NCBI GenBank assembly: GCA_011390205.1
Contig: JAABSX010000004.1
Coordinates: 62,001-126,000 of the forward strand
DNA: 64,000 nt
Reading direction: 5' to 3'
From: Microscillaceae bacterium
GTDB lineage: Bacteria > Bacteroidota > Bacteroidia > Cytophagales > Microscillaceae
Part shown: one piece after another, positions 1 to 64,000 of the stretch
Layout of the letters: each line of letters starts with the position of its first letter
How positions within the stretch are numbered: position 1 is the stretch's first letter
Notes under the pieces: model-generated
Told to the model about the DNA's origin: nothing
Seen by the model: the letters and a program-made list of their open reading frames with translations, nothing else
Database searches by the model: none
Program-made: the position numbers and the translations under genes

Positions 1-3000
1 TTTTTAAGAAATAAACACCAGGACTGAGTTGGCCAATGTTCCACTCATATACTCCTGCCTGTGTATTGCTCACTGTAGGGCTTTGCTTGATGGCTTGCCC
101 TTGGCCATTCGTCAATCCAAAGCGCACATTTTGATAAGCACTGCTCTGCAATCTGAGCTGCAGACGCTCTGCACTCGGATTCGGAAATATTTCTATAGAA
201 TTGGCGAGGGCGTTGTTCTCATTGGCAAGCACTGTGATATTTACCTCATTAGAATATGCCTTTACGGAGCCAATAGCGGCTGCCACACGGTAAGTATAAG
301 GTATATCACGGTTGATGATGTCATCCTGAAAAGTATTCGAGTTTGGGTCAAGCAATGCAATCTGCACAAACCCTCCTGTACCCGCTTTTCGCTCCACGAG
401 ATAAGCAGTTTCATTATTGGCATTGTCTTGCCAATTAAGCACAATAGCATTGCTCAAGGGAGTACCTACTAAATTACTAGGAGCTACTGGTGGTGTACTT
501 GCAGGAGGCAATGTAGTAGCACTTAACTCCTCAGATGAGTTTTGATTGATGCTCGTAACCGTTACAATCTTATAAAAATAAGTCGTATTCCCCACGAGTC
601 CACTATTATCAATATATGAAATGCTGTTGGCAGGCAAGCTGGCTACCTCGTTGAAAGTTCCGCTAGAAGTATTTGCCCTCAAAATACGATATCCTGTTTC
701 AATATTTGATATATCTTCCCAAGTAAGTTCTACGTTAATATCTGACAAGGCAGTAGCAGTAGCAGCATTAGGGGCTTTGGGGCGTGTATAATTATGCAAC
801 TCTAGCTCAGGCGAAGGCAGCGGATAATTGGTATAAAGCCTAAACTCGCCAGGCTGCAAAGTGATTTGCATATTGGCATTGCTCACCGTCATGGGTGCAT
901 CTTCGCTTCCCGAAAAATACTCATACCAAATGCCTGTATGCTGAAAATTGGCATTGACAGTTTGTGCAGTTGTCCCGAAGTTTCCTAAAACATGGACACT
1001 CATTTCATTGGCATTGGCGGGGGTAGCCGTGAAAGGCTGTGGAGTAAGGGTGATTTGCTTTTGTAGGCTATTGCCTCCTATGATAGAAACATCATTGGTT
1101 TTAAAAATAGAATAAGTTGTTTTGAGCTTGATGAGTTCGGCAAAAGTACGGTAAAGGCGATTGCGGTTAGGCTCGTCAAAATATTCCCAAAGAATGGGTT
1201 TGCGTCCTACTCTTCCGTTTTCGTTGATAGAGACATCATAGCCTACTTCTCCGAATTGCCAATACATCTTAGGCCCAGGAATGGCAAACAAGAATGCGTT
1301 GGCGGTTTTGATGCGGTCAAGTGCTGTAGCAAGATTTCTGACATTGTAGCCGCTTGTGCTTGCGCCATTGTTGAGGGCATCTACCATTTGCCGCTCTTCA
1401 TCGTGGCTTTCCATGTAGCCCACCAAACCATGTGTATTCCAGCCTCTGCCACCTCCATTGGTGAGCGATCGGGCATATGTGCCAGTGATGTTAGAATTGT
1501 TAGAAAATCCCAAGACATTTTCCTTGAAACTTCCGTGCATATTTCCCCAAAGCATCATGCCTTTGCTTGCCTCATTTAGACGGTATTCAGCCAATTCTCT
1601 TTCTTCTCCATTATCGGCAAAGTGTTCTAAAATTACATAAGAAGTCGGGTCAATCTCCCATATTTTATCAGCCATGCGCTTCAGAATAGCAATGCGTGCG
1701 TTGTCTCTAGCGCCCCAATCACCAAATCCGCTGCTGGGTGTCTGTGTCATTCCTTTGGAAAGGTCAAATCGGTAGCCATCAATTTTAAATTCTTCTATCC
1801 AGTATTTGTTAATACGGTCTATCAAATCTTTGGTGTATTGGCTTCCGTGGTTGAAGTCATAGAAAAAAGTCAATACACTGTGTGGGGCATCTACATTAAA
1901 CCAAGGATTGTTGGCTGTGGGCTTGTTCCCATCAAAATACAACTTCACATACGGAAATTCTCTATCGGCATGGTTGAGTACAATATCCAAAATGACCGCA
2001 ATGCCTCTTTGGTGGCATTCGTCTATCAGTTCTTTAAGCTTGTTGCGTGTGCCGTAGGCTTTGTCCGTTGCCATAAAAAAGATAGGGTTATAGCCCCAGC
2101 TATCATTGCCCGAAAACTCCATGATGGGCATAAGCTCTAAGGCATTGATACCCATATCTTGTAAGTAATCCAGTCTATCAATGACATTTTGGTACGAACC
2201 TTCTGTGTCAAAATCACGCACAAGCAGTTCATAAATTACTAAATCTTCTTTGGCAGGGCGTTGAAAATCAGTTACCTGCCAATCGTAGGGCGTTTGGTTG
2301 GTCTGAATGACGGTAACTGCGCCATTGGTTTTGCCCGTAGGGTAAGGCTTGCGATTGGGATAAACACTCTCGGGAATAAAGCCATCATTAAACTCATCAA
2401 GGATTAGCTCAGAATAAGGGTCTGCCACACGGATAGGGTTATTGCTGGCATCATAGACTACATACTGCAAGCCATACTCTTGACCTGCGGTCAGTCCTGT
2501 AATGTTGAGCCAATAACGCTCGCCATTGGTAGATTTATTTGCCAAAAACTCAGGGCGAATTTCCCAATTATTAAAATCTCCTACGATATATACGAAACTC
2601 TTGAGGGGTGCTAAAAGCGAAACAGTAACCGAAGTAGCATTGATATAATTAATGCCATCTTGTAAGCCTGCGGGGAGGTCGGCTACGGTAGGGGCTGAAT
2701 TTACGATATAAAAGAACTTTCTTTCAAGTGTCTGTGAGCCATTTGTGGCGGTAATCTTTACTTCTTTTCTACCCGAAGTAGCCGCTACCAATGTATAATT
2801 GAAGTTTGTGACTCCTGTTACGGAAGCCGCTGGCACTATCACATTGTCTACAGAAAGTGTATAGTTTGAGGCAAAAGAAGTGCTAGCGTTGATAGTGATA
2901 TTTTGTGAAGGATTTACGAGCAATTCATTGACTGTGGGGTTGGTAAGCACAAGTTCAAACTGACCTTGGTTTACGTTTAAAAATATATCCGTACCTGTGC

Positions 3001-3454
3001 TTGATTTACCTTCTCTGCATGGATTGCTGTTTCCTGCAAAATCTCCACAAGGACCATTTTCACGCAATACCATCCCGACTCTGAAAAGAGATGTAGAAGA
3101 GGGCAAACTAGGAAATAGACTGCGTACCCCGTTCGGAAGTGTGAGTGTATAAGTATTGCTTGTGCCTACCCTTGTAAATTTTGGCTGTGCTGAGGGGTCT
3201 CCCCAAGTACCAGGTACATTTGTCCAGCTTGTACTTGAAGCACTTGCTATGACTGCGCCTACGTGTGCCGTGATAGAGGTAACACTAGTGGGGAGATTGG
3301 CAAGCTGCTGTCCTTGGCTTTGGATAGCATTATAAGTGAGGGTTACTGCCTGTCCATCTGTAAAAATGGCTGGTTCTACCGTAACCTGCGCCTTTAGACT
3401 ATGAGTCCAGAGGCTTAGTAAGATGATAATGTATGTAATTGGATTATTTTTCAT
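1..3454 (-). CDS. Alpha-amylase family GH13 protein with T9SS sorting domain (3' end cut by window edge)
   Basis: I translated this frame by hand; it is open from the ATG at 3454 to the window edge (1151 codons). A signal peptide begins MKNNPITYIIILL and ends near LKAQ. An N-terminal region resembles part of the accessory protein encoded at 4827-5690. A starch-binding or E-set-like segment (VYIVGDFNNWE) follows, then a GH13 barrel with all catalytic motifs: DIVLNH at 490-495, FDLSKG with nucleophile D564, ILEHF with acid/base E610, and SHDE with H684 and D685. Two fibronectin-III-like modules come next. The visible end reads IFPNPSAERL...SPGVYFLK, a typical type A T9SS C-terminal signal, so only a few residues should be missing. 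It probably hydrolyses starch outside the cell or at its surface. It is the last gene of the sus-like run, 146 bp after the SusE-like gene. Confidence 0.93.
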   Translation of the reverse strand, partial: MKNNPITYIIILLSLWTHSLKAQVTVEPAIFTDGQAVTLTYNAIQSQGQQLANLPTSVTSITAHVGAVIASASSTSWTNVPGTWGDPSAQPKFTRVGTSNTYTLTLPNGVRSLFPSLPSSTSLFRVGMVLRENGPCGDFAGNSNPCREGKSSTGTDIFLNVNQGQFELVLTNPTVNELLVNPSQNITINASTSFASNYTLSVDNVIVPAASVTGVTNFNYTLVAATSGRKEVKITATNGSQTLERKFFYIVNSAPTVADLPAGLQDGINYINATSVTVSLLAPLKSFVYIVGDFNNWEIRPEFLANKSTNGERYWLNITGLTAGQEYGLQYVVYDASNNPIRVADPYSELILDEFNDGFIPESVYPNRKPYPTGKTNGAVTVIQTNQTPYDWQVTDFQRPAKEDLVIYELLVRDFDTEGSYQNVIDRLDYLQDMGINALELMPIMEFSGNDSWGYNPIFFMATDKAYGTRNKLKELIDECHQRGIAVILDIVLNHADREFPYVKLYFDGNKPTANNPWFNVDAPHSVLTFFYDFNHGSQYTKDLIDRINKYWIEEFKIDGYRFDLSKGMTQTPSSGFGDWGARDNARIAILKRMADKIWEIDPTSYVILEHFADNGEERELAEYRLNEASKGMMLWGNMHGSFKENVLGFSNNSNITGTYARSLTNGGGRGWNTHGLVGYMESHDEERQMVDALNNGASTSGYNVRNLATALDRIKTANAFLFAIPGPKMYWQFGEVGYDVSINENGRVGRKPILWEYFDEPNRNRLYRTFAELIKLKTTYSIFKTNDVSIIGGNSLQKQITLTPQPFTATPANANEMSVHVLGNFGTTAQTVNANFQHTGIWYEYFSGSEDAPMTVSNANMQITLQPGEFRLYTNYPLPSPELELHNYTRPKAPNAATATALSDINVELTWEDISNIETGYRILRANTSSGTFNEVASLPANSISYIDNSGLVGNTTYFYKIVTVTSINQNSSEELSATTLPPASTPPVAPSNLVGTPLSNAIVLNWQDNANNETAYLVERKAGTGGFVQIALLDPNSNTFQDDIINRDIPYTYRVAAAIGSVKAYSNEVNITVLANENNALANSIEIFPNPSAERLQLRLQSSAYQNVRFGLTNGQGQAIKQSPTVSNTQAGVYEWNIGQLSPGVYFLK

Positions 3455-3524
3455 GTCTTATGTGGAGTTAAGGGTTGCTAAATATGTTTTTGGCTTGAAA
3501 GTATGAGGGTGATGTTTATAAACC

Positions 3525-3554
3525 AAAACAGCATAGCGGACACTATGCTGTTTT
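3525..3554. terminator. Perfect 12-bp hairpin between susE-like gene and amylase
   Basis: Arms at 3525-3536 and 3543-3554 (AAAACAGCATAG and its complement) enclose a 6-nt loop. The hairpin sits in the largest gap of the operon, just ahead of the amylase start. The T-run is short on either strand, so it could be a weak terminator, an attenuator or an RNA stability element that sets amylase output apart from the upstream genes. Confidence 0.6.
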
Positions 3555-3600
3555 GTAGATTTAATAAAACTGTGTTTTTATTGTTTTACCTATCAATAAT

Positions 3601-4803
3601 TTACAAGTTATCCCAGCCCTCTACAGTGTCTTCTATCAAGTCCACATCGGGGTCAAATGTATAGCCACGATTTCCACGGCTTTCGCCATTGTCCCAAGTA
3701 GGGGCAGTTACTAATGATAAGAAGTATTTGTATTGGGCGACTGTGCCCTCTGCAGGACGCGGAGCAGCATAAAAGAAAACAATTTCATCTTCGATATCAA
3801 AATCTCTGGTCATTTCTAATGCTCCGTTGCTACCTGGCTGCTGCCACGAACTTGGTGCTGCTCCTCCTATCAGATCCCACTGTCCACCTACAAACACTTC
3901 ACGAGTTGGGAAAAGTGGTGTGCTTTCAGGTAGTGTAGCTTTAAAAACGATATGGTCATAAGGATACCCTTCCCAAATACTCACTACATCAGAAACAAGG
4001 TCATTGCCAGCCTGATAAGTAAGCCTTCTATTTCTGATACCACCACCATCATTATTACCTCCTGAGGTTGGTTTGCGCTCTCCATTTCCCCAGTTAGGTG
4101 CAGCAGCGGTCGCTAAGAAGTACTTATATTCAAAAGTAGCTCCATTGGCTGGAGGTGCTATGGTAATAGAGTAGCGACCGCCTCCTATATTAGTCATTTT
4201 TAGACCAGGCTGACTGCCAGGTGTCTGCCAGTTCTGACCTACTGCAAACTCAAACATACCTGCTAGATATACATCTTGGTCGGCAGGAGTATTGTTTGGT
4301 ACATATACCTCTATGGTTAATCCACCACGGCGTACTGATATTTTGCGTGGCGTATTTGCCAGTCTTACGTCAGTGCCAGCAGTAGCACGTATTGTCCACT
4401 TCAAATCTAGTGCTGTGCCTACTTCTACGCCAATTTCTGCAAGTGCTGCATCAATCTGACCTAATGTAAGGGTTACTTCTGTGTCAAGCCCTTCATTTCC
4501 TGAGGGGATTGCAAGTAGGGGCGTGCTGAAGTTTCCGTCTGCATTGTCGGCAATCCACTCATAGGTTACGGCTCTATCACCAGTAGCTTTTGTTTCCTGC
4601 CAACTAATGGTTACTTGATTATCGTTTGGTTGAAATACCGTAAGGCTTACGCCTCCTGCGGGCGATATCAATTCAAAGGGGCTAATATTATCAGAAGGAA
4701 CACTCGACAAATCGGGCATTTCTGGATTAGGGAACTCCTTTTCGCATGCCGTAAATAAGATGACGGCAAACATCAGTGTAATTAAATGCAATAAATGTTT
4801 CAT
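3601..4803 (-). CDS. SusE-like starch-binding outer-membrane lipoprotein
   Basis: The N-terminus MKHLLHLITLMFAVILFTACEKE is a lipoprotein signal with the lipobox Cys at residue 20. Residues about 40-155 look like the Ig-type SusE N-terminal domain. Two related carbohydrate-binding-type modules follow (about 165-275 and 285-395). Both contain a YKYFL core and an aromatic NGE/W signature (APNWGNGE and APTWDNGE), which suggests CBM-like starch-binding repeats. By family analogy it is a surface lipoprotein that holds starch near the SusCD pore. It lies 23 bp after the preceding gene. The exact family (SusE, SusF or a CBM20-like group) is inferred from layout and motifs. Confidence 0.82.
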   Translation of the reverse strand: MKHLLHLITLMFAVILFTACEKEFPNPEMPDLSSVPSDNISPFELISPAGGVSLTVFQPNDNQVTISWQETKATGDRAVTYEWIADNADGNFSTPLLAIPSGNEGLDTEVTLTLGQIDAALAEIGVEVGTALDLKWTIRATAGTDVRLANTPRKISVRRGGLTIEVYVPNNTPADQDVYLAGMFEFAVGQNWQTPGSQPGLKMTNIGGGRYSITIAPPANGATFEYKYFLATAAAPNWGNGERKPTSGGNNDGGGIRNRRLTYQAGNDLVSDVVSIWEGYPYDHIVFKATLPESTPLFPTREVFVGGQWDLIGGAAPSSWQQPGSNGALEMTRDFDIEDEIVFFYAAPRPAEGTVAQYKYFLSLVTAPTWDNGESRGNRGYTFDPDVDLIEDTVEGWDNL

Positions 4804-4826
4804 ATCTTTTAGTTTAAAATGGGTTA

Positions 4827-5690
4827 TTATTCTCTTAGTGTAAATACACTTCCTACAATTCCTTCACCACTGCCCACACCTGCTATAGCACTTCGTATCT
4901 CAACGGTGATGTTATTTATTTGCTCTCCTTCATTTAATCCAAAGAACTCTTTTGGAATAAATGAAATCGTAAATCTATCTGAAGTTTCACTATTAAGTTT
5001 TAGCTCAGGTGTGATGCCAGAAACTTCTCTTGTACCTCCTCCAGCGAGTGTGGCTCTTGCATACAAATATACGTCTGAGGTGCTTTGCATGCCTGCTTCG
5101 TCTTCTAGGTCTTGGTTATAGACTACTGTGATAACATCACCTTGAGAGTAGTTAAAGGGAAATAGTTCATATTTTTGTTTCACATAGACAGGCCCTGTAA
5201 AGGCAATGTTCATATCTCCTGACTGCCCTCCATTACAACCATCTCTGAGCTTTACTAAGAACCCAAAGCGTGTTTCATCTGGATTTCTACCACGTGATAC
5301 AGCAGCATCTCTTGCTTGCTTAAACCCTGTCTGCATATAATCACGCACAGAAGGAATAGTGAAGCTAAATAAGTTTGGTCCCTCTTGCACCATCCTTGAT
5401 GAATTAGGCGATCCACAAAATTCTCCATTAGTAGGTGCACCGCAGCAGCCATTCAAAAAGCCCCATATAAACAACTCTCCTGCACCAGCCAAGTTGGGCA
5501 CTTCGGATATATCTACAATAATCTTTACGGGTTCGGTAAAGCTAAACAGCACTACATCATTGCCATCAGGGGGTATAAATCCATCATCAGGAGCAGTAGA
5601 AGCAGTGGCTTTGACTCTTACTTCTACTTGTGCAAATGCACTGACACTGAACAATGCCAGCAATAGGATAAAACTAAATATTTTTTTCAT
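4827..5690 (-). CDS. Secreted accessory protein of the starch locus
   Basis: The 287-residue protein has a clean Sec signal (MKKIFSFILLLALFSVSAFAQ) and no lipobox Cys. Its middle carries a Cys/Gly-rich stretch (GFLNGCCGAP, EFCGSPNSS) and a segment GFLVKLRDGCNG. This resembles the amylase N-terminal stretch FRVGMVLRENGPCGDF, so the two proteins may share a starch-locus-specific domain (DUF4961-like; my recollection, not checked). The C-terminal 90 residues look like a beta-sandwich. Spacing within the operon is 26 bp upstream and 23 bp downstream. It probably binds or presents glucan in the periplasm or at the surface. No catalytic motif was seen. Confidence 0.72.
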   Translation of the reverse strand: MKKIFSFILLLALFSVSAFAQVEVRVKATASTAPDDGFIPPDGNDVVLFSFTEPVKIIVDISEVPNLAGAGELFIWGFLNGCCGAPTNGEFCGSPNSSRMVQEGPNLFSFTIPSVRDYMQTGFKQARDAAVSRGRNPDETRFGFLVKLRDGCNGGQSGDMNIAFTGPVYVKQKYELFPFNYSQGDVITVVYNQDLEDEAGMQSTSDVYLYARATLAGGGTREVSGITPELKLNSETSDRFTISFIPKEFFGLNEGEQINNITVEIRSAIAGVGSGEGIVGSVFTLRE

Positions 5691-5716
5691 CTTGATTTTC
5701 TTTTTGATTATCGTGA

Positions 5717-6244
5717 TTAGTTTTTGGTAAATTCATATTCATAAAACAAGTACAATGTATTGGCATCATCAGCCGCATTACGGAGCAGCTGCAGTGCAAT
5801 AACATCACTACTTATTCGCTTCACTCTAAAAGCTGCACTATTAGGATTGGTAGCATCAAATAGATTAATCTGTGTAGTAAATACAGGATGATCTACAGAC
5901 CAGCTGCCACTGTTGATGGCTAGAAAGTTAGGTGCATTTCCTGGTGTTACTAAGAAGGTAGCAGGTCTGCCTTGTGCGTCTAAGGTAAATGCCAAGTTAT
6001 ATTCTGCAAAAGGAAATTGTGCTGTAATATCTCTTTTTTGTACGTCTTCTGGAAATCCGTTGTCTATTGCCTCTTGATCAAACTGTGTTACTTTACTTAC
6101 ACGCCAAGTGCCATTCAGTTCTGAAACCTTGACAGAGATAGGCTCCTCAATCTCAGGATAATCAAATACATTACAAGCACTTAGTAGTAGTAGCCAAGAA
6201 GCTACTACTAGAAGTACTAAATTATGAGAGATGATATTTTTCAT
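5717..6244 (-). CDS. Small lipoprotein of the starch locus (lipocalin-like / DUF5004-like)
   Basis: I prefer the internal ATG at 6244, which gives MKNIISHNL...LLLSACN, a good lipoprotein signal. The upstream ATG at 6268 would add eight charged residues in front of it. The mature part opens with LNGTWRVSKVTQ, the signature start of lipocalin-like and DUF5004-type domains found next to SusD genes, followed by a short beta-rich domain. It lies 45-70 bp behind susD on the same strand. A structural or ligand-binding role at the outer membrane is likely, but no specific function can be read from the sequence. Confidence 0.7.
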   Translation of the reverse strand: MKNIISHNLVLLVVASWLLLLSACNVFDYPEIEEPISVKVSELNGTWRVSKVTQFDQEAIDNGFPEDVQKRDITAQFPFAEYNLAFTLDAQGRPATFLVTPGNAPNFLAINSGSWSVDHPVFTTQINLFDATNPNSAAFRVKRISSDVIALQLLRNAADDANTLYLFYEYEFTKN

Positions 6245-6313
6245 TTTTTTAATATTTTTTATTAACATTATAATACTTTGAGATTTAAAATTGTTATTTT
6301 TTCAGGGCTTTTT

Positions 6314-7720
6314 TTATGGGTTTTGCACCAAGTTTGGATTGCCTGAGGTTTCACTGACAGGGATTTTGAATAAATTCTGGGGTGAATTATAATCAACGGC
6401 CGAGCGTAACACATCTGTCCCCGCTCTCACCTCTCCAAAACCCTCAACGCGCCGACGGCGGAGATCATGGTATCTATCACCCTCAAAAACTAATTCTATG
6501 CGTCTCTCTCTTTGAATAAGTGTCAGTGCAGCACTGGCAGAATTAAATGTAACAGGTGTGAATGGACTCACATAAAAGCCACGCAAAGCATTGTAACTGC
6601 TTGCTGCGGCTAATAAGTCGGGAGTGGTCAAGCGTACTGCTGATTCAGCGTGGATAAGATACATTTCTGCTATTCTGATAATAGGGATATTAAGCACATT
6701 GGCATCCCACTTGTTTGAAAATACTCTATCGCCTGCTTCGCTCAGAAAACCTTCTGACGAGCGTTCATCATTCATACTGGCAACGATGATGTCAAAAGCA
6801 CTGTTTGAGCCTTGTGCAATAGAAAAACGCTGTGAAATCAAACGAAAATCTCCAAAAGAATTACCCCCAGTAACTATCTGAAAAATCACACCTCCCAAGG
6901 CATTGACATTGCCCACATTTCTGAAGGGTGTAAGTACATTTCCACTCAAACCAATGCCACTATTCTCTATCACATCTTGTGCTACGACAAAAGCGTTTTC
7001 GTAGTCCAATTTATCAAATAATACACGTGCAAGGTAAGCCTTTGCAACCCATTCACTTGCTCTGTTTCCATTATTTGCAGGCAAAGCATCAACGGCATCA
7101 CTAAGGTCAATTTCTACTTGGTCATAAACCTGTGCTACAGTAGCACGTGGCAACTTTTGATCACTACTAAGAAACTCTATACGCACTGGAATCCCTAAAT
7201 CTGTATTAGGATTATTACTGTAAGGCTGAGAAAACAGCCTTGTCAATTCAAAATGTGCTACTGCACGGATAAACAAGGCTTCACCTCTCCAGATTTCCTG
7301 TTCTTCATCTGGAGTGCCATCAGTGATAGTACCTGTCTCTACTGCGAATATGACCGCATTTGCTCTTGAGATGGCACGGTAAGCCGTCAGCCACATATCA
7401 TCAATATCTTTGTTTAGAATATTGGTGCTTCTAAAAGCAACCTGACCCGTAAAATCAGTTGCATTAAAGCTAATCTCTCCAAGTGCGATGTTATCTCCTA
7501 AGATTTCACTGTATCGCTGGACACGGCTTCCTAAGAAATTACCTGACACCAAATCACTGTATGCTGCAATGAGCACTGACTCTACATTGGTGCCTGAGGT
7601 TAGTACTTGCTCAGAAGGTATCTGAGTCTGTGGCTCTACATTTAGAAAACTATCACAAGAAGATAGCCCTAAAAGTGCTACTAAAAGCAGTAAAAAAGAT
7701 TGTATATTTTTCATTTTCAA
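6314..7720 (-). CDS. susD: RagB/SusD-family nutrient-binding outer-membrane lipoprotein
   Basis: The 468-residue protein starts MKMKNIQSFLLLLVALLGLSSCDSFLNVEPQ. This is a lipobox Cys followed by the FLxxxPQ motif typical of SusD proteins. It shows the expected TPR-like helical segments (WLTAYRAISRANAVI, GEALFIRAVAHFELTRLFS) and the C-terminal family motif (LIQRERRIELVFEGDRYHDLRRR). SusD caps the SusC pore and captures oligosaccharide, here presumably maltodextrin, given the linked amylase. It begins 20 bp after the susC stop, so co-transcription is near certain. Length is slightly short for the family but complete. Confidence 0.95.
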   Translation of the reverse strand: MKMKNIQSFLLLLVALLGLSSCDSFLNVEPQTQIPSEQVLTSGTNVESVLIAAYSDLVSGNFLGSRVQRYSEILGDNIALGEISFNATDFTGQVAFRSTNILNKDIDDMWLTAYRAISRANAVIFAVETGTITDGTPDEEQEIWRGEALFIRAVAHFELTRLFSQPYSNNPNTDLGIPVRIEFLSSDQKLPRATVAQVYDQVEIDLSDAVDALPANNGNRASEWVAKAYLARVLFDKLDYENAFVVAQDVIENSGIGLSGNVLTPFRNVGNVNALGGVIFQIVTGGNSFGDFRLISQRFSIAQGSNSAFDIIVASMNDERSSEGFLSEAGDRVFSNKWDANVLNIPIIRIAEMYLIHAESAVRLTTPDLLAAASSYNALRGFYVSPFTPVTFNSASAALTLIQRERRIELVFEGDRYHDLRRRRVEGFGEVRAGTDVLRSAVDYNSPQNLFKIPVSETSGNPNLVQNP

Positions 7721-7740
7721 TTTAATTTTAGTTGTTAAGA

Positions 7741-10700
7741 TTAAAAACTTGCATTCACACCAAATATAATGACCCTAGTCTGTGGGAATGGGTTTTGTGC
7801 AGCATTGAAGGTAATGTTTGCCTGCTGAAACTGCGAAACATCTGAGGCTGCTCCAAAAGGACGGAAAAACTGCCCTGTATTTCCTACATTAGAAGTGTTT
7901 ACGAACTCAGGATCCCAGCCAGGGAATTTGGTAAATACAAATAAGTTTTGAGCAGTAGCATATACCCTGATGCTATTCATTCCAAGCTTTTGTACTGCAG
8001 TAGCTGGGATGTTATAAGCAAGTGTGAGTGTTCTTAACCTTAAGAAAGAAGCATCATACATAAACCTGTCTGAGTTAAGTGAACGCCCTGAGCCTGCACC
8101 AGAGAGAAACAAACCAGGTGTTTCGCCGTCGCCAGGATTTTCGGGGCTTTGCCAGCGGTTAAGTACTGAACGCCTTTGTGAATTGTTAAATATGTCACCA
8201 ATCTGAAATTTTGCCTCATTGTCAAAAACTGTATTGCCTGATTGGAAAGTAAATAAGAAGCTTAACTCAAAGCCTTGGTAAGTCAATGTGTTATTGATAC
8301 CACCAAAGAAATCAGGGAAAGGCTTTCCTACAGGTACACGCCAGTCAGGGTTTTCAATGGTCAATGCGACACGCTCACCCGTAGGGCTAATAAATAACTC
8401 TCTGCCTGTATTAGTATCTACACCTCCACTTTGCATCATAAAGCCTTGCCCTACGGGGTAGCCCTCAATCAAGCGGCTTTCACCTAGCCCTGAGGCAAAA
8501 GCCTCAATATCTAAACCGCCAGTGGAAAGTACTCTGTTTTGATTGCTATTGATGTTAAAATCAGTAGTCCAAGTAAACTTACCTACCACATTTCGGGTAG
8601 TAACGTTAAATTCAAGCCCTTGATTTCGGATTTGAATATCTGTATTTCTAATCACTCCTGAATAACCCGTAGAAGATTGAATAGGATTCAAGAACAATAA
8701 ATCTGTACTCAATTTATTATAATACCCAAGCTCACCACTTACTCTGCCCTTAAACATAGTGAACTCAAGCCCTAAGTCAAAATTACGGTTACGCTCCCAC
8801 TGTAAATCAGGGTTAGCAATGCGTGATGGTGCAAGCCCAGATGTTCCTAAATAGCCTCCTGCATCCGAAAAAGTACCTAAGAAGCCAAAGTTACCAATAG
8901 ATGCATTTCCTGTGATGCCGTAGCTTGTTCTTAGCTTTAAAAAATCAAGGAAGTTCAGATTTAAGTTTTGGAAGAAATCTTCGCTACTAAGTACCCAGCC
9001 CGCAGAAACAGCAGGAAAGAAACCAAAACGGTTGTTCTCGCCAAACCTTGAAGACCCGTCAGCACGAGCACTTAACATAAGGAGGTACTTGTCTGAAAAT
9101 TTGTAATCTAACCTTCCAAAGAAAGAAGCAAACACAAAGGTATTATCAAGGTCAGAATTATAACCGCCCATTACAGGGTAACCATTGACCAAATTTCTAT
9201 CAAAAACCTGTAAGCCTGAAACAGAATTGTCAAAGTAAGGGTCTCTAAATCCAGCATTGCCATTGGTGAAAATACCTGTAACACGTTGTGTAGATTTTTG
9301 TGCATTAAAACCTCCTACAAAGGTGAAGCGGTGTAGGTCATTAAAAGTCTTGTTATAAGTAAAGAAGCTATTGATATTCCAGTTAAATACTTGAAGACGT
9401 CTTTCTTCAAATGAGCCAGCCTGCACTACAGGCAGTGCTACGGCCTCCCCTCCTGAAGATACTTGTGCATAATCGAAAGGAAATATAAAACGGTTAAAAG
9501 GTGACACTAAGATTTCATCAAATTGATTCAAGATGTCTAAGCCCAACTCTGTTCGGAAAGACAGCCCATCTACGATTTTATAATCCGCATATACATTTGA
9601 AAACAATCTTAAACCCTTTGTGATAAACTGATTCTCGAGCTGCGCAGCAGGGTTTGAGCCAGTATTAAAGCCTTGCTCTAAAGTACTCCCAAAGTAAGAG
9701 CCATCAGCATTGCGGATCGGGTAAATGGGTAAAGCACTTGACTGCACTGTTCCCCAAAGGGCAGGTGCTTGGTCATTGGTAGTGCCTGTGATAGAGATTT
9801 GTGTTCCTATGTTCAGCTTGTCTGTGGCAGCATTGTCAATATTGATACGTCCACTAAGACGCTCAAAAGCATTGTCTTGAAAAAAACTTTCTTGTTTTGA
9901 GTAAGTTGCTCCAATATAAAATCTTGTTTTTTCAGTGCCACCCGAAGCATTGATATTGGCTTCTTGTGAAGTACCTTGTCTCAGCACTTGGTCAAACCAA
10001 TTGGTATTTGTACCTGCATCTACTACTCCACCAGGCGTAAGCCCTCTCTGCAATGGAAAATCAGCTGGCAAAGGCAGCCCGTCGTTGCTGTTTCTGTAAG
10101 CCTCATCAAGTAGTGTAAGGTATTCCGTAGCATTTAAGAACGGAACTCTACGTGTTACATCAGTGATTCCAAAGTTATAACCTACATTAAAAACTGTTTT
10201 GCCTGACTTACCTCTTTTAGTAGTAATCAGGATGACACCATTGGCAGCACGTGAACCATAAATGGCTGTAGCACCTGCATCTTTTAATACTTCAATAGAC
10301 TCAATGTCATTGGGGTTAATGTCAGCAAGTACATTACCATTAGTACCATTGGCGGAGCCATCTCTTTTACTAAGGTCACCCGTAGTGATGGGTACACCAT
10401 CTAATACGTAGAGAGGTTCACTATCACCTGAGAGTGAAGCCTGCCCTCTGATACGCATACGTACTGCTGAGCCAGGAATACCGCTTGACTGGGTAACCTG
10501 CAAGCCTGCTGCACGCCCTTGTAGGGCAGCATCAAAGCTAGGTGTAGGGATATTTTGTATATCACTTCCCTTTATTGAAGTAATCGCACCCGTAACATCT
10601 ACTCTTTCTTGTGTACCATACCCGATGACCACAATGTCTTTGAGTTGTTGTACATCCTCAGCCAATACTACATTCAGCGTAGTTTGTCCTCCAAAAGTGA

Positions 10701-11040
10701 TTTCTTGGGTAGCATACCCTATAGACTGAAAAACAATCACTTCATTGTTGTTTACCTTAAGTTGATATTTGCCATTGAGGTCAGTAACAGTACCTCTGGT
10801 AGTGCCTTTGATATATACGCTTGTGCCTGGCACGCCTGTGCCTGCAGCATCGGAGACTGTGCCTGTGAGTGTCATTTCTTGTGCATAGAGATTGGAGCAA
10901 AACATAAAACATAGTATGACTGCAAAGCCCAAGATACTTTTGCTGTACTTTTGAGCCACACCAGCATATTTGCCTTGCCAAGCTGACTTTGGAGTCTGTG
11001 CTTTTGGGCAGTTTTGATGACTGTAGGGATGTTCCATCAT
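7741..11040 (-). CDS. susC: SusC/RagA-family TonB-dependent outer-membrane transporter
   Basis: The 1099-residue protein has a signal segment near residues 33-54 (ILGFAVILCFMFCSNLYAQ), preceded by an unusually long hydrophilic leader; a later start is possible. A carboxypeptidase-regulatory-like domain follows (TLTGTVSDAAGTGVPGTSVYIKG), then the SusC plug motif (VVIGYGTQERVDVTGAI), the plug body with VLDGVPI and AIYGSRAANGVILITTK, and a long beta-barrel ending in VIIFGVNASF with the C-terminal aromatic. It imports oligosaccharides with energy from TonB-ExbBD. It is the first gene of the sus-like operon, facing the LacI-type regulator across a 504-bp control region. Confidence 0.96.
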   Translation of the reverse strand: MMEHPYSHQNCPKAQTPKSAWQGKYAGVAQKYSKSILGFAVILCFMFCSNLYAQEMTLTGTVSDAAGTGVPGTSVYIKGTTRGTVTDLNGKYQLKVNNNEVIVFQSIGYATQEITFGGQTTLNVVLAEDVQQLKDIVVIGYGTQERVDVTGAITSIKGSDIQNIPTPSFDAALQGRAAGLQVTQSSGIPGSAVRMRIRGQASLSGDSEPLYVLDGVPITTGDLSKRDGSANGTNGNVLADINPNDIESIEVLKDAGATAIYGSRAANGVILITTKRGKSGKTVFNVGYNFGITDVTRRVPFLNATEYLTLLDEAYRNSNDGLPLPADFPLQRGLTPGGVVDAGTNTNWFDQVLRQGTSQEANINASGGTEKTRFYIGATYSKQESFFQDNAFERLSGRINIDNAATDKLNIGTQISITGTTNDQAPALWGTVQSSALPIYPIRNADGSYFGSTLEQGFNTGSNPAAQLENQFITKGLRLFSNVYADYKIVDGLSFRTELGLDILNQFDEILVSPFNRFIFPFDYAQVSSGGEAVALPVVQAGSFEERRLQVFNWNINSFFTYNKTFNDLHRFTFVGGFNAQKSTQRVTGIFTNGNAGFRDPYFDNSVSGLQVFDRNLVNGYPVMGGYNSDLDNTFVFASFFGRLDYKFSDKYLLMLSARADGSSRFGENNRFGFFPAVSAGWVLSSEDFFQNLNLNFLDFLKLRTSYGITGNASIGNFGFLGTFSDAGGYLGTSGLAPSRIANPDLQWERNRNFDLGLEFTMFKGRVSGELGYYNKLSTDLLFLNPIQSSTGYSGVIRNTDIQIRNQGLEFNVTTRNVVGKFTWTTDFNINSNQNRVLSTGGLDIEAFASGLGESRLIEGYPVGQGFMMQSGGVDTNTGRELFISPTGERVALTIENPDWRVPVGKPFPDFFGGINNTLTYQGFELSFLFTFQSGNTVFDNEAKFQIGDIFNNSQRRSVLNRWQSPENPGDGETPGLFLSGAGSGRSLNSDRFMYDASFLRLRTLTLAYNIPATAVQKLGMNSIRVYATAQNLFVFTKFPGWDPEFVNTSNVGNTGQFFRPFGAASDVSQFQQANITFNAAQNPFPQTRVIIFGVNASF

Positions 11041-11544
11041 TTTATTGGTTTTTAATTATTCAACTGTTTTTAGATATTGATACTTTTGAAGTAATTTTTC
11101 TTAAATAAATGCTTTTAAGGCACCGTGTTATTTACAATTCAAGAAGTACTTCATATCAATATTAGTAAACTTTTTTCTTAAAAAATCCTATTTTGAGCAA
11201 AAAAATGTTATTTTTTTTATGGAAACGTATTCGCAAACGATTGCAAATTTTTAGCAAAATGCTTGCTTCACTAAAAACATTTCTTTTTAGAATGTAACTT
11301 TACAGCTATGTTATGACAGTAAATCTTGTTTAAATACAATTATTAATTATTTTGCAGTCTGATACACCTAGATTCTAAGGCTATAGCAGGCTGAGATTCT
11401 CGGATTTAAATTTATTGCACAAAAACTTGTATCTTACAAAGGTGTTGTTCGTGAGATGATACAATAAGTGATAATTTGATGAAGCACTCACAACTACTGA
11501 TTGATTATTAAAATATTATCTATCAACCTCAAAAAAAATAACTC
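11041..11544. promoter_or_regulatory. Divergent control region between susC and the LacI-type regulator
   Basis: This 504-bp AT-rich gap carries no ORF that looks real. It should hold the promoters of both the sus-like operon (leftward) and the lacI-type gene (rightward). I found no convincing TTTG/TAnnTTTG promoter pair near either start. The notable element is the palindrome listed separately at 11233-11244. Confidence 0.6.
11233..11244. promoter_or_regulatory. Candidate LacI-family operator
   Basis: GCAAACGATTGC is a 12-bp palindrome centred on CG with a single mismatched pair. CG-centred palindromes of this form are typical operators for LacI-family regulators. It is about 190 bp upstream of susC and 300 bp upstream of the regulator gene. 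A second, weaker CG-centred half-match (GGAAACGTATTC) overlaps its left flank at 11221-11232, so a double site is possible. Confidence 0.55.
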
Positions 11545-12564
11545 ATGAAAAGCGGACAAATTACGATTAAAGACATTGCAAAGGAGCTGAATGTTTCTCC
11601 TTCTACGGTATCACGTGCACTCAAAAATCACCCTGACATTAGCCAAGAAACCAAGCGGCAGGTCAATGAGCTTGCCAAAAAGCTGGACTATCAACCCAAT
11701 ACAATCGCTCAAAGCCTTAGGCAAAGCAAGACTTTTACCTTGGGAGTGGTGATTCCTAATCTGGTACATCACTTTTTTTCTACGGTCATCAGTGGCATGG
11801 AGTCTGTGGCACATGAGCATAATTATAACCTCATCATCACACAATCCAATGAGGATGAAAAAAGAGAAATGGAAAATATCAGGGCACTGCTCTCGAGCCG
11901 TGTAGATGGCATCTTTGTATCTATGTCTCGCTATACCGAAAATATAGAACACTTTAAAATGGTAGAAAAACGAAATATTCCACTTATTTTCTTTGACCGA
12001 GTCTGTGAAAGTTTGCCCACACATCGTGTCATTATCGAGGATTTTGAGGGGGCTTTTGCAGCAGTGCAGTATCTTATCCGCTCAGGATGCAGACGGATTG
12101 TTCATTTTTCGGGTCCCAAAAACCTCCGTATTACGCACGAGCGATACCGTGGCTACCAAGAGGCACACCAGCAATTTGGGCTTCCTGCATTGCCTGAGCT
12201 GGTGATGAAGGCAGACAACCGACAAGAGGGCGATGCGGCAGTCAAGACATTGATTGAGCATAAGGTAGATTTTGATGCCATTTTTACGGTCAATGATGAT
12301 ACTGCCATAGGTGCTTTGCAGGCATTGTCGGCAGCAGGGGTAGAGAGTCCCTCGCAGGTCTCTGTCATGGGCTTCGGAGATGACCCCATGAGCCAGATTA
12401 TCAGCCCCACACTGAGCAGTGTAAAACAGCCAGGCTTTGAGATGGGACAGGCTGTGATGAATCTTTATCTTGACCAAGCCAACCTTAAAAAAAGCAGTGA
12501 ATCTTTTGTGCCACTTACGCAGGCATTCCCTACGGAGCTTGTTTTGCGTGGCTCTACACACTGA
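11545..12564 (+). CDS. LacI-family transcriptional regulator of the starch locus
   Basis: The 339-residue protein has an N-terminal helix-turn-helix (ITIKDIAKELNVSPSTVSRALKNHP, residues 6-29) and a hinge helix with NTIAQSLRQSKT. A periplasmic-binding-protein-like effector domain follows (LGVVIPNLVHHFFSTVISG, VDGIFVSMS, NDDTAIGALQAL, PTLSSVKQP). It is divergent from susC, so it most likely represses or activates the maltodextrin operon in response to a sugar. Bacteroides thetaiotaomicron uses the unrelated membrane sensor SusR for this role, whereas LacI-type control is common in other Bacteroidota. The effector is unknown. Confidence 0.94.
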   Translation: MKSGQITIKDIAKELNVSPSTVSRALKNHPDISQETKRQVNELAKKLDYQPNTIAQSLRQSKTFTLGVVIPNLVHHFFSTVISGMESVAHEHNYNLIITQSNEDEKREMENIRALLSSRVDGIFVSMSRYTENIEHFKMVEKRNIPLIFFDRVCESLPTHRVIIEDFEGAFAAVQYLIRSGCRRIVHFSGPKNLRITHERYRGYQEAHQQFGLPALPELVMKADNRQEGDAAVKTLIEHKVDFDAIFTVNDDTAIGALQALSAAGVESPSQVSVMGFGDDPMSQIISPTLSSVKQPGFEMGQAVMNLYLDQANLKKSSESFVPLTQAFPTELVLRGSTH

Positions 12565-12637
12565 TATAATCTAGTTCTTCTTTTGGAATTGTTAGGATTC
12601 TGTATTATATTGTTTTTTCAAAAAAAAATATAAAATT

Positions 12638-13006
12638 ATGGATACTCAAAAAGTAATCGTTACAGAAAAGGCAGCTCAAGTCATCAGACAACTCAAAGAG
12701 CAGTATGGTGCACTGATGTTTCATCAGAGTGGGGGCTGCTGTGATGGCTCGTCACCTATGTGCTACGAAAAAGGAGAGCTCAGAATAGGTGAAAGGGATA
12801 TTTTGATGGGCGAGATAGAAGGCTGCTCATTTTATATGGCTTCTTTTCAATATGAATATTGGAAACATACACAGCTTATTATAGACATTACAGAGGGCAG
12901 AGGGGCTAGTTTCTCTCTTGAAATACCGATGGGCCTACGCTTCGTTACCAAGTCAAGGGTGTTTAATGAGGAAGAACTATCGGCATTGGGTTTTTTAGCC
13001 CAGTAA
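12638..13006 (+). CDS. DUF779-family small protein
   Basis: The 122-residue protein contains the family signature LMFHQSGGCCDGSSPMCY near residues 27-44, with paired cysteines that could bind metal or be redox active, followed by EIEGCSFYM and a C-terminal FSLEIPMGLRF segment. Members are usually found beside aldehyde dehydrogenase genes. None is visible here; the neighbours are the LacI-type regulator (73 bp upstream, same strand) and a convergent WD40 gene that ends 2 bp away. The biochemical role is not established to my knowledge. Confidence 0.82.
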   Translation: MDTQKVIVTEKAAQVIRQLKEQYGALMFHQSGGCCDGSSPMCYEKGELRIGERDILMGEIEGCSFYMASFQYEYWKHTQLIIDITEGRGASFSLEIPMGLRFVTKSRVFNEEELSALGFLAQ

Positions 13007-13008
13007 GT

Positions 13009-15084
13009 TCATTTTTCTAAAACCCTTTGCAATACATTGCTTTCTCTCAACTCAGGAGACAATGCCCCTAAGGTTTTGTCATTGCCCCAATACACTGCAT
13101 CTCTCATCTCTGAAGATGTGGTGTATTTTCCTTCGGCATTTAAGATTAAATACGCACCCGCTGTCTCGTCAAAATGTAGTAAGTAAAGTGCAGCTGTAGC
13201 TGTGTCTATCTGCCAAAATATCACCATGCCATCTTTGCCCCCACTGACCAAGTATTTGCCGTTATGGCTTGCTACAAGTGCATTCACGCCTGATAAATGT
13301 CCTTTGAGTGTTTTTGTGCGTTGCTGAAGACTGACAATGCTGATTTCACTGCGTGCTCCTATGGCTGCAAACTGGGAGGTATTTTTGAGAAATATTGCTT
13401 TTTTTGCTTGAATCTCCGCATTTCCGATGTTGCTTAGAAATTGCCCTGCGCTGCTCCACATTTTTATTTTGTTGTCATAAGATACTGTCAGGTATTTGTC
13501 TAGAGCTGTGTTTTGGTCTAAATCAATGAGGGGGGCATCTTGCGAAATGTGTTTGATGCGTTTTTTGGAAGATAGCTCCCATATTTTGATGGTTTTATCA
13601 TACCCTATGCTCCACAGTGTCTGGTTATCTGCTGCAAAACGCAGCCCATAGATGTATAAATCATGGGCATTTTTGAGGGTATCAGTCATATTGAGGGATG
13701 CCAGCTCTGCAAGGTATATATCGGCTATGCCAGCCATTGCAAGGGTTTTGCCATTGGGGCTAAATGCGATGCATTGTTTGGGAAAATTATCTTGCCAAAT
13801 CTTGCGGATTTGTGCTGTTTGGAGGCTGTCCGTATTTTGAAAATCCCAGACAATGCTTGCACCATCTTCACCTGTGCTTGCCAGCAGACTCTGAGAGGGG
13901 TGAAAGCAAAGGTCTGTAATTGCTTTCTGGTGCTTTTTGAGAAGGTAGTTTTTCTGGGCATCTTGCAAGTTCCAGAGTCTAATTTCTCCATTGGCATAGC
14001 CACTGGCGAGCCATTCACTGTCTTGTGTGAGTGCCAATGCAGTAACGGGTGAGCCTTTGCTCTGTAGGTTTTGTAATAAACTGCCGCTTTCGGTATCCCA
14101 TATTTTTAATTCGGAAAGATTGCCGTTATTCTCTCCACCTGCACTGATGATTTTTGAGCCATCTGTATTAAATGTAATTGCCCTTACCCTGCTGCTGTGT
14201 CCCTCCAAATTTCTAAGAAGCTGCGCCTCCTTCACACTCCAGTACTTAAGCTCACTCCTCAAATCACTCCCACCTGCACTGAGCAGATACGTACCTTCGG
14301 GGCTAAATCTGGCTTGGTAGATTTCTGCCTGATGCCCTTGCAAATCTGCTTTGAGCAAAGCACTGTGCCTGTCCCAAAGTTTGAGTTCGCCTTTGTCTTC
14401 AAATTTACTTCCGCCTGCACTGAGCAACAGGGTATCATTGGGGCTGATTTCTATGTCAAAAATAGGATATTGGCACTCTGCCAGTACTTTGTCTAGTTTG
14501 CCTGTTTTAAAATCCCATTGTCTGATTTGTCGGTCTAGCCCTGCGGAGAGGAGTTTGTGTCCGTTTTTATCAAAAGCAAGTGTATAAATGCTTTTTGGAT
14601 GTGCTGCAAAGGTTTTTTGTAATTTTCCTGTGAATATATTCCACACATTTATTTTTTTGTCTGAGCCAGCACTGATGAGCAAAGAGTCATTCGGATGAAA
14701 AACCACCGCTTTCACATTGGAAGTATGTCCTTCAAAAACATACAACAAATTTCCTTCTTGCACACTCCAGAGCATCACTTTACCATCTGCGGCACTGCTT
14801 GCAAGGTATTGGTCATTTTTGCTAAATGCCAGTCCTTCTATGTCTCCCTCATGCCCTTTCAAGACGAAGCGTTCTACTTTTTTGTCCGTATCCCATATCC
14901 TGATTTCATTGTCTGTGCTTCCTGTAGCAAAACAAAACCCTTGGTGGCTCATCTCCAAGACAGAAATCGCTTTTTGATGCCCCATTTGTAGGTATGGTTT
15001 TTTCTGCTGTACTTCTTGTGCCTGTGCAGTGAGTGTGCATAAAAGCAACATGAAGCTATATAAAAGAGGTGTATTTGGGTTCAT
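13009..15084 (-). CDS. Secreted WD40-repeat protein
   Basis: I place the start at 15084, where MNPNTPLLYSFMLLLCTLTAQAQ forms a signal peptide. The frame can extend to 15141, but that adds a basic tail. At least nine WD40 repeats are visible, with recurring units such as GHEGDIEGLAFSKNDQYLASSAADG...LW and GHTSNVKAVVFHPNDSLLISAGSD. These probably form two beta-propellers. A short non-repeat tail follows (AAALYLLHFDETAGAYLILNAEGKYTTS). It is probably a periplasmic protein-interaction scaffold. No enzyme domain is present. Confidence 0.86.
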   Translation of the reverse strand: MNPNTPLLYSFMLLLCTLTAQAQEVQQKKPYLQMGHQKAISVLEMSHQGFCFATGSTDNEIRIWDTDKKVERFVLKGHEGDIEGLAFSKNDQYLASSAADGKVMLWSVQEGNLLYVFEGHTSNVKAVVFHPNDSLLISAGSDKKINVWNIFTGKLQKTFAAHPKSIYTLAFDKNGHKLLSAGLDRQIRQWDFKTGKLDKVLAECQYPIFDIEISPNDTLLLSAGGSKFEDKGELKLWDRHSALLKADLQGHQAEIYQARFSPEGTYLLSAGGSDLRSELKYWSVKEAQLLRNLEGHSSRVRAITFNTDGSKIISAGGENNGNLSELKIWDTESGSLLQNLQSKGSPVTALALTQDSEWLASGYANGEIRLWNLQDAQKNYLLKKHQKAITDLCFHPSQSLLASTGEDGASIVWDFQNTDSLQTAQIRKIWQDNFPKQCIAFSPNGKTLAMAGIADIYLAELASLNMTDTLKNAHDLYIYGLRFAADNQTLWSIGYDKTIKIWELSSKKRIKHISQDAPLIDLDQNTALDKYLTVSYDNKIKMWSSAGQFLSNIGNAEIQAKKAIFLKNTSQFAAIGARSEISIVSLQQRTKTLKGHLSGVNALVASHNGKYLVSGGKDGMVIFWQIDTATAALYLLHFDETAGAYLILNAEGKYTTSSEMRDAVYWGNDKTLGALSPELRESNVLQRVLEK

Positions 15085-15335
15085 TCTATTGTGTGTTTTC
15101 ACTCTTCTGCCTATTTTATTTTTACTCTTCACAAAAAACATACTTGATAGTCAAAACCATCCGCACTGCTGAGTAAATAAGGGCATTTCTTAGAAAAGAG
15201 ATTCCTCTCGGCTGCGGTCTTTTTTTCTTAAAAACACACGCACGGGCTATTTTTTCTCGAATAATTTTAGAAATCTATGAAAAATGCTTAGAATTACCAT
15301 TATATAAAAATATTTTAACTTAATTAGAATTAAAG

Positions 15336-16316
15336 ATGAAAGCAGTATTGGTCAAAGAATATGGGCCTATTGAAAATTTAGTGGTAGAAGAAATCCCTTC
15401 ACTCCATGCCAAAAAGGGACAAGTCGTCATTGCGGTGAAAGCCTGTGGTGTCAATTTTCCTGATATACTCATTACTCAAGGGCTTTATCAGTTTAAGCCT
15501 GCCCTGCCCTTCTCTCCAGGGGGTGAAGTAGCAGGCGTGATTAAGGAAGTAGGCGAAGGCGTAAGTCATTTTAAAGTGGGCGATGCCGTATTTACTGGAG
15601 TGCTTTTTGGAGGATATGCCGAAGAAGTCATTGCAGATGCTCGGATGGTATTCCCGATTCCTGAGGGCATGGATTTTGTAACAGCCTCTTCTATCATGAT
15701 GACCTATGGCACTTCTTATCATGCCTTGGTAGATAGGGCAAAGATAAAAGCAGGTGAAACCCTGCTCGTGCTGGGTGCTGCAGGTGGTGTGGGGTTGGCA
15801 GCCGTAGATATTGGCAAGGCACTGGGTGCGAGGGTCATCGCAGCGGCTTCTACAGAGGAAAAGTTAGCCCTTTGCAAAGAATATGGTGCAGATGAAGTCA
15901 TCAACTACAGCCAAGAAAACCTCAAAGAACGCCTCAAAGAAATCACAGGTGCTCAAGGGGTAGATGTCATCTATGACCCTGTAGGCGGAGATTACTCTGA
16001 AACAGCATTCCGCTCCATAGCATGGGAAGGGCGGTTTTTGGTGGTGGGCTTTGCGGCAGGAGATATTCCCAAGCTTCCGCTCAACCTTCCTTTGCTCAAA
16101 GGTGCACAAATTGTAGGAGTATTTTGGGGAGCATTCACACAGAAATTTCCTCAGAAAAATGCAGAGAATTTTATCAAAATGATGGAAATGTTTCAGAAAG
16201 GCACACTTAAAAGCCACGTACACGGCACTTATCCTCTTGAGCGGGTAGTAGAAGCACTCAAAGAAATGACAGAACGCAAAGTGCAAGGCAAGGTAGTACT
16301 TGTTACCAATAAGTAA
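15336..16316 (+). CDS. NADPH:quinone oxidoreductase-like zinc-independent MDR protein
   Basis: The 326-residue protein starts MKAVLVKEYGPIENL and shows the medium-chain dehydrogenase/reductase layout. It has an N-terminal GroES-like domain (ACGVNFPDILITQGLY, FSPGGEVAGVIKEVG) and a Rossmann domain with the nucleotide motif VLGAAGGVGLAAVDI at about residues 145-159, then VIYDPVGGDYSE. The zinc-binding residues of alcohol dehydrogenases are absent, as expected for QOR-type enzymes. It reduces quinones or enone-type substrates with NAD(P)H; the substrate cannot be told. It stands alone. Confidence 0.87.
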   Translation: MKAVLVKEYGPIENLVVEEIPSLHAKKGQVVIAVKACGVNFPDILITQGLYQFKPALPFSPGGEVAGVIKEVGEGVSHFKVGDAVFTGVLFGGYAEEVIADARMVFPIPEGMDFVTASSIMMTYGTSYHALVDRAKIKAGETLLVLGAAGGVGLAAVDIGKALGARVIAAASTEEKLALCKEYGADEVINYSQENLKERLKEITGAQGVDVIYDPVGGDYSETAFRSIAWEGRFLVVGFAAGDIPKLPLNLPLLKGAQIVGVFWGAFTQKFPQKNAENFIKMMEMFQKGTLKSHVHGTYPLERVVEALKEMTERKVQGKVVLVTNK

Positions 16317-16408
16317 GTATTTTGTTGGTGATTTATAATAAAAAATCGTATATTTGGTAATGCATGTAAAGTACAAAGGTGAAAAGACAATTTGGTGCTT
16401 TTTTTGCT

Positions 16409-16432
16409 AAAAAGGCATACGCCTTTGTATTT
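16409..16432 (+). terminator. Possible terminator after the oxidoreductase gene
   Basis: A short hairpin (AAAGGC at 16411-16416 pairing with GCCTTT at 16421-16426) is followed by a T-rich tract. The stem is only 6 bp, so this is tentative. Confidence 0.35.
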
Positions 16433-16502
16433 CTACACTTGCTAAAGTGTTCCTTTTGAATAGACAAAGATTATTAAACATTGGCAAACAAATTTTATAA
16501 CT

Positions 16503-16811
16503 ATGAGCGATAAACACTTACAAACCCGCAAATCACTGACAGTACAGACAGCTATTTTTGGGGGTTCTTCTCTTGCCTTGCTAGGCACTTCGGCTGTTTC
16601 AGTCATCAGCAAATTCTTTGGCATTGGTGTCGGTGCGATGCTAGGCAGTTTTAGTTTTTATGCCCTGCTGGCATTTGTGCTGTTTAGCATCCCGATGTTT
16701 AGGGGTGCATTCAAAGCATTTAGTGATTTAGACTATGCCAAAGCCAATCAAAAAGGCTGGATAGGTTCTCTCTCAGCATTGGCATTGGTGATTTTGGATT
16801 TTATGATTTAA
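16503..16811 (+). CDS. Small membrane protein, unknown function
   Basis: The 102-residue protein starts MSDKHLQTRKSLTV. It has hydrophobic stretches at about 17-36 (AIFGGSSLALLGTSAVSVIS), 41-66 (GVGAMLGSFSFYALLAFVLFSIPMF) and a C-terminal segment (IGSLSALALVILDFMI), so two or three membrane helices. No conserved family is recognised. It sits alone between the oxidoreductase gene and a strong bidirectional terminator. Confidence 0.62.
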   Translation: MSDKHLQTRKSLTVQTAIFGGSSLALLGTSAVSVISKFFGIGVGAMLGSFSFYALLAFVLFSIPMFRGAFKAFSDLDYAKANQKGWIGSLSALALVILDFMI

Positions 16812-17231
16812 TATCCGTAGGTCTGATAAGTGAAGAGCCTACTCTCAACTTGGCAGAAATCAAACATTCTGTAAGTACATTTTTTTATAGCCCAAAGGCT
16901 GTAACCTCTGGGCTATAAAAAAACGAGGGTGTATTGTCATGCCTAGTCAGTTTCACTTTTTACAACTATATTTTCTATCAGGTTTCTTCTTCTATGATTA
17001 TGTAGTTCTGCCCCATCAAGTTTCACAAGAAATCTCATACCTATACAAAAACTTATTAGACAGGATTTCAGGATTAAAAAGATTTTGACACAAAGGACAG
17101 AGCTGATTGGAGTGCCCCCTGTCCTTAAAAAAACGAGGTATAGTTCCTTCTTTTTTTCAATTCTTGATGTGAAGAACTATAAATTGCTCTTAAATAATAA
17201 TCAGTATCTATTCTCTCCTAATTTTGTCAGT
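16812..17231. other. Gene-free spacer
   Basis: This 420-bp stretch lies between the small membrane protein and the convergent histidine kinase gene. Apart from the terminator at 16881-16923 I see no gene, RNA or repeat in it. Confidence 0.5.
16881..16923. terminator. Bidirectional rho-independent terminator
   Basis: Left arm TTTTTTATAGCCCA (16881-16894) and the matching right arm TGGGCTATAAAAAA form a long stem. It extends inward by AGG/CCT pairs and carries T-runs on both strands. It separates the rightward small membrane protein from the leftward kinase gene. Confidence 0.85.
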
Positions 17232-19304
17232 TTAATTTTCACCTTTTGGCAAAGTAAAATAAAAACTACTGCCTTTTTGTTCTTCACTTTCTGCCCAAAT
17301 CTGACCGCCATTTTTTTGTATAAAATCTTTGCAGAGCATAAGGCCCAAGCCCGTTCCTGTTTCGTTGTTTGTACCTCTTTTACTGCTCATGGGTGCGTCT
17401 TGAAAGAGTTTCTCGAGGGTTTCTGGGCTTATTCCTAAGCCATTGTCTTGCACCTTCATTTGGTAAAAATCTGCTTCTTCTTGGCTTGAAATCGTGATTT
17501 CGCCATTTTTTGGGGTGAATTTGAGGGCATTGTTGATGATATTTCTAAAAACGAGGGTAATTTGATCTTTGTCAGCAAAGACGAGGGTATCTTCTGGGAT
17601 AAGGTTTTTGAGGGTGATGGATTTACTTTTGGCCACTTCTACAAACAACTCCCCTACAGCATCTTCTACTTTGCTCACATCAAATTTTGTGGGGTCAGTG
17701 CTGAGTCCTCGCATTTGATTGTATGCCCACTGAAGAAGATTATTAAGTGTAAAATACAGCCCTGCCACACCAATCTGCAGACTGTTAGAAAGTTGTAAAA
17801 ATTGCTCTTGGCTAATCGTATTGTCTTTGAGCAGGCTAAGCAAGCCATAGAGAGAATTGACAGGGCTGCGGAGGTCATGCCCGATGATGGCAAATATTTT
17901 GTCTTTGGCATCATTGAGGGTTTTTAGTTCTTGGCTTTGTTGATTTAATGTTTTATTAGAAAAGATAAGTTCTTCATTGATTTGCTGGATTTCTCCTTTT
18001 TGCTTTGATACCAACTTGTTGGTTTTTCGTTCTTTTTGGCGACTTCTAAAAGTAAAATAAGCAAAAACAAGCACAGAAGCCAAGCCTGCCAGCACTACGT
18101 AAAGAATGTATTGCTGAAGTTCTTTTTCTTTTTTCAAGAATTTTTGTTTTTGGTTCAAAATTTTTATCTCTTTCTCTTTATTTTCTATCTCAACTTTTGC
18201 CTCAAGATTGGCAATGGCTTTGCTCTTTTCTACACTAAAAAGACTGTCCGTAGTTTGCTGAAAAAGCTCATGGTATTCGAGGGCTTTTTCGAAGCTGTTT
18301 TGTGCTTTGTGGGCAATAGATAAATGCTTGCTAAACTCTTGCACAAAAAATAGGTGTTGGTATTTTTGGGCGATACTTAGCCCTTCTTCGGCATATTGAA
18401 TAGCCTTTGGATAGTTTTTTATTTTGATATGTAGCTGTGCGAGTCCGTCTAAGTTATTGAATAATTGCACGGGGAGTGACTTGTCTCTCTGTACTTTGAG
18501 AGATTCCTCAAAATATTTTTGGGCTTGGGCATAGTCGTTTTTCCCTAGGTGAGCGAAGCCTATCAAGGCTTTCATTTGAGCCTGTCTTGCTTCGGATAGC
18601 GAGTTTGCTTTGTCCAATGCTGTTTGGTAATAATGAAGGGCTGTATCAAACTTTTCTAATTTATTATACGAAACGCCAATCCCTTCTAGAGCATGCACAA
18701 TGCCCTGTGTATCTTGGAATTTTTGATGCAATTTCAGGCTTTTTTGGTAGAATTTCAGTGCTTTTTGATATTCCTTTTCTGTAAAGTAGAGATGCCCCAT
18801 GTTACTCAGTAAGACTGCCATGCCTTGTTCATTACCCAGTATTTCATAGCCTTTGAGGGTTTTTTGCATATACTCTAAGGCTAGAGGATGGTTTCCTTCA
18901 ATAAAATAAATATTGCCCAATGTGCCATAGATAGGTAAGGCAAGGTTTTTTTTCTGGGGCGAAGTTTCCGCTATCCGAATACCTTTTTGTAAGGTCTGGA
19001 TAGATTCTTTTTTCTTACCTTGTATAAAATAGACAATGCCCTGCAAAGAACAAGACAAGACTTGCCCCCGTTTGAAGCTACTTTTTTCGCTAAGTTGCTG
19101 CATTTCTTTTGCAAAGAGCCACACAGTATCAGGATTATGATTGATGTATTCTTGGCTTATCTCATTCAATACCAAGACCTTGGTAGTATCATGCTTTGCC
19201 TTAGCTTGGACTTTGTTTAGACTATCCAATACTGTTTTATCCTGAGCTTGTGCTACGGTGCAGACAAGGCAGATCGCTGAGAGTAATGAGTAACTAATTT
19301 TCAT
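17232..19304 (-). CDS. TPR-domain sensor histidine kinase
   Basis: I choose the ATG at 19304 because it gives a signal peptide (MKISYSLLSAICLVCTVAQAQ); the frame extends to 19367. A periplasmic array of about six to eight tetratricopeptide repeats follows (for example NMGHLYFTEKEYQKALKFYQKSL). Next come one membrane helix (YILYVVLAGLASVLVFAYFTF), a coiled coil, a HisKA domain with phospho-acceptor His in IGHDLRSPVNSL, and a HATPase domain with N box NNALKFTPKNGE and G boxes DNGLGIS and GTGLGLML. No response regulator is adjacent, so its partner is unknown. The second kinase at 51157-52869 has the same architecture. Confidence 0.93.
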   Translation of the reverse strand: MKISYSLLSAICLVCTVAQAQDKTVLDSLNKVQAKAKHDTTKVLVLNEISQEYINHNPDTVWLFAKEMQQLSEKSSFKRGQVLSCSLQGIVYFIQGKKKESIQTLQKGIRIAETSPQKKNLALPIYGTLGNIYFIEGNHPLALEYMQKTLKGYEILGNEQGMAVLLSNMGHLYFTEKEYQKALKFYQKSLKLHQKFQDTQGIVHALEGIGVSYNKLEKFDTALHYYQTALDKANSLSEARQAQMKALIGFAHLGKNDYAQAQKYFEESLKVQRDKSLPVQLFNNLDGLAQLHIKIKNYPKAIQYAEEGLSIAQKYQHLFFVQEFSKHLSIAHKAQNSFEKALEYHELFQQTTDSLFSVEKSKAIANLEAKVEIENKEKEIKILNQKQKFLKKEKELQQYILYVVLAGLASVLVFAYFTFRSRQKERKTNKLVSKQKGEIQQINEELIFSNKTLNQQSQELKTLNDAKDKIFAIIGHDLRSPVNSLYGLLSLLKDNTISQEQFLQLSNSLQIGVAGLYFTLNNLLQWAYNQMRGLSTDPTKFDVSKVEDAVGELFVEVAKSKSITLKNLIPEDTLVFADKDQITLVFRNIINNALKFTPKNGEITISSQEEADFYQMKVQDNGLGISPETLEKLFQDAPMSSKRGTNNETGTGLGLMLCKDFIQKNGGQIWAESEEQKGSSFYFTLPKGEN

Positions 19305-19373
19305 AAATTGTTTATAAGGTATCACAGCAAATATCATTAAAAACACAAAATAAATATAACCAGCCACACATTA

Positions 19374-19494
19374 CCATACAAAAAAAGAGTGTGTAAAAAT
19401 TCTACGATATATTTACACACTATATTGCTGATAATCAGATGATTAGGTGTATCACTTTTTAAAAAAGCAGTACAGGTTAATAAAATGTATAGTG
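19374..19494. repeat. Dispersed non-coding repeat, copy A
   Basis: It aligns without gaps to 31750-31870; I count 88 identical of 118 positions. It starts CCATACAAAAA and ends ATAAAATGTATA. It contains a perfect 10-bp inverted repeat (AGTGTGTAAA ... TTTACACACT), a small hairpin TAATCA-GA-TGATTA, and a CTTTTT/AAAAAG pair. The small hairpin is preserved in copy B with different bases at the loop edge. There is no ORF. It is either a MITE-like element or a structured RNA. Confidence 0.7.
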
Positions 19495-19540
19495 GATCAA
19501 AAGAAATATTAAAGAAGTGTTTTTTGGAAGAAAAACAGAG

Positions 19541-19583
19541 AAGCGTCTCGCTTGCTTATGGAGGAGATGCAAGCGAAGCGCTT
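19541..19583. terminator. Terminator / REP-like hairpin after hslV
   Basis: Arms at 19541-19555 and 19569-19583 pair with only two mismatches (AAGCGTCTCGCTTGC against GCAAGCGAAGCGCTT), flanked by T-runs on both strands. The GCGTCTCGC core also occurs in the hairpin loops at 57235-57259 and 57356-57379, so it may belong to a REP-type family rather than being a simple terminator. Confidence 0.65.
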
Positions 19584-19627
19584 TTTCTTAACTAACTTTG
19601 GGCTATTGAAGTCATTGACTCATCAAA

Positions 19628-20170
19628 TCACGAGATTTCTTCTACTATCAGGTTATGATTGGTATAAATACATATATCAGCTGCAATGTGCAGAGATTCT
19701 TCCACAATCTGTTTTGCAGTCATCTGTGGGGCGTGTTTGGTCAGAGCAATGGCTGCCGCCTGTGCATACATACTTCCTGAGCCTATAGAAGCTACGCCAT
19801 TGTCAGGCTCTAGCACATCCCCTGTGCCCGAGATGACGAGCAACTCGTCTTTATCGGCAGCGATAAGCATGGCTTCTAGGCGGCGTAGGTAGCGGTCTGT
19901 CCGCCAGTCTTTGGCAAGCTCTATGGCGCCCCGCTTCATATTTTGTCCGTAGGCATTGAGTTTTTCTTCAAAACGCTCTAGCAGTGTGAAAGCATCTGCA
20001 GTAGAGCCCGCAAATCCGGTGATGATTTTGCCTGAAGATAACTTACGAATCTTGCGTACATTACTTTTGGCTACGGTATTGCCCATGGTCGCTTGTCCGT
20101 CTGCCCCGATGGCTACTTGCCCGTTGTGTAATACAGCTAAGACAGTGGTGGCATGGATGGGAGTTAGCAT
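19628..20170 (-). CDS. hslV: ATP-dependent protease proteolytic subunit HslV
   Basis: The 180-residue protein has the full HslV core. Its N-terminal HATTVLAV would be processed so that Thr8 becomes the catalytic nucleophile. [39 protein letters not shown], and [13 protein letters not shown] near the C-terminus follow. HslV forms the double-hexamer peptidase chamber that works with the HslU unfoldase. The propeptide is a few residues longer than the single Met of E. coli. No hslU lies next to it. A hairpin follows its stop. Confidence 0.95.
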
Positions 20171-20363
20171 ATTTTTAAGGTATTTCGGTTATTAAATAAT
20201 CGCCAAAATAAGTAAAAAAACACATAAAATGTTTTTTGTGTAGTTTTGCAATGGTAAAATAATTCTAGCAAGTTTATTTTTTGATGAATTATCTTTATCT
20301 TCACTTAATATAGCTCCTATTTAAGTGTGCTATTCTAGAAGCAATCATCAACAATTCATTATT

Positions 20364-21899
20364 TTGATTATCAAAGAAGAAAATATTCGCTTAATTTTTG
20401 GTCTTAAGTTAAGACAACTTCGGATAGAAAAGAAACTCTCCCTGCTAGAAGTCTCGAAAGCTTCGGGTATCTCTGTGTCATATCTAAATGAAATAGAAAA
20501 GGGTAAGAAATACCCCAAAGCCAACAAAATAGCCCAAATGGCGAAAGCACTGGATGTCTCTTATGACTGGATGGTGTCTATGCAACTGACCAAAAACTTA
20601 AGCCCCATTGCCGAGCTCATTAAGTCTGACCTGCTCACAAACCTTCCTCTAGAGATTTTTGGGATTGAGCCCGCTGATTTGATGGACTTAATCTCTAATA
20701 CGCCTTCTAAGATTAGTGCCTTTATCAGTACTTTGATAGAAATAGCCCGAAATTATAACATAGGTGTAGAAAATTTTTATTTTTCAGTATTGCGTTCTTA
20801 CCAAGAGATGCACGAAAATTATTTTGAAGATTTAGAAGAAATTGTGGATAATTTTAGGGCAGAATACCCTAGCTGCCAAGAAATGCCGCTGCCTTCTTCT
20901 GTATTGATTCAGATTCTGAAAGATACCTATCATTATCAAATAGAAGAGCAAGATTTTGAAGCATATCCTGAGCTAAAAGGGCTACGAACTGTACTTATCT
21001 CCGAAAAAACACCCCACCTTTTGCTCAATAAAAACCTGACAGATACCCAAAAACGCTTCGCCCTAGGGCGTGAGATTGGCTACCAGTATATGCGTCTTAA
21101 AAAAAGAGCTTATACCTCTTCTTGGATTAAAATAGAATCTTTTGAGCAACTGCTCAATAACTTCAAGGCTTCTTACTTTGCAGGGGCGCTGCTCATCCCT
21201 CGGGCACAGATAGTGGCAGATATTAAAAAATTTATGCACCTCAAAAAATGGAATGAGCAAGAGCTCATTGGCATTATAGAGCGCTATCAGGCATCGCCCG
21301 AAATGTTTGCCCACCGCCTGACGAGCATCGTGCCCCGATTTTTTGGGCTAAAACAACTGTTTTTTCTGAGGTTTAATCATCAAAAAGGAAGTAACTTTTT
21401 TCACCTTGACAAAGAGCTGCATTTGGCAGGACTTTATAACCCGCACAGCAACATGCTGCACCAGCATTATTGCCGCCGCTGGGTATCGCTGAATATTCTC
21501 AAAAATCTGGCACAGCAGCAAGAAGACCAAGAGGCTACTCCGCAGCTTATTTGTGAAGCACAGCATTCTAATTATATAGGCTCAGACAATGAGTTCTTGT
21601 GTATCTCCTTGGCAAGGCCTGTGCTGCCCAATACATCTATGAATAGCAGTGTAACGATTGGTTTTTTGGTGAATGATGAATTTAAAAAACAAGTCAAGTT
21701 TTGGAATGATACCAAGATTACCAAAAGAAAAGTAGGCGTAACCTGTGAGCGTTGCAGTGATTTAGACTGTGCAGAGCGTGCAGCCCCTGCCAAGATTTTT
21801 TTGGAAATAGAACGCACCCAAAAAATACAGACCAGCTTAGAAAAACTCAAACAAGATTATAGCACAGGAAGCCCCCTCACTCCCAAGGGTGATGTTTAG
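20364..21899 (+). CDS. XRE-type regulator with IrrE/ImmA-like and DUF2083-type domains
   Basis: The frame opens with a GTG at 20325; I prefer the in-frame TTG at 20364 because the residues before it do not look like protein, but neither start has a clear ribosome-binding site. A helix-turn-helix (LGLKLRQLRIEKKLSLLEVSKASGI-type, with SVSYLNEIEKGKKYPK) is followed by a long region with an M78-like segment (TQKRFALGREIGYQYMRL, then a helical stretch FAGALLIPRAQI). It ends in a Cys-containing tail (VTCERCSDLDCAERAAP). This is the architecture of short-chain fatty acyl-CoA / RamB-type regulators. The usual HExxH is replaced by GREIGYQY, so the M78 part is probably non-catalytic. Targets are unknown. 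Confidence 0.83.
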   Translation: MIIKEENIRLIFGLKLRQLRIEKKLSLLEVSKASGISVSYLNEIEKGKKYPKANKIAQMAKALDVSYDWMVSMQLTKNLSPIAELIKSDLLTNLPLEIFGIEPADLMDLISNTPSKISAFISTLIEIARNYNIGVENFYFSVLRSYQEMHENYFEDLEEIVDNFRAEYPSCQEMPLPSSVLIQILKDTYHYQIEEQDFEAYPELKGLRTVLISEKTPHLLLNKNLTDTQKRFALGREIGYQYMRLKKRAYTSSWIKIESFEQLLNNFKASYFAGALLIPRAQIVADIKKFMHLKKWNEQELIGIIERYQASPEMFAHRLTSIVPRFFGLKQLFFLRFNHQKGSNFFHLDKELHLAGLYNPHSNMLHQHYCRRWVSLNILKNLAQQQEDQEATPQLICEAQHSNYIGSDNEFLCISLARPVLPNTSMNSSVTIGFLVNDEFKKQVKFWNDTKITKRKVGVTCERCSDLDCAERAAPAKIFLEIERTQKIQTSLEKLKQDYSTGSPLTPKGDV

Positions 21900-21940
21900 G
21901 GGCAGGCAGCATCAAGGTTTTTTAAAATAATACTAAAGAA

Positions 21941-22882
21941 ATGAAAATAATTTTTATGGGCACACCCGCGTTTGCAGTGCCAAGTTTGGCAGCACTCGTA
22001 GAGCATAATTTTGAAGTAACGGCAGTCATTACTGCCACAGACAAGATGGGAGGGCGTGGAGGAAATCAGCCCATTATCTCTCCCGTAAAGGCTTATGCAC
22101 AGTCAAAAAATATCCCTGTGCTACAGCCTTCCAACCTAAAAGCACCCGATTTTTTGGAAGCACTAAAGAACTATCAGGCTGATTTACAAATCGTAGTAGC
22201 GTTTAGAATGCTCCCCGAAGTGGTCTGGGCTATGCCCCCCAAAGGTACTTTTAACTTACACGCCTCTCTTTTACCCGAATACAGAGGTGCAGCCCCTATC
22301 AACTGGGCCATCATCAATGGAGAAAGCGAAACAGGAGTCAGTACTTTTTTCTTAAAACAAAAAATAGATACAGGCAACTTGATTTTTCAAGAAAAAGAGC
22401 CCATCTATCCAGAAGATAATGTAGGTACACTCTATGAACGACTGATGCACAAAGGGGCAAACCTCGTGATACGCACAGTAGAGGCAATCATAGACAATGA
22501 TTATCAAGAAAAATCACAAGATTTAAGCATTCCTACCAAACCTGCCCCCAAGATTCACCGTGAAACCTGTAAGATAGACTGGAGCAAGACTGCCACCGAA
22601 ATACATAATTTTGTACGAGGACTGACCCCATACCCGAGTGCTTGGATGGATTTAATGGGGAAAAGCTGCAAGGTGTATCTCAGCAGCCTAGAGCTGCCCG
22701 AGGGCATAGAGGCAGAAACTACCGATGCACTGCAAGCAGGAGAATACCTGACAGACAACAAGTCTTATCTTGTCTTTAAGGCAAATAATGGCTTGGTTTC
22801 TATCAAAGCGCTACAGCTAGAAGGCAAAAAAAGGTTAGACATTGCTGCTTTTTTGGCAGGAAATAAGCTTTCAAATGATTAA
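21941..22882 (+). CDS. fmt: Methionyl-tRNA formyltransferase
   Basis: The 313-residue enzyme formylates Met-tRNA(fMet) for translation initiation. It shows the start MKIIFMGTPAFAVPSL, the formyl-transferase catalytic motif FNLHASLLPEYRGAAPINWAI with the essential Asn/His, and DTGNLIFQEK. A C-terminal OB-like domain contains RGLTPYPSAW and the closing KALQLEGKKRLDIAAFL. The length is normal. It begins 41 bp after the XRE-type regulator and overlaps the next gene by 8 nt. Confidence 0.96.
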   Translation: MKIIFMGTPAFAVPSLAALVEHNFEVTAVITATDKMGGRGGNQPIISPVKAYAQSKNIPVLQPSNLKAPDFLEALKNYQADLQIVVAFRMLPEVVWAMPPKGTFNLHASLLPEYRGAAPINWAIINGESETGVSTFFLKQKIDTGNLIFQEKEPIYPEDNVGTLYERLMHKGANLVIRTVEAIIDNDYQEKSQDLSIPTKPAPKIHRETCKIDWSKTATEIHNFVRGLTPYPSAWMDLMGKSCKVYLSSLELPEGIEAETTDALQAGEYLTDNKSYLVFKANNGLVSIKALQLEGKKRLDIAAFLAGNKLSND

Positions 22883-23405
22883 AAAGTTCTTTCATTCCTT
22901 GTTTTTTGAAGGCATCATTTATGCCTGCACTTGGCTTGGCGTTTTTGCCTTGCTGAGCTACCTAATCCATGTGTTTCTGGTGGGCAATGGTTCAGAAAAT
23001 GTATCTGTTTGGGTGCTTAATTTGGGGCTGTGGCTTACTTGGATTTTATCTTCTGTATTGTTTTCTTTTTACAAAGGAGAATCTTCTTGGCAGATAGGCA
23101 CACTGAAATATATGTGTATAGGGCTGATGAATATGGCTTTGATATACCTTGCTTTCTGGATTTATAGCCTCAATCAGGCACATCTGGATGAACACGGCCT
23201 AGATGTATTCAGAATTGTATTTATGTATTTGTGGAATTTTTTTTCTGCTGGAAGTAGTGATTTTTTAGTAGCTTTTCTTACGCTGATGCCTACATTGATT
23301 GTATTTGCACTGATGTTGGCTGGCATTGCTTTTGGTCTGAATACACTTTTTTACATATTCACGAAGCCCATGGCAGATAAATTATTCTCGAGAAAGAATC
23401 AATGA
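22875..23405 (+). CDS. Four-helix membrane protein, unknown function
   Basis: I take the ATG at 22875 (MIKKFFHSLFFEGIIY), which overlaps the fmt stop by 8 nt and suggests translational coupling; the frame extends further upstream inside fmt. The 176-residue product has about four membrane helices: GIIYACTWLGVFALLSYLIHVFLV, LNLGLWLTWILSSVLFSF, MCIGLMNMALIYLAFWIYSL and FLTLMPTLIVFALMLAGIAFGL. No family is recognised. Its 3' end overlaps the convergent glycosyltransferase gene by 7 nt. Confidence 0.7.
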   Translation: MIKKFFHSLFFEGIIYACTWLGVFALLSYLIHVFLVGNGSENVSVWVLNLGLWLTWILSSVLFSFYKGESSWQIGTLKYMCIGLMNMALIYLAFWIYSLNQAHLDEHGLDVFRIVFMYLWNFFSAGSSDFLVAFLTLMPTLIVFALMLAGIAFGLNTLFYIFTKPMADKLFSRKNQ

Positions 23406-24571
23406 GCCGCTGCTGCATCACCAAACAAAGCCAACACGGTAGGAATGTTTTTTTCTAAGCTAAACTTCTCTAGGGCAAGTTTTCGGGCATTTTGTTGGTA
23501 TTTTTCTAGTTTTTCGGAGCTCTCGATAAATTCTCTAAGCTGCCGCAAGTTGCTTTCTTGGTTTTCATTGGAGGCATAGAACCCGCATTGATGTGCTTCT
23601 ACCAAGTCTTTGAGCCACCCTCTGACATTGACAATGACAAGCTTGGCGGCTGCCAGTGCATCAAAAAATTTATTGGGGCTGTTGGTCTGTAGCACAGGCA
23701 CATCTGCAAAAGACACATACACGGCTTGAGCCTGATAAAGTGCTTCTCTGACGGCTTCCTTGTTTCCTGCCTCCAAAAATTCTAGGTTATTAAGTGCCAA
23801 TTTTTGGGCTTTGTGCAAGAGTGTATCACGCATTTTGCCCTCTCCCATTATTTTAAAACAAAGTCTGTTTTCGCTTTGTGCCATAGCATAGTGTGCCAAA
23901 TCTAAGAGATGCTCCAGATGATTGGCAGTGCCGAGTGTGCCTGTGTATAAAATCGTAAATTTTTCTCTGTCATCGCTGCGTATTTTGGGCTGAAAAAAAA
24001 CTGTATCAGCCAAGTTAGGAATCAAGATTACTTTTTTGTCTGGGGCTTTGGTCTGGATAGATTCCCGAATCCCTGGAGAGAGGGCAATGATGGTTTCGGC
24101 ATTTTGGTAGATTTTTTTTTCTACTTGATACAAAACACGGATGAGCCATTTATTTTTGATAATGCCTAAAGCTACGGGTGCTTGAGGCCACAGGTCTCTG
24201 ACCTCAAAGATGTACTTGAGTCCTGTCGTTTTTTTGAGCAGCCAAGCCAGCAGCCCGATGCTCAAGGGGGTAGAAGTGGCATAACATATCTCTGCGTGTT
24301 GGATTTTTTTTGCTTTTTGGTAAGCCTTCCAAAAGAAAACCACAAAAGCCCTTATTCTTTGCCAAAATCCTAACTGATTGGCATAAAACACAGGCAGGTA
24401 ATGCACAGAGATTCCATCTATTTGCTGCTGTTTGTATGTCTGCTGATTGTGGCTTGTAATCATTTCTACTTGGTGTCCTGCCTGCACGAGTGCTCGGGCA
24501 AGGTAATAAGAGCGTATTGCTCCACCCTCGGCAGGTGTTTTAAAATATTGGTGTAAGTATATGATTTTCAA
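23399..24571 (-). CDS. Glycosyltransferase family 4 protein (WbuB-like)
   Basis: The 390-residue GT-B fold enzyme starts MKIIYLHQYFKTPAEGGAIRSYYLARAL, with the donor-side loop GGAIRSY. It contains YIFEVRDLWPQAPVALGII, ETIIALSPGI, the C-domain start FTILYTGTLGTANHLEHLL, and PNKFFDALAAAKLVIVN with the donor-contact residues. It transfers a sugar, probably to a lipid carrier or polysaccharide; the acceptor is unknown. It is away from the exopolysaccharide genes at 42-47 kb, and the tRNA-Arg gene is upstream. Confidence 0.88.
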   Translation of the reverse strand: MKIIYLHQYFKTPAEGGAIRSYYLARALVQAGHQVEMITSHNQQTYKQQQIDGISVHYLPVFYANQLGFWQRIRAFVVFFWKAYQKAKKIQHAEICYATSTPLSIGLLAWLLKKTTGLKYIFEVRDLWPQAPVALGIIKNKWLIRVLYQVEKKIYQNAETIIALSPGIRESIQTKAPDKKVILIPNLADTVFFQPKIRSDDREKFTILYTGTLGTANHLEHLLDLAHYAMAQSENRLCFKIMGEGKMRDTLLHKAQKLALNNLEFLEAGNKEAVREALYQAQAVYVSFADVPVLQTNSPNKFFDALAAAKLVIVNVRGWLKDLVEAHQCGFYASNENQESNLRQLREFIESSEKLEKYQQNARKLALEKFSLEKNIPTVLALFGDAAAAH

Positions 24572-24696
24572 TGATTTGTATATTTCTTTTGCTACTTGGT
24601 GAGGTATTTTTAGGAAGGCTGATTTTTGGTAGATTTGCCAAAAGCACCAAGATTTTGTGATAGATTCAGACGAGTTTTTGGGAATTAAAGAAAAAA

Positions 24697-24768
24697 TAGC
24701 CTCGCCAGGAATCGAACCTGGATCAAGCGTTTAGGAAACGCCTATTCTATCCGTTGAACTACGAGGCC
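24697..24768 (-). tRNA. tRNA-Arg (anticodon CCU)
   Basis: Read on the minus strand it folds as a 7-bp acceptor (GGCCTCG with CGAGGCT), a D arm starting GTTCAACGGAT, an anticodon stem GGCGT/ACGCT around loop TTCCTAA (anticodon CCT), and a T arm CCAGG-TTCGATT-CCTGG. The discriminator is A and no CCA is encoded. It reads AGG codons. Confidence 0.94.
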
Positions 24769-24825
24769 TATTATTTTTCAAAAGTAATCTTTCTAGGCAT
24801 TATTTCCAAACCTAGTTGAGGAGTA

Positions 24826-25500
24826 TTATTTTGCTGAGGCTTCATTGAGCAATAAAATGTAATGCTCCATGACAGAGATTTGCCCCCTATTTTTTTCTTG
24901 GCTATATGCTTTGAGGAGTTCGGGCTGTGCACTGAGGAGTATTTTCATTTTCTTGGGGGCTAGTCTGATAACTTCCCCATTTTCAGTATTCAGCACCAGT
25001 GCGGTGAGTTCGCCTGCGTTGTTATTGCCTACTCCTACAGGCCCGATGCCCACACCTAGCCCGATACCGAGGCCCCTGCGGTTCATCCAAGCTCTGAAGA
25101 AATTATACTTTCCGTAATGCTCTATTCTGACAAAGTAATTTCCTCCTCTAAAATTTCTTGCATTGAGATAAATATTCTCTCCGTTAGAATAGGCATAGAC
25201 TTTATTTTCTTTTTTCTTGGTATCTCCTATCATTAACTGGTAGGTATAGCCCCAAAACTCCTTGCGTTGCCTGAGTGTATATTGGGTATTGTTTTGTGCA
25301 TTGAGGGTTTTTAGCTGGTTAAAGTTGGTATAGATACCGACAGGCAGCGCTCCTGTAGTATTTGTTTTTTCTGGGTTAGGGCTTACTATCTCACCATAGT
25401 CCATGTCTGATTCTATCTGTGCTTTTACTGAGGTGCTCAGTATCAAACAACAAAAGAATAAGGGTGCTAGATGGGGTATAATGTTTTTAGATTGTGTCAT
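24826..25500 (-). CDS. Secreted hypothetical protein
   Basis: The 224-residue protein has a signal peptide (HLAPLFFCCLILSTSVKAQ). The mature part contains VGIYTNFNQLKTLNAQN, YAYSNGENIYLNARNF and a glycine-rich hydrophobic stretch GLGIGLGVGIGPVGVG, followed by LNTENGEVIRLAPKKMKILLSAQPELLKAY. This looks like a conserved Bacteroidota secreted family, but I cannot name it. The Gly-rich segment could be membrane associated. It lies behind the tRNA-Arg gene. Confidence 0.6.
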   Translation of the reverse strand: MTQSKNIIPHLAPLFFCCLILSTSVKAQIESDMDYGEIVSPNPEKTNTTGALPVGIYTNFNQLKTLNAQNNTQYTLRQRKEFWGYTYQLMIGDTKKKENKVYAYSNGENIYLNARNFRGGNYFVRIEHYGKYNFFRAWMNRRGLGIGLGVGIGPVGVGNNNAGELTALVLNTENGEVIRLAPKKMKILLSAQPELLKAYSQEKNRGQISVMEHYILLLNEASAK

Positions 25501-25557
25501 GGCATTTATTTTTAGAGCATAACATTCAGCGTCTATTCTGAGTTTGGAGTGTTGGGT

Positions 25558-25932
25558 TTAATTTTTTTTAATCATGGCTATTTCTAAGGCTATTTCAAGC
25601 TCTTTGTCTCGGAGAGGATACAGTAAAAAATCTACTGGATGTGTTTTTTTGGCACGCTCTATGGTGTTTCTGTCTCTTTGAAAGCTAATATATATCACTG
25701 GAATAAGCCTGATATTTTGGATTTGCTCTACGGTCTGGATTCCATCCCATTCTCCCTCAATTTGAGTGCTTACCAGAAGTAAATCTGGGCTATTTTTTTG
25801 AACTAGCTCTAGAGCTGCCTTGCCATTATCTACCCTTGCCAAAAGCGTATAGCCTAACTTATGAATCAAAGAGGGTAAAAACGAAGATACAGCAGACTGT
25901 CTATCTATCAATAAAACTGTGGTATCATTCAT
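25558..25932 (-). CDS. Degenerate response-regulator receiver domain (pseudo-receiver)
   Basis: This stand-alone receiver is clearly paralogous to the LytTR regulator at 27422-28231 (shared DGIQT and RAKKTHPV). The key residues are changed, in numbering from the longer ATG at 25944. The phospho-acceptor Asp is Ser59, the second acidic pocket residue is Arg15, the switch Thr is Ser87 and the active-site Lys is Tyr109. It therefore cannot be phosphorylated in the usual way. I prefer the internal ATG at 25932 (MNDTTVLLIDRQ). It may act as a phosphorylation-independent partner or decoy in the same circuit. Confidence 0.82.
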   Translation of the reverse strand: MNDTTVLLIDRQSAVSSFLPSLIHKLGYTLLARVDNGKAALELVQKNSPDLLLVSTQIEGEWDGIQTVEQIQNIRLIPVIYISFQRDRNTIERAKKTHPVDFLLYPLRDKELEIALEIAMIKKN

Positions 25933-25944
25933 TGTTTGTCTCAT

Positions 25945-26247
25945 CTTACAGTGCTTTGGATTGTTATTTTGTGTGTATAAGTAATGGCAGTGCCTCGGTT
26001 TTTGTCAATGCACTCATTTTAAAAGCTAGTTTTGACCATCCCCTCCATATTTAGCTATAAAACGCTTGGGTTTATTGTAATATTACTTTTGGTATTTTGA
26101 GAATCTTTTTATGCTTTTTTAGCAGTGAGAATCCTTTTAAATGCTATTTTTTTATTTAAACTTTCATTTCTCAGAACTTGCCACTATTTTTGATAGTAAC
26201 ATTAAGGTAATATTTACCTAATAATTGCATAATACACTTTACACACA
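25945..26247. promoter_or_regulatory. Divergent intergenic region with an imperfect tandem repeat
   Basis: This 303-bp AT-rich gap lies between the pseudo-receiver and the six-helix protein. Two imperfect direct repeats of GAGAATC-TTTTA-ATGCT start at 26099 and 26127 (period 28). GGTAATATTTACC, a near-palindrome, lies close to 26206. These may be regulator sites. No gene is seen. Confidence 0.4.
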
Positions 26248-26925
26248 ATGGTTAAGTCTTTTTTAGCACAAATCAGAGCCAACTTGCCCATATTTCTATG
26301 TATCTTAATGTTTGTTTTCTTCATCCTAGGCTTTGTGCTGGCACTGCACTTCTGGGCTCAGATTCCCGTAAGGTATCTCACAAGTGATGTCAGTGTATTG
26401 GCCTCTGCCCCGCCTTACATTGGTTTTTTATCACAGTTTGGTATTTTGCTATGGGCAGCCTCGGTTTCAGTCTGTATGTTTGGTGCCATGCTATTTTATC
26501 AGAAGGCTGAATCATCTACCTACTTTTATTTTTTGAGCACAGGAGGGATTTTTACTGCTGTACTTGCTTTTGATGATTTATTTTTACTTCACGAAAAAGT
26601 ATTTCCTTACATAGGGATTCCTGAGCTGCTGATTTACTCAGTCTATGCAGGAGTGCTTGTTTTTTTTCTATGGAGGTTTCGTGTATTGATTTTAAATGAG
26701 ACAAGATACATTCTTTTAGGTGTAGCACTTGTGTTTTTTGCTTTGTCTGTCTCAATAGATATTGTGATACAGCAGGAGTATATCTTTGAAGATGGCAGTA
26801 AGTTCGCAGGAATTTTTACTTGGTTGGTTTATTTTTGTTATACCTCTAAAGAGCTGGTACATAAATTTTTTCGGGTTGAGGCATTGTCAGAGAAAAGGCA
26901 TATAGAAGAATACGTGCATAAATAG
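26248..26925 (+). CDS. Six-helix membrane protein with a DDxxxxHE motif
   Basis: The 225-residue protein has six hydrophobic segments (about 15-37, 55-80, 88-110, 122-143, 148-172 and 181-203). At the end of helix 3 it carries FDDLFLLHEKVFP, acidic and His residues that could bind metal or protons. The C-terminus is a short charged tail (EALSEKRHIEEYVHK). I do not recognise the family. It lies between two receiver-type genes but on the opposite strand. Confidence 0.65.
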   Translation: MVKSFLAQIRANLPIFLCILMFVFFILGFVLALHFWAQIPVRYLTSDVSVLASAPPYIGFLSQFGILLWAASVSVCMFGAMLFYQKAESSTYFYFLSTGGIFTAVLAFDDLFLLHEKVFPYIGIPELLIYSVYAGVLVFFLWRFRVLILNETRYILLGVALVFFALSVSIDIVIQQEYIFEDGSKFAGIFTWLVYFCYTSKELVHKFFRVEALSEKRHIEEYVHK

Positions 26926-26941
26926 ACCAATGAGGCTGGCT

Positions 26942-27319
26942 TTAGGCATAGTCTTTTAGACGTTGGTTCATTTCTGAAAAAAGCATATTGGGGTGTAGTC
27001 TGTCTATAAGTTGTTCCTTTTGAGGGTTTATCAGCAGTATATCGCCCCCTTTTCCATATTTTTGCAATACTTTTTTGATTTTTGGACTAATGAGGCCTTG
27101 TAATTCGGCTGGTGAGCAGCTGTCTTCAGGGATATTCCAGACCATGAACTTCAGCCTCCTAAGCTGAAATTTTTTCCGCAGACTCTGGAAGTAGGGTTCT
27201 ATTTCTTTACTGCTGATGAGTTCTTCCTGATGTATTTTGATTACAAGTATCTCTACTAAATCAGCATCAAGTTTTTCTTTGCTTATCCAACCCAATATTT
27301 GTTTGTATAATAGCGCCAT
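26942..27319 (-). CDS. Small soluble hypothetical protein
   Basis: The 125-residue protein starts MALLYKQILGWISKEKLDADLVEILVIKIHQEEL. The alternating beta/alpha pattern (VEILVIKIHQ, RLKFMVWNIPEDS, GGDILLINPQKEQLIDRL) is reminiscent of STAS-like domains, but no diagnostic motif is present. It lies about 100 bp downstream of the LytTR regulator on the same strand, so co-transcription is possible. Confidence 0.5.
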   Translation of the reverse strand: MALLYKQILGWISKEKLDADLVEILVIKIHQEELISSKEIEPYFQSLRKKFQLRRLKFMVWNIPEDSCSPAELQGLISPKIKKVLQKYGKGGDILLINPQKEQLIDRLHPNMLFSEMNQRLKDYA

Positions 27320-27421
27320 TATTTAGGGCAGTTTGTATATTTTTAATTTGCGTACCCAAGTTACAGCTTATTTATCTAAAAAGCAAATTTTATAGACGAG
27401 TGGTTGTTTTTTTTAGACAGA

Positions 27422-28231
27422 CTACCTTAATCTTAAGATTGACATTACCTCCACCCTGTAAGTATCACTGATAGGAATATCAATGGGAATGTTGTTAGCA
27501 CTGTCATTATTTTTTTCTAATAAAAGTGTGTTTCCCTCTACTCCCATTACTTTGTCGATATTAATGGCATAAGAGCGGTCCGTGCGGATAATCTTGGGGT
27601 GTGATAGCCGCTCCATAAAAGTCTTAAGATTTTGGGAGCGAATAGAAATCATCTGATTTTGTGTAGTGATGATATTGCATCCTGAGCCATCTGCCTTCAA
27701 GAATAAGATGTCATCTATAAAAATTCTGACCCATCTACCATCTATTTTGACGAATATGCGGTCATTGTTGATGTTGTATTCGGGTATGCTGCGGTCTTCT
27801 GTTTCTGTGTCTTCTGCACTGGCTTCTGTTTCTTTGGAAGCAACTACGCTTGAATTATGATTAGAGATGGCAAACTCAACGGCTATACGCAATCGGTCTT
27901 CATCAAAAGGCTTGAGGATATAATTGACAGGGTGTGTTTTTTTTGCCCTGTCTAGCAGCTCCCTTTCAAAATGTGCTGTCAAAAAAATGATAGGTATATT
28001 TAAGCGTTTCTTGATTCTTTCGGCAGTTTGGATGCCGTCCATATACCCATTTATTTTTATATCACACAGTACCAAGTCAGGTTCTATTCGTTCAATGGCT
28101 TTCAAGGCATCTTCACCTGAGCTGACTACATCGGTTACTTGGTAGCCAAACTCTTCAAGCGTTTCACGCAAATCATCGGCTATTTCTCTTTCATCTTCTA
28201 CGATTAATATGCGAATATTCTGATTTTTCAT
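27422..28231 (-). CDS. LytTR-family response regulator
   Basis: The 269-residue protein has an N-terminal receiver with an intact active site (acidic E12/D13, phospho-acceptor D57 in LVLCDIKING, T85, K107), an acidic linker at about 130-150, and a C-terminal LytTR DNA-binding domain (DDILFLKADGSGCNIITTQ, HPKIIRTDRSYAINIDKV). It is probably phosphorylated by a LytS/YehU-type or HWE-type histidine kinase; none is adjacent. A degenerate receiver paralogue lies 1.5 kb downstream. Confidence 0.93.
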   Translation of the reverse strand: MKNQNIRILIVEDEREIADDLRETLEEFGYQVTDVVSSGEDALKAIERIEPDLVLCDIKINGYMDGIQTAERIKKRLNIPIIFLTAHFERELLDRAKKTHPVNYILKPFDEDRLRIAVEFAISNHNSSVVASKETEASAEDTETEDRSIPEYNINNDRIFVKIDGRWVRIFIDDILFLKADGSGCNIITTQNQMISIRSQNLKTFMERLSHPKIIRTDRSYAINIDKVMGVEGNTLLLEKNNDSANNIPIDIPISDTYRVEVMSILRLR

Positions 28232-28496
28232 CTGGAACAGTATATTTTATGTGAATAATATATTTATGAAAGGTTTTGCATTCTTGCAAGCAACTTTTTG
28301 TCAATTACAGTTCAAATTAAGGTAATTTTATTGATATGTGAGTTTTATTAACAATTAATTACCTCACTTGCCTTTCAAAAAGAAAAGCTGGCTGAAGGCT
28401 CAGCACTTCTCGTCAGACAATTCCGTAATTAATTATATTTTTTAAAAATAAAGCATTACTTTAGGTGTTTTATCTTTCATTAAAAAAATCTTAATT

Positions 28497-29324
28497 ATGA
28501 GTCGTTTTAAAGGAAAAACTGTCTTTATCACAGGGGCAAGCCGTGGAATAGGCAAAGCCATCGGGCTACGCCTCGCCAAAGAAGGTGCTAACATCGTGAT
28601 AGCCGCCAAAACTGCCGAGCCACACCCCAAACTGCCTGGCACTATTTATACAGCCGCCGAAGACATGGAAAAAGCTGGAGGCAGAGCACTGCCTGTCATC
28701 GTAGATGTGCGTGAAGAAGACACACTACAGGCCGCCATAGACAAAACCATAGAAACTTTTGGAGGGATTGATATTTTGGTCAATAATGCCAGTGCCATAC
28801 AACTGACAGGCACGCTCCAGACTGACATGAAACGCTATGACCTGATGCACCAAATCAATACCCGTGGCACTTTTTTGACCTCCAAGCTTTGTATCCCTTA
28901 CTTGCTAAAATCTGACATAGGGCATGTCCTGAACCTTGCCCCGCCTCTCAATATGGAGACCCGCTGGTTTGCGCCACACGTGGCTTACACGATGGCAAAA
29001 TTCGGAATGAGTATGTGTGTGCTAGGAATGGCAGGTGAGTTTAAAGGGAAAATTGCCTTCAATGCCCTCTGGCCCCGCACTGCCATCGCTACGGCGGCAG
29101 TTAATTTTGCCCTTGGTGGTGATGCCATGATGAAAAAATCACGCACTGTGGAGATTATGTCAGACAGTGCCTTTGCTATTTTTAGTAGAGATAAGGCTGA
29201 ATGCAATGGCAACTTCTTCATAGATGAAGAAGTCTTAAAAGCAGAAGGGCTTACTGATTTTGGCAAATATGCCTTCGTACCAGGCACTAAAGATGAAGAA
29301 CTAATGCCTGATTTTTTTGTGTAA
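28497..29324 (+). CDS. Short-chain dehydrogenase, HSDL2-like
   Basis: The 275-residue Rossmann enzyme has a TGASRGIGKAI cofactor motif at 13-23, DILVNNAS, and a catalytic YTMAK. The insert AAKTAEPHPKLPGTIYTAAE and the AP/PLNM region match the HSDL2-type group of NADP-dependent SDRs, which are thought to act on lipid or fatty-acid derived substrates. The substrate is not known here. An A-rich leader precedes the ATG, with no Shine-Dalgarno. A hairpin follows. Confidence 0.88.
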   Translation: MSRFKGKTVFITGASRGIGKAIGLRLAKEGANIVIAAKTAEPHPKLPGTIYTAAEDMEKAGGRALPVIVDVREEDTLQAAIDKTIETFGGIDILVNNASAIQLTGTLQTDMKRYDLMHQINTRGTFLTSKLCIPYLLKSDIGHVLNLAPPLNMETRWFAPHVAYTMAKFGMSMCVLGMAGEFKGKIAFNALWPRTAIATAAVNFALGGDAMMKKSRTVEIMSDSAFAIFSRDKAECNGNFFIDEEVLKAEGLTDFGKYAFVPGTKDEELMPDFFV

Positions 29325-29337
29325 GAGTCTTAAAGTA

Positions 29338-29374
29338 GTCTTCGCTTGTCTGTGTTTTCCAAGCAAGCGAAGAC
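29338..29374. terminator. Perfect 11-bp hairpin between convergent genes
   Basis: Arms GTCTTCGCTTG (29338-29348) and CAAGCGAAGAC (29364-29374) enclose a 15-nt loop between the SDR and VOC genes. Flanking T-runs are weak. The GCTTG/CAAGC core resembles the hairpin after hslV, so it may be a REP-type element or a bidirectional terminator. Confidence 0.6.
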
Positions 29375-29430
29375 CGCCTTAATCTGTATAGCACCTTGAC
29401 TATCAATCGCTTAGCTCAGATAGTCTGGCA

Positions 29431-29847
29431 TTACTTCGCAAAAAGCTGACTGATGTCTTTGAAAGACTTAAACTCCAAAGCATTGCCTTCGGGGTCTAAG
29501 AAAAACATCGTGGCTTGCTCGCCTACCTCTCCCTCAAAACGCAAATAAGGTGCTATCACAAATTTGATATTTTTTGCCTTCAAGTTTTCAGATAATTCTG
29601 TCCAGACATCCCAGTCTAGTACTACGCCAAAATGGGGCACAGGCACATCGTGCCCATCTACAGGGTTAGAAACTGGTTTTTCTATCAGGGCTGCCTCTTT
29701 TTGGTGGATGACAAGCTGATGACCAAAAAAATTAAAATCTACCCAATGTGAGGAGCTTCTGCCTTCGGGGCAGCCTAGTACTTCTCCATAAAATTTTCTA
29801 CATTTTTCTAAATCAACCACAGGTATGGCAAGGTGAAAAGGATTCAT
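29431..29847 (-). CDS. VOC-superfamily (glyoxalase-like) protein
   Basis: The 138-residue single VOC module contains [28 protein letters not shown] at the start and [34 protein letters not shown] at the end. The His and Glu positions typical of metal-binding VOC enzymes are present (H at the start of HLAIPV, E in LEFK). The reaction is not predictable from sequence. It is convergent with the SDR gene. Confidence 0.86.
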
Positions 29848-29992
29848 ATTTTTTGTTTTTTAGAAGATAAATTACTCATTTGAATTGCATTTTTTAATAA
29901 AGTTATACCACAGAGATAAACAGCAGCAGACTTGCTTTTCAAAAGCCCATAAAATCTTTGTGTAAATAGGTTTAAAAATAGTATCACCGTTT

Positions 29993-30931
29993 TTACCAAC
30001 TGCCACTTGCGCCTCCTCCCCCAAAGCTACCACCGCCAAAGCTGCTGCTGCTCGAGTAAGAACTGCCACTTGAGTAAGAACTGCCACTTGAGTAGGAGCT
30101 ACCACTGCTGTATCCTTTGCTAGAATAGCTGCCACCACCGCCGCCACTCGAGGAGCTAGGGTCCATTCCGATTATATACAACAGACTCACAATGAATATT
30201 TCTGAGCCCAAAATACCAAAATCATTGACTACAAAAGCCTGTACGATTTGAAAGGAATAAATAGGCCCAAACAAAATAAAATACCCTTTAAAATCTCTTA
30301 AATAAGAAGGTTTCCTTCCGTAAGGAGTCATTACCCCATACACGAAATAAACAAAGGCAATAAAAATCTGCAAGACTATAGGAATTGCAATGGCAGAATC
30401 ACTGTCAAAAAAAGCATTAAGACTCCTTGTTCTTTTACTGTCAGATACTGTGGCTTTGTACTCTCCTGATAGTCTGTTGATGATGTCATCTACGGCAGCA
30501 TCTAGCCCCAGATAAAAATCACCTTGTGCAAACTGAGGTGTGATAATTTTATCTATTACTTCTTTAGTGGCAAGGTCAGGCAAATTCCCTTCTAAACCAT
30601 AGCCTACTTCTATTCTTATTTTGCGTTCTTGCTTCACTACCAAAATAAGTAGCCCGTTATTTTTGTCTTTCTGCCCTATGCCCAGCTCACTAGCAAACTG
30701 ATGACTGTATGCAGTTAAATCTTGCCCAGCAAGAGTCTTGACGATTCGGATGGCAATCTGTGTAGAGGTACTGTCATCATAGTTTTTCAGCTTTTGCTCC
30801 AGCAAGTCTATATCACGTGCACGAAGTGTTTGGGTTTCGTCTATGACATACAGTCTTTGGGTATCTTGGGCTTTGCTGCTGCCCACTGCCATCCACATTG
30901 CTGCAAATACTAAAATGATGAACCTATGCAT
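29993..30931 (-). CDS. TPM-domain membrane protein with a Ser/Gly/Tyr-rich tail
   Basis: The 312-residue protein has a signal peptide (FIILVFAAMWMAVGSSKAQ) and a TPM (Psb32/MOLO-1-like) domain at about 25-150 (VIDETQTLRARDIDLLEQKL, NNGLLILVVKQERKIRIEVGYGLEG). Two membrane helices follow (IPIVLQIFIAFVYFVYGV and a segment at about 230-255). The tail carries tandem SSYSSG units and ends FGGGGASGSW. TPM proteins with Gly-rich ends are common in bacteria and poorly understood, with suggested roles in membrane protein handling or photosystem-like repair. The exact tail repeat number may vary by slippage. Confidence 0.85.
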   Translation of the reverse strand: MHRFIILVFAAMWMAVGSSKAQDTQRLYVIDETQTLRARDIDLLEQKLKNYDDSTSTQIAIRIVKTLAGQDLTAYSHQFASELGIGQKDKNNGLLILVVKQERKIRIEVGYGLEGNLPDLATKEVIDKIITPQFAQGDFYLGLDAAVDDIINRLSGEYKATVSDSKRTRSLNAFFDSDSAIAIPIVLQIFIAFVYFVYGVMTPYGRKPSYLRDFKGYFILFGPIYSFQIVQAFVVNDFGILGSEIFIVSLLYIIGMDPSSSSGGGGGSYSSKGYSSGSSYSSGSSYSSGSSYSSSSSFGGGSFGGGGASGSW

Positions 30932-30958
30932 AATCTTAACTTCTTTGTTGGGTCTTTT

Positions 30959-31663
30959 TTACAAATCACCTAGCTGTGGACGAATCACGATTTCTTCTAC
31001 TACAGATTGTTTGGAGAGAGAGAAAGCTGCAAAAACTGCTTCTGCTACATCTTCGGGTTTCATCAGCCTTTCGGCAGGCAAATCTACTCCTGCCCAGCTT
31101 GCCGTTAGTGTAGCCCCAGGCATCACGGCTGTTACCCTGATTCCGTATTCTTTGACCTCTTCACGCAGTACCTTACTCATACCAAGCTGTGCAAACTTGG
31201 TGATAGAATATGAGCCACCATTGGGGTATGCTACCAGACTTGCAATAGAACAAATATTAAAAATATAGCCCGAATTTCGTGCCATCATTGGTCTGATAAG
31301 CTGTCGAGTCAGGTGATAGGCACTGTAGAGATTAGTTTCCATCATTTTTTCGAGGTTGCCGTCTTCCTCTTCTATCACAGAGCCAGGCATAAACACGCCT
31401 GTGTTATTGATTAGTGCTGCCACCTCTAGGCCTGTCTGATGCACAAAATCTGCAAAATCAATTACGGCTGCTTTTTGAGATAAGTCAGCCACTTTGTAAT
31501 GCAGTTTTGTATGGTATTGTTGCTCTATTTCTTCCTTTAATTTTTGTAAATCAGCCTTTTGTCTGGCACAAGTGATGGCATCGAAGCCAGCTTGAGCAAA
31601 TCTTTCTATGATTGCCTTTCCGATGCCTTTACTTCCTCCACTTACTACGATGCATGGGTTCAT
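30959..31663 (-). CDS. Short-chain dehydrogenase/reductase
   Basis: I choose the ATG at 31663 (MNPCIVVSGGSKGIGKAI); the frame extends to 31699 with an unlikely basic leader. The 234-residue enzyme has the classical GGSKGIGKA cofactor motif, INNTG, a catalytic Ser in ICSIASL, and YSITK. It resembles 3-oxoacyl-ACP reductase-like or FabG-type SDRs (for example the YciK or sepiapterin-reductase-like groups); the substrate is unknown. Repeat copy B lies just upstream. Confidence 0.87.
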   Translation of the reverse strand: MNPCIVVSGGSKGIGKAIIERFAQAGFDAITCARQKADLQKLKEEIEQQYHTKLHYKVADLSQKAAVIDFADFVHQTGLEVAALINNTGVFMPGSVIEEEDGNLEKMMETNLYSAYHLTRQLIRPMMARNSGYIFNICSIASLVAYPNGGSYSITKFAQLGMSKVLREEVKEYGIRVTAVMPGATLTASWAGVDLPAERLMKPEDVAEAVFAAFSLSKQSVVEEIVIRPQLGDL

Positions 31664-31749
31664 GTTTTTGTTATTTTTTGATAATTTGATAAAATCCAAA
31701 GGTATGGATTATTGGCAAATTTGTGAAGCAAATTAGTAGAAACATACTG

Positions 31750-31870
31750 CCATACAAAAATAGAGATAATAGAAGTCCTAAGATATTTTCACGGAGTATC
31801 TTACTTATAATCAAGAGATTAGATGTGGCACTTTTTGAAAAAGCACTACATCCCTATAAAATGTATAATA
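31750..31870. repeat. Dispersed non-coding repeat, copy B
   Basis: This is the ungapped homologue of 19374-19494. A 13-bp direct repeat AGAAACATACTGC flanks it at 31738-31750 and 31879-31891, like a target duplication. The ends CCATAC and GTATGG are inverted. The small hairpin TAATC-AAGA-GATTA is retained. As at copy A, the order along the minus strand is gene stop, hairpin, repeat, next gene start. Confidence 0.7.
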
Positions 31871-31902
31871 GTATGGGCAGAAACATACTGCTGTAGCAGT
31901 TA

Positions 31903-31947
31903 GGAAGCCTTCACTTCTTTGGCGAAGCGCTACTGGTGAGGACTTCC
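31903..31947 (-). terminator. Hairpin after the cupin gene
   Basis: Arms at 31903-31914 and 31936-31947 (GGAAGCCTTCAC against GTGAGGACTTCC) pair with two mismatches around a loop containing GGCGAAGCGC. It follows the cupin stop at 31960 and probably ends that transcript. Confidence 0.55.
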
Positions 31948-31959
31948 TTTAGCAGCCTG

Positions 31960-32448
31960 TTATTTTCTTTTGAAATCATCCTGAACCCTTACGATATCTT
32001 CTTCATCTGAGGGGTTTTCGGGGTCAGTATGTTGCCAAATCTCAGCAACTATTCCAAAATCATCCAAGCCTATCAAACGGTGCCGCTCTCCTTGCTTGAG
32101 GGTGATAAACGCTCCATTTTGGTAGTTTTGGGGTTCGCCTTGCACATCGGTATCACTTTGGGCTACGGCTACGGGGCCTTCTACTACCCGCCAGACTTCT
32201 GCCCTACGGAAATGGTATTGCCAAGATAGGCGTGTATTGGGGGCTACTACCAAGATTTTGGGACTCATTTTTTGATTTTCAGGAAGTGAATTTGCCAAAT
32301 GCGGAAAATAAGTTTGGGCAAACTTGAGTATTTGGCTTTCATCAATCACAAAAAAACCTCCCCATGGGCGAGTGAAGTCAGAGGATGTTACCCTAAAGCC
32401 TTGATTTTCTAAATCTTTGGCTACTGTTAAAAAAATAGTTTCAGACAT
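31960..32448 (-). CDS. Cupin-domain protein, type II mannose-6-phosphate isomerase-like
   Basis: The start at 32448 (MSETIFLTVAKDL) is preferred; the frame extends to 32478. The 162-residue protein contains FTRPWGGFFVI and then a cupin core (RLSWQYHFRRAEVWRVVEGPVAV ... LKQGERHRLIGLDDFGIVAEIWQH) with metal-binding His/Glu residues. This matches the cupin of type II phosphomannose isomerase / mannose-1-phosphate guanylyltransferase C-termini. It could isomerise a sugar phosphate, but a non-enzymatic cupin is possible. Confidence 0.84.
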   Translation of the reverse strand: MSETIFLTVAKDLENQGFRVTSSDFTRPWGGFFVIDESQILKFAQTYFPHLANSLPENQKMSPKILVVAPNTRLSWQYHFRRAEVWRVVEGPVAVAQSDTDVQGEPQNYQNGAFITLKQGERHRLIGLDDFGIVAEIWQHTDPENPSDEEDIVRVQDDFKRK

Positions 32449-32566
32449 TTTTATAAGTTTTGCGTGTTGGTATATCAAGCGTAAAACTACAAGAATTTAA
32501 TCATTAATAAAACCAGCCAAGGTAAATGTTTTGTTTGGAGGGGTTCTATCACAAGGGGATTTTTCT

Positions 32567-33970
32567 TTATTCAATGTGGGGTATCGCCACGATGAGCGGC
32601 ACGATGTCATCCTCTTGGAGTGTGCCACTAAAGCCTATTTCTCCCCCCTGAAAATAGCGTATTTGTGAAGATTTACTTTGATGTTCTTTGAGGGCTTGTG
32701 TGAGTTTTTCTAAGATTGTCCCATTTGTGCTTGCAAATTCTATCAGGATTTTATCCAAATCGATTTCATTTTTGGAATAAAGCACACAGAAGTAGTCTGT
32801 GCCTATGTTGTGATCTAGCTGCATGTATTGATGCTCATTCGGAATGGCTACTTTGTTTTTGCTATAGCTAAGTAAAGGGCTTACATTCTCACTATTGGGG
32901 AAGACCTTGTAAGTGTTGGTAGAGAGGTCTGTACCAAAAGCATATACATATGCTGGGCTTGCATTTTCTATATACAATCTAAACTGTGTGCCAGAGTGAT
33001 AAGACTTTTGCATTTCATAGTAGCGAGTAGCACCATTTTCTTTGTAGTGTGCCTTCATATCTTGGTCTGAGGTGAGGCTAAATTGAAGTTTGCCTGTGAG
33101 GGTTTCTTTTTCTATGCTTTCTATTTCCATCTCGTAGGCTTCAAAGCAGTATTGCTCAAACTCATCATAAGACATCCAGATGAAGCCATTATCACCCCAA
33201 GCAGTGCCCCAGCTATTCATGAGCTCTACGGCTCCCCCTTCTTTGTTGTCATCATAGCCTATCACTGTGAGGGCGTGCCCACCTTCAGGGTTGGGGTTGT
33301 CTCCGGGCTGGAGTTTCCAGTAATCTATTCCCTTGGCATTTAAAAAAGATACCGCACAGCACTGAATCCCGATGACTACGGGGCGAGCCTCTGAGATGCT
33401 TTTCTTTACTCTCAGAAGTTTGTCGGGTTCATCACTGTCAAAAAGTCGTCGGTATTCTTTTACTTTGTATTTGGCAGCTTTTTGCTCAAGTTGCGGCGTA
33501 ATCATTTGCCCGCATTGCCCTGCAAATTCATAGAATCCGACAGTGCCTATTCCTTTGATAATCTCTAGTGCATTGTAAAGGCTTGTGCCTTCTTGGCAAT
33601 AAATATCATCAATGGACTTGGCTTGTTCGTAGATAAAATAAGGAGAAAAGGCGTTTTCATTGATGAGTGTGGGGTTATCCCATCCTTTTTGGTGTGCCAT
33701 CATGATGGTTCGTGCGGCATAGGAGATTGTCCAGCCTACACAAGTGCCATAAGCTCCTTGGTTTTGGGGTATGGGGGCGTATTTTCGGAGAGATATTTTA
33801 GGCTTTAGTTCATAAGACCCTCTGACGAGTGAGGGGGCAAGGGGTACTTTTTGATAAAGAGTCTGGTCTAGTACGCATCCTTTCTGAAACTCTTGTGCTG
33901 TAGCTGGCAATAGCATGACTACATTCAGGAGGAACATCCATAGTGTAATGGCTAATCTGTGATTCATCAT
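32567..33970 (-). CDS. Secreted papain-family (C1) cysteine peptidase
   Basis: I choose the ATG at 33970 (MMNHRLAITLWMFLLNVVMLLPATAQ), which gives a signal peptide; the frame starts at 34012. The C1 core has oxyanion Gln and nucleophile Cys in NQGAYGTCVGW (Cys91 in the longer numbering), the catalytic His in EGGHALTVIGYDDN, and the Asn in LMNSWGTAWGDNG. A C-terminal extension of about 180 residues is of unknown fold. It is likely periplasmic or secreted. It is followed upstream on the same strand by the caspase-type gene, separated by 230 bp. Confidence 0.87.
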   Translation of the reverse strand: MMNHRLAITLWMFLLNVVMLLPATAQEFQKGCVLDQTLYQKVPLAPSLVRGSYELKPKISLRKYAPIPQNQGAYGTCVGWTISYAARTIMMAHQKGWDNPTLINENAFSPYFIYEQAKSIDDIYCQEGTSLYNALEIIKGIGTVGFYEFAGQCGQMITPQLEQKAAKYKVKEYRRLFDSDEPDKLLRVKKSISEARPVVIGIQCCAVSFLNAKGIDYWKLQPGDNPNPEGGHALTVIGYDDNKEGGAVELMNSWGTAWGDNGFIWMSYDEFEQYCFEAYEMEIESIEKETLTGKLQFSLTSDQDMKAHYKENGATRYYEMQKSYHSGTQFRLYIENASPAYVYAFGTDLSTNTYKVFPNSENVSPLLSYSKNKVAIPNEHQYMQLDHNIGTDYFCVLYSKNEIDLDKILIEFASTNGTILEKLTQALKEHQSKSSQIRYFQGGEIGFSGTLQEDDIVPLIVAIPHIE

Positions 33971-34200
33971 ATTCTTAGGTTTTGAATCCAAAAAGAAGTA
34001 TGGACTTGGCAATATTCTAATTATTTCAGACTTTTATCATTTAAGTAAGTATGCTAATTTATTAATTTGGTAATTATCCATCCATTGTATAGAAAATAAT
34101 GTAAACTAAATAAATTTAACTACTTACAAGCTTTAAACTTAATAAGCTACTTTTTATTGTGTCTTTGCAAGTCCATACCCTGTGTATTATGGCGGTGGTT

Positions 34201-36426
34201 TTATTTGGGGATAAAGAGAAAATCTGCTCCAGGATCACTCTGCCCTAGCTGCCCTAAGAGAGGCTGGGGAGTTATCAACCCCACAAACTGCATAATCTCA
34301 CCTAGAGTAAGCACACGGTCACTTCCACCTTCACTTCTGAGTGCTTCTAGCAAGCGGCGGCAAAAAGGCGAGTGCTGCCCTGGTCTTCCATCGGGCACAT
34401 ATTCTTTTCCACCTGAGGTAAGGTATATTTTTGATTTAAGGCTCATTTTCCTTCGGATAAGTTCTTCACGGTCATCCTCGAAGGTGGTCTCTGCCCCTCT
34501 CATAGCGATGAGTGGGTCTATCGTACCTCCAAAGCATACATCCATGATGAGCAGCACATGCTTGCAGTTGATATTATTGACATAGGTGCGTAGGTTAGAG
34601 TGGGCAATGTAGCTAGACCTAGATTGATCATTAAAGTCAGAATCTTTGGCTACGACATAGCCCTCTCCGAAGCCATAGTCAAACTGCCCATGCCCTGCAA
34701 AGAAAATCAGCAGTTGGTCATTGGGTCCATACTGTAGCTGCACATACTCTTTGATTTTAAGTAAAATCTGTTCTTTGCTCAGGTTAATCTGTATATCTAT
34801 TCGGTATCCGTAGATTTCCTCGAGGTCTTTTCCCAGTGTCTTGGCATCATTGATGGGGTTTATGAGTGGAGACCAGGAGTCATATACATTGGTTGCGAAT
34901 ATGAGGGCTATTTTGTTGCCACCTGTATCATTTTTTTGTTCTTTACGGTTGTTTGCTAAAGGTTTTTTGGCTGCTTTATCTACTTGAAAATGAGCTTTGG
35001 CTTCGTTTCCTCGGCTATCAATGGCTCTAATCGTGATTTGATTACTTTCGCTGCGCAGTACTGTTTCACCATCAAAATTGCCGTTTGCTTGTAGCCGAGC
35101 GGGGTTTCCGTTAATGAGTACACTGACCACGCCACTTTCATCTGTTGCCTGCCCTATGACGGTGATTTTGTCTGATTCTTCTACTAAAATGACCCCCCTG
35201 CTATTTGCCTCTGGTGCAAATATTCTGAGAACGGGCGGAGTTTGGTCTATTTTTTCTCTTTCTATCTGAGCTATCAGTTCTTTTATTTGTCTGTCATCTT
35301 TGTCTTCACGTTTTGCAAGTGTTTGTGCTTTGTTTGCAGCCTCTGCAGCGAGAGTTGTTTTTTTATTTTTGTATAAGATTTGGGCATAAAGTAGCTGGTA
35401 TTCGTAACTTTCTTTCATTTCTGCAGCTCTGTTTGCCCATACCTCAGATTTAGGTACAATCTTCTCCTCTACGGGGTATTGCTCTTCCTTTGCATAAAGA
35501 TAAGTTTGCTGTGCTATAAAGTAATAATCTTCGGCATTTTTTGCTTGTGAGAGGAAGTTTTGGAAGTCATACTCGTGTCTTTCTATTTCTTTAAGATTGT
35601 AAGAAGCAATGCCTCTGATGACATAAGCCTTCTGAAAGCGGCGATTGTGCAAAATGGCACGGTTTGCATCACGCTGTGCTTCACCATCACTGTTTAGGGA
35701 TAGTTTTAGCATTGCCCTTTTGAAGTAGGCTTCGGAGTTAGACCTGTCTATATTGGTGGCTGAGGTGTAATACTCTACGGCTTTGCTTTTCTCATTGTTT
35801 TCAAAGTAATAGTGTGCAAGGTTGATATGATTGGAAGCATTTTGAGGGTCAAGGTTTACTGCCCTCGTGAGGTAATCTAGAGCCTCCTGGTTTTTTCCTT
35901 GTTTCAGATAAATAAGTCCTATTGTGCTGATTGTGGGTGGATACAGACTTCTGACGCTCAGGGCTTCTTTGCAGTCTGCCAATGCTTGATTGTATCTTGC
36001 TTCCTGTAAATTGGTGATTGCCTTTGCTACATAAAAATCAGGATTATTGTCTGTGATGGAGATGGCTTTGTTAAAATCCCAGAGAGCCATAGACTTGTTT
36101 GCAAGCTCGAGCTGTGTCTTACCTCTCCAGTAATAAAACATAGCTGTTTGGGGAGCCAACTGTACTGTTGTGTTAAAATCTTGAAGTGCATCTACATGAA
36201 GCCCCATTGCATAGTAGGTAAGACCTCTTTGGTAATAAGCGTCTTCTGATTTGTTGTTAAGTTTTATGGCTTTGCCAAAATCATCAAGGGCGGCAGTGTA
36301 AACACGTGCCTCCATTTTTTGCTTACCACTTTCGATATACTCCGAGGCTGTCTGTGCTAAGACTGGAGATAGAGACAAGCACATAGCTATCCCTAAAAGT
36401 AGATTTTTTTTAATTTTTGGTGTCAT
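34201..36426 (-). CDS. TPR protein with Ig-like and caspase-like (C14) peptidase domains
   Basis: The 741-residue protein has a signal peptide (LLLGIAMCLSLSPVLAQ) and about eight TPR units (about 28-380; AYYQRGLTYYAMGLHVDALQDF). An Ig/glucodextranase-B-like domain (about 395-480, PPVLRIFAPEANS ... VLINGNPARL) follows, then a caspase fold (about 505-735). The catalytic dyad is intact: His579 in FFAGHGQFD and Cys631 in MDVCFGG. The substrate specificity is unknown. The papain-family gene follows it on the same strand. Confidence 0.9.
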   Translation of the reverse strand: MTPKIKKNLLLGIAMCLSLSPVLAQTASEYIESGKQKMEARVYTAALDDFGKAIKLNNKSEDAYYQRGLTYYAMGLHVDALQDFNTTVQLAPQTAMFYYWRGKTQLELANKSMALWDFNKAISITDNNPDFYVAKAITNLQEARYNQALADCKEALSVRSLYPPTISTIGLIYLKQGKNQEALDYLTRAVNLDPQNASNHINLAHYYFENNEKSKAVEYYTSATNIDRSNSEAYFKRAMLKLSLNSDGEAQRDANRAILHNRRFQKAYVIRGIASYNLKEIERHEYDFQNFLSQAKNAEDYYFIAQQTYLYAKEEQYPVEEKIVPKSEVWANRAAEMKESYEYQLLYAQILYKNKKTTLAAEAANKAQTLAKREDKDDRQIKELIAQIEREKIDQTPPVLRIFAPEANSRGVILVEESDKITVIGQATDESGVVSVLINGNPARLQANGNFDGETVLRSESNQITIRAIDSRGNEAKAHFQVDKAAKKPLANNRKEQKNDTGGNKIALIFATNVYDSWSPLINPINDAKTLGKDLEEIYGYRIDIQINLSKEQILLKIKEYVQLQYGPNDQLLIFFAGHGQFDYGFGEGYVVAKDSDFNDQSRSSYIAHSNLRTYVNNINCKHVLLIMDVCFGGTIDPLIAMRGAETTFEDDREELIRRKMSLKSKIYLTSGGKEYVPDGRPGQHSPFCRRLLEALRSEGGSDRVLTLGEIMQFVGLITPQPLLGQLGQSDPGADFLFIPK

Positions 36427-36671
36427 GATAGTGAAAGTCAGAAAGTATTTGATAGATTATTTTTGCATAAAATCTCGGCGCTCAACTTGATACAAATCAT
36501 ATTTTATGAATTGTAAATTTTACAAAGAAACATCTCTGCCAAAAGACTACTCTTAACAGTTAGCTAAAATAGCTCTTTTTTTTAAAAAACTCACAAAAGT
36601 TTAAATTTATTACATAATAAAGTACTTATTTAAATATAAAGCAATCAAATAGCCTCGTCTAAAAGTTATTT

Positions 36672-37427
36672 TCATTCATTCCATATTGCCCAAGCCTTTT
36701 CTGCCTGTAGGTGAAGCATCTCCAAGCCTCCCTTGATTTTTGCCCCTTTTTCTTGTCCTTTTTTCAAAAATTCTGTGATTTCTGGATTGTAAACCAAATC
36801 ATACAGTAAATGTTGAGGGTTCAGAGATTCATAAGGTATAGGGGGCATACTGTCTGTCTTTGGGTACATTCCCAGTGGAGTGGTATTGATGATAAGATGG
36901 TGATTTTTGATGATTTGTCCATTGAGTTGCCCATATTCTATGCTATTTTCTGAGTGCTGATTTACATCTCTTGACACTAACAAAAACTCAATATTTAGTG
37001 CCTTGAGAGCTGCCTGCACTGCCTGTGAGGCACCTCCCGTACCTAGTACCAATGCTTGGATGCCATCCGCAGGATTTTCTCCTAAAAAATGCCTCAGAGA
37101 TTGTAAAAAGCCGTCATAATCTGAGTTATAACCGATTAAACGCCCTTCTTGGTCTATCTTGATGACATTGACAGCACCTACCTCTTGTGCTGACTCTGAG
37201 AGTGAGCTTAAGTAAGGAATAACTACTTTCTTGTACGGAATAGTTATATTTAATCCTTTTATTTCAGGATTATTTCTCATTAATTCTTTTAAATCTTCAA
37301 TTTTAGCAAGCTCAAAAAGCTCATATTGACTGTCTGCTATGTTTTCTTTTTGAAATTTTTCTGTAAAATATTTTTTAGAAAAAGAATGAGATAGTTGATA
37401 GCCAATCAATCCATATATCTTTGCCAT
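36672..37427 (-). CDS. aroE: Shikimate dehydrogenase
   Basis: The 251-residue enzyme reduces 3-dehydroshikimate with NADPH in aromatic amino acid synthesis. It starts GLIGYQLSHSFSKKYF, with the shikimate-binding serines. NITIPYKK contains the catalytic Lys, GAVNVI and VLGTGGASQAVQAAL form the cofactor loop, and NTTPLGMYP and GLEMLHLQAEKAW lie at the C-terminus. The length is typical or slightly short. Confidence 0.95.
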   Translation of the reverse strand: MAKIYGLIGYQLSHSFSKKYFTEKFQKENIADSQYELFELAKIEDLKELMRNNPEIKGLNITIPYKKVVIPYLSSLSESAQEVGAVNVIKIDQEGRLIGYNSDYDGFLQSLRHFLGENPADGIQALVLGTGGASQAVQAALKALNIEFLLVSRDVNQHSENSIEYGQLNGQIIKNHHLIINTTPLGMYPKTDSMPPIPYESLNPQHLLYDLVYNPEITEFLKKGQEKGAKIKGGLEMLHLQAEKAWAIWNE

Positions 37428-37612
37428 GGTGTTGCTATGTTTTTGATAAGTAAATTTCTTGGTTTGCTAATTATCAGCCCATTATACAAAGACATCTGTG
37501 TACTAAATATGTGGGCATCGAAAATAAACTATGTGATATTATCAATCAGACCAAACTACTAAAAAACCATGGTTTATGCAAGACTTACAAACACTTAATA
37601 TAGTGTATTGCC

Positions 37613-38560
37613 TTATTTTTGCATTTCTTGTGGCTCAGAAGATTGCCCCAGATAATCTATCACATACACAAGCACAAAGCCCACAAATGCAAAGATGACA
37701 GACATCAGCAGGTGTGCTTCATTGCCTGTGAGGGCTTCATAGTTTTGAGGGAGCACATTTGCCTCTGTCAATGCTTTTACCTCTCCATGTCTGTCTGTAT
37801 AAGTAGTGAGTATTTGTTTCCAGGGCCAGACCTTATTGAGTGAGCCGAGCATGATTCCTGTCAAGAATGCCATAGTAATTGTGTGGTATTTGCGCAGCAA
37901 CCAGTGAATAACATGAGAAAAGGCCAGTAAACCAATTAAACAGCCTGATACGAATGTAAGGATTACCCATATATTAAACTCTTTGAGTGCTTTTAGAATA
38001 AAATCATACTTCCCCAAGATCAATAAAATAAAGCTTCCTGAGATGCCAGGCAAAATCATTGCACAGATGGCAATCATCCCTGAAGCAAAAATATACAGTA
38101 CTGTCTCGGGAGTTTCGGCGGGGCTGAGTATCGTGATGAGGTAGCCTGTTATAGTACCTATCAGGAGGCTAAGTATCAGCCCTACAGACCATCCTTTGAT
38201 ATTTTTGCCTATTATCCAAGCCGATGCGACTATCAGCCCGAAGAAAAAAGACCACAATACTTCGGGGTATGTTGCTAAGAGGTAGAGAATTACTCGTGAA
38301 AGTGCGACAAGTGAAGCAAGCACGCCTGCAAGAAGGCTCACAAGAAAAGAACCATCTATTTTTTTCCAAAAGATTACCCATTTTCCCTTTAAAAAAAGCC
38401 CAATAGCCTCTGCGTCAAAGGCACGGATGGCTTGAATTAATCTGGAATAAATCCCAGTAATCAGGGCAACTGTACCCCCTGACACTCCAGGCACGGCATC
38501 TGCTGCTCCCATGGCTATTCCACGAAGAAAGATGAGAAATAATTGGCGGGGCGTGTTCAT
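37613..38560 (-). CDS. DUF368-family polyprenyl-phosphate transporter-like membrane protein
   Basis: I prefer the ATG at 38560 (MNTPRQLFLIFLRGIAMGAADAVPGVSGG) over 38602. The 315-residue protein carries the family hallmark GAADAVPGVSGGT and about eight membrane helices, with a second PGISGSF motif in the middle. DUF368 proteins (PopT family) have been proposed to flip undecaprenyl phosphate back across the membrane for envelope polymer synthesis. It lies upstream of aroE in the same direction. Confidence 0.88.
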   Translation of the reverse strand: MNTPRQLFLIFLRGIAMGAADAVPGVSGGTVALITGIYSRLIQAIRAFDAEAIGLFLKGKWVIFWKKIDGSFLVSLLAGVLASLVALSRVILYLLATYPEVLWSFFFGLIVASAWIIGKNIKGWSVGLILSLLIGTITGYLITILSPAETPETVLYIFASGMIAICAMILPGISGSFILLILGKYDFILKALKEFNIWVILTFVSGCLIGLLAFSHVIHWLLRKYHTITMAFLTGIMLGSLNKVWPWKQILTTYTDRHGEVKALTEANVLPQNYEALTGNEAHLLMSVIFAFVGFVLVYVIDYLGQSSEPQEMQK

Positions 38561-38696
38561 AAGTTTAATAAATGCTCTAGGCTTTTGGTAAGTTTGTATC
38601 ACTCAAAACAAGAAGTAAGGCAGCTTTTATGGCTGTGATTTTACTTCTTGTCAGGTTTTAAATTGTCTCAAATTTGGATTATCTCAAGGACAAGGG

Positions 38697-39467
38697 CTAT
38701 GCTTTTTGATTTAAAAAGTGGTCAAAAGTATCACCTCTTAGTCCAAGCCTTACGGTCTCTAGCGGGATGACCTCATTGGTGGCGATGTTGCCTAGGTTTA
38801 CGTTTGCTCCGATGAGCTTCACAAACCAGACTTGTTGTGCTTTTTGGGGGGCTTCCCAGATGATTTTCTCAGAGGGTATTTTGGTCAGAATCTCTTGTAC
38901 AAGCCCTGAACGCACCTCTCCTGAGGATCGAAACAGCCCTACTGTGCCGCTTTCACGCGCCTCCCCGATTACCTTCCAAGCACCTGCATTTAGCTCGGCT
39001 TGCATGAGTTCAATCCATTTGTAAGGAGGGATTATTTTTTCTACATCTTTTGAGCCTACTTCGGAGAGTACTTGCACTTGCGTTGCCAAGGTGCTGATAT
39101 ACTTACATTTATCTTCGTGCTCGATGTCCATAGAGCCATCAGATACTTCTGCAAGGGGGATTTGATATTTGTCAAGTACTTTGCGGTAATCATCAAACTG
39201 ATCTCTGATGACGAAAGCCTCGAAGAGTGTTCCTCCAAAATAAAAGGGGATATTGGCTTCTTTATATACTTTTAGTTTTTCTTCAAGATTAGGAGATACA
39301 TAAGAGGTGCCCCAGCCAAGCTTGACGATGTCGATGTGTTCACCTGATGAATTAATCATATCTTCGGCTTCACGCACACTCAGCCCCTTGTCCATGACCA
39401 TAGTTAGCCCTTCATTTCTTGGCTTTTGTGTTCTTTCGGGTAGATTTTTTAAATAGTAATTGCTCAT
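38697..39467 (-). CDS. comA: Phosphosulfolactate synthase (ComA) homologue
   Basis: The 256-residue protein matches the ComA TIM-barrel family: RNEGLTMVMDKGLS, DIVKLGWGTSYV, YFGGTLFEAF, VSDGSMDIEHEDK, GEARESGTVGLFRSSGEVR, IIWEAPQKAQQVWFVKLIG, and ending LRGDTFDHF. ComA joins sulfite to phosphoenolpyruvate to make phosphosulfolactate, the first step of one coenzyme M route. Later coenzyme M genes (comB-like) are not visible here. In Bacteroidota the product could feed sulfolactate or cysteate for sulfonolipids. Confidence 0.87.
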   Translation of the reverse strand: MSNYYLKNLPERTQKPRNEGLTMVMDKGLSVREAEDMINSSGEHIDIVKLGWGTSYVSPNLEEKLKVYKEANIPFYFGGTLFEAFVIRDQFDDYRKVLDKYQIPLAEVSDGSMDIEHEDKCKYISTLATQVQVLSEVGSKDVEKIIPPYKWIELMQAELNAGAWKVIGEARESGTVGLFRSSGEVRSGLVQEILTKIPSEKIIWEAPQKAQQVWFVKLIGANVNLGNIATNEVIPLETVRLGLRGDTFDHFLNQKA

Positions 39468-39576
39468 TTGATGATTAGGATTTTAATGATGATAAATAAT
39501 TTTCTTTATCAATGATTTTAATGTGTTTTTAAGGTGAAGTGTTTCACTACTTAATTAATCTGCAATTTAGTAGATA

Positions 39577-40965
39577 TTATCTATTTTTAAATTGTTGGAT
39601 GATTTTATAGATGGCTTTTTGGCTTTCTAATTTTGGAAAAAACTCATACAGCTCTTGGTGTGCCTCATAATTGAGAGCAAGTGCCATTTCTAAGTTATCT
39701 AGGGCATCTTGATAGTTGCCAAGGCTGAGGGCATAAGCTACTGCTCTGTAATACAAAGAAGCGCTTTCGGGGCATTGCTCCAGTCCTTCATAGATGAGCT
39801 CAATGGCTTGTAAAGTATCTCCTTGCTCATAGTACAGTTTTGACCAGTTGAGCCATAACTTTGGGTTGTATGCACCTATTTTTTCGGCTTCTCTGTATGC
39901 CTCAAGGCTGTTTACCACATTTCCGAGCTGAAACTCACTGTCTGCAATGGCTATCCAGAAGATTTCATTGTGTGGATTAAGCTGTGCTGCCTTTCTGAGG
40001 AAGTGCAGTGCTTCATTCCATTTTTGCTGTGCAAAGAGGCAGGCTCCTAGTCCATACCAGGCATCTTCCCAGGCTTGCTCTATCTTAATGGAAGCTTTGT
40101 AGTTGATGATGGCTGACTCGTAGTCACCCTGTTTTTCGTAGCAAGCCCCCAAGCAGCAGAGTAAATCAGGATTATCTTCTGCATACTCAAGGGCTTGTGT
40201 ATATGATTTTTGAGCTTCACTGTATTTTTTTGTATCCATGTAGATATGCCCCATTTCTATGTATGCTTGTGCCAGCTCATCATCAATCGTGCTGGCATAA
40301 TCAAATGCCTGCAGTGCTTTGCCGTACTCTTGAGTTTTGCTATAAAAAAGCCCTAAATTATACCAAGCAAAGCTAGAGTAAGGGTCATTATTTACGAATT
40401 GCTCATAGAAAGCCAAACCTTTGTGTAATTCACCAATCATATCTAAACAATAATTTAGCTCATAGACTGCTGCCTCATGTGTGTAGTTTTGGTGGATAGT
40501 CTTCTTATAATATTCAATGGCTTGGCTATACTCTTCTAGCCCTTGGTAGGCATAGCCCGTTCTAAAATAAACATCTTCTAGCTCATCACTTTGCAAGGCT
40601 AGTTTTTCGAGGATGTATATACTTTTTTGAAAAAAACCCAAGGTAGTATAGATAGTTTCTATAAAGAACAAAAGCTCTGTCTCATAGGCATAGTTCTCGA
40701 TAAGTTCTTCGGCAAGTGTGATTACATCTTCTACACGGTCTAGCTGTGCAAGTATCTCTAGTTTTGCCTGCTGCGGCTCTATGGAGTAAGGGTGCTGTGT
40801 GGCAGCCCATTCACAGGCGATGAGGGCTTTGTCCCATTGTTGTTTTTGGCGATAGTGATGGATAATTCTTTCAAAGGCATCTAGTTCTAAGTAAATAGAT
40901 TTATCTTCGGTAAGTACACGTTCAAAATTTTGAATAAGTACTTGGTTATCTTCTTTATTTGACAT
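39577..40965 (-). CDS. Tetratricopeptide-repeat protein
   Basis: The 462-residue soluble protein has no signal peptide and is composed almost entirely of TPR units (for example WYNLGLFYSKTQEYGKALQAFDYA and LCCLGACYEKQGDYESAIINYKAS, about ten repeats). It is probably a cytoplasmic scaffold. It is preceded by the odd duplicated leader at 41088-41201, which carries the candidate promoter. Confidence 0.86.
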   Translation of the reverse strand: MSNKEDNQVLIQNFERVLTEDKSIYLELDAFERIIHHYRQKQQWDKALIACEWAATQHPYSIEPQQAKLEILAQLDRVEDVITLAEELIENYAYETELLFFIETIYTTLGFFQKSIYILEKLALQSDELEDVYFRTGYAYQGLEEYSQAIEYYKKTIHQNYTHEAAVYELNYCLDMIGELHKGLAFYEQFVNNDPYSSFAWYNLGLFYSKTQEYGKALQAFDYASTIDDELAQAYIEMGHIYMDTKKYSEAQKSYTQALEYAEDNPDLLCCLGACYEKQGDYESAIINYKASIKIEQAWEDAWYGLGACLFAQQKWNEALHFLRKAAQLNPHNEIFWIAIADSEFQLGNVVNSLEAYREAEKIGAYNPKLWLNWSKLYYEQGDTLQAIELIYEGLEQCPESASLYYRAVAYALSLGNYQDALDNLEMALALNYEAHQELYEFFPKLESQKAIYKIIQQFKNR

Positions 40966-41087
40966 TTTCTAAAATTTAGGTGATGGCAATAATTCACTTT
41001 ATGTGAATACTCTCTGCCTAGATAGATTGTTTTTATAGTTACAAGGTGCCGTTTTATGTCATTTGGCATTGCCTTTCGATTGCTGCC

Positions 41088-41125
41088 CTCTCCGTAGATA
41101 CTCACCATAATTCCTCCTTTCGGAT
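41088..41125 (-). repeat. 38-bp perfect direct repeat, promoter-distal copy, with Shine-Dalgarno and ATG
   Basis: It is identical to 41164-41201. Read on the minus strand it has TCCGAAAGGAGG, then AATT and ATG (41108), starting MVSIYGEGSNRK; this frame stays open to 40887 (73 residues), overlapping the start of the TPR gene out of frame. A strong Shine-Dalgarno is unusual here because the other leaders are A-rich. The TCC-GAAA-GGA core forms a GNRA-type tetraloop hairpin. Confidence 0.75.
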
Positions 41126-41163
41126 AAATGAAAGGCATGTTTGGATAATTATCAAACAAGGGT

Positions 41164-41201
41164 CTCTCCGTAGATACTCACCATAATTCCTCCTTTCGGA
41201 T
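41164..41201 (-). repeat. 38-bp perfect direct repeat, promoter-proximal copy
   Basis: It is the same 38 bp as 41088-41125; the period is 76 bp with a 38-bp spacer that contains GATAATTATC, a 10-bp palindrome. Its ATG at 41184 gives a ten-residue peptide (MVSIYGETLV, stop at 41152). The same frame is open from an ATG at 41220, giving a 22-residue peptide. Confidence 0.75.
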
Positions 41202-41228
41202 CGGGTTTTGTGTGTGACATAATCACCC

Positions 41229-41236
41229 CAAAATTA
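41229..41236 (-). promoter_or_regulatory. Possible -7 element for the TPR-gene leader
   Basis: On the minus strand TAATTTTG fits the Bacteroidota TAnnTTTG element and lies about 28 nt ahead of the first 38-bp repeat. No clear TTTG at the -33 spacing is seen, so it is weak. Confidence 0.35.
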
Positions 41237-41247
41237 CAATGAAATTA

Positions 41248-42231
41248 CTAAACTTTTGTAAGACTGTATTTTTTTATCAGTTCTGTGCATGTCCATTCTA
41301 TGCTTTCTGGCAGGGTTCTAAATTTGATATTGAGTTTTGTAACGGCTTTTTGATTGTCATATTGAAATGATTTTTGTGCCATAGAGGCAGTTTCACGAGA
41401 GATAAGAGGGGCTTTGCCAGTGATGAGTGAGAGTACATAAGCGGCTCTCCAAGCGATGGCAGCCATCCAAGGTTTTACGAGCCTAGAGGGGGCTTTTTTG
41501 TCAAAGCCTTTTGCTATGAGTTCAAAGAATTTTTTGTATTCCATAGAATCACTGTTTAAGATAAACCTTTCGTTGCTTAGTGCTGAGTGTAGCCCCTGAT
41601 AAAGTGCTTCTGCCACATCCCTTACATCTACAGCATTGATGATTCCTTGGGTGTAGTATGATTTTTCTCTCCATACATATCTAAACAACTGTGTGCTGCT
41701 CGCCTCCCAGTCACCTGGTCCCAGCACTACTGAGGGGTTTAAAATAAACGTATTGAGTCCTTCGGCTTGCCCTCTCCATACTTCCACTTCTGCCAGATAT
41801 TTACTTTTGCTGTAGTGTGTGTTTTGGTCTGAGTCTTCCCAGAGGATGTTTTCATGGATGATGTCTGTATTTTTAGGTCTTCCAAGTGCAGCGACAGAGC
41901 TGATATGGCAAAATTTTTTGATAGAATGATGAAGCGCTACATTGATAAGGTTGCGAGTGCCTGTTACATTGGTGCGGTACATTTCTGCTCGTTCTTTGCC
42001 CACAAATGAGACCAAAGCTGCACAATGCACTACATATTCTACTCCATCCATATAATCTTCTAGTTTCGGGATGTCAAACAAATCACCTATTACCCACTCC
42101 AAGTGGGCATCTTGTGCCAGTGAAGATAATTTTTTTTTGCGTGTGAGCGCCCTTATTTTGTATCCTTCTGAGAGAAGTTTTTGAATGACAAAACTCCCAA
42201 TCAGCCCACTGCCTCCTGTAATAAATATCAT
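41248..42231 (-). CDS. NAD-dependent epimerase/dehydratase family protein
   Basis: The 327-residue extended SDR starts MIFITGGSGLIGSFVIQKLLSEG with the GGSGLIGS dinucleotide loop. It contains VEYVVHCAALVSF, a HISSVAALGRP segment and a catalytic HYSKSKYLAE (YxxxK), then NPSVVLGPGDW. It resembles dihydroflavonol-4-reductase-like or 3-beta-HSD-like members. The substrate is unknown. It lies just below the exopolysaccharide control operon on the same strand. Confidence 0.88.
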   Translation of the reverse strand: MIFITGGSGLIGSFVIQKLLSEGYKIRALTRKKKLSSLAQDAHLEWVIGDLFDIPKLEDYMDGVEYVVHCAALVSFVGKERAEMYRTNVTGTRNLINVALHHSIKKFCHISSVAALGRPKNTDIIHENILWEDSDQNTHYSKSKYLAEVEVWRGQAEGLNTFILNPSVVLGPGDWEASSTQLFRYVWREKSYYTQGIINAVDVRDVAEALYQGLHSALSNERFILNSDSMEYKKFFELIAKGFDKKAPSRLVKPWMAAIAWRAAYVLSLITGKAPLISRETASMAQKSFQYDNQKAVTKLNIKFRTLPESIEWTCTELIKKYSLTKV

Positions 42232-42287
42232 ATGATTATTTGAGTGATTAATGAAGCCTACCTGACACAGCCTTGGCTTCTGATGGT

Positions 42288-43061
42288 TTATAATGTGATG
42301 GTATGATTGATCATTTCGTCTAAGGGAATTTTTTGAAAACTGGGCTGCTCAAAGCTTTTGTGCAAATGCTGCAGATGCCCTATTTTGTGGCAGTCAGAGC
42401 CCAGACAACTGACCCACCCGAGTTGGATGATTCTTTCGGCAAGGTCTTTAGCTCCTTTGCCATAGTAACCGTTGAGGGAGTTGAGGTTAATCTGTAGTTT
42501 GACCCCTTTTTCATAAATTTTGGTGAGTAGTTGAAAATCATTCTGTAGATAATGGTACCTCTCAGGGTGTGCAAACAGTGGCTGTATGCCTTGTGCCTGC
42601 ATCTCGAAAATCACTGCAAAAAACTGCTTCGGCATATCCATAAAAGCAGTTTCAAACAAAAGATAATTGTCTCCAAAGGTAAGTATCTCTTGCTCTTTTT
42701 CTATTTTTTGGATGAGCCACTCATCGAAATAATACTCAGCGGCTGCCTCTATTTCTACTTGAATTTGGTTTTCTTGGAGGGCTATTTTTAGCTCGGCTAG
42801 TTTTGCTCGGATGATTTCTGGTGTATTGCGGTAGAAGTCACCCATGACGTGTGGTGTAGTGATGAGCTTTTGGTAGCCCATTTTTTCAAAAATTTTTATC
42901 AGCTCAATAGATTGTGAAATATCGGCACTTCCATCATCTATTCCTGGCAGCAAGTGAGAGTGAATATCTACTGTGATAGGTGATTTTTGGTACTCAATAG
43001 GCTCGTCGGGCTGTGATGTATTTTTTTTACTGAAAAAATTACGGTTCCAAAGATTCATCAT
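42288..43061 (-). CDS. CpsB/CapC-type tyrosine-protein phosphatase (PHP family)
   Basis: The 257-residue protein has the PHP metal motifs VDIHSHLLPGIDDG, TPHVMG, AHPERY and a late GSDCHK. CpsB-type phosphatases dephosphorylate the cognate tyrosine autokinase and thereby control capsule or exopolysaccharide length. It overlaps the kinase gene by 4 nt (stop of the kinase at 43058), so they are co-translated. Confidence 0.93.
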   Translation of the reverse strand: MMNLWNRNFFSKKNTSQPDEPIEYQKSPITVDIHSHLLPGIDDGSADISQSIELIKIFEKMGYQKLITTPHVMGDFYRNTPEIIRAKLAELKIALQENQIQVEIEAAAEYYFDEWLIQKIEKEQEILTFGDNYLLFETAFMDMPKQFFAVIFEMQAQGIQPLFAHPERYHYLQNDFQLLTKIYEKGVKLQINLNSLNGYYGKGAKDLAERIIQLGWVSCLGSDCHKIGHLQHLHKSFEQPSFQKIPLDEMINHTITL

Positions 43062-45529
43062 TTGTCTGTGTTATTTTTGGGTTTAAACCACTTCTGGGTT
43101 ATCTTTTGATATAGGCTCACTTTGGGTTCATCTTCATAGTAGCCACCATAGCCATAGCCTCCGTAGCCATAGCCTCCGTAGCCGTAGCCATAGCCTGTGC
43201 CTGTCTTTTTGACTGCATTCAGGATAACGGCAAGGTTCGTAAAATGATGTGTATCTATCAGCCTATTGATATTTTTTGTAAACATTCTTTTAGAATAATT
43301 TGCCTTCACGATATACAAAGGCATATCTACTTTTTGCATAATCAAAATACCATCTGTAACCAGCCCCACAGGCGGTGTATCAATCATGATTACATCAAAT
43401 TTTTTCTTCAGATTGGCTATCAATATATCAAAATCTTCTCTTAAAATCAACTCAGAGGGGTTGGGAGGAGTCGGTCCCGAAGAGATAAAGAACAAGTTGC
43501 TGATTTCAGTAGTCTGAATACACTCTTCTACGGTCTTTTTACCTATCAGTATGCTGCTAACTCCTTGTATATTCTCAGCATCAAATGCCAAGTGAAGTTT
43601 GGGCTTTCGCATATCAAAATCTAAGATAACCACCTTTAAATCTGACATGGCAATGATGCCTCCCAAATTACTACTCACGAAAGTTTTGCCCTCTCCACTG
43701 ATGGTAGAGGTAGTAGAAATAACCACTGCCCCGTTTTGGTCATAAATGCCGTTGCCTGTGGGCAGCATAAAATCGAGGTTGGTTCGGATAGAACGGAGTG
43801 CCTCATTAATGGATGACTTAGGATTCTGCCCCACCACAAGTTTGGTGTGTTTTAGTTTGGCACGGCGGTATTCTGGCACAGACCCAAGCACAGGTGCACG
43901 CACAAGTCTTTCTAGCTCGGGCTGTGTAGCAAGGGTATTGTGCATCAAATACCTGATGGCTATCAGTACCAAACTTAAGACCACCCCTACGGCAGCAGAC
44001 ACTGCATAAAACTGGTATTTGATAGGGGCAATAGGCTCTGAAGGCAAGTTGGCTGGTGATAAAATGATAAATTCGGGCACTACCCCTGCTTCTAAGATGC
44101 GTATTTCGGTTCGCCTGTTCAGGAATGTAACATAGTACTGGTTGTATTGTTCGTATAATCTTGATATTCGGTTATACTCTCTTCCTTTGGTGGGCAGCCC
44201 TATGAGAGAATTTTCTATTTCTGCTTTTTTGGTATTGATTTCTCTGATTTCTTGGTAGAGTACTTTTTTTGTAGAATTGACCATTTCAGCAATGGCTTCT
44301 CTGGCAAGCCCTATTTCTATATTGAGTTTTTTGGCCCTGAAAGTATTGTTTTTATCTACTTTTTCGGCAAGTTTGAGTATTTCCTTTTCTTTGAGTAGCT
44401 CTTGTATCTTGGTGATATTTGCTGTGATAGCCTCTACCCCCAGCTGTGGCAAAATGGGCAAAAACTCTTTCAGGTCAGCTTCTTGCTGCAAGAGAGATTC
44501 TAGCTCACGGAGCAAAGTGATTTTCTTAGCGATGCTTTGGCTGATGACCGAGAATTTTTCAATCTCCTCGATGGCTCTAGCCAGTTTTTCATCTATGTCT
44601 TTAGTTTTATTTTCTAAGAAAAAATTTTGTAGCTGAGATTCATACAAGATAAGCGAATCTTCGTACTGTTTTAGCTGGTCATTTAAAAATGAAATCTGCT
44701 GTCGGTTAGATTTATTTTTTTCTTCGATACTTTTTTTCTTATAGACATTGACTACGGCATCTACGATGTCTCGGGCTTTTTTCTGGTTATTGTCTGTAAA
44801 GCTGACCTCCACGATGCGGGCTTCCTGTTTGGTAATCCCTGCGCTGAGGTTCTTGCGTATGTTATTGGTGAGGCTTACTTTGCTGTTGATGACAAAATAA
44901 AATGGCTGTGAGGTATTTGCTTTTGTGTCAGCATCATTGGTAGATACCCTTAGTTTGAAGGGTTCTAAGCTGATGGTTTTGCCCAGAGGCAAGATTTTTT
45001 TGATGGTCTTACCTTGTTTTTCGTAGGTAACTTCACATCTATTATTGTCCAAAAAATCTAATCCTATTTCTTTGTCGAGGTATTCTTTGTTGAATAATTC
45101 CTCGATTTCTACTTGAAAAGATGCATCAGAGTGTAGCTCATTGTCAATGAAGTTACCTTTTGCAAAATAACTAATGTTTAGGTCTAACAGACTGACTACT
45201 TCATCAATGATTAAATCCGAACGCATCAGCTCTATCTCTCCGAGCAGTTCCTTCACATTGTCATTGTTTTCACCTCCGAAGGCATAAATACCTTGAATAG
45301 AATTGGCGTTTTTGATGCCAAGCTTAAGGCTTGAAGATGATTGATAAATGGGCTTATAATAGCGCAGGTAGGTATAGGCAGCAAAAATCATCAGCCCGTT
45401 GATAAGCACTACCCATATAAGGCTACGACGAATGATGGAGAATATTTTCCCAAAATCAATATCTGCTGCTGCGTCATTGCTATTTTCAATGGGGCTAAGA
45501 CTATTTTGGATATTTAGCTGCTTATTCAA
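43058..45529 (-). CDS. Exopolysaccharide chain-length regulator / tyrosine autokinase (Wzc-type)
   Basis: The 823-residue protein has an N-terminal Wzz domain with a membrane helix (VVLINGLMIFAAYTYLRYY), a periplasmic coiled-coil region (about 250-450), a second helix (FYAVSAAVGVVLSLVLIAIRY), and a BY-kinase domain with Walker A (STISGEGKTFVSSNLG), A' (VILDFDMRKPKL) and B (FDVIMIDTPPVG). The tail holds a cluster of nine tyrosines in Gly-Tyr repeats ahead of YYEDEPK, the expected autophosphorylation sites. The DNA here is correspondingly repetitive (43135-43195). The gene overlaps both neighbours by 4 nt. Confidence 0.95.
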   Translation of the reverse strand: MNKQLNIQNSLSPIENSNDAAADIDFGKIFSIIRRSLIWVVLINGLMIFAAYTYLRYYKPIYQSSSSLKLGIKNANSIQGIYAFGGENNDNVKELLGEIELMRSDLIIDEVVSLLDLNISYFAKGNFIDNELHSDASFQVEIEELFNKEYLDKEIGLDFLDNNRCEVTYEKQGKTIKKILPLGKTISLEPFKLRVSTNDADTKANTSQPFYFVINSKVSLTNNIRKNLSAGITKQEARIVEVSFTDNNQKKARDIVDAVVNVYKKKSIEEKNKSNRQQISFLNDQLKQYEDSLILYESQLQNFFLENKTKDIDEKLARAIEEIEKFSVISQSIAKKITLLRELESLLQQEADLKEFLPILPQLGVEAITANITKIQELLKEKEILKLAEKVDKNNTFRAKKLNIEIGLAREAIAEMVNSTKKVLYQEIREINTKKAEIENSLIGLPTKGREYNRISRLYEQYNQYYVTFLNRRTEIRILEAGVVPEFIILSPANLPSEPIAPIKYQFYAVSAAVGVVLSLVLIAIRYLMHNTLATQPELERLVRAPVLGSVPEYRRAKLKHTKLVVGQNPKSSINEALRSIRTNLDFMLPTGNGIYDQNGAVVISTTSTISGEGKTFVSSNLGGIIAMSDLKVVILDFDMRKPKLHLAFDAENIQGVSSILIGKKTVEECIQTTEISNLFFISSGPTPPNPSELILREDFDILIANLKKKFDVIMIDTPPVGLVTDGILIMQKVDMPLYIVKANYSKRMFTKNINRLIDTHHFTNLAVILNAVKKTGTGYGYGYGGYGYGGYGYGGYYEDEPKVSLYQKITQKWFKPKNNTDK

Positions 45530-46380
45530 TTTCCAGTATTTCTAAGTAATAAAATGAATGTAAGGGCAGTGCTGACCAGCCCTAGTACGGGTGATATATC
45601 TCTGAGTGCTTCTAAGAATGATTTTCTGACAGGCTCTACATAGATAATGTCATTTGCCTCGATGGTGAGGTCATGCTCTGTGAGTCCTTCATAAGTTCTG
45701 AGGTTAATGACTTTGATAGAGGGTTCTCTGAGGTCTCCTCTCACAAGCCTGATATTGGATGCTCTCAAATCAGCAGGCATGCCTCCTGTCTGGGCGAGTA
45801 CATCTATGAGGTTAATTTTTTCGTTCCGAAGAGGCAGGACAGTCCCAGTATTTCCTTTAAAGACAAAAACTCTTTTATTGGTATATCTTGTTCTGACAAA
45901 AGCACCTGGATAAAACTCCTCAAAGCGTTTTTCTAGGATATTTTCTGCTTGGTTTAGTGTCAGTCCATCTAGCCGCACCTCTCCTATTTTGGGGATTTTA
46001 ACTTGTCCATCTTGCTGCACCAAAAAATTAGGAAACTGAAGCGGGAAGGAGTTTCCGTCCTGTTGAGCCATCCCCATCTGCCCTTGCTGCCCCATTCCCA
46101 TTTGGCCCATTCCCATTTGGCCCATTTGACCTCTATTCTGAGCGTCAGGGTTGATTCGGGGTGGGTCTATGATGACCTCTCCACTGTCTGTGAAAACCCT
46201 TACTTCTATGTAATCGTTTTTTTGGATAAGGTAATTGCGCTCAGCCTTTGCCTGTGCATCTTGTATAGAATCACGGCTGGTGATGATATTTTCGGTAGTT
46301 CGGAACATAATGTTCTGGTTATACACACGGCATGATTGTAGTGCTAATCCTAGCAGGATGATTCCTAAAAAGTATTTCAT
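45526..46380 (-). CDS. Outer-membrane polysaccharide export lipoprotein (Wza-type)
   Basis: The 284-residue protein has a lipoprotein signal (MKYFLGIILLGLALQSC), a polysaccharide-export domain (YLIQKNDYIEVRVFTD, then QDGQVKIPKIGEVRLDGLTLNQAENIL) and an SLBB domain (RNEKINLIDVLAQTGGMPADLRASNIRLVRG). A C-terminal helix follows (ISPVLGLVSTALTFILLL). It should form or feed the export channel with the Wzc-type kinase. A Gly/Met/Gln tract (GQMGQMGMGQMG, then MGMAQQ) interrupts the export domain, which I do not know from usual Wza proteins. Confidence 0.9.
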   Translation of the reverse strand: MKYFLGIILLGLALQSCRVYNQNIMFRTTENIITSRDSIQDAQAKAERNYLIQKNDYIEVRVFTDSGEVIIDPPRINPDAQNRGQMGQMGMGQMGMGQQGQMGMAQQDGNSFPLQFPNFLVQQDGQVKIPKIGEVRLDGLTLNQAENILEKRFEEFYPGAFVRTRYTNKRVFVFKGNTGTVLPLRNEKINLIDVLAQTGGMPADLRASNIRLVRGDLREPSIKVINLRTYEGLTEHDLTIEANDIIYVEPVRKSFLEALRDISPVLGLVSTALTFILLLRNTGN

Positions 46381-46407
46381 TCTCTATAAAAGTCTCGTAA
46401 TTTGGCA

Positions 46408-46415
46408 CAAAGTTA
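46408..46415 (-). promoter_or_regulatory. Candidate -7 element of the exopolysaccharide operon
   Basis: TAACTTTG on the minus strand fits TAnnTTTG exactly and lies about 27 nt before the wza-type ATG. The nearest TTTG lies only 13 nt upstream of it (46429-46432), short of the usual spacing. Confidence 0.45.
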
Positions 46416-46507
46416 AATAAACTCTGTTCAAAAAATACCCTAACTTAGCACTTCTTTTATCAATAGTTTAAATGTAAAAGGTGGGCATATCCCCCAAACT
46501 AATCAAT

Positions 46508-47671
46508 TTAGACTGCCGAGATGTCTAATTTATGAAGGTTTACTTTTCGGGTATTTCTTCTTTGAAGTATTTCGTATGATTTTAGGATGTCTAAGTATTT
46601 TTGAATCACGATTTGTTCGTCAAACTCATTCTCTACTTTCTCCCTGCTTGCGAGCCCCATTTTCTCCAAGACATCATTTTCTAAATGATACATTTCTTGC
46701 ATTTTTTGGGCTAAATCTTGGGAGTTTTTGACCTCACACAAGAAGCCATTATACCCGTGATCTACTGTTTGGCGGCATCCTGCGATGTCTGTAGTGATGA
46801 TAGGCTTTGCCATACTGGCAGCCTCTAGCAATGCTCTGGGAGTGCCCTCTCGGTAAGAAGGCAAGACTACTGCATCGGCTTGAGCAATCACTGCAGGCAC
46901 ATCATCTGTAGTGCCTAAATACTCTATGACTCCTTCGTTTGTCCATTCTTTGAGCTGCACCTCTGAGATTCCTAGGTTTTGGTCAGTGTCTATAGCTCCC
47001 AATACTTGAAACTTGGCTTTTAAGCCAGCTTGCTTGCAGATGCGTGCAGCCTCTACATATTCACAAATCCCCTTGTCATAAAGCAAGCGGGCAATCATCA
47101 AAAAAGAAAATTCACCATTTCGCTTAAATTCTACAGGGCTAAATTTATCTAGGGGGATGCCTGAGCCAGGCACGAGGTCAGTGGTTTTAGAGCGGATAAG
47201 TTTTCTTTCTACAAAAAGGCTGCGGTCATCTTCGTTCTGAAAAAAAACACGCTTCGGAAAGCGAAAAGAAAAGCGGTAGAGCATCTGTGCTACTTTGGTG
47301 GTGAAGTTATCGTGCAAAAAAACCGTTCCTAAGCCACAGACATTGTTCACTACCAATTTGCCCAAAGGATAAGCCGCCAATGTCCCATAAATATTGGGTT
47401 TGATGGTAAACTGTAGCACTACATCAGGGTTTGATTTTTTGTAGATGCGGTAAAGTTGCCGCATATAACCTAAGTCTCTGATGGGGTTAGAGCCTTTGTT
47501 TTGCATTTTTACAGGATAAAACTCACAGCCCATTTCTACAAGGTAGTTTGAGTATTTGTCTTCTGGTGCAATGGCGATGACTTCGTGTCCATTTTCCAAT
47601 AAAGAAAGAGCTAGCCCTTTTCTAAAATTATAAATATTCCAAGAGGTATTTAAGACGATGGCTATGCGCAT
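46508..47671 (-). CDS. Glycosyltransferase family 4 protein
   Basis: The 387-residue enzyme starts MRIAIVLNTSWNIYNFRKGLALSLLENGHEV and contains YGTLAAYPLGKLVVNNVCGLGTVFL, PGSGIPLDKFSP, FSFLMIARLLYDKGICEYVEAA, and the donor-binding motif LPSYREGTPRALLEAASMAKPIITTD (EX7E). It resembles GT4 enzymes of capsule and O-antigen loci such as PglA-type galactosaminyltransferases. It probably assembles the polysaccharide exported by the adjacent wza/wzc genes. Confidence 0.9.
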   Translation of the reverse strand: MRIAIVLNTSWNIYNFRKGLALSLLENGHEVIAIAPEDKYSNYLVEMGCEFYPVKMQNKGSNPIRDLGYMRQLYRIYKKSNPDVVLQFTIKPNIYGTLAAYPLGKLVVNNVCGLGTVFLHDNFTTKVAQMLYRFSFRFPKRVFFQNEDDRSLFVERKLIRSKTTDLVPGSGIPLDKFSPVEFKRNGEFSFLMIARLLYDKGICEYVEAARICKQAGLKAKFQVLGAIDTDQNLGISEVQLKEWTNEGVIEYLGTTDDVPAVIAQADAVVLPSYREGTPRALLEAASMAKPIITTDIAGCRQTVDHGYNGFLCEVKNSQDLAQKMQEMYHLENDVLEKMGLASREKVENEFDEQIVIQKYLDILKSYEILQRRNTRKVNLHKLDISAV

Positions 47672-47820
47672 ATCCTAAGAAAATTTTTTGATTTGATAGA
47701 TTGATGAAAATAACATGATGAATATCTAAGTTACTTTTATAATGGAAAAAACGGAAGAGAATGTTTTTTGTTGATTTATAAGTGCAAAATTAATACATTT
47801 ATCACTAGCATAACTATCTT

Positions 47821-47828
47821 TATGTTTG
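47821..47828 (+). promoter_or_regulatory. Candidate -7 element of hflX
   Basis: TATGTTTG fits TAnnTTTG and lies about 30 nt before the hflX ATG. No strong -33 TTTG is seen at the right distance. Confidence 0.4.
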
Positions 47829-47857
47829 AGTTATTACATTTAGATTCTTTTTAAATT

Positions 47858-49015
47858 ATGAGTCAATATTTTGAAACTGCCAAACCAGAAGAAACTGCAG
47901 TGATAGTGGCAGTATATCACAATCAGCAAGATGCCATTACGATGCAGGCATACCTAGATGAGCTGGCTTTTCTGAGCCAGACACTGGGCGTGCGTGTCAG
48001 GCAGTCATTTACCCAAAGACTTGACAAGCCCGAGACAAAGACCTTCGTGGGCAAAGGAAAGCTGCAAGAAATCACGGAATATGTCAAGGAACACGAGATA
48101 GATATGGTCATCTTTGATGATGACCTGAACCCCTCACAGGTGCGAAACCTTGAGCGTGCCTTTAATGGCTCGGAGATAGAAGAGGCAAAGATTAAAATCT
48201 TGGACAGAAGCCTCTTGATTCTAGATATTTTCTCGAAAAGAGCCCAGACCACACAGGCACACACACAGGTAGAGCTTGCCCAATACCAATACCTGCTTCC
48301 CCGCCTTACCCGAATGTGGACACACCTTTCTAAGCAAAAAGGAGGCATTGGGATGCGTGGACCTGGTGAAAAAGAATTAGAGACAGACCGCCGAATCGTC
48401 AAAGATAAAATAGCTCTGCTCAGAAAGAAGCTCGATAAAATAGACAAGCAAAGCATCACCCGAAGAAAAGCACGTGAGCAAACCGTGAGGGTTGCTTTGG
48501 TGGGCTACACCAATGTAGGCAAATCTACACTTATGAATCTTCTCTCCAAAGCCGATGTGTTTGCAGAGGATAAACTATTCGCTACAGTAGATTCTACGGT
48601 GAGAAAGGTAGTCTTAAACAAAATCCCGTTTTTGCTGACAGATACTGTAGGCTTTATCCGAAAACTGCCCACGCTCTTGATTGAGAGTTTTAAATCTACC
48701 TTAGATGAGATTATTGAGGCGGATATTCTTATTCATGTGGTAGATATTTCTGCACCTGATTTTGAAAATCAGATAGAAGTGGTCAATCAAACCCTCATAG
48801 ACATCGGGGCGACCGATAAGCCCACACTCATGGTGTACAACAAAATAGACTTGATGCCTCCTGATGAGCAAGGCTTGGCAGAAATACACCAAGAAGACCA
48901 AAAAATCATAGGTATCTCGGCAACCAAAAAAATAAATATAGATACTTTTACCCAGCTGCTGTATGATTTGGTAGTGGAGAAATACTATGTGCTCAACCCT
49001 AATTATCTATCTTAA
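47858..49015 (+). CDS. hflX: Ribosome-associated GTPase HflX
   Basis: The 385-residue GTPase has the HflX N-terminal domain (TFVGKGKLQEI, VIFDDDLNPSQVRNLE), the Gly-rich GGIGMRGPGEKELETDRR linker, and a G domain with GYTNVGKSTLMN (G1), DTVGFIRKLP (G3) and NKIDLM (G4). It binds the 50S subunit and splits stalled ribosomes during stress. The length is normal. It stands alone between two minus-strand regions. Confidence 0.96.
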   Translation: MSQYFETAKPEETAVIVAVYHNQQDAITMQAYLDELAFLSQTLGVRVRQSFTQRLDKPETKTFVGKGKLQEITEYVKEHEIDMVIFDDDLNPSQVRNLERAFNGSEIEEAKIKILDRSLLILDIFSKRAQTTQAHTQVELAQYQYLLPRLTRMWTHLSKQKGGIGMRGPGEKELETDRRIVKDKIALLRKKLDKIDKQSITRRKAREQTVRVALVGYTNVGKSTLMNLLSKADVFAEDKLFATVDSTVRKVVLNKIPFLLTDTVGFIRKLPTLLIESFKSTLDEIIEADILIHVVDISAPDFENQIEVVNQTLIDIGATDKPTLMVYNKIDLMPPDEQGLAEIHQEDQKIIGISATKKINIDTFTQLLYDLVVEKYYVLNPNYLS

Positions 49016-49026
49016 AAAGGTACATT

Positions 49027-49323
49027 TTATTCTTCATAATCTAATGATATGGAGAATAAAGGGGCTTCTTGCTCGTAAATGCTTGTTTCTGTGATTTCGC
49101 TGCTGTCTGTGCTGAGGGGTTTGGGGAGTTTTTTGGCAAGGTTTTCTTGAGACAGTATGATTTCGTATTCGTCATCATTGCTGAGGTCTATCTGCTCAAA
49201 ATCATCATAGCTACGCCACTCAAAAGCAATGTTGGCGATGAGCAAGATACAAAACAAACAAATCTGGAAGATAAGCCCTCGCTGACTGCTCAAATCTACT
49301 TCTGGATGTTTTTTATGTATCAT
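49027..49323 (-). CDS. TonB N-terminal half without the C-terminal domain
   Basis: I choose the ATG at 49323 (MIHKKHPEVDLSSQRGLIFQI), 8 nt after the M56-TonB stop. The 98-residue protein matches the N-terminus of Bacteroidota TonB proteins: KK-PE-DL followed by RGLIFQICLFCILLIANIAFEW, the inner-membrane anchor that contacts ExbB/ExbD. It then has a periplasmic segment SYDDFEQIDL and simply ends. The TonB C-terminal domain is missing here but present at the end of the adjacent M56 protein. The longer frame to 49407 is antisense overlap and unlikely. Confidence 0.75.
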   Translation of the reverse strand: MIHKKHPEVDLSSQRGLIFQICLFCILLIANIAFEWRSYDDFEQIDLSNDDEYEIILSQENLAKKLPKPLSTDSSEITETSIYEQEAPLFSISLDYEE

Positions 49324-49331
49324 AAGTGGGG

Positions 49332-50522
49332 CTAATTTAATGAGAACTGTATGGGTATCGTGAGTTCTTGTCTGACTGCTTTGCCATTCACACGGGCAGG
49401 AAGCCATATGGTGTTGGTAGATTTTATGGCATCCATGGCGGCTTGGTCGCAGGCTGGGTGTATTCCTTTCAAAACCTTAAAATCTGTGAGGCTTCCGTCT
49501 GGCATGACCATAAAGCGGACAAACACCCTGCCTTGTATCTTTTTTTGGCGTGCTTCTTTGGGATACCGAAGCTTGCCTGCCAACTCTGCATAAAATCTAT
49601 CCAGCCCTCCCTCCACATCAGCAAATCTATTTTGCTCTATCTGTAGGTTTTTATCTGGGTCTTGCCAGTGGGTTTTGCCTGAAAATGCCAATAAAAGTGA
49701 GGCAAGTAGCGGCAAGATAAAAAACATTTTGAGCTTCCAATACGAGGGCGTAGGGCGTTTTTGGAGGCGATGCAGACGAGATTTTATCTCTGTCTGATTA
49801 AAACTGTGTGCCATATTGAGCTTTAGATGCTCAAAAAGCCGCCGCACCATGAGCCTTTGGTAGCTAGGCAAATCACTGTGCCGCATCACAGAGGCATCTG
49901 CAATGTACTCATGGTTATCTCTGAGTGCTTTCTGGAAGATATACACAAAAGGATTGAACCAAAAAAAGATTCTTAAAAACTCAAAGTAAAGAATATCATA
50001 ACTGTGCCTATCATGGATATGTTTCAGCTCATGGTATCGTATTTTTTCGTTTTCTTCTTTGCTCAGGCTTTGGCTGTCATCCCAAAAAAGATAATTAAAA
50101 AACGAAAAAGTAGGCAGCTTGCCCCCTGTATTGATTTGTAAATAACCCGCTTGGTGAATCACTTCATGGCTCTGAATGATGTGCAGCAGTTGCCAAAATC
50201 TCAGCAAAAAATAAAACCCCGAGATACACACCCCGACTACATACCCCCAAAAAAAATACACAGAATAATCTGCATTGGGCAGAAGGTTGGATTTTAGGGT
50301 ATTGACTTGCAGCGTGAGTACTTCTAAATTTAGTGGCACTGCCTGCCCCGAAGACTCCCCAGGAACGGGAAACTCTATCAAAGGAATCAGCAATGCCAGC
50401 ACAGAACTGAGCAACAAGTAGTATCGGTTGCGCTGCAAGAAAGAATCATTCCGCAGGCACAAAACATAAAAGCCATAAAATAGCCCCAAGCAAAGACTGT
50501 ATTCAAAAAAATAATCAAGCAT
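49332..50522 (-). CDS. M56-family (BlaR1-type) membrane peptidase fused to a TonB C-terminal domain
   Basis: The 396-residue protein has about four membrane helices (LGLFYGFYVLCL, YYLLLSSVLALLIPLIE, FFWGYVVGVCISGFYFLLRFW, and FFILPLLASLLLAFSG at about 270-290). The zinc motif HELKH lies in YHELKHIHDRHSYD. From about 300 it has a TonB C-terminal domain: GGLDRFYAELAGKLRYPKEARQKKIQGRVFVRFMVMPDGSLTDFKVLKGI. It follows the BlaI repressor gene and precedes the TonB N-terminal ORF. M56 proteins of this kind commonly signal by cleaving a BlaI-type repressor. Confidence 0.9.
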   Translation of the reverse strand: MLDYFFEYSLCLGLFYGFYVLCLRNDSFLQRNRYYLLLSSVLALLIPLIEFPVPGESSGQAVPLNLEVLTLQVNTLKSNLLPNADYSVYFFWGYVVGVCISGFYFLLRFWQLLHIIQSHEVIHQAGYLQINTGGKLPTFSFFNYLFWDDSQSLSKEENEKIRYHELKHIHDRHSYDILYFEFLRIFFWFNPFVYIFQKALRDNHEYIADASVMRHSDLPSYQRLMVRRLFEHLKLNMAHSFNQTEIKSRLHRLQKRPTPSYWKLKMFFILPLLASLLLAFSGKTHWQDPDKNLQIEQNRFADVEGGLDRFYAELAGKLRYPKEARQKKIQGRVFVRFMVMPDGSLTDFKVLKGIHPACDQAAMDAIKSTNTIWLPARVNGKAVRQELTIPIQFSLN

Positions 50523-50593
50523 ACATCATGGGTTGTTTTATTCCGTTAATTAATAGCTTTTACCAAGCAAAAAAGAAGACTTTATCACGCTTA

Positions 50594-51028
50594 CTACTCC
50601 TCTTTGTTTGTGTTTGTATTTGTGTCTTCACCTTGGTCTTCCTCTTTGAGTCCGTCCTCTACGTATTTCATGAGGTCTTCAAACTCATCTAGTGCCACAT
50701 CGTTTTGTTTTACGAAAAAAGACACCATTTTTTCGAAAGACCCGCCAAAATATTTGCCCATAAAGTTTTTAAGATAAAAATTACTGTATTGGCTTTTGGG
50801 TATCAGTGGGTGATACTCGTGTGTACGCCCGTGGGCGGTATGCCCCACAAATCCTTTTTCTTCTAAAATACGCACAATGGTAGAAATCGTATTGTAGGCA
50901 TAAGGCTCATTGTTTTTGGGATTGAGTGGGAGTTCTTTTACAATATCTTTCACGAAAGCACTTTTTAATTTCCAAAGTACTTGCATAATCTGCTCTTCTG
51001 CACGGGTGAGTTCTTCTAGTTTTTCCAT
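50594..51028 (-). CDS. BlaI/MecI/CopY-family transcriptional repressor
   Basis: The start at 51028 (MEKLEELTRAEEQIMQVLWKL) is typical of the family; the frame extends to 51130 but adds a non-native leader. The 144-residue protein has the winged-helix N-domain (VKDIVKELP, YNTISTIVRILEEKGFVGH) and the C-terminal dimerisation region. It should repress its own operon, including the M56-TonB gene 70 bp downstream, until the M56 peptidase or another signal relieves it. Confidence 0.92.
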   Translation of the reverse strand: MEKLEELTRAEEQIMQVLWKLKSAFVKDIVKELPLNPKNNEPYAYNTISTIVRILEEKGFVGHTAHGRTHEYHPLIPKSQYSNFYLKNFMGKYFGGSFEKMVSFFVKQNDVALDEFEDLMKYVEDGLKEEDQGEDTNTNTNKEE

Positions 51029-51049
51029 ATTATGAGATAAATATTTATC

Positions 51050-51081
51050 CAAATATAAAACTAAAAATCTAGTTGTGCAAA
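51050..51081 (-). promoter_or_regulatory. Promoter of the blaI-M56-TonB operon
   Basis: On the minus strand TTTG (51078-51081), a 20-nt spacer and TATATTTG (51050-51057) match the Bacteroidota promoter in sequence and spacing. The -7 element lies 21 nt before the ATG. I looked for a TACA...TGTA BlaI-type dyad nearby and did not find one. Confidence 0.65.
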
Positions 51082-51156
51082 TAAATTTAGAAAGTATTCC
51101 GTGAGTATTCTTCCCAAAAAAGACATTCATCAGCTGGGCTGCTACTCAATGGTCTA

Positions 51157-52869
51157 TTATTTGGGTATTTTGATATTAAATGCTGTAAATTCTCCTTCTT
51201 GGCTTTCTACACTTACCCGCCCTTTCATTTTGTCTAAGGCTCTTTTCACGACATAGAGTCCTAGTCCATTTCCTTCTGAGGCTTCTGAGCCTCTGAAAAA
51301 CATATCAAAAATCTTAGAAAAATAGGAAGGGGCAATGCCTGCACCATTGTCTTTGAGGTCAATGATGATGTGGGTATCATCGCTTCGAGCCTGGATGTGC
51401 AAGGTAGGCTGTGCATCTTCACTTTCTGAGCGAAAAGTAGTTGCATTTTCTACAAGATTCTCTAGCACAAAAAGCAGCAACTCAGGGTCGGCATATATAT
51501 AGCAAGCGGGTTCTATTTCTTTGACAATATGCAGGTTGCTCCGTTCTATTTTTTCGGAGAGTGTATCTTGCACTTCATTGAAGATGACCTCCATGTTGAG
51601 CATTTGCTCATCTACGGTTTTGCCCATGATGTAGCTAATTTGGTGTAGCTTCTCGAGCATTCTGTCCATTTTGGTGGCAGTGGTTTCTATTCTTTGGAAG
51701 AAATCTACGGCTTTGGGGCTTTCTTCTGCACACTCTATCAGTGCAAGCTGTGTAAGCCCTGTGAGTGTAGCTACAGGGCCTTTAAAATCATGAGAGGCTC
51801 TATAGACGAGCAAGTCCAGTTCTTCATTGACCTGGGTGAGGGCTTCGTTGGCGTATCTTAGGTCAAGGGTTCTTTCGGCTACTTTTTCTTCTAGAGAGGT
51901 ATTGGCTTTGTTGAGTTCTTGGTTGGTCAGCTCTAGCTTTTGCTTGGTTTCTGTGAGTTGCTCATACTGCCCCGTGATTTGGTTATTTTGTTCTTCTATT
52001 TCTTGTTTTTGAATTTCTAAGGTATCTTTTTGACTCAAAATCTGTTGTTTTTGGGCCTCTATTTCTTCATTTTGCTGTTTGAGGAGTCGGTTCGCTCGTT
52101 TTTTTTGATAATTATTCCCGATAAGCAATAGCATCAGCAATGCAGCAAATATAAGCCCGCCAATGAGTGCGTAGTTAAAAAACTTTTGGTTGGCAATCTG
52201 TAAATCGTAGATTTGCTTGGCTTTGGAAAACAGGTGTGGGTCATCTATTTCTTTTTCATTTACCTGCTCACGCATCTGGACAGCCTTCAAGAAGTATGCA
52301 TTGCTTTTCACCTCTTCTCCTAGTCTGTCATAGATAGTCCCTACCATCACGCTCGCCTCAGCTATCTGTGCGATTCTGCCTGTTTTTTCGGCAAGTTTTA
52401 GGTATTTAAGGTAATAATCTAAGGCAATGGAGTAATAATCATCACGGATATAAAACAAATCATAGTGATACTGCCCCATTGTTTTGAGTAGCAATGCCAT
52501 TTTTTCTGTATTTCCTTCACTTTGATAAATCTCTAGGGCTGTCTGATAAGATTGAATGCTCTCTTGGTCTCTTTTCAAATCATCTAAATAATAGACCTTT
52601 CCTAAGATGTAGTGTGCATAAGCTTGCCCGCTTGTGTAGTCTATTTTTTCTGCCAGTGTCAGGGCTTGCTTGCTAAAGTAAGCTGCATTTTGCTCTCTTT
52701 GGCTCAGCAAATACTCTTCGGCAAGCTGATTAAGTGCATCCACCTTAGAGCTATCCATTTTTGGGAGCACACGCACTACCCTCAAGAGGCTGTCTATTTT
52801 ATAGCACTGCGCTGCCGCAGATGAAAGAGAAAACCAAGATAAAATCAGTAAAAAAGCAAGCCAACGCAT
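51157..52869 (-). CDS. TPR-containing sensor histidine kinase
   Basis: The 570-residue protein has a signal peptide (LAFLLILSWFSLSSAAAQ), about four TPR-like repeats (AHYILGKVYYLDD, ASVMVGTIYDRLG), one membrane helix (YALIGGLIFAALLMLLLIG), a long coiled coil (about 255-335), a HisKA with the His in ASHDFKGPVATL, and a HATPase domain (NLVENATTF, DNGAGIAP, GNGLGLYV). It has the same build as the kinase at 17232-19304 and also lacks an adjacent response regulator. Confidence 0.92.
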   Translation of the reverse strand: MRWLAFLLILSWFSLSSAAAQCYKIDSLLRVVRVLPKMDSSKVDALNQLAEEYLLSQREQNAAYFSKQALTLAEKIDYTSGQAYAHYILGKVYYLDDLKRDQESIQSYQTALEIYQSEGNTEKMALLLKTMGQYHYDLFYIRDDYYSIALDYYLKYLKLAEKTGRIAQIAEASVMVGTIYDRLGEEVKSNAYFLKAVQMREQVNEKEIDDPHLFSKAKQIYDLQIANQKFFNYALIGGLIFAALLMLLLIGNNYQKKRANRLLKQQNEEIEAQKQQILSQKDTLEIQKQEIEEQNNQITGQYEQLTETKQKLELTNQELNKANTSLEEKVAERTLDLRYANEALTQVNEELDLLVYRASHDFKGPVATLTGLTQLALIECAEESPKAVDFFQRIETTATKMDRMLEKLHQISYIMGKTVDEQMLNMEVIFNEVQDTLSEKIERSNLHIVKEIEPACYIYADPELLLFVLENLVENATTFRSESEDAQPTLHIQARSDDTHIIIDLKDNGAGIAPSYFSKIFDMFFRGSEASEGNGLGLYVVKRALDKMKGRVSVESQEGEFTAFNIKIPK

Positions 52870-52937
52870 AATTCTGTCATTTTAATCAAGAAAAATAGAT
52901 TCCTTAGATTTTCGTCCGTTTTGGTTCATTTGTTTCG

Positions 52938-52972
52938 CAAAAATATAAAAAATCTAACACATCACTCTCAAA
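52938..52972 (-). promoter_or_regulatory. Candidate promoter of the second histidine kinase
   Basis: On the minus strand TTTG (52969-52972) and TATTTTTG (52938-52945) are spaced 23 nt, the upper end of what is seen. The -7 element lies about 70 nt before the ATG. Confidence 0.4.
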
Positions 52973-53111
52973 CAGATTAATTACGAATATTTGAACCTAA
53001 ACTTCCAAATATTGTTTATTTTTGGTGTAAGAGTACTCATTGTAGCACCTAAGCGGATTAGTTCGTAAATAAACTAATTTATTGTGTAAAAAACACTCAA
53101 ACATTAAAAAA

Positions 53112-53573
53112 ATGGCAAAAGAAACCTTTACCAAAAATATCAACATCAAGAACAGAAAAGCAAGCTTTGAGTTCTTTTTCTTAGATAAGTACATCGCAGG
53201 TATGAAGCTGCAAGGCACTGAGATTAAATCTATCAGGCAGGGCAAAGTAAATCTGCAGGATGCTTTCTGCTATTTTAAAAATGGAGAACTGTGGGTAAAA
53301 CAAATGCACATCTCCCCCTATGACAATGGTACGCACTATAACCACGTCTCAGACCAAGACCGCAAGCTCCTTTTGAGCAAAAAAGAACTCCGAAAACTCG
53401 AAAAAGGCACAGAAGAACAAGGCGTAACCATTATCCCTATAAGGCTATTCACCAATGACAGGGGATGGGCTAAAATGGAAGTAGCCCTTGCCAAAGGAAA
53501 AAAACTTTATGACAAACGAGATAGTATCAAAGAAAAAGATACCAAAAGAGAACTAGACAGAATGAAACTTTAA
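53112..53573 (+). CDS. smpB: SsrA-binding protein SmpB
   Basis: I take the ATG at 53112 ([23 protein letters not shown]) after an A-rich leader. The 153-residue protein contains [52 protein letters not shown] and the basic C-tail [22 protein letters not shown]. It binds tmRNA for ribosome rescue. tmRNA itself is not seen in the window. The NlpC gene follows by 17 nt. Confidence 0.95.
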
Positions 53574-53590
53574 GCTAAAAAATAAAAAGT

Positions 53591-54013
53591 ATGCAAGCAC
53601 TCATTCAACATGTGATTCAGACAGCACAGTCTTACATCGGGACGCCCTACAAATGGGGCGGCAATGACCAACAAGGCATTGACTGCTCGGGGCTAGTGGT
53701 CAGGGCTTTTGAGGCTGCCAATATCCCGATGCCTCGTGTGGCAGGTGCGCAAGCCAAAGCTGGTAAGCACTTAGAACTAGATGAACTGGTGCCTGGAGAT
53801 TTGGTTTTTTTTACAAACCAACCTGGCAATCTGCAAATCACCCATGTAGGGATTGTAAGCCGAGTCAATTACCCTCAAAACTCCATCATTTTCGTACATG
53901 CCAGCTCAGGCAAATACGGCGTAATGGAGTCTGAGTTACTTTCTAACTACTGGAAGAGTGTCTATCTGCAAGCAACACGCCCTGCTGCATTTTTGGGAAA
54001 CCTGCCAAGCTAA
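53591..54013 (+). CDS. NlpC/P60-family peptidoglycan hydrolase
   Basis: The 140-residue single-domain NlpC/P60 protein starts [36 protein letters not shown], with the nucleophile Cys in DCSGLV. It has the catalytic His in ITHVGIVS and the third polar residue in [11 protein letters not shown]. No signal peptide is seen, so it is cytoplasmic as annotated or exported another way. It lies 17 nt after smpB, so they are probably co-transcribed. Confidence 0.88.
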
Positions 54014-54022
54014 CTGGAAAGT

Positions 54023-54550
54023 CTAAGAATATTTTAAAAAATGCCCCTTGAGATATGCCTCTGCAAGTGCTACATAAGTAACGGCTCCGTCTCTAAACAT
54101 CTGGGCATCTTTTTCGGAAAGTTTTTTGACTATCTTGCCTGGAGTGCCCATCACTACCGAAAAATCAGGTATTTCCATATCTTGAGTTACGAGTGCGTGC
54201 GCTCCTATCAAGCAAAAACGCCCAATCTTGGCACGGTTTAGCACAGTCGCACGCATCCCCACAAGGGTATTGTCTCCAATGCTTGCCCCATGGATAATCG
54301 CCCCGTGCCCTATGATGCACTCCTCTCCGATGATCGTGGGCTCATTGGCATCTGCATGCAAAATACAGCCGTCTTGAATGTTGCTCCGATTTCCTACGAT
54401 GATTTCCTCCTCATCTCCTCGAAGCACAGCATTGTACCAGATAGAACATTGGTTCCCTATTCTGACACGCCCTACTACTGTGGCATTGTCAGCTATAAAC
54501 ACATTCACTCCTACTTGTGGTCTGTGGATTTTTGTTGATTCTTCACTCAT
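54023..54550 (-). CDS. Gamma carbonic anhydrase family protein
   Basis: The 175-residue left-handed beta-helix protein has repeated hexapeptides and metal-binding His residues in LHADANEPTIIGEECIIGHGAIIHGASIG and near GDEEEIIVGNRSNIQDG. It matches the gamma-class carbonic anhydrase / YrdA group of trimeric enzymes. It may be catalytic, but many YrdA-type members have weak or untested activity. It is convergent with the NlpC gene, 9 bp away. Confidence 0.88.
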   Translation of the reverse strand: MSEESTKIHRPQVGVNVFIADNATVVGRVRIGNQCSIWYNAVLRGDEEEIIVGNRSNIQDGCILHADANEPTIIGEECIIGHGAIIHGASIGDNTLVGMRATVLNRAKIGRFCLIGAHALVTQDMEIPDFSVVMGTPGKIVKKLSEKDAQMFRDGAVTYVALAEAYLKGHFLKYS

Positions 54551-54699
54551 TTTTATTAATTTTATTTAAAGTACTTTTTAGAAGCGAAATCTAACTATTT
54601 TCTGAAATTCCACGAAATTTATGCTTGCCTGACAGTTTTTGTGATGAATCTGTCATTGCCAGACAAGGAAATTTATAGGGATTCTCTTTAAAAGGTCAT

Positions 54700-55059
54700 T
54701 TAGGCAGCGATGGCACGCAGTTTATAGCTTAGCCAAGCATAGTAAAGCATCGTAAGGGCACAAATACCCAAGCCCAAAGACTCTCTCGCAAGCTCTATGT
54801 CAGTGATAAATTCTTCTCGTACAAGAAGCCCATGCCACTCACGGGGCAAAAACAAAAACGCAAGCACAGAATATGCTACAGCACTTCCCAAGAATACAAA
54901 AAAAGGAATCTTCTTGGTAAGTAAACCCAGTGAAAGCAATGCCGCCACAGCATAGATGCTCACCCATAAAGCAGGGTCGGGGTCATTGTACTGAACCACT
55001 GCAAAAGAAATAAAAATAAAAGCCATCAAAATGGCAAAATACCTTGTAGTGTTTTTCAT
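54700..55059 (-). CDS. TMEM220-family small membrane protein
   Basis: The 119-residue protein has four membrane helices (YFAILMAFIFISFAVVQYNDPDP, WVSIYAVAALLSLGLL, FFVFLGSAVAYSVLAFLFLP and LGLGICALTMLYYAWLSY). The signature VQYNDPDPALW follows helix 1 and REWHG-type sequence follows helix 3. The family is widespread from bacteria to animals and its function is unknown to me. Confidence 0.85.
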   Translation of the reverse strand: MKNTTRYFAILMAFIFISFAVVQYNDPDPALWVSIYAVAALLSLGLLTKKIPFFVFLGSAVAYSVLAFLFLPREWHGLLVREEFITDIELARESLGLGICALTMLYYAWLSYKLRAIAA

Positions 55060-55429
55060 AGATTCAATCTGATATGAGGTGATTTACTTTTTTAGAAAGC
55101 TTAAAACTAAGGTACGAAAAATATTAAACAGTAAAACTATGTATTTTAAAGCTAAATTTTGCAAACACAAACAGCAAAAAGCACAAAATTAAGCCTTTCT
55201 CAAAAAAGCACTAAAAAAATCATCTGCTCTGCAGTTGGTGTTTTAGAAATGGTGATTCAACCTATCCCTCGTAAGGTGTCCCACCTACGAAATCCGTTCT
55301 GTAAAACTTACACAAATCTATACATTTGCTGTTTACTTCCTGCTTCATAGTGTCTCCTTGCCCTAGGGCTTAGATTTTTTGGACACTCCACGGGCTGACA
55401 CGGTGGAACTCACCGCCCAATTTTCCTCT

Positions 55430-55461
55430 GGTGCAAGCATGAGCGAAGCGGTGCTTGTACC
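55430..55461. repeat. REP-like hairpin left of the transposase remnant
   Basis: GGTGCAAGCA (55430-55439) pairs with TGCTTGTACC (55452-55461), one mismatch, around a loop containing GAGCGAAGCG. A related sequence in opposite orientation lies at 55736-55764 on the other side of the transposase fragment, sharing GCGAAGCG followed by a TGCTTG core. Confidence 0.65.
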
Positions 55462-55534
55462 ATTTTTTTTCCGAAAGCGTCCGCTTTCCGCCGAAGGCGA
55501 AGGGCTTTGAATAAATAATATGTAAATATTTGCT

Positions 55535-55732
55535 TTATTCTATGAATATAATATCAAGTAATCCCTGCTCACCTTCATAATCTCTTGCACTACTATAAAT
55601 CCAATCTCTTGCTAAATCTACAAACCCAGCTTCTACTGGGTCATCGTGTAAATAGGCTAGTTTCTGCTCCAGCATGTAGTTATCAAATAATTCTATTGGG
55701 TGGTTATCTTGTTGCCAAAGTAGCCACCCCAC
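55535..55732 (-). pseudogene. Remnant of a REP-associated tyrosine transposase (C-terminal part)
   Basis: The fragment reads WQQDNHPIELFDNYMLEQKLAYLHDDPVEAGFVDLARDWIYSSARDY, the conserved C-terminus of IS200-like REP-associated transposases (RAYTs). The catalytic HUH and Tyr region that should lie upstream is absent. Translation from the apparent GTG/GGW start is not a native N-terminus. It is flanked by inverted REP-like elements, the usual partner sequence of a RAYT. Confidence 0.8.
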
Positions 55733-55735
55733 CTA

Positions 55736-55764
55736 GCACAAGCATCGCTTCGCTTTGCTCATAT
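55736..55764. repeat. REP-like element right of the transposase remnant
   Basis: Read on the minus strand it has GAGCAAAGCGAAGCG followed by ATGCTTGTGC, related to the hairpin at 55430-55461 but in inverted orientation. The pair brackets the transposase fragment. Confidence 0.55.
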
Positions 55765-55911
55765 CTTCGCTCCATAGTTCAAAAGTACAATTTTTAGTAT
55801 ATCTGAACAAGCTCTTAAAAATAGGTAGAAAAAGTAATTTGCTATGCTCAGAATTTCGGTAGTGGGCTTTTTGCTTTATAAACTACTGATAATGAGTGCA
55901 CTAAAACCTCA

Positions 55912-57039
55912 TCACTCGCAATTTCCTAGAATGGGTGGCACTTTACCTAACTGATGCAGCATCTTGATATGCGATCGAAGGGCACTCACAAAAGTAGGCT
56001 GCTCATGGTAAGGTAATCCAAACTCTTGTGCGGTGTTCTTCACAATTTCTGAGATAGGTCGGTAATGTATATGACAAATATTGGGAAATAAATGATGCTC
56101 TACTTGATAGTTGAGCCCTCCTGCAAACCAAGTCAAGAAGTGATTGTTTTTGGCAAAATTAGCTGTAGTATAGAGCTGATGGATTGCCCAAGAGTTCTCT
56201 AAATTGCCTTCTTCATCATAAGTAGGGTGAATCGTGTCTTCTATCACATGTGCCATCTGAAATATCAGGCTCAAGACCAAGCCCACCACAAAATGCAAAC
56301 TCAAGAATCCTATCAAAACCTGCCACCAAGCTATCTCTAATACTAGATAAGGTAAAATACAGAGCATAAAAATATAAAGCACTTTTGTAAAAATAAGGGT
56401 GATTGCCTCCCAAAAAAGATTGGCGTTGTTTTTAGGGTAAAAATTTTTGCTTGCATACCTAAACACCTTGGCAAAATCTTTATAGAAAATAGAGAGTGTC
56501 ATAAGAGGATAAAGCAGGAAAACATAGATGTGCTGATATTTATGGTATTTTTTGAGGGGAGAGTGCGGCGAAAGGCGCAGTACGAACTTGGTTTCTATGT
56601 CTTCATCATATTCATAGACATTGGTGTAGGTATGGTGCAGCACATTGTGCTGTATGCGCCAGCTGAATACATTGCCCCCAAGTATATACAAAGACCAGCT
56701 CAAGGCTCGGTTGATGAGAGGGCGAGAAGAATATGAGCCATGAATGGCATCATGCATCACTGATAGACCGATTCCGGCCGTGCCTGTAGCCATCAGAAGT
56801 ACTAGCCCAAACATAGCCCAAACAGAAAACCAGCCTGATAGAATGAGGCAATAAGGCACTATAAAAAGCCCCAACATAAGGGCAGTCTTGATTTTGATAC
56901 CTAAGTGATGATCTCCGTATTGATTTAAACCATTTTCTTTAAAATAATCACCTACCCTCTGACGAAGGGTAGTGTAGAATAAAGCTTGATTACTATTGCT
57001 GAACCTAAGCTTTTGGGGAGTGTTTTTTGAGATATTCAT
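55912..57039 (-). CDS. Front-end/acyl-lipid fatty-acid desaturase family protein
   Basis: The 375-residue membrane enzyme has all three histidine boxes (HDAIH, HNVLHH and QVEHHLFP) and four to six hydrophobic segments. The GGLNYQVEHHLFPNICHIHY box, with Gln before Glu, is typical of front-end and delta-type desaturases that act on CoA- or lipid-bound chains. No cytochrome b5 domain is fused. It introduces cis double bonds to adjust membrane fluidity. It sits between mobile-element scraps. Confidence 0.9.
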   Translation of the reverse strand: MNISKNTPQKLRFSNSNQALFYTTLRQRVGDYFKENGLNQYGDHHLGIKIKTALMLGLFIVPYCLILSGWFSVWAMFGLVLLMATGTAGIGLSVMHDAIHGSYSSRPLINRALSWSLYILGGNVFSWRIQHNVLHHTYTNVYEYDEDIETKFVLRLSPHSPLKKYHKYQHIYVFLLYPLMTLSIFYKDFAKVFRYASKNFYPKNNANLFWEAITLIFTKVLYIFMLCILPYLVLEIAWWQVLIGFLSLHFVVGLVLSLIFQMAHVIEDTIHPTYDEEGNLENSWAIHQLYTTANFAKNNHFLTWFAGGLNYQVEHHLFPNICHIHYRPISEIVKNTAQEFGLPYHEQPTFVSALRSHIKMLHQLGKVPPILGNCE

Positions 57040-57446
57040 TTGAAAAATGATAGCGTATTTTTTTTATTCAATGTGTTTGCTCTTCAATAACACTTTTCGG
57101 CAATAATAGATTTAAAGCTTGGTAGTGTTAAAGATGTAATGCTAAGTATTTGTTGTAGTGGCAAATAAAATATTTGATTGCACCAATATGATTTTCCCCC
57201 TACTGCTCTTAGCGTCTTGACCCACAACCGCAACTGTTCTTAGCATCTCGCTCAGAACAAACTTTACGAATCACTTAAACTCGAATATAAAATGAAATTC
57301 TGAAATAAACTTAAATCAATAGCCAAAACTACGGCTTCATGATGCAAAAACCTTTGGTCAGAGCGAGACGCATCTGACCAGTTTGCTATTGTGGGTTACG
57401 CTTGACACGCAACCTAAGACCAGAATGGGACCTTCTCCCATCTCAA
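57040..57446. other. Spacer with REP-like hairpins
   Basis: This gap holds two related hairpins, at 57235-57259 (TGTTCT/AGAACA) and 57356-57379 (GGTCAGA/TCTGACC), with different stems but a shared loop core GC[A/G]TCTCGC. They are arranged in inverted orientation. Another hairpin at 57412-57443 carries CCTAAGAC. No gene is seen. Confidence 0.55.
57235..57379. repeat. Inverted pair of REP-like hairpins (BIME-like)
   Basis: The two hairpins share flanks (ACCCACAA and GCAA before the left stem, their complements after the right stem) and the loop core GC[A/G]TCTCGC, but their stems differ by compensating changes. That is the pattern of a structured repeat family kept by RNA or DNA folding rather than chance similarity. 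Confidence 0.6.
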
Positions 57447-57522
57447 TTATAGTTTGATAAATAACCTAATGCTATCTACCTTCACGGCACACCTAAGACT
57501 AGATGGGGGTGTTTCTTCATCT
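57412..57522. repeat. Two diverged copies of a CCTAAGAC-hairpin element
   Basis: Copies at 57412-57443 and 57491-57522 both start ACCTAAGAC and continue into a short hairpin (ATGGGA/TCCCAT in the first, AGATG/CATCT in the second). The second overlaps the 3' end of the truncated IS3 orfA and probably marks the point where the insertion sequence was cut. Confidence 0.5.
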
Positions 57523-57719
57523 GTTTCTAACTTTGAAGGCTTACCAGAAAGTAGCTCCCGAAGACCTGAAACCGCTTGTTGTTTCCACTGACTTACTTGG
57601 TTGGCATGAATACCAAACTCACTGGCAATCTGAGAAAGTGTTTTTTGTTCTTTCATTGCCTCCAATACTACCTTCTCTTTGAAGGCAGCATCGTAACGTT
57701 TTCTTGCTTTTTTGACCAT
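57447..57719 (-). pseudogene. Truncated IS3-family transposase OrfA
   Basis: The 90-residue frame starts MVKKARKRYDAAFKEKVVLEAMKEQKTLSQIASEFGIHANQVSQWKQQ, the helix-turn-helix of IS3-family OrfA. After about residue 68 (TDEE) it departs into unrelated sequence (TPPSSLRCAV), and no OrfB (DDE catalytic subunit) follows. The element's left end is visible at 57774-57792. The right end and the catalytic half are missing, so it is a dead remnant. Confidence 0.8.
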
Positions 57720-57773
57720 CTTTGTAAAGGGTTTATGTCTTAAATTGATAACATCTTTACACCTTATTTTGTG

Positions 57774-57792
57774 GTACTAATTTTGGGGAGCA
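57774..57792 (-). mobile_element. Left terminal inverted repeat of the truncated IS3 element
   Basis: On the minus strand TGCTCCCCAAAATTAGTAC begins at 57792, in the usual IS3 form (TG..., then CCCCAAAATT), 73 bp before the OrfA start. No matching right end (the same sequence on the plus strand) was found in 57040-57490, so only the left end and part of orfA remain. Confidence 0.65.
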
Positions 57793-58020
57793 TTATAATC
57801 ATGCCTAGTAAAAAACTACTTATAAATTTCTTTCGTGCTAAATTCTGTGCTAGAGGGAATTTATGCAACATTTCTGTAACTTTATCCTTGATGATTCTTT
57901 TCATCATAAAAAGGTTGGTTTTGAGTTTAAGCACTACCCAAAATTCAACCTTTTTTGTTTCTTATCAAAAAATCATCGGGTAGAGTATCCAAATAATTAC
58001 GCAGTATAAAATTTCTCACA

Positions 58021-58060
58021 AAAAAAGCCTAGGACTTCTTAAAGTCTTAGGCTTTTTTTA
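58021..58060. terminator. Rho-independent terminator of floA
   Basis: GCCTAGGACTT pairs with AAGTCTTAGGC (one mismatch) around a 4-nt loop, with A-runs and T-runs on the two sides. It lies directly after the floA stop and works on both strands. Confidence 0.85.
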
Positions 58061-58080
58061 ATTTTTATAAAATAAAATTA

Positions 58081-59082
58081 TTATAGAGGCTTAATAGGCT
58101 TGTTAGGCTTTGCTCCATCTCCACCATCAGGCGTAGCGATGGATTCTCGCATTTCGGTATCAGCTTTGATATTTTCCATTCTGTAATAATCCATAATTCC
58201 CAATCTTCCTGAGCGGAATGCCTCAGCAATGGCTTGAGGAATCTGGGCTTCGGCTTCTATTACTTTGGCCCGTGCTTCTTCGGCTTTGGCTTTCATTTCT
58301 TGCTCTAGGGCTACGGCCATGGCACGTCTTTCTTCGGCTTTGGCATCTGCTACTTTGAGGTCGGCAGTGGCTTGCTCTATGGAGAGTTTTGCACCAATAT
58401 TCTCACCTACATCTACATCTGCAATATCAATAGATAAAATTTCAAAAGCAGAGCCTGCATCCAAGCCACGCTTCAAAACTAGCTTAGAGATGGTATCAGG
58501 ATTTTCTAATACTTCTTTGTGGCTTCTTGCCGAGCCAATGGCAGATACAATGCCTTCACCTACACGGGCGATGATGGTATCTTCACCAGCACCCCCTACG
58601 AGTTGGGCGATGTTGGTACGAACAGTTACACGGGCTCTGGCACGAAGCTGAATTCCATCATCCGCTACTGCAGCAATCAAGGGAGTATCAATCACGCGAG
58701 GGTTTACGGAGGTCTGCACAGCTTCAAATACATTTCGCCCAGCAAGGTCTATAGCCGTCGCTTGCTTAAAACCTAGACCAATGTTGGCTTTTTCGGCAGA
58801 GATAAGTGCCTTGATGACCAGTGGAACATTACCACCTGCTAGAAAGTGAGTTTCTAGCTCGTCAGAGGTTATTTTTAATCCTGCCTTCGTGGCTGTGATG
58901 ATAGATTCTACTATCAGGCGAGGCGGCACACGGCGGATACGCATAAAAACAAGTGTAAACAAATTAATAGATACACCCGAAAATATGGCAGTAAGCCATA
59001 GATTGACAGGTACGAAATAGAGGAATGTGAAGAATCCTATGATTCCCACTATCAAGATTACAAGTACTGAATATTCACCCAT
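58081..59082 (-). CDS. floA: Flotillin-like protein FloA
   Basis: The 333-residue protein has an N-terminal membrane hairpin or re-entrant segment ([31 protein letters not shown]), a SPFH-type domain with [55 protein letters not shown] and [32 protein letters not shown], and a C-terminal coiled region. It matches FloA-type flotillins, which organise membrane microdomains. A strong terminator follows. Confidence 0.94.
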
Positions 59083-59173
59083 AATAATTGTAGATTTTAG
59101 GTTTGTTAGTGTTTAGTAATTGGTATTGCAATATGTAAAGAAATATTGAAAGTATTGAGAGAATCCGAAAATT

Positions 59174-59722
59174 TTATGCCAATTCATCTTCTAAAAGCCA
59201 AATAACATCTGGTTTTCCTGTCTTTTCTTGCCATTCTACTTCTACGTGTTGGCTTGTGAGGGTGTTTACCTCTTGCCCCCAATAATCAGGAGCTACGGGC
59301 AGATGCCTTGTGTAGCGGCGATTGATGAGGATGAGAAGTTCTACTTTTTTGGGTCTTCCGAAGGCAAGCATGGCATCTAAAGCAGAGCGGACAGTACGTC
59401 CTGTATAAAGTACATCATCAATCAAAATCACTTTTTTGCCCTCAAGGGCAAAGTCAATTTGTGTTTTATTGGCTTGCAAAGGAGTATCACGCCTTCTAAA
59501 ATCATCTCTATAAAAAGTAACATCTAAGTAACCCAGTGGCACACGTTGCCCTGTCAGTTCAAGGAGTCTTGCTCGGATTCGGTCAGCAAGTTGTATTCCT
59601 CTTGGCTGCAAACCTAGCAAGACAGTATCTTGAAAATTTTGATGATTTTCTACCACTTCTTGGCACAAACGGCTCAGGATGATGTCTAAGAGTTTGGCAT
59701 CAATGATTTGTTTTTTTTCCAT
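59174..59722 (-). CDS. pyrR: Bifunctional PyrR (pyrimidine operon regulator / uracil phosphoribosyltransferase)
   Basis: The 182-residue PRTase-fold protein contains LLGLQPRGIQLADRI, the PRPP-binding motif KVILIDDVLYTGRTVRSALDA, and the C-terminal LTSQHVEVEWQEKTGKPDVIWLLED. In PyrR homologues the protein binds pyr mRNA leaders in response to UMP and has some UPRTase activity. No pyr biosynthesis gene or anti-terminator is visible nearby, so its regulatory role here is assumed. Confidence 0.93.
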   Translation of the reverse strand: MEKKQIIDAKLLDIILSRLCQEVVENHQNFQDTVLLGLQPRGIQLADRIRARLLELTGQRVPLGYLDVTFYRDDFRRRDTPLQANKTQIDFALEGKKVILIDDVLYTGRTVRSALDAMLAFGRPKKVELLILINRRYTRHLPVAPDYWGQEVNTLTSQHVEVEWQEKTGKPDVIWLLEDELA

Positions 59723-59763
59723 GTTATTTTAGTTCTGAATCATATCTCGAAGATACACAAAAA

Positions 59764-60690
59764 TCATTCAGGTATCAAAACATGATAGACTTTGTTGCTA
59801 TCTTTTAAGGTCAGTGTATTTTGGCGTAGCCATGGGTTATATGATTTGAGCGTAAAATAAGAGATGTTTTGTGCCTTTGCAAAGTCAGCTAAATCTGGGA
59901 TATTTTCTTGAATTTCTAGTTTTTTAAATTTGATAATGGAGTAGCCTTGTGCTTTGGCGTCGGCATAGCCAAAGGCTTCAGGATGCTCAAAAATATGCTT
60001 GGTAGCAAGGGCATAATAGACATAAGCACCTGTCTCAGGGTTGAGGTAAAGCTCAAAATAACTGTTTACTTTTTGTTGTTCTATCCTGCGGGATACTCCA
60101 CGCATACCCATATTGTAAGAAGCTGCCACAAGACTCCAATTCTTAAATTTTTTGTGGGCATCTAAGAAATACTGTGCAGCAGCTTTGGTAGATTGGATAG
60201 GGTCATAGCGTTCATCTATTTCTTGATTGACTTCTAAACCGTATTCTTGAGCCGTCTCGGGCATAAATTGCCAAAAACCTACTGCACCCTTAGAAGAGGT
60301 GAGGTTAGAAAGATTACTTTCTACAATGGCAATGTATTTAAAATCATCGGGAATGTTATTTTCTTTCAGAATAGGCTCTATTTGTGGAAACCAGCGTGCT
60401 GCTTTTTTAAAATTGATGGAGGTAAACGCATGGCGATAGGCAAGGCGTGCCAAGGCTTGGTCAAAACGCTCAAAGACTGGCGGTTGCTCAAGTGGCACTT
60501 CTTCACCTGCAAAGGTGATTTTTTGAGGTGTAATATAAAACTTAGGTGCGTTGGATTGGGTTTGATTGCCTGTTTTTTTTAGGTTTTTGGGGAAGCTAGA
60601 TAAATCATCATAATTCAAGAAAATAAAATAACTCAGGAAAATTAAGTTGATAAGGATTAAAAACCCAATAAATATGTTTTTAAGATTCAT
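59764..60690 (-). CDS. Membrane-anchored lytic transglycosylase (MltD/SLT-like)
   Basis: The 308-residue protein has an N-terminal anchor (IFIGFLILINLIFLSYFIFLNY) and an SLT domain. The catalytic Glu lies in FKYIAIVESNLSN, followed by SSKGAVGFWQFMPETAQEYGL, and a NMGMRGVSRRI segment marks the substrate groove. The C-terminal segment FAKAQNISYFTLKSYNPWLRQ looks like a LysM- or peptidoglycan-contacting tail. It cleaves peptidoglycan glycan strands. Confidence 0.9.
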   Translation of the reverse strand: MNLKNIFIGFLILINLIFLSYFIFLNYDDLSSFPKNLKKTGNQTQSNAPKFYITPQKITFAGEEVPLEQPPVFERFDQALARLAYRHAFTSINFKKAARWFPQIEPILKENNIPDDFKYIAIVESNLSNLTSSKGAVGFWQFMPETAQEYGLEVNQEIDERYDPIQSTKAAAQYFLDAHKKFKNWSLVAASYNMGMRGVSRRIEQQKVNSYFELYLNPETGAYVYYALATKHIFEHPEAFGYADAKAQGYSIIKFKKLEIQENIPDLADFAKAQNISYFTLKSYNPWLRQNTLTLKDSNKVYHVLIPE

Positions 60691-60802
60691 GCAAAAGTAT
60701 TTAATAATCGTTTTTAGATGTGCGTATTTTTCAATTAACCTTCTCTTGGAGCAACTTTATGCAGTCAAAGAGGTTTGTTTTTAATAAAACTTTATCAAAG
60801 AT

Positions 60803-61249
60803 ATGAATTCTACTCAAGTATCCAATCAAGGCACTCCTTCTGAAGAAATACAAGACCCTCAAATCGTATTGTTTGATGGAGTTTGTAATCTCTGCAATCA
60901 AAGTGTAGATTTTATAGTGCAGCGAGATAAGAAAGATGTATTCAAATTTGCTTCCTTGCAGTCTGAGTTTGCCCAAAATCTTCTCAAACCCTTCCCCATT
61001 GATGCCCAAAAGTTAGACAGTGTACTACTGGTGAAAGGCGGGAAATTATACCAAAAATCTTCGGCTGCCTTGCAGATTGCTCGGCAGCTAGGTGGAGGCT
61101 GGAGGCTCATGTACGGGTTTATCATTGTCCCCAGATTTTTGAGGGATTTTGTGTATAACATCATCGCCAAGAACCGCTACCGATGGTTTGGCAAAAAAGA
61201 AACCTGCCGCCTACCTACACCCGAAGAAAGGGCTAAGTTTTTGGGGTAG
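60803..61249 (+). CDS. DCC/DUF393-family putative thiol-disulfide oxidoreductase
   Basis: The 148-residue protein has the family hallmark LFDGVCNLCNQSVDF near residues 24-38, with a CxxC-type pair in thioredoxin-like position. FKFASLQSEFAQNLL, SSAALQIARQLGGGWRLMYG and a conserved YRWFGKKETC near the end follow. It probably acts in thiol-disulfide exchange. It is divergent from the transglycosylase gene. Confidence 0.87.
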   Translation: MNSTQVSNQGTPSEEIQDPQIVLFDGVCNLCNQSVDFIVQRDKKDVFKFASLQSEFAQNLLKPFPIDAQKLDSVLLVKGGKLYQKSSAALQIARQLGGGWRLMYGFIIVPRFLRDFVYNIIAKNRYRWFGKKETCRLPTPEERAKFLG

Positions 61250-61343
61250 AGAATTTATATTTTATGCTCTTCAAAGGCAGTAGTGATGGATAATATTACA
61301 ATCTCTCTTTAACTAAAATTTAAGTTAGTAAAGTTATTTTTGC

Positions 61344-61373
61344 TTTGACCCCTCTATTTTTCTCTTAACTTTG
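61344..61373 (+). promoter_or_regulatory. Promoter of the TIKI/ChaN-like lipoprotein gene
   Basis: TTTG (61344-61347), an 18-nt spacer and TAACTTTG (61366-61373) fit the Bacteroidota promoter. The -7 element ends 25 nt before the ATG. Confidence 0.65.
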
Positions 61374-61398
61374 AGTCTTTATTACCTAACTCGAATCT

Positions 61399-62952
61399 AT
61401 GAAGGCTTTAAAAATAATACTTTTATTGTGCATTACTGATTTTCTTTTAAGTGCTTGTTCTTCTTCTCTAAGCCCTCATTTCACTAAAAATTATTATCGC
61501 CAAGATTTTTATCATTATCTCTTAAATCCTACCCTAAAGCTAAGGCATGAGTCTTATGGTGATATTGATTTTATACAAAAAAAATCAGCTCTGAAACGCC
61601 TGTTAAAAGAAAAAAACTACCAATTAGAGCAGGTTTTGGCGTATGGCAAGAGTAGCTTAGCTCCCTTTTATGAATATTTTATTTTGCATAATAGCTCTAG
61701 CGAAGGTTGGAATCTACCCACGGATGCTTTTATCCGAGATACGCTTTTACAAGCAAATAAATTTACATTTATTGGTATTCCTCTGGGTGCTGGCGCCATG
61801 CAAAATGACTTTGAAAATCTATCCAAAAATTGGTTTATCGGAGAGGGCTTCCAAAGAGAAGGGCTTGAACTGAATGCCCTCCTGAAAACATATCACAACT
61901 CTAACGACTTCTGGAGTGCTTACCAAGCTATTGAAGGTTTTAATGCACTTAGTGTAGGAGAGGAGCAATTCAAATTACAAATTCAGCTTACTTATGCCTC
62001 CTTTCTAGGGGAAGGGTTTCTTTATCAAGAGTGCATAAAAAAATGGGAAAAAGAGAGATTAAAACCCGAAATAAAGACAGTCATTCAAGAGAAGGCAACT
62101 CAAGGCATAGAAAATACCAAAAAGCTGATTCTCGAAAAAAGTGCTTCTACTCAACTATTGATGTTTAATGAAAATCACTTTTACCCTGCTCACCGCCGCT
62201 TACTCACCGAGTTATTACCTGAGCTAAAGGCACAAGGTTTTGAATATTTAGCCTTAGAAGCGCTGTTTAGGGATGACAAACTAAACGAAGGAAAAACACT
62301 AAGTTTAGAGGACGGATTTTATACTCGAGAGCAAAATTTTAAAGCACTCATAGACCAAGCTCAAAAGCTAGGCTTTAAATTTATTGCGTATGAAAACCAA
62401 AATACAGAGATAGACCGAGAACTGGGGCAGGCTCAAAACCTCTACCAAGCTAGTTTTGCACAAAATCCATCTGCAAAGGTAATTGTGCTAGGAGGAGTAT
62501 CACATATTCACGAGGAGGCAGACCAAAACGGAAAATCTTGGATGGCAAAGGTTTTTAAAGATAAATACGGCATAAATCCACTTACTTTTTCTCAAACAGC
62601 ACTGAATAATTATCGCAACATAATCCCAAATCTTGGTGTATTGAGTCAGGAGGATATTTCACAACCATCATATCAAGCCTGCGACTATTATATTCTCAAT
62701 AATTTAAGTGTAGAAGCCCAACATTCTCCCAATTTTAATTATCACAATACTGCGGAAGAGGTGATCTATTTACAACTATTAGAAATCCCAGAGAATGAAG
62801 AACAACTAGATAGTTTGGTGCCTCTTCGCTCAGTTTTGCTTACACCTAGAGAAGTATATAAAAGCTATATTCCTCATAAAAACCTGATGATGCGTCTTAT
62901 CAACAACAAAGCAAAGATTATCTTTGAAGAACAAATCTCTTTACTGCCTTAG
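61399..62952 (+). CDS. Lipoprotein with a TIKI/ChaN/EreA-like domain
   Basis: The 517-residue protein has a lipoprotein signal (MKALKIILLLCITDFLLSAC). The first 230 residues have no recognised domain. The C-terminal half carries FNENHFYPAHRRLLTELLPELKAQGFEYLALEAL, then FKFIAYENQN and VIVLGGVSHIHEEAD. The E-N-H and H-x-H positions match the metal/His sites of the TIKI/ChaN/erythromycin-esterase superfamily. It could be a metal- or heme-handling protein or a hydrolase. Confidence 0.75.
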   Translation: MKALKIILLLCITDFLLSACSSSLSPHFTKNYYRQDFYHYLLNPTLKLRHESYGDIDFIQKKSALKRLLKEKNYQLEQVLAYGKSSLAPFYEYFILHNSSSEGWNLPTDAFIRDTLLQANKFTFIGIPLGAGAMQNDFENLSKNWFIGEGFQREGLELNALLKTYHNSNDFWSAYQAIEGFNALSVGEEQFKLQIQLTYASFLGEGFLYQECIKKWEKERLKPEIKTVIQEKATQGIENTKKLILEKSASTQLLMFNENHFYPAHRRLLTELLPELKAQGFEYLALEALFRDDKLNEGKTLSLEDGFYTREQNFKALIDQAQKLGFKFIAYENQNTEIDRELGQAQNLYQASFAQNPSAKVIVLGGVSHIHEEADQNGKSWMAKVFKDKYGINPLTFSQTALNNYRNIIPNLGVLSQEDISQPSYQACDYYILNNLSVEAQHSPNFNYHNTAEEVIYLQLLEIPENEEQLDSLVPLRSVLLTPREVYKSYIPHKNLMMRLINNKAKIIFEEQISLLP

Positions 62953-63052
62953 TTATAGATTGTCTGTGCTTACAGCTATGAGATTTTAGATTTTTATGAA
63001 ATGATGCTATTCTTTGAACTGAAATCATAATTAAGACAAGGAAAGTTATGTA

Positions 63053-64000
63053 TCATTTCACCATAATTTCATGCTTGCTTGCCCAGCTATTAATGTCTTG
63101 CTTGCTCAGTGCTGACGCCATCAGGTCAGGAAAAAGGTCGGGCGTACAAGCAAAAACAGGCACACCAATAGAAGCCAAATATTCTGCATTTCCGCTGTCA
63201 TAATAAGGAGCTCCCTCATCATTGAGTGCCAACAGCGTGATAAACTGTATGCCATTCTGTACGAGTTCATTCATTCGCTTCCGCATTTCTAGCTGATTGC
63301 CTCCTTCATACAAATCCGTAATCAAAATCAAAACAGTATCTAAGGGACGGTGGATAATTTGCTGACAGTACGTAAGTGCCTTGTTGATGTCTGTCCCTCC
63401 ACCGAGCTGCACACCAAAGAGCAAATCTACAGGGTCTTTTAGTTCTTCTGTCAAATCTACCACTGCAGTATCAAATACCACCATTTTGGTCTTGACAGCA
63501 GGGATGGAAGCCATGACCGAACCAAAAATGCCCGAATAAATCACCGAACTACCCATAGAGCCGCTTTGGTCAAGGCAAAGCACGACATCTTTGAGGGCGT
63601 TGCGTTTTCTGCCATAGCCGATTCTAGTTTCGGGAATGATGGTTTTGTATTCGGGCTGATAGTGCTTGAGATTTTTTCGGATGGTTTCGTGCCAGTTGAT
63701 TTCATTGTGTCTAGGGCGGCGGTTTCTGATAGAGCGATTGAGGCTGCCCGAGATGGCTTGCTGTGTAGGGGCGGCAAGTTTGCGGATAAGCTCATCTACT
63801 ACTTTTTTGACGACTTGTCTGGCTGTATCTTTGGTTTTTTCGGGGATAGCCCTGCCCAAAGTCATGAGATTGGCAACCAAATGCACATCAGGCACGATGC
63901 TCTCTAGCATCTCTGGCTCGGTGAGCATGGCAGTTAGGTTTAGTCTTTTGAGGGCATCTTGCTGCATGACCTGCACTACGCTTTGCGGAAAATAGGTGCG
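63053..64000 (-). CDS. VWA-domain protein (CoxE-like), 5' end cut by window edge
   Basis: The frame is open through the right edge, so the true start lies outside the window (visible from ...YFPQSVVQVMQQDALKRL). The C-terminal VWA domain has an intact MIDAS: DQSGSMGSSV, TDINKALTYC with the metal Thr/Asp, and TDLYEGGN. An N-terminal helical region carries PEKTKDTARQVVKKV and RNRRPRHNEINWHETIRKN. CoxE-type VWA proteins usually work with a MoxR AAA+ ATPase; none is visible here, but it could lie beyond the edge. Confidence 0.88.
   Translation of the reverse strand, partial: RTYFPQSVVQVMQQDALKRLNLTAMLTEPEMLESIVPDVHLVANLMTLGRAIPEKTKDTARQVVKKVVDELIRKLAAPTQQAISGSLNRSIRNRRPRHNEINWHETIRKNLKHYQPEYKTIIPETRIGYGRKRNALKDVVLCLDQSGSMGSSVIYSGIFGSVMASIPAVKTKMVVFDTAVVDLTEELKDPVDLLFGVQLGGGTDINKALTYCQQIIHRPLDTVLILITDLYEGGNQLEMRKRMNELVQNGIQFITLLALNDEGAPYYDSGNAEYLASIGVPVFACTPDLFPDLMASALSKQDINSWASKHEIMVK

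Follow-up and report, generated by a model that had tools for sequence, protein, structure and literature searches.

A perfect 38-bp direct repeat lies between two genes in the 64,000-nucleotide stretch of DNA analysed here (the window), and judging from the sequence we consider it probable that this repeat is a lineage-private local duplication within an untranslated spacer, without a selected function. Its features fit a segment copied locally in one lineage better than a gene, and any role in control is only putative. This reading is supported by the identity of the two copies, the uniqueness of the repeat core in its genome, the absence of the core from the relatives searched, and the absence of a coding signal in the longer of the two frames that the copies open.

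The repeat is located in a 282-bp spacer (40966-41247) with an epimerase-like gene on one side and a TPR gene on the other, and the large frames listed from 34201 to 47671 are on the minus strand. In the direction of these genes, the features are as follows.

41248-42231, minus strand: epimerase-like gene (NAD-dependent) on the upstream side; it matches Pfam Epimerase, and the closest NCBIfam model, HpnA, scores under its cut-off
41229-41236, minus strand: TAATTTTG, a match to TAnnTTTG and candidate promoter ~30 nt upstream of copy A, with no clear -33 partner
41164-41201, minus strand: copy A of the 38-bp repeat, the upstream copy by gene direction, identical to copy B
41189-41196, minus strand: AAAGGAGG, the Shine-Dalgarno in copy A, separated from the ATG by 4 nt
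41152-41184, minus strand: 10-codon frame MVSIYGETLV plus stop, from copy A
41126-41163, minus strand: 38-bp inter-copy sequence, holding the imperfect palindrome GTTTGATAATTATCCAAAC
41088-41125, minus strand: copy B of the 38-bp repeat, identical to copy A
41113-41120, minus strand: AAAGGAGG, the Shine-Dalgarno in copy B, separated from the ATG by 4 nt
40887-41108, minus strand: 73-codon frame from copy B, crossing the TPR start out of frame and scoring non-coding
39577-40965, minus strand: gene for a 462-aa TPR protein, on the downstream side of the repeat

Elsewhere in the window, positions 34201-36426 encode a TPR protein of 741 residues that looks caspase-like by eye in its C-terminal half, and positions 43058-45529 encode a Wzc-like chain-length/tyrosine-kinase protein (also by eye), in which a 15-bp tandem repeat encodes a YGGYGYGGYGYGGYY stretch close to the C-terminal end.

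A comparison letter by letter bore out what a sequence-only reading had described, namely two identical 38-bp copies (41088-41125 and 41164-41201) exactly 38 bp apart, or 76 bp from start to start. The minus-strand sequence of each copy is ATCCGAAAGGAGGAATTATGGTGAGTATCTACGGAGAG, and both carry GAAAGGAGG-AATT-ATG, with the ATG opening the frame MVSIYGE. The 76-bp period, not being divisible by 3, puts the 10- and 73-codon frames that begin in this way into different reading frames. The same reading had correctly reported AAAGGAGG-AATT-ATG and MVSIYGE in both copies in different frames, as well as the ten-residue peptide with its stop (41184-41152) and the 73-residue frame (41108-40887) overlapping the TPR start at 40965. 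A perfect pair of 38-mers anywhere in the 64-kb window has a chance expectation of ~1e-13, and a direct-repeat search of the window (exact seed 16, minimum 24 nt) listed no other family. Tandem Repeats Finder returned 12 rows, all short-period arrays (periods 9-21) elsewhere in the window, and no row at the site of the repeat. Aligned with the repeat, the 38 bp between the copies agree with it at 12 of 38 positions, which 13% of shuffles equal; they also share with it one in-register run of six, AATTAT, a length reached by 0.5% of shuffles. We rejected an old array of three copies, the middle one since decayed, on the strength of the former comparison, which leaves the AATTAT run unexplained.

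To describe the start signal, we computed pairing energies against an assumed 16S tail, from which the host's real tail may differ. With this tail, the Shine-Dalgarno of the repeat forms 9 contiguous pairs at -15.8 kcal/mol; the criterion for an extended Shine-Dalgarno of the bS21 type is at least 9 contiguous mRNA-16S pairs, stronger than about -13 kcal/mol. Ten neighbouring genes, taken at their listed starts, range from -4.0 to +1.9 kcal/mol with the same tail, and of rpsU and rpsR in the same genome (one match each), rpsU shows no Shine-Dalgarno pairing (+1.2 kcal/mol) and rpsR only a weak one (-2.8 kcal/mol). The genome's own 16S was not found, and a 16S 3'-end pattern was found in none of the 15 family genomes, this one included; an RF00177 search was positive in only 9 of 14 control genomes, so that rRNA may be missing from these data. 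In a scan of 11,634 windows of 22 nt (11-base steps, both strands), the repeat copies ranked second for pairing, behind a site antisense to a long frame. Of the 20 top-ranked rows we inspected 12: besides the two repeat copies, these comprise ten sites over ORFs of at least 150 codons on the same or the opposite strand.

The genome as a whole holds 26 sites at which AAAGGAGG is followed by an ATG 3-9 nt later. This count is close to its control, since the backwards pattern occurs 19 times. By context, 21 of the 26 lie inside stop-free frames of at least 100 codons, or are antisense to or out of frame with them, and are therefore not start sites by this crude test, which was applied to the 26 alone. 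The five sites outside other frames are the two repeat copies, a 6-codon frame (L051), and two genes, L068, which we take to be ferredoxin-like and whose only overlapping frame is its own gene, and L069, presumably MgtE-like. In L068 and L069, the sole other plausible gene starts with the pattern, AAAGGAGG is well spaced from the ATG and pairs at ~-12 kcal/mol with the assumed tail. For this genome, then, site sorting and pairing energies together support the earlier statement that strong Shine-Dalgarno sequences are rare at gene starts. The further statement that nothing like this one exists in the window needs narrowing. Exact copies of AAAGGAGG also occur at 48338 (plus strand), within a 386-codon stop-free frame and in the same reading frame (L060), and at 61997 (minus strand), antisense to a long frame; because both lie in or antisense to long frames, the claim holds for the exact octamer as a start-site motif.

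We scored codons with a table built from the ten neighbouring genes, whose in-frame test segments are also the training set; these segments average 0.30 bits per codon (sd 0.11, n=83), and off-frame segments average -0.08 and -0.13 (n=83 each). For the 73-codon frame the score is -0.07 (0.00 for its part in the spacer); the 10-codon frame, at 0.13, is too short to judge. The 73-codon frame has no Pfam or NCBIfam match, including in its 90-codon, TTG-started version, and the best tblastn hits in the relatives' loci have E 0.12 (73-codon frame) and E 0.09 (90-codon version). We rejected duplication of a small gene because of the codon score and the lack of families and of convincing relatives. 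RNA folds of five stretches gave z from -0.69 to +0.56 against shuffles, no better than shuffled sequence. The TCC-GAAA-GGA hairpin proposed earlier does form in the local fold of copy A, although it has only 3 bp; a 73-nt fold of copy B prefers another hairpin of 6 bp, CCUUUC/GAAAGG, which would cover part of the Shine-Dalgarno, and neither beats shuffles. Rfam 15 gave no match up to E 5 in 40900-41400 and only a tRNA elsewhere in the window. With folds no better than shuffles and Rfam blank in that interval, a structured leader finds no support.

TAnnTTTG is the -7 box of Bacteroidota, and TAATTTTG is its only match in 40900-41300 on either strand; such boxes number 54 on the same strand across the window. 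Sigma-70-like promoter sites in 40900-41400 number two, equal to the shuffled mean, and no terminator-like site was found in the same interval.

The core of the repeat is unique in its own genome at up to 3 mismatches. One of the 14 other genomes of the family has the core at this tolerance (G012, 3 mismatches), inside a coding frame, and a slightly longer core occurs in one of 389 other genomes of the order (G370, L070; 3 mismatches), with the Shine-Dalgarno interrupted. Exact patterns had no match in the collections of viral contigs and of genome contigs, from which near relatives may be left out. Searched genome-wide and in relatives, the 38-mer was thus found only here among what was searched, which in part favours a neutral duplication over the functional readings first offered for it. 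For the TPR locus, we compared 12 loci from 11 family genomes, all of other genera, of which 10 had an upstream stretch (0.95-1.5 kb). A blastn search with the spacer found nothing at E 1 or better in the 12 loci. Four of the 10 (G001, G003, G006 and G007) have the epimerase gene upstream, 142-951 nt before the TPR match. A GGAGG-led ATG precedes the TPR gene on its own strand in two of the 10: in G003 (L017) it opens an 11-codon frame of unrelated sequence, which begins 28 nt ahead of the TPR start and has its end beyond it, and in G009 (L018) it lies 509 nt upstream. Weaker ATGs led by AAGGA or RGGAG number 0-3 per locus (counts only). The TPR relative in G003 (L017/L029, contig C11) is itself interrupted near its N-terminus, as a split match with one TGA. 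In the genome contigs collection, a TPR-relative pattern matched 25 stretches, none of which was confirmed.

Taking these results together, we suggest that a duplication happened to copy a strong Shine-Dalgarno and its ATG within the epimerase/TPR spacer. The copying would have occurred during replication, either by template switching or by a 76-bp tandem duplication followed by partial loss, and the duplicated segment would have no selected function; if ribosomes use the sites at all, the 10- and 73-residue products would be by-products. The identity of the 38 bp bounds the divergence of the copies, as a rough estimate, to under ~8%, and because this bound is loose, the duplication can be called recent only in a relative sense. 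Of the recent small-gene duplication first proposed, the duplication fits, as that of a short spacer segment; the gene does not, given its non-coding score and the lack of a family or a convincing relative. Three features count against a functionless duplication: both copies keep an intact extended Shine-Dalgarno, its spacing and its ATG in a genome with few such starts; the single TAnnTTTG box, ~30 nt ahead of copy A, would be compatible with a short leader; and G003 has its GGAGG-led 11-codon frame just ahead of the TPR gene.

The next-best reading and main rival, which we regard as possible but a good deal less likely, is that the two starts act in cis as an upstream-ORF decoy: the Shine-Dalgarno sites would capture ribosomes, and initiation at copy B would lower translation of the TPR gene, an effect that the 10-codon frame might feed or buffer. 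The single strong point in its favour is how good the start signal is, and that it was copied whole: with the assumed tail, GAAAGGAGG pairs far more strongly than any of the ten neighbours. The 73-codon frame running over the TPR start, and the frame ending across that start in G003, agree with it. On the other hand, a GGAGG-led ATG stands close to the TPR gene in only that one of 10 relatives, all of other genera, and in other sequence, and the spacer has no blastn match there, so that an upstream frame is not conserved among these relatives. No significant or alternative fold coupled to the frame emerged, and no terminator-like site lies in 40900-41400. A leader-peptide regulator, as first proposed, gained nothing from conservation, folding or terminator searches, and is a possible but less likely reading. 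According to McNutt et al. 2023 (PMC9976891), the anti-Shine-Dalgarno of Bacteroidia ribosomes is sequestered and Shine-Dalgarno sequences go unrecognised, rpsU being the exception studied; this also speaks against a decoy. In the same study, an exceptionally strong Shine-Dalgarno is characteristic of rpsU (bS21 autoregulation), where the extended form reaches -14 to -21 kcal/mol as computed with another program, and weaker ones occur in some other ribosomal genes. The repeat is not positioned upstream of rpsU or rpsR; a TPR gene lies downstream, and the genome's rpsU and rpsR are elsewhere and lack the signal. The single rpsU (bS21) match of this genome (L077, G000:C67:16732-16890) has no Shine-Dalgarno upstream by pairing with the assumed tail, unlike the rpsU genes reported for the phylum in that study. 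A duplicated leader read only by ribosomes with a freed anti-Shine-Dalgarno (for example, ribosomes lacking bS21), such that ribosome make-up controls the TPR gene, is improbable in our view; control would be exerted by diverting ribosomes into the frame that crosses the TPR start, in a genome whose own rpsU is without the signal.

Another explanation is that the repeat is bound by a protein or small RNA, at the DNA or RNA level, with the ATG incidental and the palindrome maybe a part of the site. This is unlikely, if somewhat less so than the explanations that follow: two identical sites at constant distance, flanking an imperfect palindrome, would suit it, but the genome has no second core site at up to 3 mismatches, and Rfam gave no match up to E 5. 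For the palindrome GTTTGATAATTATCCAAAC, three further matches turned up at 2, 3 and 3 mismatches (reversed control, none), of which one was inspected as bare sequence; on these results an operator in the spacer was set aside. A recently acquired or mobile segment, or its remnant, would agree with a repeat private to its own genome among those searched. It is just as improbable as control by ribosome make-up, and the earlier suggestion to this effect was not upheld: the spacer has three phage matches at E 0.9, none of them significant, no plasmid match at E 1 and no exact match in viral contigs, the core has no other copy in the genome, and the spacer G+C (0.335-0.40 in 200-base windows) falls within the range of its surroundings (0.285-0.475). 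For a real 73-residue small protein, duplicated at its start, an open frame with a strong Shine-Dalgarno is set against the non-coding score, the absence of a family and the tblastn values above, and we think it very unlikely. Least likely of all, to the point of being nearly negligible, is a two-repeat, one-spacer CRISPR-like array of 38-bp repeats and a 38-bp spacer. The lengths fit loosely and the repeat ends, UCCG/CGGA, can pair, but a 24-nt core of the inter-copy spacer has no exact match in viral contigs and no further copy of the repeat core exists in the genome.

As it stands, a private spacer duplication has little significance. If ribosomes do start there, the site would be a Shine-Dalgarno-dependent control site outside the ribosomal-protein genes, in a phylum whose ribosomes reportedly ignore these sites at most genes; no Shine-Dalgarno-driven upstream frame in the phylum appears among the literature matches listed (titles and abstract openings), which is no proof of absence. 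That the genome's own rpsU lacks an extended Shine-Dalgarno and an anonymous spacer has two is the only feature that merits a specialist's second glance.

Compared with leader-peptide and upstream-ORF control, the locus shares short frames with a strong start signal that lie upstream of or overlap a gene start; it differs in having no conservation, significant fold or terminator-like site, and its peptide suggests no sensed signal. Compared with Bacteroidia rpsU, it is predicted, with the assumed tail, to form 9 contiguous pairs at an energy (-15.8 kcal/mol) within the range given in PMC9976891 (-14 to -21 kcal/mol, other program); it is not ahead of rpsU or any recognisable gene. The repeat resembles short private intergenic duplications in its two perfect copies close by, its core unique in the genome and its absence from the relatives searched, and it departs from them in that the copied unit holds a complete initiation-like signal, unusual for its own genome.
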